A stretch of DNA of 24,574 nt, taken from a virus. Positions within the stretch are counted from its first letter, which is position 1; each line of letters opens with the position of its first letter. The stretch is from positions 1 to 24,574 of IMG/VR virus record IMGVR_UViG_3300009008_000237; one strand, 5' to 3'. The notes below the pieces were generated by a model. That model ran no database searches, was not told where the DNA came from, and worked only from the letters and a program-made list of their open reading frames with translations. Shown one piece after another: positions 1 through 24,574 of the stretch. The position numbers and the translations under genes are program-made.

Positions 1-1925
1 CAGATATTCAAGTACGATACAATGCTTATCTTGGTACAGCTACAGACGCTTCTGGTATTACTTATAACCAGGGTGGTACAGGCGCATCTAGTAGAACAGT
101 AGAGAACAAGCTACAAGAGTCAGTCAGTGTGAAAGACTTCGGTGCTGTGGGCGATGGCACTACAGATGATACTGCTGCTATTCAGGCAGGGATTGATGCA
201 ATCGAGGCCGCTGGTGGCGGTACGCTGTTCTTTCCTGCTGGCACATACCGGATCAACAAGAACACAGGTACTAATGACCGATGGGGAATCAAGATTGATA
301 GTGATGATGTGACCCTGCTAGGAGAGACAGGAACCGCATTCCGCAGGTTCTCTACTGACATTACCACCTATGCAAACGCCTATCCGATTCTGTTTATCGG
401 GGTTGCGGATAATGACGCTGGCAGTCAAACCTCAAACATTCGGATTGAGGGGATTAAGTTTATCGGGGAGGATACCCGACACTCTGTTAGCGGAAGTACC
501 TTGCATGATGGTCGCTATGCGATCGAGACCAAAAATACCAAGCACGTAGTTATTACCGATTGTGAATTCACCTTGATTGATAGTTCTGCAATCATGACGC
601 AGAAGCCAGCCACCTATGACTATGTTGCTGCTGCCAATTACAACACTACAAAGAATTATGATCTGACTGTAACAGACTGTAATTTCTCTGCTGCCTCTCA
701 TGCGGTTGCAGGGAGATCATTGATCCATGCTATTTCCATTGGTGGAGTCGATGGCGCAAGAATTACCCGCAACTATTTTGAATGGTGCGATGATGCGGTA
801 TCTGGTAGCGGCACCTATGATGATCTGGATGATGTTGAGACAGATACTTGGGTATCCGCTATTGGCGCAGTCAAGAGAGTGGGGAGATACTGGACGATCA
901 CTGATAACCAGTTTGTAAACAGTTCTGAACATGCTCTATATCTAACAGGGATGGACGTTACGGTTTCTGGAAATATGTTCCGCACAGACAACCCTGCTAT
1001 TTGCTACGGTAGCCAGTGTAAGAATCGCTCCAGAAATTCCAGTATTACCGGAAACACATTCTCCAATGTTATTTCTGCTATAGAGATTGCAGAGCCGTCA
1101 TTCAGTGTCTCTGTCTCTGGCAATGTTATTTCGGTTTCCGATGCGTATGACACCGGTGGCGGTGTAATTGACATAAATGCGGAGGACATTGTATCCTTTA
1201 TTGATAATCGTGATTATCTCTCCACCTATTATCCGGTGTCGGAGATAACGGTTGATAACAATACAATCACCTTTCGGCCGGGCGCATCTACAGGAATTAG
1301 TGAGATTGCGATCCGTCTATATTCTTTCTCATCCTCTCAACCGGAATATCCAGAAGGAGGCCAGATCAGTCACGTTGTCATCTCAAACAATGTATTCAAG
1401 AATTTCAAGTACGGCATTCATAACTCAGGGGCGGTAATTAGAAATGTAATCATTGTTGGTAATACCTTTGTGGCCAAGAGTTTTACCAAGACTGGATTTA
1501 ATTCGGGAACCACAATGAATACATTGTCGATCTTGTCAGAGCATTATGGTCATACCTACTCTCTAGGAGAGTTCAGATTCAATGATAACTATGTGACTGG
1601 ATCTGATTATCTGATTACCTCCACCGGTGGTACAGGCACATCCATGTACCTGCCGAATGGTATGTCTGGCAATACCTTTGAGTACATCAAAAACTTTACC
1701 TCGTCAGACTTTAGAACGCTCTCCTTTGCTAACGCATTCACAGGAAATAGAGGAAGCTATTTCTTGGATCGAACTTGGGACAGTGGGACAGCGGTTGGCA
1801 ATTCAATCGGGGATGGCACAACTTCGGATAGCGGTAAGAGATCGATGTTCCAGTGGACTTCAGGCGCATTGCGTTACTACTATGATGATGCCGCTAATTT
1901 CTCAGATCTGTCAATTGACACCTAA
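1..1925 (+). CDS. Tailspike with parallel beta-helix, 5' partial
   Basis: This is the 3' part of a phage tailspike, a surface-glycan-binding and probably glycan-cleaving protein of the tail tip. The reading frame is open from position 3 and runs into the GTG at 129, so the gene starts before the window and that GTG is not the start. The segment before it reads SRTVENKLQESVSVKDFGAV, the usual junction between a spike's particle-binding N-terminus and its pectate-lyase-like catalytic body (GAVGDGTTDDTAAIQAGID). The body then shows many parallel beta-helix rungs of the type VVITDCEF, LTVTDCNF, ARITRNYF, WTITDNQF, VTVSGNMF, SSITGNTF and VVISNNVF. No catalytic residue can be assigned by eye. The DNA is richer in G and C than the packaging and tail genes downstream, which suggests recent exchange. 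The beta-helix identity is clear; the substrate is unknown. Confidence 0.85.
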   Translation, partial: DIQVRYNAYLGTATDASGITYNQGGTGASSRTVENKLQESVSVKDFGAVGDGTTDDTAAIQAGIDAIEAAGGGTLFFPAGTYRINKNTGTNDRWGIKIDSDDVTLLGETGTAFRRFSTDITTYANAYPILFIGVADNDAGSQTSNIRIEGIKFIGEDTRHSVSGSTLHDGRYAIETKNTKHVVITDCEFTLIDSSAIMTQKPATYDYVAAANYNTTKNYDLTVTDCNFSAASHAVAGRSLIHAISIGGVDGARITRNYFEWCDDAVSGSGTYDDLDDVETDTWVSAIGAVKRVGRYWTITDNQFVNSSEHALYLTGMDVTVSGNMFRTDNPAICYGSQCKNRSRNSSITGNTFSNVISAIEIAEPSFSVSVSGNVISVSDAYDTGGGVIDINAEDIVSFIDNRDYLSTYYPVSEITVDNNTITFRPGASTGISEIAIRLYSFSSSQPEYPEGGQISHVVISNNVFKNFKYGIHNSGAVIRNVIIVGNTFVAKSFTKTGFNSGTTMNTLSILSEHYGHTYSLGEFRFNDNYVTGSDYLITSTGGTGTSMYLPNGMSGNTFEYIKNFTSSDFRTLSFANAFTGNRGSYFLDRTWDSGTAVGNSIGDGTTSDSGKRSMFQWTSGALRYYYDDAANFSDLSIDT

Positions 1926-1936
1926 AAGGAGTGAAT

Positions 1937-1975
1937 ATGTACAACAACGGAAACTCAAGTAAGAACGTAACAGGC
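1937..1975 (+). repeat. 39-base direct repeat, copy 1
   Basis: This matches 3400-3438 at 38 of 39 positions. Both copies begin exactly at an ATG and end after the GGC codon of the peptide MYNNGNSSKNVTG. The pair flanks the second spike gene. Confidence 0.9.
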
Positions 1976-1987
1976 TCTGGAGAATAA
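1937..1987 (+). pseudogene. 16-codon remnant copying the start of the downstream tail-fibre gene
   Basis: An ATG preceded by AAAAGGAG opens a tiny frame, MYNNGNSSKNVTGSGE then TAA. Its first 39 bases (1937-1975) match the first 39 bases of the fibre gene at 3400 with one difference (AAG against AAA at the ninth codon). After the GGC codon the two sequences diverge. The frame ends two bases before the second spike's ATG at 1989, and its final TCTGGAGAA supplies that gene's GGAG ribosome-binding site. It looks like the stump of a fibre gene left when a spike gene recombined into this place. It could instead be retained as a translated leader. The repeat is seen directly; the history is inferred. 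Confidence 0.6.
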
Positions 1988-1988
1988 T

Positions 1989-3377
1989 ATGGCACTAACT
2001 AAAGCAGCAAACAGAATGACCGAGGGGGCAGCGATCAATGTACTTGACTATGGCGCAGATCCAACTGGTGTAAATGACTCATTGGCTGCATTTGATTTAG
2101 CGGTTGCTGCTGGAGATCAAGTTGTAATTCCTGTAGGCACTTATAAATTAACAGGAACTTGGTCAATACCACGCAACAAGCAAGTAAGAGGTATAGGTTA
2201 TGCCGACAGCGGTAATAAAGGTCGTCCAAAACTTGTTCCAACTGCCGCTGTAACTGGTACTGTTATTGAATTAGAAGGCTCATCCAACTGGTTGGAAAAC
2301 ATTTATGTTGATGGTTCAGCAACAACGGGTGTTATTGGGCTTCGCATTGGTAATGTACCTTTAGCAAATTTGTGTTTTGTAAATAATGTAGACTGTGATG
2401 AATTTACAGGAAGTGGGGCTAAAGGGTTGCAGCTTATCAATACGGTTGGATCTTACTTTACCCATTGCCGATTTATTAAAAATCAGGAAAACGTAGGTAT
2501 TGGTAGTTTATCAACTGGCGGCACTCCAACTACGACTGTATTTAATCAATGTTGGTTTAGAGAGGCTGTTGGCACAGGAGTGACAGTTCGTTCAAACCAT
2601 CAACTTACATTTAATGATTGTCTTTGGGAGGCTAACGGACAAGCTGGCATGTCTATTGGCGATGCTGGCTTCGTTTGTGTTGGAGTTCATATTAACGGAG
2701 GTTGGTGCGAAGGAAATTGGTCTACTTCTGGCACACCAGCGAATGAGGCTCATTTCAACTTTAATGGTGTTGGTGGTGATTTTGAAAATCTCTATATATA
2801 CGGAACGCTTTTTAGTGGTGGCCCTTCTAGCGTAAGAGCAATTAAAGCTAATACAATTTACGACTTGTTAATCAGTGCGCCTATAACATCCACAACTGGT
2901 GGTGCAGGTATGATTTCAACCACTAATTGTACTGGATGGCTTGAAAACTGGCGACAGCAATCTGGAACTGGATGGGCTGATAGTGGTGGCAGCATGTTTT
3001 GTAGTAAAAATGAATTAACAGAAGAATGGATAGATTGGACTCCAGTATATACACCAAATGGCTCTATGTCATTTACCAGCATTACAACCACAACGGCTCG
3101 CTATAAACAAACAGGGAAAACATTTGTATTTGAGTTAAATGTCTCAGGTACTACAGGTGGTTCTGCATCAACAAACATTTCAATGACTTTGCCATCTGGT
3201 ATTACCACAAAAAATCAAAGTATTTTGATTTGTTATATGAACAATAACGGTACTAACACAACTGGTAGAGCTGTGTTTGATGGTACAAACAACGTAGCTC
3301 TTGCCAAAATAGATGGTGGTAATTTTGCTTTAGGAACAACAGGATTTTCTGGTTCGTTCACAATTGAAATTGATTAG
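1989..3377 (+). CDS. Second tailspike or fibre, pectate-lyase superfamily fold
   Basis: This 462-residue protein begins almost directly with the pectate-lyase-like spike motif (NVLDYGADPTGVNDSLAAFD at about residues 17-36), then VVIPVGTYKLTGTWSIPRN, the first turn of a right-handed beta-helix. There is no long particle-binding N-terminus, so it may attach through another spike or through the first 15-20 residues. Residues from about 335 onward (EEWIDWTPVYTPNGSMSFTS and following) form a separate C-terminal beta domain of a type common at the ends of marine phage fibres. The similar WTP block in the fibre at 3400 suggests shared modules. The start is supported by GGAG at 1979-1982. Its composition is more AT-rich than the first spike, consistent with an independent origin. 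Enzyme activity is possible but no catalytic residues are identified. Confidence 0.8.
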   Translation: MALTKAANRMTEGAAINVLDYGADPTGVNDSLAAFDLAVAAGDQVVIPVGTYKLTGTWSIPRNKQVRGIGYADSGNKGRPKLVPTAAVTGTVIELEGSSNWLENIYVDGSATTGVIGLRIGNVPLANLCFVNNVDCDEFTGSGAKGLQLINTVGSYFTHCRFIKNQENVGIGSLSTGGTPTTTVFNQCWFREAVGTGVTVRSNHQLTFNDCLWEANGQAGMSIGDAGFVCVGVHINGGWCEGNWSTSGTPANEAHFNFNGVGGDFENLYIYGTLFSGGPSSVRAIKANTIYDLLISAPITSTTGGAGMISTTNCTGWLENWRQQSGTGWADSGGSMFCSKNELTEEWIDWTPVYTPNGSMSFTSITTTTARYKQTGKTFVFELNVSGTTGGSASTNISMTLPSGITTKNQSILICYMNNNGTNTTGRAVFDGTNNVALAKIDGGNFALGTTGFSGSFTIEID

Positions 3378-3399
3378 CCATTAACAACAGGAAAATAGA

Positions 3400-3438
3400 A
3401 TGTACAACAACGGAAACTCAAGTAAAAACGTAACAGGC
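3400..3438 (+). repeat. 39-base direct repeat, copy 2
   Basis: This is the intact copy, at the 5' end of the fibre gene. It differs from 1937-1975 at one base and encodes the same 13 residues. Confidence 0.9.
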
Positions 3439-4596
3439 GCATCTGTAGTGGACGGTACGATTGCCAATGCAGATATAGATTCTTCTGCTGCAATCGCTAC
3501 AAGCAAACTCTCAGGCGCAGTCACAAGTATTGCTTCTCATGGATTGGCCTCATCAGCTACAACGGACACCACGAACGCAAGCAATATCGGTTCTGGAACA
3601 TTATCTAATGACAGATTAAGTTTAGATATTAGCAACTCAGATATAAACGCTTCTGCTGAAATAGCTCAATCGAAACTGGCAACACTGGTAATCACTGATT
3701 CAGAAGTAGCGGACAATGCTTTATCAGGGAACAAGATTGATGGAGGCACTATCAGTAACTTCGCCTCTACAGGTATTGATGATAATGCTACGAGTACAGC
3801 AGTAACATTAGACTCCTCTGGCGATGTTATGATAGGTTCAACTGTTGCCCCTATTGGTACTGGTTTAACAGTAAACTCAGGCATTAGCTCTTCAAGCATC
3901 ACTGCTATAGAAATTCAACAAAATACTACCGGAGCAGTAAAAGCCGCAGCAGCGTTTGGTGTTGGTATAGCTAATGGCGGTGAATCCACTAATGCTGCTT
4001 CTTTAAAGATGCTTACAGCAACAGGGGGTTCTCTAGTAGAACGCATGCGTATCACCTCCTCTGGAGACGTACAAGTCAAAACAGGCAACCTAGTAATAGG
4101 CACAGCAGGCAAGGGTATTGATTTCTCTGCTACTGCTAATACAACTGCTTCTGGTGCTTCTATGACATCAGAGTTATTAGATGACTATGAGGAAGGTACT
4201 TGGACTCCAGCCTTTACGACTACCGGAACAGCCCTCGACAGCGTGACACACTCTCACCAGTCTGGTTCTTATACAAAGATCGGCAGAAAGGTGACTGTAA
4301 CCTTTATGCTACGCACCAGCGCGGTTACAGTGGGATCGGCTTCTGGCTATTTGATTATCGAAGGGTTGCCATTCACCCCTAGTCATAGTGGATCGGATCG
4401 AGGGGGAGGTTCAGCGCACAGCACTTTTGGTTGGGGTGGGGAGGCCCCTCGTAGCCTTTCAATCTCTGGTTCAACAAACAACATATACCCCACCTATCAC
4501 ACCACAAACAACAGGACTTACAACAGCGACCCAACAGATTTAAGTGCATCAGGTAACAATGATGTTTATGGGGCAGCCACATACTTTACAGCATAG
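3400..4596 (+). CDS. Tail fibre, low-complexity modular protein
   Basis: This 398-residue protein is rich in Ser, Thr, Ala and Gly. The N-terminal third contains an internal repeat: DIDSSAAIATSKL near residue 24 and DINASAEIAQSKL near residue 80, with GSGTLSNDRL between them. The middle (GDVMIGSTVAPIGTG, then ERMRITSSGDVQVKTGNLVI) resembles the beta-rich shaft found in many aquatic phage structural proteins. LLDDYEEGTWTP near residue 260 opens a C-terminal beta domain. These features fit a trimeric fibre or receptor-binding protein, not an enzyme. The start is preceded by CAGGAAA and its first 13 codons are duplicated at 1937. The stop overlaps the AGGAG ribosome-binding site of the next gene. 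Confidence 0.7.
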   Translation: MYNNGNSSKNVTGASVVDGTIANADIDSSAAIATSKLSGAVTSIASHGLASSATTDTTNASNIGSGTLSNDRLSLDISNSDINASAEIAQSKLATLVITDSEVADNALSGNKIDGGTISNFASTGIDDNATSTAVTLDSSGDVMIGSTVAPIGTGLTVNSGISSSSITAIEIQQNTTGAVKAAAAFGVGIANGGESTNAASLKMLTATGGSLVERMRITSSGDVQVKTGNLVIGTAGKGIDFSATANTTASGASMTSELLDDYEEGTWTPAFTTTGTALDSVTHSHQSGSYTKIGRKVTVTFMLRTSAVTVGSASGYLIIEGLPFTPSHSGSDRGGGSAHSTFGWGGEAPRSLSISGSTNNIYPTYHTTNNRTYNSDPTDLSASGNNDVYGAATYFTA

Positions 4597-4605
4597 GAGC
4601 ATAGC

Positions 4606-4860
4606 ATGGCTTTAGAAAAGAAAACAATTGAAGATAAAATCGAGATCATAGGTGATTTCAAATCAGTACAGGTACGCACTGCAACAGTGATTGAAGAGGA
4701 CGGAGTAGAAATCTCTCGTTCATTCCATAGGCACACAATCTCAGCAGGTGACGACTACTCTAATGAGTCACCAGAAGTACAGGGGATTTGTCAGACCGTT
4801 CATACACCAGAAGTAGTTGCTGCATTTGAAGCACACAAGGCAGAGCAGGAGAATAACTAA
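4606..4860 (+). CDS. Conserved-looking small phage protein, unknown function
   Basis: This 84-residue, acidic and charged protein begins MALEKKTIEDKIEIIGDFKS. AGGAG at 4595-4599 lies seven bases before the ATG and overlaps the fibre gene's stop codon, so the two are translationally linked. Small proteins of this kind are often found after fibre genes in aquatic phages, but no enzymatic or binding motif is visible. A part in fibre assembly is possible only from position. Confidence 0.6.
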   Translation: MALEKKTIEDKIEIIGDFKSVQVRTATVIEEDGVEISRSFHRHTISAGDDYSNESPEVQGICQTVHTPEVVAAFEAHKAEQENN

Positions 4861-4907
4861 TGCTATCACTACTAATACATGGCGGTGCTAACGGTAACGA
4901 CTTATAA
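4860..4907 (+). CDS. Possible 15-residue ORF
   Basis: The TAATG junction at the end of the 84-residue gene opens a frame, MLSLLIHGGANGNDL, ending at TAA 4905-4907. That stop overlaps the AAGGAG site used by the gene at 4921. It may be translated by reinitiation and may couple the neighbouring genes, or it may be chance. No homology can be judged at this length. Confidence 0.2.
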   Translation: MLSLLIHGGANGNDL

Positions 4908-4920
4908 GGAGAAATGAAAA

Positions 4921-5229
4921 ATGAAAACACTAGATGTAATTGAAGATACGTTGGCAATTGTACCATCAGATACTTTCTACGAGATATCTATTGCAGCAAC
5001 AACCAATCAGCAATTGACAGCACCATCAAACGCAGAGTTTGTAGTGTTCTCTGCTAATGGTGACTTCTATGTTTGCTATGATGGCACTGCTGCAACTGTT
5101 CCATCTTCTGCAACCTGGACAACCGGAGATCAGGAATTGAATCCTAGTATCCGTAAGTGTGAAGCAGGAGATACATTCGATGTGATTGCTCCAGCAGCAA
5201 CTAAGATTACTGCGGCATTCTACGCATAG
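4921..5229 (+). CDS. Small beta-rich structural protein, unknown function
   Basis: This 102-residue protein begins MKTLDVIEDTLAIVPSDTFY and is rich in alternating hydrophobic, Thr and Ala residues. The block FVVFSANGDFYVCYDGTAATVP followed by NPSIRKCEAGDTFDVIAPAATKITAAFYA looks like a compact beta-sandwich. Proteins of this size and pattern occur as accessory virion proteins in tailed phages. A decoration or fibre-associated role is inferred, not shown. AAGGAG at 4906-4911 supports ATG 4921. An out-of-frame ATG at 4914 gives only a nine-codon frame and is ignored. Confidence 0.55.
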   Translation: MKTLDVIEDTLAIVPSDTFYEISIAATTNQQLTAPSNAEFVVFSANGDFYVCYDGTAATVPSSATWTTGDQELNPSIRKCEAGDTFDVIAPAATKITAAFYA

Positions 5230-5231
5230 AA

Positions 5232-5789
5232 ATGAACCTACATAAATATAAGAAGGGAGAGCACTTCAAGGGTAATAAGTATAGGGACTATAAGGGTTCC
5301 TTTATGACAGCCGCCCTATTCTTGGAGACCAGAACAAATGATTCTTATCCACCTCTATATACTTTTGAGTCGGAAGATAAAGAACATCCTGAATATGGTA
5401 AACTCATATCAATAAGGAAGATTTATTTAGAGGCTAACGATCCAACTGAATATTCAGTAGCTATGGCTATAGTAGATTCTTGGGATCACTGGCAACGTAT
5501 ATGTGCTTCCAAGAAAGTAGGACCATACATTAAACAGCTACGTGATGAACTGGAAGTTAAGATGAGATCACAAGCTATTCATGAGATGGCTAAGATATCA
5601 ACTCAAGGCGTTAAAGGATTATCTGCAGCTCGTTGGTTAGCTGAAGGTTCATGGAAAGGTAAACGTGGTAGACCTAAGAAAGCAGAGGTAGAGAGACAAA
5701 TGAAGATTGATGCCAAGATCCAATCTGAAGTAGATGAGGACTTTAGTAGAATACAGGATTTCTTAAGTGATCAAGCAACAGCTCACTGA
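5232..5789 (+). CDS. Probable terminase small subunit
   Basis: This 185-residue, charged and largely helical protein overlaps the large terminase gene by 23 bases, the usual place for the DNA-recognition subunit of the packaging motor. The N-terminus is basic (MNLHKYKKGEHFKGNKYRDY). An aromatic-rich middle follows (DSWDHWQRICASKKVGPYI), then a helical segment. Near the C-terminus is a strongly basic patch, KGKRGRPKKAEVERQMK, similar to the GRPKK motifs of DNA-binding proteins. The last residues form an acidic helix that could contact the large subunit. No clear helix-turn-helix was identified by eye, so the call rests on position, size and charge. The start lies two bases after the previous stop and has no strong Shine-Dalgarno sequence. 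Confidence 0.6.
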   Translation: MNLHKYKKGEHFKGNKYRDYKGSFMTAALFLETRTNDSYPPLYTFESEDKEHPEYGKLISIRKIYLEANDPTEYSVAMAIVDSWDHWQRICASKKVGPYIKQLRDELEVKMRSQAIHEMAKISTQGVKGLSAARWLAEGSWKGKRGRPKKAEVERQMKIDAKIQSEVDEDFSRIQDFLSDQATAH

Positions 5790-7329
5790 GCGTAAGCAAC
5801 AGCTCACTAAAGAAGACATAAAAGATCTAGCGGAAGCTGACCTACTTACTTTCGCTAAGCTCGTTAATCCTCAACGCATGTATGGTAAAATGCATGAGGA
5901 ACTATTTCGTTGGTGGCAAGCTGAGAATGCAAGTGATAACCAATTAGTTTTGTTACCTAGAGATCATCAGAAATCTCATTGTATCGCTACTAGAGTTGCT
6001 TGGGAAATAACGAGAGATCCGTCATTAACTGTACTGTACATATCTGCAACAGCAGATCTAGCCGAGAAACAATTATATGCTATTAAAAATATACTCACAT
6101 CTAAAACCTATCGTAGATACTGGCCTAACATGGTTGAGAAAGAAGAAGGAAAGCGTGAGCGTTGGACTGTCGGAGAAATTTCGCTTGATCATCCAGTACG
6201 TAAAAGAGAAGGTGTCCGAGATCCAACGATAAAAGCAGCCGGATTAACTACAAACGTAACTGGTTTTCATTGTAATATAGCTGTACTGGATGATGTGGTA
6301 GTACCTGGAAATGCTTATACTGGTGAGGGTAGAGATAAGGTAGCTGGTATGTATTCACAACTAGCTTCTATTCAAACCACCGGAGCTAAGGAGTGGGTAG
6401 TTGGTACACGTTATCATCCTAAAGATCTATATACCACTCTACTTGAAATGGTTGAGGAAGAGTTTGACGATGATGGTGAGGTCATAGACTTTGTACCTGT
6501 ATATGATATATTCCAGAAGGTAGTAGAGATAGAGGGTGAGTTTCTATGGCCAAGACAAAGACGTAAGGATGGCAAGTTCTTTGGTTTTGATCTAAAACAA
6601 CTGGCACGTAAGAAAGCTAAATATGTTGATAGAGTTCAGTTTTATGCTCAGTATTATAATGATCCTTTCGATCCTGATAATCAACGGATAAGCTATGATG
6701 TATTCCAATATTATGATCGTAATCTAATATCACTTAACGACGGTTCTGTACATTTTAAAGGTAATAAATTAAATGTATTCGCAGCTATTGACTTTGCATT
6801 CTCAGTACGTAAAGGTGCTGACTATACAGCTATCGTAGTTATAGGTGTAGATGGAGATAATAATATATACGTACTGGATATAAACAGATTCCAGACTACA
6901 TCTATTAAGGAAATGTTTGATGCTGTGTTGAACGTCTATTCTAAATGGGACTTCACTAAACTAAGAGCGGAGGTTTCAGTAGGACAGAAAGCCATAGTAC
7001 AGGAATTTAAAGAATACATGAGACAATACGGTGTATTCTTTAGTATTGATGAGCATAGACCTACGAGATATCAAGGTACTAAGGAAGAACGTATGGCTTC
7101 CATATTGGAACCTCGTTATGAGAATATGGCTGTATGGCATTATAAGGGTGGTAATATTCAATTATTGGAAGAGGAACTCATAGAGACACATCCAGCTCAT
7201 GATGATATTAAGGATGCTCTAACATCAGCTATAGAAGTTTCTAAACCACCAGCACGTAGACAGATGAATAGAAAACAACACAGAGATAATGTATTTACAC
7301 ACGCTAGGTTTGGCGGTATAGCTGTTTAA
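5767..7329 (+). CDS. Terminase large subunit (packaging ATPase and nuclease)
   Basis: This is the motor that pumps DNA into the prohead through the portal and cuts the concatemer. It has 520 residues, a normal length. The N-terminal ATPase has a deviant Walker A at residues 63-71 (LPRDHQKSH, lysine 69, with no glycine before the lysine), a coupling-like segment after it (VLYISATADLAEKQ), and Walker B AVLDDVV at 172-178 with acidic residues D175 and D176. The C-terminal RNase H-like nuclease has AAIDFAFS with D342 and the closing HDDIKDAL motif at 478-485. The GTG start at 5767 has AGGA about ten bases upstream (5754-5757) and overlaps the small subunit gene, so the two are probably translationally coupled. 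The first 14 residues include a KQQLT duplication that is probably not part of the fold. The family call is firm. Confidence 0.93.
   Translation: MIKQQLTERKQQLTKEDIKDLAEADLLTFAKLVNPQRMYGKMHEELFRWWQAENASDNQLVLLPRDHQKSHCIATRVAWEITRDPSLTVLYISATADLAEKQLYAIKNILTSKTYRRYWPNMVEKEEGKRERWTVGEISLDHPVRKREGVRDPTIKAAGLTTNVTGFHCNIAVLDDVVVPGNAYTGEGRDKVAGMYSQLASIQTTGAKEWVVGTRYHPKDLYTTLLEMVEEEFDDDGEVIDFVPVYDIFQKVVEIEGEFLWPRQRRKDGKFFGFDLKQLARKKAKYVDRVQFYAQYYNDPFDPDNQRISYDVFQYYDRNLISLNDGSVHFKGNKLNVFAAIDFAFSVRKGADYTAIVVIGVDGDNNIYVLDINRFQTTSIKEMFDAVLNVYSKWDFTKLRAEVSVGQKAIVQEFKEYMRQYGVFFSIDEHRPTRYQGTKEERMASILEPRYENMAVWHYKGGNIQLLEEELIETHPAHDDIKDALTSAIEVSKPPARRQMNRKQHRDNVFTHARFGGIAV
5773..5808 (+). repeat. 21-base-period tandem duplication at the terminase junction
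   Basis: AAGCAACAGCTCACT occurs at 5773-5787 and again at 5794-5808. In the large terminase frame it gives KQQLT twice (KQQLTER then KQQLTKE). In the small terminase frame the stop TGA (5787-5789) falls at the end of copy 1. Confidence 0.85.
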
Positions 7330-7347
7330 GTTTAAACAAGGAATCAT

Positions 7348-9144
7348 ATGAACAATACTTTTGATGTAGAACAATTCTTGGACAGAGATAGATTAGCAGT
7401 TACTATTGCTAATAACTGGACTGAATGGCAAGGTCTACGCAAGGAATGGGAATCAGAGAAGAGAGAGCTACGTAATTATATCTTTGCTACTGATACTACT
7501 AAGACTACTAATGCCTCTTTGCCTTGGAAGAATAAAACTACTCTTCCTAAATTAACCCAGATCAGAGATAACCTACATGCTAACTATATGGCAGCCCTCT
7601 TCCCTAATGATGAGTGGTTATCATGGAGTGGTGATGATGAGGACTCAGTAGCTATGGATAAACGTAAAGCCATTGAGTTCTATATGAAGAATAAACTCAA
7701 TAACTCTGGCTTTAGGAATACCATATCTAAACTAATTCTGGATTATATTGATTATGGTAATTCTTATTCAGGTATTACGTACGTTAATGAATCTAAATCA
7801 GATCCTATTACGGGTGAAGTAATACAGGGATATGTGGGTCCTAGACTTTATCGTATCTCACCTTTCGATATTGTATTTAATCCTACCACTGCATCCTTTG
7901 AAGAATCACCAAAGATCATTAGATCAATTAAATCACTAGGTGAATTAAAGAAGAATGTACTAAACAATCCTGAGCTTGGTTATAGTCAAGAAGTTATTGA
8001 TCGTATACTTAATAATCGTAAGGCATATACACAGCTTGATCCTTCTGATCGTGCTAAGTCAGAGGGTTTCTCAGTAGATGGTTTTGGTTCTATTGAACAG
8101 TATTATAACTCTGGATATGTAGAGCTTCTTGAGTTCCAAGGAGATATCTATGATCAGGATACAGATACTCTTTATGAAGATCATATCATCACTGTTATTG
8201 ATCGTAGTTATATAGTACGCCTAGAACCTAATAAATCGTGGTTAGGGGAGGGTTATATCAGACATGTGGGTTGGCGTACCAGACCTGATAATCTCCTCGC
8301 TATGGGGCCACTAGACAATCTGGTGGGTATGCAGTATCGTATTGACCACCTTGAGAATCTAAAGGCTGACGTATTTGATCTTATAGCACATCCAGTTATG
8401 AAGATTAGAGGATACGTAGAAGACTTTGAGTATGGTCCAGGTGAACGTATTTATGCTGGTGATGATGGTGACGTAGATTTCATGCGACCAGATACTACTG
8501 CTCTTTCTGCTGATATGCAGATTAGAGAGCTAGAGAATAAAATGGAAGAGTTTGCTGGTGCTCCTAAACAAGCTATGGGTATTCGTACTCCAGGTGAGAA
8601 GACAGCATATGAAGTACAAGCACTTGAGAATGCTGCTGGTCGTACATTCCAAAATAAGATCACACACTTCGAGGAACTATTTATAGAGCCACAGATAAAT
8701 GCAATGTTTGAAATGTCAAGGAGACATTTAGATGGTGCTGATATTATTCGTGTAATGGATGATGACTTTGGTGTGGCTTCTTTCCTTACTGTAACCAAAG
8801 AAGACATTACAGCCAGAGGTAAGTTATATCCAAGAGGTGCTCGTCATTTCGCTAAACAAGCACAGCTTATACAAAATCTAACTCAGTTCGCTAACAGTTC
8901 TATAGGACAAGATCCTGCTGTTAATGTACATATCTCAGGTAAACGTATGGCACAACTAGCTGAGGAATTACTGGGTGTAGATAAGTTTGGATTAGTACAA
9001 GAGAACGTGCGTATCATGGAACAGCAAGAGACTCAACGTATTATGCAGAGTGCTCAACAGCAACTACAACAAGAGCAGATGATGGATGTAGATCAGTCTG
9101 AGGAAGAAGAACAGATAATATTACAACAACAAGGAGCAATATAA
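7348..9144 (+). CDS. Portal (head-to-tail connector) protein
   Basis: This 598-residue protein forms the dodecameric ring through which DNA enters and leaves the head, and which docks the terminase and tail. The N-terminal third has typical portal features (SLPWKNKTTLPKLTQIRDN, then a stem-like region). The middle PLDNLVGMQYRIDHLENLKADVFDLI and the following APKQAMGIRTPGEKTAYEVQALENAAGR correspond to the conserved portal core of podovirus connectors. The C-terminus is Gln- and Glu-rich (QQQLQQEQMMDVDQSEEEEQ), as in barrel or crown ends. It follows the large terminase directly, with AAGGA before ATG 7348, and its stop overlaps the next start as TAATG. Confidence 0.88.
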   Translation: MNNTFDVEQFLDRDRLAVTIANNWTEWQGLRKEWESEKRELRNYIFATDTTKTTNASLPWKNKTTLPKLTQIRDNLHANYMAALFPNDEWLSWSGDDEDSVAMDKRKAIEFYMKNKLNNSGFRNTISKLILDYIDYGNSYSGITYVNESKSDPITGEVIQGYVGPRLYRISPFDIVFNPTTASFEESPKIIRSIKSLGELKKNVLNNPELGYSQEVIDRILNNRKAYTQLDPSDRAKSEGFSVDGFGSIEQYYNSGYVELLEFQGDIYDQDTDTLYEDHIITVIDRSYIVRLEPNKSWLGEGYIRHVGWRTRPDNLLAMGPLDNLVGMQYRIDHLENLKADVFDLIAHPVMKIRGYVEDFEYGPGERIYAGDDGDVDFMRPDTTALSADMQIRELENKMEEFAGAPKQAMGIRTPGEKTAYEVQALENAAGRTFQNKITHFEELFIEPQINAMFEMSRRHLDGADIIRVMDDDFGVASFLTVTKEDITARGKLYPRGARHFAKQAQLIQNLTQFANSSIGQDPAVNVHISGKRMAQLAEELLGVDKFGLVQENVRIMEQQETQRIMQSAQQQLQQEQMMDVDQSEEEEQIILQQQGAI

Positions 9145-10037
9145 TGGCAAGAACAACTCCAGGTGGAGGCTTTCAACCTAAGTTTGGTATGGGTAGAGGC
9201 GGTGGTACAGGTGGTGGTCGGATGGGTAAGGCTGCCGTAATCAAGGGTGGCACACCTACAGGACGTAAAGTAAAACGTCAAGGCAAGAAAGCACAGTCAA
9301 CAGCAGTACCTAAGTCAGGACCTACTCGTCAGAGTGTAAAGGAAGGTATTAAGAGCAGAGCTAAGAAGCGTGAAGCTGAGAAGGCTAGAGTATCAGCACT
9401 AGCTAAGAAACGTAGAGAGGAAGCTAAGAAACGTTCTGAGGCTCGCAAGAAGAAAGCCGCTGATAGAGAAGGTACCAAGAAACAAGCTAAGAAGAAAACT
9501 GTTAAAAAGAAAACTGTTAAAAAGAAAACACCAAAAGCAAATATTAATAAGATTGGTGGTGGTAAACCTGCATCACCTTCAAGAGCTAAGAAGGCTGGTA
9601 TACTAACAGGTTCTGTTGTAGGGGGTACTATATTAGGTATAGGCCTTAGTAATCTTTCACAAGATAAGGCGGCTCCCAAGAAGAAGGTATGGGAAACAGA
9701 CGCTTACAAGAAGAAGATTAGAGAACGTGATGCTAAGGTAGAGGCTATTAGAAAACGTAAACAACAGAACAAAAAGAAAGCTTTTGATGTTTCAGCTTTG
9801 ATTGGTAAGTCTACCGATAAACTAAAGAAGCAACGTAAAAGCGATCTAGCTAAACGTTATGCTAAGAAAGCTAGTAAGTCAGGTTTTACTGTTTCTAATC
9901 TTATTGCTAAAGCAGTTGGTAATATGAAGAAGAAACGTAAACAGGAAGAACTTAGTAAAAAGAAAGGTTATCTTAGAGATAGCTCAGGTAAAAGAGTGAG
10001 AACAGGCTATGGCGGTTATGTCAGAACAAGGAAATAA
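9144..10037 (+). CDS. Lysine-rich histone-like protein, unknown function
   Basis: This 297-residue protein is extremely rich in Lys, Arg and Ala. The N-terminus is glycine-rich (GFQPKFGMGRGGGTGGGRMG). Residues about 60-135 form a long charged helix or coil, ending in tandem KKTVK KKTVK KKTPK. Residues about 152-172 (GILTGSVVGGTILGIGLSNL) are hydrophobic and could insert in a membrane. The C-terminal third repeats a 34-residue unit: FDVSALIGK at 214 and FTVSNLIAK at 248, each followed by a lysine cluster. The composition recalls histone H1-like bacterial proteins and suggests DNA or nucleic-acid binding. Lying between portal and scaffold, it could be a minor head protein packed with or ejected with DNA. 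That is inference, and the family is not recognised. Confidence 0.65.
   Translation: MARTTPGGGFQPKFGMGRGGGTGGGRMGKAAVIKGGTPTGRKVKRQGKKAQSTAVPKSGPTRQSVKEGIKSRAKKREAEKARVSALAKKRREEAKKRSEARKKKAADREGTKKQAKKKTVKKKTVKKKTPKANINKIGGGKPASPSRAKKAGILTGSVVGGTILGIGLSNLSQDKAAPKKKVWETDAYKKKIRERDAKVEAIRKRKQQNKKKAFDVSALIGKSTDKLKKQRKSDLAKRYAKKASKSGFTVSNLIAKAVGNMKKKRKQEELSKKKGYLRDSSGKRVRTGYGGYVRTRK
9492..9529 (+). repeat. 15-base tandem repeat, 2.5 copies
   Basis: AAGAAAACTGTTAAA is repeated exactly at 9492-9506 and 9507-9521, then partially at 9522-9529. It encodes KKTVK units inside the lysine-rich protein. Such repeats change length easily by slippage in multiples of five codons. Confidence 0.85.
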
Positions 10038-10278
10038 ACGTGTACCAGCTATCCTTACTTCGCATTTAAAAACTAAAGCGGAGAAGGATAGTTGGAAAGA
10101 ATCTTATTTTAATTCTACTTTTGTTACTGATCCTATTAAAAAGGTTATCAGTAAGAAGATTGATAAAGTAAATAAAACAAGTGAAGATGATTATAATGTT
10201 GCTTCATGGGCTTATTTACAAGCTGATAAAATTGGATACGAGAGAGCATTAAAAGAAATTATAGATTTATTGCCATAG
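10018..10278 (+). CDS. Small hypothetical protein
   Basis: This 86-residue protein begins MSEQGNK. An in-frame ATG at 10009 would add three residues, and neither start has a strong ribosome-binding site. It overlaps the lysine-rich gene by 20 bases. The sequence is charged and mostly helical (LTSHLKTKAEKDSWKESYFN, then ASWAYLQADKIGYERALKEI). It has no recognised motif and no membrane segment. It is the last gene before the strong promoter at 10282, so it is probably transcribed with the packaging genes. Confidence 0.55.
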   Translation: MSEQGNKRVPAILTSHLKTKAEKDSWKESYFNSTFVTDPIKKVISKKIDKVNKTSEDDYNVASWAYLQADKIGYERALKEIIDLLP

Positions 10279-10281
10279 CTA

Positions 10282-10310
10282 TTGACTTTTCAATAAAAGT
10301 ATGGTATAAT
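10282..10310 (+). promoter_or_regulatory. Strong sigma70-type promoter for the capsid operon
   Basis: The -35 box is TTGACT (10282-10287). A 17-base spacer leads to TATAAT (10305-10310), and TG at 10302-10303 gives an extended -10. Transcription would start near 10317. It lies in the widest gap of the capsid and packaging region and points at the scaffold and capsid genes, which need high expression. Confidence 0.85.
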
Positions 10311-10318
10311 ATATTAAT

Positions 10319-10340
10319 GTTAATAAGACTTATTATTAAC
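10319..10340 (+). promoter_or_regulatory. Palindrome at the promoter start site
   Basis: TAATAAG (10321-10327), A, CTTATTA (10329-10335) is a perfect 7-base inverted repeat. An overlapping pairing is GTTAATAA (10319-10326) with TTATTAAC (10333-10340). It sits just after the predicted transcription start, where it could be a repressor operator or a 5' mRNA hairpin that protects the transcript. AT-rich sequence makes chance palindromes likelier. Confidence 0.45.
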
Positions 10341-10368
10341 TATATAAATAAAGTGAAGGGAGAATTTC

Positions 10369-11127
10369 ATGACCAATGATACTGTGTTTGAGAAAGGTAA
10401 CGATACGACCAATATTGATACTAACAATAATAACAACGCAATTAATAATGATAATAATGGTGTTGTAGATACTTACGTAGGTGAAGGTAAAAAGTATTCT
10501 AGTGTAGATGAATTAGCACAAGGATATCAGAATGCTGATGCTTTTATCGACAAGTTGAAAGAAGAGAATGCTGAGCTTCGTACTCAACAGACTAAACAGA
10601 CAACTGTAACGGAAGTACTAGACGCTATTAAAACAGAGCAGAAATCCACGAACGGAAGTAGCGATGACCTCTCTACTATAAGTGAAGATGAAGTAGCTAA
10701 AATTGCACAACAGACTTACGATCAACAGAAACAATTTGAGGGTGCTAAATCAAATATCTTGAAAGCAGATAAAATGCTCAAAGATATTTATGGTGATAAA
10801 GCTCAAGATATAATGAATAGTAAAGGCTCTGAACTTGGTTTAGGTCCTGATACTCTTCAAGATCTAGCTGCTAAATCACCTACTGCATTTATTAATCTTG
10901 TAGCTGGCAATCAAAAGTCTGCTAACGAAACTGCACCCACTACGGGTTCAGTGAACAGCGACTCATTAGCAAATGTAAATCAACAGACTATTGCACAGAA
11001 GGGTACTTATACATGGTACCAAGAGTTGAAGAAAAATAATCCTTCACTTTACAACTCTTCATCTGTTCAAAATCAAATGATGGAAGATGCACGTACAATG
11101 GGTCGTGATGCTTTTTTTAATACTTAA
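10369..11127 (+). CDS. Scaffolding protein
   Basis: This 252-residue acidic protein is placed directly before the major capsid gene, where podovirus scaffolds are encoded. It would guide coat-protein assembly inside the prohead and then leave. The first 32 residues are disordered and very Asn-rich. Then come YSSVDELAQGYQNADAFIDKLKEENAELR, the typical scaffold pattern of a motif followed by a coiled coil, further helical segments, and a C-terminal region with basic and aromatic residues (YTWYQELKKNNPSLYN) that could bind the coat protein. A good Shine-Dalgarno sequence (AAGGGAG) precedes ATG 10369, and the gene is first after the strong promoter. The C-terminal residues MEDARTMGRDAFFNT end the gene 17 bases before the capsid start. 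Confidence 0.75.
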   Translation: MTNDTVFEKGNDTTNIDTNNNNNAINNDNNGVVDTYVGEGKKYSSVDELAQGYQNADAFIDKLKEENAELRTQQTKQTTVTEVLDAIKTEQKSTNGSSDDLSTISEDEVAKIAQQTYDQQKQFEGAKSNILKADKMLKDIYGDKAQDIMNSKGSELGLGPDTLQDLAAKSPTAFINLVAGNQKSANETAPTTGSVNSDSLANVNQQTIAQKGTYTWYQELKKNNPSLYNSSSVQNQMMEDARTMGRDAFFNT

Positions 11128-11128
11128 T

Positions 11129-11141
11129 TAGGAGGTAATCT
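11129..11141 (+). promoter_or_regulatory. Strong ribosome-binding element of the capsid gene
   Basis: TAGGAGGTAATCT lies just before the capsid ATG and nearly matches the complement of the 16S 3' tail (TAAGGAGGTGATC). The same 13 bases recur at 12087-12099. Confidence 0.8.
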
Positions 11142-11144
11142 GTT

Positions 11145-12086
11145 ATGGCAGGTTGGTCTACAGGTAATATGGATCATCTCATTCGTAGTGAGATTTGGTC
11201 TAGTGAGTTGAAGGATGTCCTTTTGGATGATCTTCAGGCTCAGGGATATGTACGTTGGTTGTCCGAATTCCCAGATGGTAATACATTTACTATTCCATCT
11301 ATCGGTACTGCAAACGTACGTGATTATAACGAAGGTGATTCTGTTGTATATGATGCTATGGATACTGGTGAGTTCCAGTTTAGTATCAGTGAGTACGTAA
11401 GTTCCGCAACATACATCACTAACAAGGCTAAGCAGGATTCATTCTATATGAATGAGCTTGTATCTAGTTTTGTACCTAAACAGCGTAGAGCTATTGAAGA
11501 GAAACTTGAGACTGATATTCTAGCACTCTCCGGTTCTCAGACAGCTTCTAACGTTAACTCAATCAATGGTGCAGAGCATCGTTTTGTTGGTACAGGTTCC
11601 AATGAAATTATGGCTCCTGCTGATTTTGCAAAGGCTAAGTATGGCTTGAAAAAAGCTAACGTGCCTATGTCTAATCTCGTAGCTATTGTTGATCCTTCTG
11701 TTGGTTATGCTTTGGAGACATCTAGCAATCTAGTTAATGTTTCTAACAACCCACGTTGGGAAGGTGTAGTAGCTGATGGACTCACTTCCGGTATGCGTTT
11801 CGTTAAGAACGTATATGGTTTTGATGTTTATGAGTCTAACTACTTGACTGATGCAAACGAAACAATTGGTGGTGTAACTACTGCTGCTGGTAAGGCTAAC
11901 ATGTTCTTCAGTGCTGAAGGATCTGTTACTCCATTTGTCGGTGCATTCCGTCAGATGCCACAGGTTGATTCCGAGTACAATAAGGATAAGCAACGTGAAG
12001 AGTACGTAACTACTACTCGTTATGGTGTTCAGCTTTATCGTCCAGAGAATCTCGTTTGTGTTCTTACTGATACCGATCAGGTTTAA
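11145..12086 (+). CDS. Major capsid protein
   Basis: This 313-residue protein is taken as the HK97-fold coat subunit forming the icosahedral shell. The call rests on position directly after the scaffold, on size, and on sequence character. The N-terminus is short (MAGWSTGNMDHLIRSEIWSS). A beta-rich E-loop-like section follows (NTFTIPSIGTANVRDYNEGD, then FSISEYVSSATYITNKAKQD), then the long spine helix (FVPKQRRAIEEKLETDILAL). The A-domain region contains APADFAKAKYGLKKANVP, NLVAIVDPSVGYALE and FVKNVYGFDVYESNYL, which are typical for coat proteins of this family. It has the strongest Shine-Dalgarno element in the window. No protease gene or cleavage signal is seen, so maturation is probably cleavage-free, as in T7. 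Confidence 0.88.
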   Translation: MAGWSTGNMDHLIRSEIWSSELKDVLLDDLQAQGYVRWLSEFPDGNTFTIPSIGTANVRDYNEGDSVVYDAMDTGEFQFSISEYVSSATYITNKAKQDSFYMNELVSSFVPKQRRAIEEKLETDILALSGSQTASNVNSINGAEHRFVGTGSNEIMAPADFAKAKYGLKKANVPMSNLVAIVDPSVGYALETSSNLVNVSNNPRWEGVVADGLTSGMRFVKNVYGFDVYESNYLTDANETIGGVTTAAGKANMFFSAEGSVTPFVGAFRQMPQVDSEYNKDKQREEYVTTTRYGVQLYRPENLVCVLTDTDQV

Positions 12087-12099
12087 TAGGAGGTAATCT
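12087..12099 (+). promoter_or_regulatory. Second copy of the strong ribosome-binding element
   Basis: This is identical over 13 bases (TAGGAGGTAATCT) to 11129-11141 and sits just before the ATG at 12101. It implies that this gene is also translated at a very high level. Confidence 0.8.
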
Positions 12100-12100
12100 A

Positions 12101-12586
12101 ATGGGAACTACATGGACAAATGATGATGGTCTTGTCGTACAGTTTGGTACTCGTACCTCTGAAGACAAGCGTGGCGGTGTTGTAAGTACTGCTGGTAATG
12201 TTGAGGAAATGGTCGTAGACTTTGCTTACGATGATCTTCCAGATGGCTCTACTGACGGATCTTATACTACCATTCCTTCCGGTGCTATGATTCTTGATGC
12301 TTATTTTGAGGTAACTGCCGCGTTTGTTGGCGGTACTTCTTATGACATTGATCTCGTAGATACTGCTGGTTCAGCTATTGGTTCTGGCGAAGACAAGCTC
12401 TTTGATGCTCTTGTTACCGCTGATATCAACGCTATTGGTGAGCGCAATTCTGCACGAACTCATGGTGGTACTAACTCTGGTAATGCTCTTGATACTGAGC
12501 TTGCTAGTGCTGGTATGCTTAAGGCAGCTGCAACAGGTACGTTTACTGCTGGCGCAGGACGTATGGTAATTCGTTACATTCCGTAA
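12101..12586 (+). CDS. Probable capsid decoration or accessory head protein
   Basis: This 161-residue acidic, beta-rich, Gly/Thr/Ala-rich protein is encoded directly after the coat gene with the same ribosome-binding element, so its copy number is probably similar. Blocks such as TTIPSGAMILDAYFEVTAAFVGGTSYDIDLVDTAG and a closing GAGRMVIRYIP look like a beta-sandwich. Position, expression signal and fold character fit a cement or head-stabilising protein on the capsid surface. The family is not recognised with certainty, and a head-fibre component is an alternative. The gene ends eight bases before a strong hairpin. Confidence 0.6.
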   Translation: MGTTWTNDDGLVVQFGTRTSEDKRGGVVSTAGNVEEMVVDFAYDDLPDGSTDGSYTTIPSGAMILDAYFEVTAAFVGGTSYDIDLVDTAGSAIGSGEDKLFDALVTADINAIGERNSARTHGGTNSGNALDTELASAGMLKAAATGTFTAGAGRMVIRYIP

Positions 12587-12594
12587 CTAAAAAG

Positions 12595-12632
12595 CAGGGC
12601 GTACTAATTATTAATTTAGTTAGTACGCCTTG
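12595..12632 (+). terminator. Hairpin closing the capsid operon
   Basis: Bases 12595-12607 (CAGGGCGTACTAA) pair with 12620-12632 (TTAGTACGCCTTG) through 13 pairs with one G-T wobble, around a 12-base AT loop. The downstream sequence (TATTAATAGG) has only a weak T content, so it may act as a partial terminator or as an mRNA 3' end that stabilises the capsid transcript. Confidence 0.65.
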
Positions 12633-12649
12633 TATTAATAGGATAAATT

Positions 12650-13402
12650 ATGGCACAGATGACTCTTCTTGACATGACCCAGAATATCCTGTCAGCTATG
12701 GATAGTGATAATGTCAACGATATAGATGCCACACCTGAGTCACAGCAAGTAGCTACCGTAATCAAAGAAACATACTTTGAGATTATTAATCGTAGAGATT
12801 GGCCATTCCTTATGGGGGCTGATCAACTAACAGCACTGGGTGATTCTTCTAATCCAACACGTATGCAAATCCCTAGTGGGGTTAGTAAAATATATTGGAT
12901 TAAATATGACCGTAAGGAAGCAACTGCTGATCCTGAATTAAGTACAGCTATTACTTATAAAGAACCTATTGACTTTATAGAATTATGTGATAATAGAGAT
13001 AGTACAAGTTCAGATGTATTAGTAGTCACAGACTCCAGCGGTATCAAACTAAATATTCGTAAAGATGATGGTCCTCAATACTGGACATCTTTTGATGACG
13101 AATATATCTATTTCGATTCTTATGCTTCTTCATTAGAATCAACACTACAAGAAAATAAAACCAAGATACATGTTCTTAAAGAACCATCTTGGTCACACAC
13201 AAATACAACAATACCTGATCTACCTGCTCACATGTTCTCTATGTTTTTAGCTGAGGCTAAGTCAGTATGTATGCTCAACATTAAACAAATGGAATCAGTT
13301 AAGGAAGAGCAGAGAAGTAGAAGAGGTTTAACTAGAATGCAACATGCATCATGGAGAGAGAATGGAAAACCAAGAACCCCTAACTACGGTAGAAACAGAT
13401 AA
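12650..13402 (+). CDS. Tail tubular protein A / adaptor (T7 gp11-like)
   Basis: This 250-residue protein lies in the gene-11 position after the capsid genes. It would form the ring joining the portal to the nozzle. The N-terminus (MTLLDMTQNILSAMDSDNVNDIDATPESQQVATVIKETYFEIINRRDWPF) is the typical podovirus adaptor start, in which a helical segment leads into the aromatic RDWPF. A conserved-looking middle follows (RMQIPSGVSKIYWIKYDRKE), and a C-terminal helix (LPAHMFSMFLAEAKSVCMLN) with a basic tail. AGGATAA precedes ATG 12650. Its 3' end overlaps the next small gene by about 41 bases. The assignment rests on pattern and synteny. Confidence 0.75.
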   Translation: MAQMTLLDMTQNILSAMDSDNVNDIDATPESQQVATVIKETYFEIINRRDWPFLMGADQLTALGDSSNPTRMQIPSGVSKIYWIKYDRKEATADPELSTAITYKEPIDFIELCDNRDSTSSDVLVVTDSSGIKLNIRKDDGPQYWTSFDDEYIYFDSYASSLESTLQENKTKIHVLKEPSWSHTNTTIPDLPAHMFSMFLAEAKSVCMLNIKQMESVKEEQRSRRGLTRMQHASWRENGKPRTPNYGRNR

Positions 13403-13679
13403 ACAAAAAAAGAAACCTAGAAAGAAATATGTTAGATCTAGGGAAAATAATAGTAAGCCTCTACAGAATACAAAAGCCAAACGACTAGAACAACAGAAGT
13501 TATGGCAAGAAGGTATGCGTACCAAGTTTGAAATCAAACGTCTACCTCAGCTCACTTCCGTTGAGATCGTAACCAAAGGTAATACTAAACTACCTAATAG
13601 TTTACAGGGTATGTGGACCGATCATAAAATAGCTCAACGAGCAATTAATGTTTATATAGAAACTGGATTCAAGGTTTAA
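13362..13679 (+). CDS. Small basic protein between adaptor and nozzle genes
   Basis: This protein has 105 residues from ATG 13362 (MENQEPLTT). ATG 13344 would extend it by six residues, but GGAGAG at 13353-13358 favours 13362. The first half is very basic (KQKKKPRKKYVRSRENNSK). The second half is a mixed domain (FEIKRLPQLTSVEIVTKGNTKLP). It overlaps the adaptor gene in another frame and ends in a TAATG junction with the nozzle gene. It could be a minor tail or internal protein, or a chaperone for tail assembly. No known family is recognised. Confidence 0.55.
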   Translation: MENQEPLTTVETDKQKKKPRKKYVRSRENNSKPLQNTKAKRLEQQKLWQEGMRTKFEIKRLPQLTSVEIVTKGNTKLPNSLQGMWTDHKIAQRAINVYIETGFKV

Positions 13680-16207
13680 TGCCACAAGCACAACAAAATA
13701 AAAATTATTTCACATTCGTTAAGGGGCTTATTACTGAAGCAAACCCATTAACATATCCAGAGGATACTTCTTTTGATGAAGATAATTTTATACTAAAACG
13801 TAACGGTAGCCGTGAACGTAGATTAGGTATAGATTGGGAAACTAATAATAAAACAGCCAATACTGTTGATGTTGTTACTACAATAGGTGGTTCTTCTTTT
13901 GATGATTCCGAAATAGAAAGTTATGCTTTTACTACTCATGAATGGAGGGGTGTAGCTGGTGATGGGAATAAGAATTATACTATTATTCAGATAGGGCCAT
14001 ATCTTTATGTACACGATATGGAAAGATATCCATCTGATAGTACGGATAATCATATTATATCTGAAAACAGAATAGATCTAAATATAAGCGGTAACGAATA
14101 CATAGATCTAACAAACTATGCGGCTCCTGGATTAGCTAGTTCAGTAGGCACAAATCCTGTTGATATTGCTTTTGGTAGGGGACGTGCATTTATTACCTGT
14201 GCTTGTGTAGAGCCTATTTATCTTGAATATACTACAGCCACAGATACGTGGTCTGTTGTTCAGTTTGAGTTACAGGTTAGAGATTTTGAGGGGGTAACAG
14301 ATAACCTAGATTTAGGTGAGCGTCCATCATACCTCTCAAAAGAACACCAATATAATCTACTTAATCAAGGCTGGAAAAACGAGGGTGAGGGTGGTATAGA
14401 TACACGTAAGATGTCACCACTAGAAGATATTGGAGCGGTTAGTGAAGTAACAGTAACCAACGGTGGTTCTGGTTATACCACTGAACCAACCATTGCTTTT
14501 ACTGGTGGTGCGGGTGCAGATGCAGCAGCTACAGCCACTATACTTAATGGAGAAGTTATCTCTATTACTGTAACAGAAGGTGGTACTGGTTATACTTCCG
14601 CACCTACCATGAGTTTTTCAGGGGGTGGTGGATCCGGTGCAACAGCGACTTGTGATTATGCTACTGCTGATGACACTCCATCTAAATATCCATCTAACTC
14701 TGACTTATGGCAATTAGGTAAATATACAGATCTTGATACAGCATCTAGCACCAACGGCCAAGATATCTGGAATACTACACAACTAGATAAATTCAATATA
14801 GGTAATGCAACTGCGGCTAAAGGTAGTTTTACTTATGATTTATTTAATATAAATAGATCTTCTAACGTAGCTGGACTTTCTGATATAACTGAAACATATA
14901 GAGCAAGCACAGTAGCTTTCTTTGCTGGACGTGTTTGGTATAGTGGTTTTAATTCTGAACGCATTGGTGGTAATGTAGTATTCTCTCAAATTATTCAAAA
15001 CATAGATCAGCAAGTTGGTTATTGTTTTCAAGCTAACGACCCTACTGCTGAAGACCTAAACGAAGTACTACCTTCTGATGGTGGTGTTATTGATATTCCA
15101 GAAGTAGGACATGTCAATAAGATTATTACTGCAGGTAACTCATTAATTATTTTAGCTAATAATGGTGTATGGCAAATATCTGGTGGTGATTCAGGCTTTA
15201 CTGCTGATACTTATGTAGTAAAGAAGGTAACTAATGTTGGTTGCGATTCACCAAATAGTGTTATCTTTGCTGAAGGGCTTGTTTTTTATTGGGCTGGTGG
15301 TGGTATTTATGTGCTGGAAGCAGATCAAATATCATTAAATCTGAAAGCTACAAACATAACACAGAATACTATTCAAACTAAATATAATAATATACCTAGA
15401 AATAAAAAGAATAAAGTCTTTAGTATTTATGATGAGAACGAAAAAGTACTTATTTGGGGATATAATGATGATGCTGGTGAGGATATAGATTATAAATATA
15501 CTAAATCAATTATGTATGATTTAAATCTAAAAGCTTTTCATTTACATTCACTAGGAACCCTAAACGGAGATAAACCTTTTATTGCTACGGGTCTTTTCTA
15601 TCATGATCTAACGGTTGGGGGGGTACAACAGAAAAGCACACCTAAGTTCTTATCTATAGTGCCTACAGTACCTACTCATGCAACGGATAAACAGTGGAAA
15701 TATTGTTTTAGTTATATGAAGGATGGAGATTATTTTACAGATTGGAGACAGTTTGAGATAGATATAAATAGTGCCACTGACGATGCTGTTGCTGGTCATA
15801 GTTATACCTCATATTTAGAAACCGCTTATGAGTTAGGCGGTGATGCTATGAGAAATAAACAAGTTAATTATTTATATATTTATATGACACGTACTGAATT
15901 AACAGCTACGGATGGCGTTCTTGATAATCAAAGTGCTGTAGATGTACAAGCTCGTTGGGAATGGGCTGATGATTCTATAAGTGGTAAATTTACAGATACA
16001 TTTGACGGTTATAAATATGTACGTCCTTATGTATTATCTTCCACAACAGGAACAGTAAACGTGGATTATGGTTATAAGGTTATGGTAACAAAAAATAAAA
16101 TACGTGGTCAAGGTAAAGCAGTACAATTTAGATTCGCTTCACAAGATAATAAAGACTGTAAGCTTTTAGGTTGGGCGATACACGCAACAGGAGTAACTAT
16201 AGTGTAA
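13679..16207 (+). CDS. Tail nozzle / tail tubular protein B (T7 gp12-like)
   Basis: This 842-residue protein is the expected nozzle of the short tail. The start (FTFVKGLITEANPLTYPEDTSFDEDNFILKRNGSRERRLGIDWE) has the family pattern of a short strand, a proline segment, then an Asn- and Arg-rich turn. The middle is a large beta-rich body (about residues 400-600, with KIITAGNSLIILANNGVWQI). The C-terminus has KNKIRGQGKAVQFRFASQDNKDCKLLGWAIHATG, a motif common at the end of podovirus nozzle-like proteins. Residues 253-328 carry a glycine-rich two-repeat insertion. The start is coupled to the previous stop, and the stop overlaps the next ATG. T7 gp12 is about 794 residues, so the length fits. Confidence 0.72.
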   Translation: MPQAQQNKNYFTFVKGLITEANPLTYPEDTSFDEDNFILKRNGSRERRLGIDWETNNKTANTVDVVTTIGGSSFDDSEIESYAFTTHEWRGVAGDGNKNYTIIQIGPYLYVHDMERYPSDSTDNHIISENRIDLNISGNEYIDLTNYAAPGLASSVGTNPVDIAFGRGRAFITCACVEPIYLEYTTATDTWSVVQFELQVRDFEGVTDNLDLGERPSYLSKEHQYNLLNQGWKNEGEGGIDTRKMSPLEDIGAVSEVTVTNGGSGYTTEPTIAFTGGAGADAAATATILNGEVISITVTEGGTGYTSAPTMSFSGGGGSGATATCDYATADDTPSKYPSNSDLWQLGKYTDLDTASSTNGQDIWNTTQLDKFNIGNATAAKGSFTYDLFNINRSSNVAGLSDITETYRASTVAFFAGRVWYSGFNSERIGGNVVFSQIIQNIDQQVGYCFQANDPTAEDLNEVLPSDGGVIDIPEVGHVNKIITAGNSLIILANNGVWQISGGDSGFTADTYVVKKVTNVGCDSPNSVIFAEGLVFYWAGGGIYVLEADQISLNLKATNITQNTIQTKYNNIPRNKKNKVFSIYDENEKVLIWGYNDDAGEDIDYKYTKSIMYDLNLKAFHLHSLGTLNGDKPFIATGLFYHDLTVGGVQQKSTPKFLSIVPTVPTHATDKQWKYCFSYMKDGDYFTDWRQFEIDINSATDDAVAGHSYTSYLETAYELGGDAMRNKQVNYLYIYMTRTELTATDGVLDNQSAVDVQARWEWADDSISGKFTDTFDGYKYVRPYVLSSTTGTVNVDYGYKVMVTKNKIRGQGKAVQFRFASQDNKDCKLLGWAIHATGVTIV
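14435..14662 (+). repeat. Glycine-rich two-repeat insertion in the nozzle protein
   Basis: Residues 253-328 hold two repeats of about 38 residues: VSEVTVTNGGSGYTTEPTIA followed by a glycine-rich loop, then VISITVTEGGTGYTSAPTMS followed by a glycine-rich loop. Such GGSGYT-P repeats occur in many phage surface and tail proteins and form small beta modules. The repeat is at the protein level only; the DNA copies differ. Confidence 0.75.
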
Positions 16208-16668
16208 TGATTATATATCGAGAAGAGAGAGCAGAGGACTTGGTAGATGAGATTAAATTACACATACATAATCATTGGGAAGAAGTAGAACAATATAAAG
16301 ATAAGATAAAACTTAATCCTGATTTTAATAAATATATTGAATTAGATAATCTAGGTATGTTACATGTTGTAACCGCTAGAAGAGAACAGGATTTAAAACT
16401 GATAGGTTATTTTATATCAGTAATAATGCCACCATTACATCATAAAGATCATTTATTTGCTGTTAGTGATATTATTTATATTGCACCAGAATATCGTGGT
16501 AAACTTTTAGGTTTAAAATTAATTAAATATACTGAAAAGAAATTAAAAGAGAAAGGTGTTTCAGTTCTAAACATAACCATGAAGACACACGCATCATTTG
16601 AAAAAATATTAGAACGTATTGATTTTAATAAACAAGAAATTACATATACGAAATACATAGGAGTATAG
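16207..16668 (+). CDS. GNAT-fold acetyltransferase-like protein in the gp13 position
   Basis: This is a 153-residue protein. ATG 16207 overlaps the nozzle's TAA (TAATG) and is preferred to the longer frame from 16171, which would run inside the nozzle gene. The order of elements fits the GNAT fold: an N-terminal helix, strands with LGMLHVVTARREQDLKLIGYFIS, a central strand DIIYIAPEYRGKLLGLKLIKY with the acetyl-CoA phosphate loop RGKLLG at residues 97-102, then LNITMKTHASFEKILERIDF, in which the usual GNAT helix and Asn/Phe pattern is recognisable. T7 gene 13 has the same place between nozzle and gp14 and is needed for internal core assembly. Whether this protein has acetyltransferase activity or only the fold is unknown. 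Confidence 0.7.
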   Translation: MIIYREERAEDLVDEIKLHIHNHWEEVEQYKDKIKLNPDFNKYIELDNLGMLHVVTARREQDLKLIGYFISVIMPPLHHKDHLFAVSDIIYIAPEYRGKLLGLKLIKYTEKKLKEKGVSVLNITMKTHASFEKILERIDFNKQEITYTKYIGV

Positions 16669-16670
16669 AA

Positions 16671-17111
16671 ATGCAAGCTTTAATGATAGCATCAACAGTA
16701 ATTGGAGCTTATTCAGCTTACCAACAAGGTAAAGCATCTAAAAAGGCAGCGGCGGAGACACGTAAAGCTAGGAAAGCTGAGGCTAAAGTGCAAGCTGCTA
16801 AAATGGTACGTGAGAAGAAAGATGTTGTTGAGCGAGGTCAGAGAGCTAAGGCAGTTGCTCTAGCACAAGCAGAAGCAGCAGGTGGTGAAACTGCAATTAG
16901 CACACAAACATCTTTACTTCCAGGGGTACAAGGATCTATTACTTCTCAACAGGGAGAGCAACTATCTTTCCTTGAGGGACAGGATGTTGGTATGGGTCAA
17001 CGTAATGTAGCTGCAGGTAGAGCTGCCGGTCATCAATCAAGAGCCAACCAGTGGGGAGCTTATGGTTCTATGGCTGGTACTATTTTCTCGGGCGCACAAG
17101 CTCTAGCATAA
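16671..17111 (+). CDS. Internal virion protein B (T7 gp14-like)
   Basis: This 146-residue protein has the typical gp14 layout: a short hydrophobic N-terminus (MQALMIASTVIGAYSAYQQG), a basic and Ala-rich helix (KKAAAETRKARKAEAKVQAAKM), an acidic stretch, and a Gly-rich C-terminus (RAAGHQSRANQWGAYGSMAG). In T7, gp14 is ejected into the outer membrane as part of the DNA channel. GGAG in the preceding gene's last codons supports ATG 16671. The stop overlaps the next start as TAATG. The length is somewhat shorter than T7 gp14 (196 residues). Confidence 0.75.
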   Translation: MQALMIASTVIGAYSAYQQGKASKKAAAETRKARKAEAKVQAAKMVREKKDVVERGQRAKAVALAQAEAAGGETAISTQTSLLPGVQGSITSQQGEQLSFLEGQDVGMGQRNVAAGRAAGHQSRANQWGAYGSMAGTIFSGAQALA

Positions 17112-20100
17112 TGACAACTCAAGCACTCTTTGCTGATCAAGAGATAGATCTATTTGCTGATCTTGAACAACCAGAGGAACAACAGCCTCTAGGTGAAACA
17201 CTACGTAAACTTATTGCTGGTGAAGCTACGTACGTATCTGCTCAGGAGAATAGATATGAACCTATAGTACGTCAACAGCAGTACATTGGTGCATATAATC
17301 AGCTTAAGACTGAAGATAATATTGATGGTGTACTACATAATTCAGCTTCAGCATATAGTAATAGTATGCGTGAAGTACTGAATACATACATGCAGAAGTA
17401 TATAGATTCTAATCCTAACGATGTAGATGGTTTTCAGGAAGAAGTAATGACTGTGAGTGAAGCTCACGGTACTCTTGATGAGGATATGACAGTTGAGAAT
17501 GCTTTTGATGTAGCATTCGTTGAGTCAGCTGCTAGTACCAATATGGATACAGCAGTGCAGAAAGAACAAATGTTTAGGTTCTATGCTCAGAGACAATTAG
17601 CAGAACTTTTAGATAAGCAGGATGTGTTTGATAAGGTTGTTAATTATACTGCATTATTATGGCCAGATATTACTTATGATATATCTCAGTTCTTAGAAGG
17701 AAGCTGGTTTAATAATTACGATGATTTCTATTCATTCCAACAGAATTTCTTTTCGTTGTCACCCAAAGATAAAGTTATTGCTTGGAAAGAAATTCAAGAA
17801 CAAGCATACGAAACCTTCGATAGCAACGAAGTAAAGACAGCTATCTTCTTGGCAACACTCATTGATCCAGTAGGTGCTGATGAGGTTAAGACACAAGGAT
17901 ACTTCGATGCATTCGACATAGGTACTGCTGGAGTTACTGCTGGTATAGCACTAACCAGACCTTTGTTTACCGCTCTCCGATCAATGAGACTTAATAAGAA
18001 ACTCATGGAGCTTGAGAATGTAGATGAAGCAGGAATGGTTACAGCCATGGAAGGATTGGACGAGGCAGGGGCTGATGCGCTCTCTGCGAGCCGTTTCGAT
18101 ACAGCCTCTACCATTAACCCATTTAATACAGAAGAGTTCATAGGGGGCATTGACGGTCTCTCAGAGGCTACTGTACGTAACCTAGAGGGACATATAGGAC
18201 AAGGTACTAAACTAGATACCATTCTTAATAATATACATAGATTCACATCTCCAGAAGCTGATAGCTTATTCCTAAAGGAAGGCTTCATACCACCAGATAC
18301 GAGAGAACGTCTAATAGCTGAAGCACTTAATAAACAACAGCAGTTATCACATGATTATCGTGTGAAGCTCGGTGTCGATATGAGGGATGTTCGTGTCATT
18401 AAGAGTGATGAGGATGGTTTCACTATTGGTTATAAGCTGGAGGGTTTAGACTTAGAACATAAAGTAGCCTTTACTATTGATGATGAAACAGGCTCATTTA
18501 TGACTACTGAATTAGGTAAAGTACCTGCTACTGTACTCTCACCTTCTCGTTTATTTCAGGATGATCCATACTTAGTATCTGGCTTTACCAGAACCGGTGA
18601 TCAAGGTGCTCGTTTATCTGCTGGTTTTAAACAAGCATATAAAGAAGCACTTAAGCCTATAGAAAAAGGTTTGATTAAGGACGGTATACTAGATAAAATT
18701 AAATACCGTAAGCGGTATAGACAATTAGATGAGATACTTGTTCTAGCTGATAACCACAGATTGAAACAAACACTCACACCCATACAATTAAAGCAAGGTT
18801 TCTTTACTAATAATGAAGGTAAGGTAATTCATTTTGAAGCTCTCAGTGATGATGGCGTTAAGGCTTATTATGGTGTACGTAGAGTACTAGATCAGTTGTG
18901 GGAACTAACTAATTATCGTATACGTAGGGAATATCAGGCTAAAGGTTATAAAGATATTGACATATACCAAACAGTAGATGGTGCGGTCGCTAAACAACAA
19001 CATATCGGTAAGCCTCATGATACTATAGAAGCTGCACATACATCTATTAGGCATTATGGTGATTCACTTAGTCAGGGCAAGGGTAAGAGATCACGATCTA
19101 ACTGGATATATATCTATAAAGCACCAACTGAGGAGGGTGCTAGTGGTTCGTTTAATAAATACCCTAGCCACCAACTACCCTCTAAAACAGGTATACTTCA
19201 ACAGTGGTATGATGAGGGATATAAACTTTATAGATTAGATACACCTGTTTTAATGAAGAATGCTGGTGATACTAAAGGTTCTTATATTGATTATGCTCTT
19301 ATTAAGGAAGAGTGTTGTGTACATGAACTGCCTTATACTATGTTGAATAAGGAACCTAATTATATACCACGTATTTATAATAAAGGAACTTACTTCGTTA
19401 AGGAAATAGAGAAGGAAGGACTGACACATACTAGACGTATAATGTACAGCAAAAAAGATGCTGAGGATTTTGTCAACACACAGAATAAATATCTAGGTGA
19501 GGAAGTTACAGGCTCTAAATGGATTTATAAATTCGATAGAGAATTAACACCTTATGAACTTGAGGAAGAAACTATCAATATGTTTGGTGGTTTATATTCA
19601 GGTAAACGTGCTAAGGATAGAATCATTGAGGGTACTGGTGTTCCTAATGAAGCGGAGTTCCCTGATCGTGTTAACTCACTAGGTGCTATTCAGAGATACA
19701 TGAACCACGTAGCTTCTGTTATTCCTATGAATGAATATCGTATGGCTATGCAGAAGCGTTGGTTGAATACAGCAGAGAAGATTAGAGTACAGAAAGGATA
19801 CGCAGCTGTACTTGAGAAACCTTGGGACTTTCATTCTGATATTTTGTTAGATAAGTTTTCTTCTGAAGCTGTTGCTTTGGAGAGTTTACGTTCATATATA
19901 AACGATGTTATGCGTTTACCTACATTCACTGATAAACTGTGGACATCAGGAATGCGTAGGTTAGCTGAGACTACAGAGAAAACCACTATAGGTTCTATTG
20001 ATTGGAGCGGTGGTCTTTATAAGAAGAAGTTTGGTAAGCCTTACGATGCTACTATATATAGAGGATTACAATGGGCTTCATCAAAAGATCCTTATGCTCT

Positions 20101-21670
20101 TATGCGTACAATGGCTTTCCATCCCTTACTAGGTTTCTGGAACTTCTCTCAACTGGTAGTACAATCAGCAGGAGCAACGCTAGCGGTTTCTCTTGATCCT
20201 GTTAATGCTACTAAATATATGAGACAGTACTCAGCATTAAGGATGTTGAGTTTAGCTAAACATTTTCCAAAGATACAGAACAACCCAGAGAAAATGTCTC
20301 TTATTTATAATAAAATAGCTAAGGCATCTGATCTAAAAGTAGATGATCTAAAAGAACTACACCTTCAATGGGAACGTACTGGTCTTGAAGAATCAATTAT
20401 GCTTAATGCTGATTTCAACGCTGCTAAACAGGGGTTTGGTATAGGTATTGAAGGATTAAAAAAGATAACCGATAGTGGACTGCTGTTCTATCGTGAAGGC
20501 GAGCTAGTTAACCGAGGATATACTTGGTTAATGGCTAGAAATAAATGGATGACTAGGGAAGGACGTGGTGTTCTAAATACTGCTGATGAGAAAGCTGTTA
20601 TTGATGAGGCTTATAAAGTGGGTCTTAACTTCTCACGTATGAATCGTGCTCAGTGGCAGAAGGGAGCATTATCTGTGCCTACACAGTTCCAACAGGTAAT
20701 GGCTAAGTTCATGGAACAGTTTATTCCTGGATCTAAGAACTGGACTAAAGGTGAGAAAGCCAAAGTACTGACAGGACAGTTGATATTATTTGGAGCGGCT
20801 GGAGTACCAACTGCTGAATACATAATTAATAATGCATTACGTATGGCTGGTTATGAAGCTGGTGATCTATCGGAAACAGAACGTAGAACTATTCAAGAAG
20901 GAATAACAGGTTTGTTCCTAGAGCTGATGGATGCTGATGTTACTGTAGTTAATCGTATGGCATTCTCTGCTGATCCCGAACATAGTGTTATTGGTAAACT
21001 TTTTGATGGTGGTCCTAGTACTGCATCTGCTTACTTTGGTGCGTTTGGTACAGTGATGGGACGTGCGGAGAATAGTATTAGTTTACTTAAACCAATATTT
21101 GGTTCAGCAGATACAATACATGACTTAACAGCTAATGATCTTTTGGCTGGAGCTAGTCAGCTTGGGCGTATCTCTTCTTCTTGGAGAAACATACACAAGT
21201 CTATGTATCACCATAACTTAGGTATCATGTTTGATAACCATGGTAATAAAATTAAGGAAACAAGACCTAACCTAGTTTCAGAAATTGGTCAAGCACTTGG
21301 TTTTAAATCAAAAGATGTTGAGATTACCTATGACATGCTTGAGTACAACAAGGATAAATCTACATTCTATAAAGAGATACTGGATGACATGGTTCAATTA
21401 CGTGTTATGTATCTACATACGGTAACTGGTGAGGTATCAGATCCACAGGCAGCTCGAAGACTACTAGCAGCTGAGAAGATTCTGTTTGCTGGTGCTGGTT
21501 TATCACCTGACGAAGAGCAGAAGATGTATACTATGTTGGGTCAGAGACTTTCTCAGAATGAAGGTAAGTACGTAATGGAACATAATAAACTATTCAACAA
21601 TATATGGTTGGAACAAGGTGCTCCTAGAGTTGAACAGACAGTACCACCGCTAATGAATATAGGACAATAA
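17111..21670 (+). CDS. Giant internal virion protein (T7 gp16-like position)
   Basis: This is a 1519-residue protein. The TAATG overlap at 17111 marks the start; the longer frame from 17051 would lie inside the gp14-like gene and is not used. An acidic N-terminus is followed by long helical stretches. Hydrophobic segments lie near residue 270 (GTAGVTAGIALTRPLFTAL), near 1000 (AFHPLLGFWNFSQLVVQSAG) and near 1220 (GQLILFGAAGVPTAEYII), consistent with refolding into a trans-envelope channel during ejection. No N-terminal lytic transglycosylase motif of the T7 gp16 kind is visible. Size and place suggest the ejected core protein, and the C-terminal half resembles the large associated domains of polyvalent phage proteins. 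The function is inferred from context. Confidence 0.65.
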   Translation: MTTQALFADQEIDLFADLEQPEEQQPLGETLRKLIAGEATYVSAQENRYEPIVRQQQYIGAYNQLKTEDNIDGVLHNSASAYSNSMREVLNTYMQKYIDSNPNDVDGFQEEVMTVSEAHGTLDEDMTVENAFDVAFVESAASTNMDTAVQKEQMFRFYAQRQLAELLDKQDVFDKVVNYTALLWPDITYDISQFLEGSWFNNYDDFYSFQQNFFSLSPKDKVIAWKEIQEQAYETFDSNEVKTAIFLATLIDPVGADEVKTQGYFDAFDIGTAGVTAGIALTRPLFTALRSMRLNKKLMELENVDEAGMVTAMEGLDEAGADALSASRFDTASTINPFNTEEFIGGIDGLSEATVRNLEGHIGQGTKLDTILNNIHRFTSPEADSLFLKEGFIPPDTRERLIAEALNKQQQLSHDYRVKLGVDMRDVRVIKSDEDGFTIGYKLEGLDLEHKVAFTIDDETGSFMTTELGKVPATVLSPSRLFQDDPYLVSGFTRTGDQGARLSAGFKQAYKEALKPIEKGLIKDGILDKIKYRKRYRQLDEILVLADNHRLKQTLTPIQLKQGFFTNNEGKVIHFEALSDDGVKAYYGVRRVLDQLWELTNYRIRREYQAKGYKDIDIYQTVDGAVAKQQHIGKPHDTIEAAHTSIRHYGDSLSQGKGKRSRSNWIYIYKAPTEEGASGSFNKYPSHQLPSKTGILQQWYDEGYKLYRLDTPVLMKNAGDTKGSYIDYALIKEECCVHELPYTMLNKEPNYIPRIYNKGTYFVKEIEKEGLTHTRRIMYSKKDAEDFVNTQNKYLGEEVTGSKWIYKFDRELTPYELEEETINMFGGLYSGKRAKDRIIEGTGVPNEAEFPDRVNSLGAIQRYMNHVASVIPMNEYRMAMQKRWLNTAEKIRVQKGYAAVLEKPWDFHSDILLDKFSSEAVALESLRSYINDVMRLPTFTDKLWTSGMRRLAETTEKTTIGSIDWSGGLYKKKFGKPYDATIYRGLQWASSKDPYALMRTMAFHPLLGFWNFSQLVVQSAGATLAVSLDPVNATKYMRQYSALRMLSLAKHFPKIQNNPEKMSLIYNKIAKASDLKVDDLKELHLQWERTGLEESIMLNADFNAAKQGFGIGIEGLKKITDSGLLFYREGELVNRGYTWLMARNKWMTREGRGVLNTADEKAVIDEAYKVGLNFSRMNRAQWQKGALSVPTQFQQVMAKFMEQFIPGSKNWTKGEKAKVLTGQLILFGAAGVPTAEYIINNALRMAGYEAGDLSETERRTIQEGITGLFLELMDADVTVVNRMAFSADPEHSVIGKLFDGGPSTASAYFGAFGTVMGRAENSISLLKPIFGSADTIHDLTANDLLAGASQLGRISSSWRNIHKSMYHHNLGIMFDNHGNKIKETRPNLVSEIGQALGFKSKDVEITYDMLEYNKDKSTFYKEILDDMVQLRVMYLHTVTGEVSDPQAARRLLAAEKILFAGAGLSPDEEQKMYTMLGQRLSQNEGKYVMEHNKLFNNIWLEQGAPRVEQTVPPLMNIGQ

Positions 21671-21671
21671 G

Positions 21672-23420
21672 ATGGGACTACAAACACAACTACAAGATCC
21701 TACTGTATATGATATACCAGATACAGCAGTGGTGGATGATCATTATAGACACTATGCTAAGGCATTTGATACTGCTGTTACTGGTGGTATTGAGACATAC
21801 AAAGAATATCAGAAAGGAGTTGCTAGGGAAGAGCAAGCAGGGGAAGTTGAGGGTTATCAGAGTGAGGTTGAGGCATATCAAAAAGCTAAACCCACACCAC
21901 TGCCTTCTAATGCTACACCTGAACAGGTACAGTTAGCTAAAGAACAGTCTCAGGTATTTCAAATGCATAAGCAGGGGCTATTATCTGGTCCTAGTTTAAA
22001 AGCACGTATACAAAAAGTAGCTCGTCAACAGATGGTTGATCATCCTTGGATGGCTGCGGAGATTAAAGCTTACTCTGCTTTCTATACTAAAAGCTCAGCT
22101 GGTGCTATTGAGTTACCGCCTGAGTTACAGGGTATTAAGGATGCACAGAAACAGATAGCTAAGAACATGGCTCTTGAGGGCATGAACGCTACTGATCCTA
22201 ATCAATATAATGCTTACGTCACACGTATGCATAAGGTAGCTGTGTTTGATGCTAGACAGAAAGAATTAACATATAATGCATCACAAGGTGATTTCAATGT
22301 TCCTGATGTTATAGATCTTATTGATAACATGGCATTAATATTACCTGCTAGTGAAGGTCAAGGTATGGGTATGTTACCTTTAATGAAACAGTTTAATAAA
22401 GAACTAGCTAACGCAGGTGGAGATCCCTCTCAAGTTAATGTGGGTTTCTATAAGTCACAAGTATCTTTGCTTAAGTTTCAGCTTAAAGCTGGGCTATCTG
22501 CTGCTATTGAACAGGCTGGTGCTAATCTTGATTTTAATGATCGCAAGGAAGTAGAGGAACATATAAATAATATAGGTAGTGATTGGATTACTGCTATTGA
22601 GGAAGGTAATAAAGCTAAGCTTGGCTTCCTTACGAGTCAGAATGAGTTGGTAGAACAAGGTGTTATACGAGATCTGGGTCCTATAGCACCATTAGCTAAA
22701 GCTCTTGGTGACTCAGGAGCACAGGAACTATTGGGGTCATGGAGAAGGCTATCTGGGTTATCTGAGAATGCTTTTAAGCTCGACCCCTTCTATATTAAAC
22801 ATCCTATCTACTCTGATATGTTACGTAGGAACAAACCTGAATTTTATATAGGTGCAGTAATTAAGGGTTTCTCAACAGGCAATCCACTTGAACGTACACC
22901 ATTAACTAATAATATTGCAGTTGATGTAATTAGTAGTATGTCAAGTGCTAATGTACAAACTAATCAACCATTCACTAAAGAACAACAGATAACATATAGT
23001 ACTGCTGTCAATAACTTATTGAATCAAGAGAGTACTGAGCATCGTGTGGGTGCTATGGAGAGATTACTTACTGATCGTATTAATGCTAGTGTGATATTTA
23101 GTAATCCAGAAACTACACAGGAAGTACGTAATGCATTCACATCTATCTATACCGGACTGATAGAGAAACGTGAGACTATGGAATCACAGGCTATCTTCTA
23201 TATTGGTGATGATAGTAATGTTCACTCATATCTTCCGGGTCGAGCTAAGGAAATTGATTTACTTTTTGGTGAAGGTACACAGGCTGTTGAACCAGCATTC
23301 GTAGAGATGACTAATAAAATGTTATCGTTATATGACATCATAGGTTTTAATTCTAACATGGGATTAACTAGGGATGAGTTCATTCGTAAAGTTCTTGGTG
23401 AACGTAGAGAAAATAAATGA
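21672..23420 (+). CDS. Internal virion protein, helical (T7 gp15-like position)
   Basis: This 582-residue, almost wholly helical protein has no membrane segment and no catalytic motif visible. The N-terminus (MGLQTQLQDPTVYDIPDTAV) leads into a charged coil (YKEYQKGVAREEQAGEVEGY). Repeated helical blocks follow, with a Gly/Met stretch SEGQGMGMLPLMKQF. In T7, gp15 and gp16 form the internal core and are ejected together. Here the larger protein is encoded first, so the order is reversed relative to T7. The start is one base after the previous stop, with AGGA upstream, and the stop overlaps the next start as ATGA, so all internal proteins look co-translated. Confidence 0.6.
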   Translation: MGLQTQLQDPTVYDIPDTAVVDDHYRHYAKAFDTAVTGGIETYKEYQKGVAREEQAGEVEGYQSEVEAYQKAKPTPLPSNATPEQVQLAKEQSQVFQMHKQGLLSGPSLKARIQKVARQQMVDHPWMAAEIKAYSAFYTKSSAGAIELPPELQGIKDAQKQIAKNMALEGMNATDPNQYNAYVTRMHKVAVFDARQKELTYNASQGDFNVPDVIDLIDNMALILPASEGQGMGMLPLMKQFNKELANAGGDPSQVNVGFYKSQVSLLKFQLKAGLSAAIEQAGANLDFNDRKEVEEHINNIGSDWITAIEEGNKAKLGFLTSQNELVEQGVIRDLGPIAPLAKALGDSGAQELLGSWRRLSGLSENAFKLDPFYIKHPIYSDMLRRNKPEFYIGAVIKGFSTGNPLERTPLTNNIAVDVISSMSSANVQTNQPFTKEQQITYSTAVNNLLNQESTEHRVGAMERLLTDRINASVIFSNPETTQEVRNAFTSIYTGLIEKRETMESQAIFYIGDDSNVHSYLPGRAKEIDLLFGEGTQAVEPAFVEMTNKMLSLYDIIGFNSNMGLTRDEFIRKVLGERRENK

Positions 23421-24574
23421 CATTCAAGTACTGGCAAGATGGTGAAGAGAAGGAAGCTGAATCACTAGACCAAGCCATTGATCAGACTCTAATACATAAA
23501 CCAGAAGAGTCTCAAACACCTATTGAGAGTGCCTCAGAGCCAGCGAGAGAGCTTGCTGAGTACATTGAGGGGCGTAAGGGTGTCCTAAAGGAACTCTTCT
23601 CTACGGAGGCGTGGAAGGAAGCATTGACTACCTTACCTAAGCTTGATGATGTGGTAGCACAGAAAGAAATTAGAGAAGAATCTATGTCTGTAGCTCTTGA
23701 TTGGATGGGTGGTGGAATAACTCAGGTAGGTAAGAAGGGTGTACAATTAGTTGGTGAGGTTGCTGACATGATTGATAACTACAGACCTGGACAAGGATTT
23801 AGGGATACATATATCCAACCAAAGAAAGAGTTACCTTCTGGGGTAGAGGAACAAATAAAAAACTCAGTCTTTAAAGATAACCAAGGTAATCCTCTGGTTG
23901 TATTCCATGGCACAAACCGTATCATTGAGGGTGGTTTAAAGAAAGGAAAGGTTAGACCTGTAATCTCTTTTACTTTAGATCCTAAACTAGCTGATGAAGT
24001 ATACTCAGCTGCGGATGAGATACCTTATCATGCTAAGACAAGAGTACCTAAAAAACCTGATGAGTCAGTAGAAGAATATGCTACTAGATTACAGCCTATA
24101 GCTAAAGAATTAGGATTCACACATCCTTCTAATATAATTGAAATGATTGGTGGAATGGGTGATGAGAAACAATTAGCTAAGTACGTACCTATCATAGAGA
24201 AGAAGTGGGGTATTCAAGTAACTAAACACGGTACTGATGGTAGATATTTACCTACCTCAGCAACACACCCAGTTACATTGGATATTCAAAAACCATTCAA
24301 CCCTGCTGATCCTAAGCATGTTAAGAGATACCATGAGGCGTATGTTAAACACTATGGACATACAGGGGAAATGGTTAAGAAGGATTTAGAAGCTATTAAG
24401 AATGGTGATTGGCATATGCTAGAGGAACCTGAGCTTATGAAGAAGCTAGGTTTTGATAGTACATATACCGTAGAGCACGGTGCAGTTAATATACACGTCT
24501 TTGATGAGAAACAAGTAGTGCCTCTTTTTAGTAAAGTAAAAAACAAATTAGATGTGAATGTATCAGAGCACGGT
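23417..24574 (+). CDS. Putative ADP-ribosyltransferase-like (polyvalent ART type) virion protein, 3' partial
   Basis: An uninterrupted frame of 386 codons runs off the window end. It starts at an ATG that overlaps the previous stop (ATGA). Residues 1-148 are acidic and helical, with a Gly-rich stretch ALDWMGGGITQVGKKGVQLV. From residue 149 the pattern resembles the ADP-ribosyltransferase domains of phage polyvalent proteins: NSVFKDNQGNPLVVFHGTN with H164, ISFTLDP with SFT at 184-186, a central basic region, TLDIQKPFNPAD at about 287-298, GFDSTY at 345-350, and FDEKQVVPLFS at 362-372. The H, SFT and late acidic elements fit a transferase fold that uses NAD+. The final catalytic Glu or Gln cannot be assigned by eye. 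Its place after internal virion genes suggests an ejected effector. Confidence 0.6.
   Translation, partial: MTFKYWQDGEEKEAESLDQAIDQTLIHKPEESQTPIESASEPARELAEYIEGRKGVLKELFSTEAWKEALTTLPKLDDVVAQKEIREESMSVALDWMGGGITQVGKKGVQLVGEVADMIDNYRPGQGFRDTYIQPKKELPSGVEEQIKNSVFKDNQGNPLVVFHGTNRIIEGGLKKGKVRPVISFTLDPKLADEVYSAADEIPYHAKTRVPKKPDESVEEYATRLQPIAKELGFTHPSNIIEMIGGMGDEKQLAKYVPIIEKKWGIQVTKHGTDGRYLPTSATHPVTLDIQKPFNPADPKHVKRYHEAYVKHYGHTGEMVKKDLEAIKNGDWHMLEEPELMKKLGFDSTYTVEHGAVNIHVFDEKQVVPLFSKVKNKLDVNVSEHG

Follow-up and report, generated by a model that had tools for sequence, protein, structure and literature searches.

In phages Mu and P1, a tail-fibre segment is invertible. Among marine phages, metaviromic islands have been described in which near-identical phages differ in their tail-fibre genes, whose N-terminus is conserved and whose C-terminus varies (PMC3909814). 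Modular tailspikes, as outlined in PMC10408124, combine conserved N-terminal anchors with swapped bodies, and the distant Alteromonas phages A5 and V22 have host-recognition modules in common (PMC10579305). The locus analyzed here lies in a linear 24.6-kb virus record, the whole of which is termed the window. Like the metaviromic islands, it combines a near-identical core with divergent receptor-binding genes within one species: identity is very high outside the cassette, and gene bodies inside it are unrelated. The cassette genes belong to tail fibre and spike families by virtue of PF12708 spikes and S74 chaperone ends, with phrog_17970 as the only assignment of the fibre-like gene in the window itself. 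Whereas metaviromic islands were defined by read recruitment, the variability here is known from contigs alone, and it extends to whole-gene layouts (A-C, A-B-C and A-stump-B-C) and to a leftover gene start. The locus also resembles the modular tailspikes and phages A5 and V22 in its conserved starts, its exchanged bodies and a cassette common to distant phages. It differs from those accounts in that three adjacent genes each have their own conserved start, with one reduced to a 16-codon stump.

All features of the locus are encoded on the plus strand. Gene A (positions 3 to 1925), an open reading frame matching Pfam PF12708, is a pectate-lyase-like tail spike whose 5′ end is cut by the window edge. 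Its bases 1 to 189 are 92–93% shared with two contigs of the same species (L004 and L092), and its body is different; a search for the donor of this body revealed relatives that are only ∼40% identical. Gene B (1989 to 3377) encodes a second pectate-lyase-like spike of 462 amino acids that begins with MALTKAANRM and matches PF12708 with an E value of 9e-9. A homologue that is 62% identical is present in contigs L175/L176. Gene C (3400 to 4596) encodes a 398-amino-acid fibre-like protein. Its sole profile match is to phrog_17970, which PHROGs labels as ‘unknown function’, and its designation as a probable fibre draws on its position, its repeats and its relatives, which end in an S74 chaperone. 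An 84-amino-acid tail-locus protein (4606 to 4860, phrog_6228) follows, and its 3′ end, GGAGAATAACTAATG, is where the cassette that L004 has replaced reaches its right edge. Among isolates and named records, the nearest terminases (57–59% identical) are those of an uncultured Manatee Spring phage and of Methylophilales phages MEP401 and MEP402, with 57% identity to that of MEP401, which has been placed in Zobellviridae.

A repeat search of the window confirms the first-pass annotation in its observation that the start of the fibre gene recurs, with one mismatch, in a 16-codon mini-ORF just before the second spike. The two 39-nucleotide copies (1937 to 1975 and 3400 to 3438, the latter being the start of intact gene C) form a direct repeat with 38 of 39 bases identical and a spacing of 1463 bp. 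Their sole difference is an AAG versus an AAA codon, and zero matches of this kind are expected by chance as judged from 100 dinucleotide-preserving shuffles. The sequences 5′ of the two ATG codons do not match each other. The ORF list and a comparison of gene starts identify the upstream copy as part of a fibre stump, MYNNGNSSKNVTGSGE (1937 to 1987), which is preceded by a strong Shine-Dalgarno-like AAGGAG (1926 to 1931) read from the sequence. The TAA stop codon of the stump (1985 to 1987) lies one base 5′ of the spike B ATG at 1989, and a leader comparison delimits GGAGAATAAT (1979 to 1988) as the stump end plus the leader of spike B. Because the stump is known from the contig of a single genome, an assembly error at its junction with gene B is a formal possibility.

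Four IMG/VR contigs (L004, L005, L006 and L092) match the window at 99% identity or more across their core, and in three of the four a different receptor-binding locus is clear. The terminases of L004, L005 and L006 are 100% identical to that of the window, and L092, also of the same species, has matching protein ends. Outside the cassette, the window differs from L004 by four mismatches in 12.4 kb, from L005 by 29 mismatches in 12.4 kb (mostly at the cassette edge) and from L006 by five mismatches in 8.65 kb. L092 differs from the window 3′ of fibre C by few mismatches, plus length changes in one repeat-rich gene. A lysine-rich gene of 297 amino acids with KKKTV-type repeats (9144 to 10037 in the window) varies in length among the same-species contigs, being longer than in the window by 30 and 21 nucleotides in L004, 15 and 21 in L005, 15 in L006 and about 30 and 21 in L092.

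Against this nearly invariant background, the layouts of the locus are polymorphic. In L092, spike A runs straight into fibre C, with neither gene B nor a stump, and C is nearly the same 398-amino-acid fibre as that of the window, with the same terminal residues. L004 carries A, B and C without a stump; its B protein (621 amino acids) and its C protein (252 amino acids, with an S74 chaperone end) have bodies unrelated to their counterparts in the window. The window alone has the order A-stump-B-C. Given these three arrangements, spike B is optional in the species, which does not have an old, fixed layout. The proposal that spike B is a gene gained and lost therefore holds, since a relative lacking it between A and C exists, and relatives do not uniformly keep the two-copy layout that would mark an old and fixed arrangement. 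Gene C itself bears signs of ongoing exchange. When the window C is compared with that of L092, there are 37 mismatches in nucleotides 1 to 244 and none in the remainder of the gene, and L006, a contig that starts exactly at nucleotide 245, matches the window C from that point on. The window, L004 and L092 contigs likewise start within 42 nucleotides of one another, shortly before the first differences in gene A. Contig starts at these points would be consistent with an assembly that branches where coexisting variants diverge. A third C cassette is present in L005 and is 94% identical over 1.31 kb to L086/L090, which otherwise match L005 nowhere in the sequence compared. For L086, the coordinates of this fibre cassette are 12644 to 13957, corresponding to 1 to 1311 of L005, in two phages otherwise unmatched in the compared sequence.

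The origin of the stump can be considered in light of the distribution of the fibre start among other phages. Fibre-like genes in at least eight contigs outside the species of the window begin with MYNNGNSSKNVTG. Across 11 fibre starts, the 39 nucleotides average 95% identity to the modal base, compared with 82% for the next 39 nucleotides and 49% for the 40 nucleotides upstream. Thus, the conserved unit begins sharply at the ATG family-wide, which by itself accounts for where the repeat in the window begins. The stump has one mismatch to its own gene C, one to the fibre start of L091 and two to five other starts, with the AAA codon of the window C being the odd one out among fibre starts. Most other MYNNGN phages (L084, L088, L091, L093 and L144) have C directly after A and spikes after C, such that the stump occupies the usual place of C. 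A degenerate fibre-start pattern found no match in genome contigs, and a tblastn search with the fibre start found none among isolated phages.

These data bear on the earlier suggestion that spike B was inserted into the start of its own fibre gene C, with a duplication leaving a stump and regenerating an intact copy. In favor of this suggestion, L092, of the same species, has the A-C layout that lacks B, and the two copies differ at just one of 39 bases. However, L004 has B before C and no stump, and the stump is equally near a foreign fibre start, that of L091. Because the start is common to many phages, the neighboring fibre need not be the source of the stump, as had been assumed, and similarity that begins exactly at the ATG, as it does family-wide, makes a local duplication unnecessary. 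Spike B also has its own leader. We therefore consider insertion with regeneration unlikely. Repeated gene starts within one tail locus are in any case not unique to the window, since two tail-like genes 5.7 kb apart in another contig (L195:5931 and L195:11619) have the same first dozen or so codons (MSNFxDxIGG). This pair also has ∼40 nucleotides of leader in common, and the gene bodies are unrelated. A further contig carries adjacent paralogues (L033:7286 and L033:8141) that begin with MSNMDEA, are 276 and 266 amino acids long and 38% identical overall, and have a near-identical DNA start.

The 3′ end of the stump bears on how it arose. Its terminal sequence, GGA GAA TAA t ATGGC, is a leader common before MALTK genes in other phage contigs. 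We found 57 distinct matches to GGAGAATAA followed by ATGGC, 24 of them with one-base spacing (the window and 23 others), and 16 of these one-base-spaced leaders follow a gene that terminates, in the same register, in -GE-stop. The stump is thus a fibre start joined in frame to a spike leader. A search for other stump-spike junctions (GTAACAGG followed by ATGGC) returned one unrelated contig only, L174. At the junction, GGCTC is a better fit to an S-type fibre start than to the window C, but the difference is two bases only, too few to assign an exact junction. Read as the 3′ terminus of an S74 fibre, like those of L004 and L088, the stump end CTGGAGAATAA would have demonstrated an internal deletion. 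Because GGAGAATAA plus one nucleotide plus ATGGC is a general MALTK leader, in frame and gapless, this reading stands only as one of the two equivalent routes set out below.

The same junction could be taken to suggest a functional role for the mini-ORF as an upstream ORF, with translation of spike B coupled to the mini-ORF stop codon. The sequence has features that such coupling might use: a strong AAGGAG lies ahead of the mini-ORF, the stop is one base before the B ATG (TAA t ATG) and the GGAG of B is inside the mini-ORF. Moreover, -GE-stop junctions are common before MALTK genes. Yet the fibre-start sequence would not be required for this arrangement, and comparison of the same-species contigs, L004 and L092 among them, and of every other MYNNGN locus compared places the mini-ORF in one genome only, that of the window. 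A dedicated regulatory role is accordingly highly improbable.

We favor the interpretation that the stump is not a working gene and is instead a recombination scar, left by an off-register crossover or by loss of a fibre body, and we assign this reading a probability of roughly 0.7. The region from gene A to a 102-amino-acid gene (4921 to 5229) constitutes a hypervariable receptor-binding cassette whose genes keep their starts (∼190 nucleotides for A, ∼70 for B and 39 to 220 for C) and exchange bodies and order. In the most likely account, a genome with the A-C layout would have undergone an off-register crossover with a genome carrying B before C, yielding a product in which fibre codon 13–14 is joined to the own leader of B (-GE-stop-t-ATG). 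In an equivalent route, the body of the first fibre would have been lost from an A-C′-B-C locus. The two cannot be distinguished from the present contigs, and the presumed parent, whether with an intact fibre directly after the window’s gene A or with the A-C′-B-C order, was not found among them. Spike B and the intact C would thereafter presumably serve as ordinary extra host-binding proteins.

Two more dynamic possibilities follow from the repeat itself. The first-pass annotation had proposed a switchable cassette, in which the 39-bp copies would recombine and repeatedly delete B, with exchange restoring it and shifting host range in the population. In principle, a direct repeat of 39 bp suffices for recombination in phages. 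After deletion, gene A would be followed by an intact C with a strong Shine-Dalgarno sequence ahead of it, and both presence and absence of B occur in the species. Nonetheless, the predicted junction, joining 1975 directly to 3439, was not found among IMG/VR contigs when these were searched for an exact match to the initial 26 bases of the start, which recovered one other contig only (L001/L004), with a different layout. Nor does L092 represent the window after such a deletion, as its A body and C start differ, and restoring B would need a second, B-carrying genome. Such a switch is therefore very unlikely. Mu and P1 likewise have two fibre-segment copies per locus, with inverted repeats on either side of the segment and an invertase gene; in the window, however, the repeats are direct, one of the copies is reduced to a stump, and the ORFs examined in this incomplete genome include no recognized invertase. 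Diversity-generating retroelements combine a reverse transcriptase with a template repeat that shows adenine-directed changes. Within that same incomplete sequence, the 39-mer, with its one A/G difference, is the only strong direct repeat. It also seems quite unlikely that the 39-base fibre start acts as a recombination handle across genera, with its two direct copies making B a repeatedly lost and regained host-range cassette.

The locus is a clear example of known phage variability, and not a proven genetic switch. Hypervariable receptor-binding loci of this kind have already been described in marine phages (PMC3909814, PMC10579305, PMC10408124). What is new is that several layouts are documented for a single phage species, together with a stump that marks a junction; we found no direct precedent in the literature on fibre-gene remnants. 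Tail-gene shuffling appears here to be caught in the act, with an almost unchanged core accompanied by at least three arrangements of host-binding genes in one population. Further signs of exchange are the fibre cassette that recurs at 94% identity in another phage and the leftover start at the junction. A repeated fibre start, it should be cautioned, need not imply local duplication or a switch. The locus illustrates how host-recognition modules that can be exchanged are delimited by short conserved gene starts.
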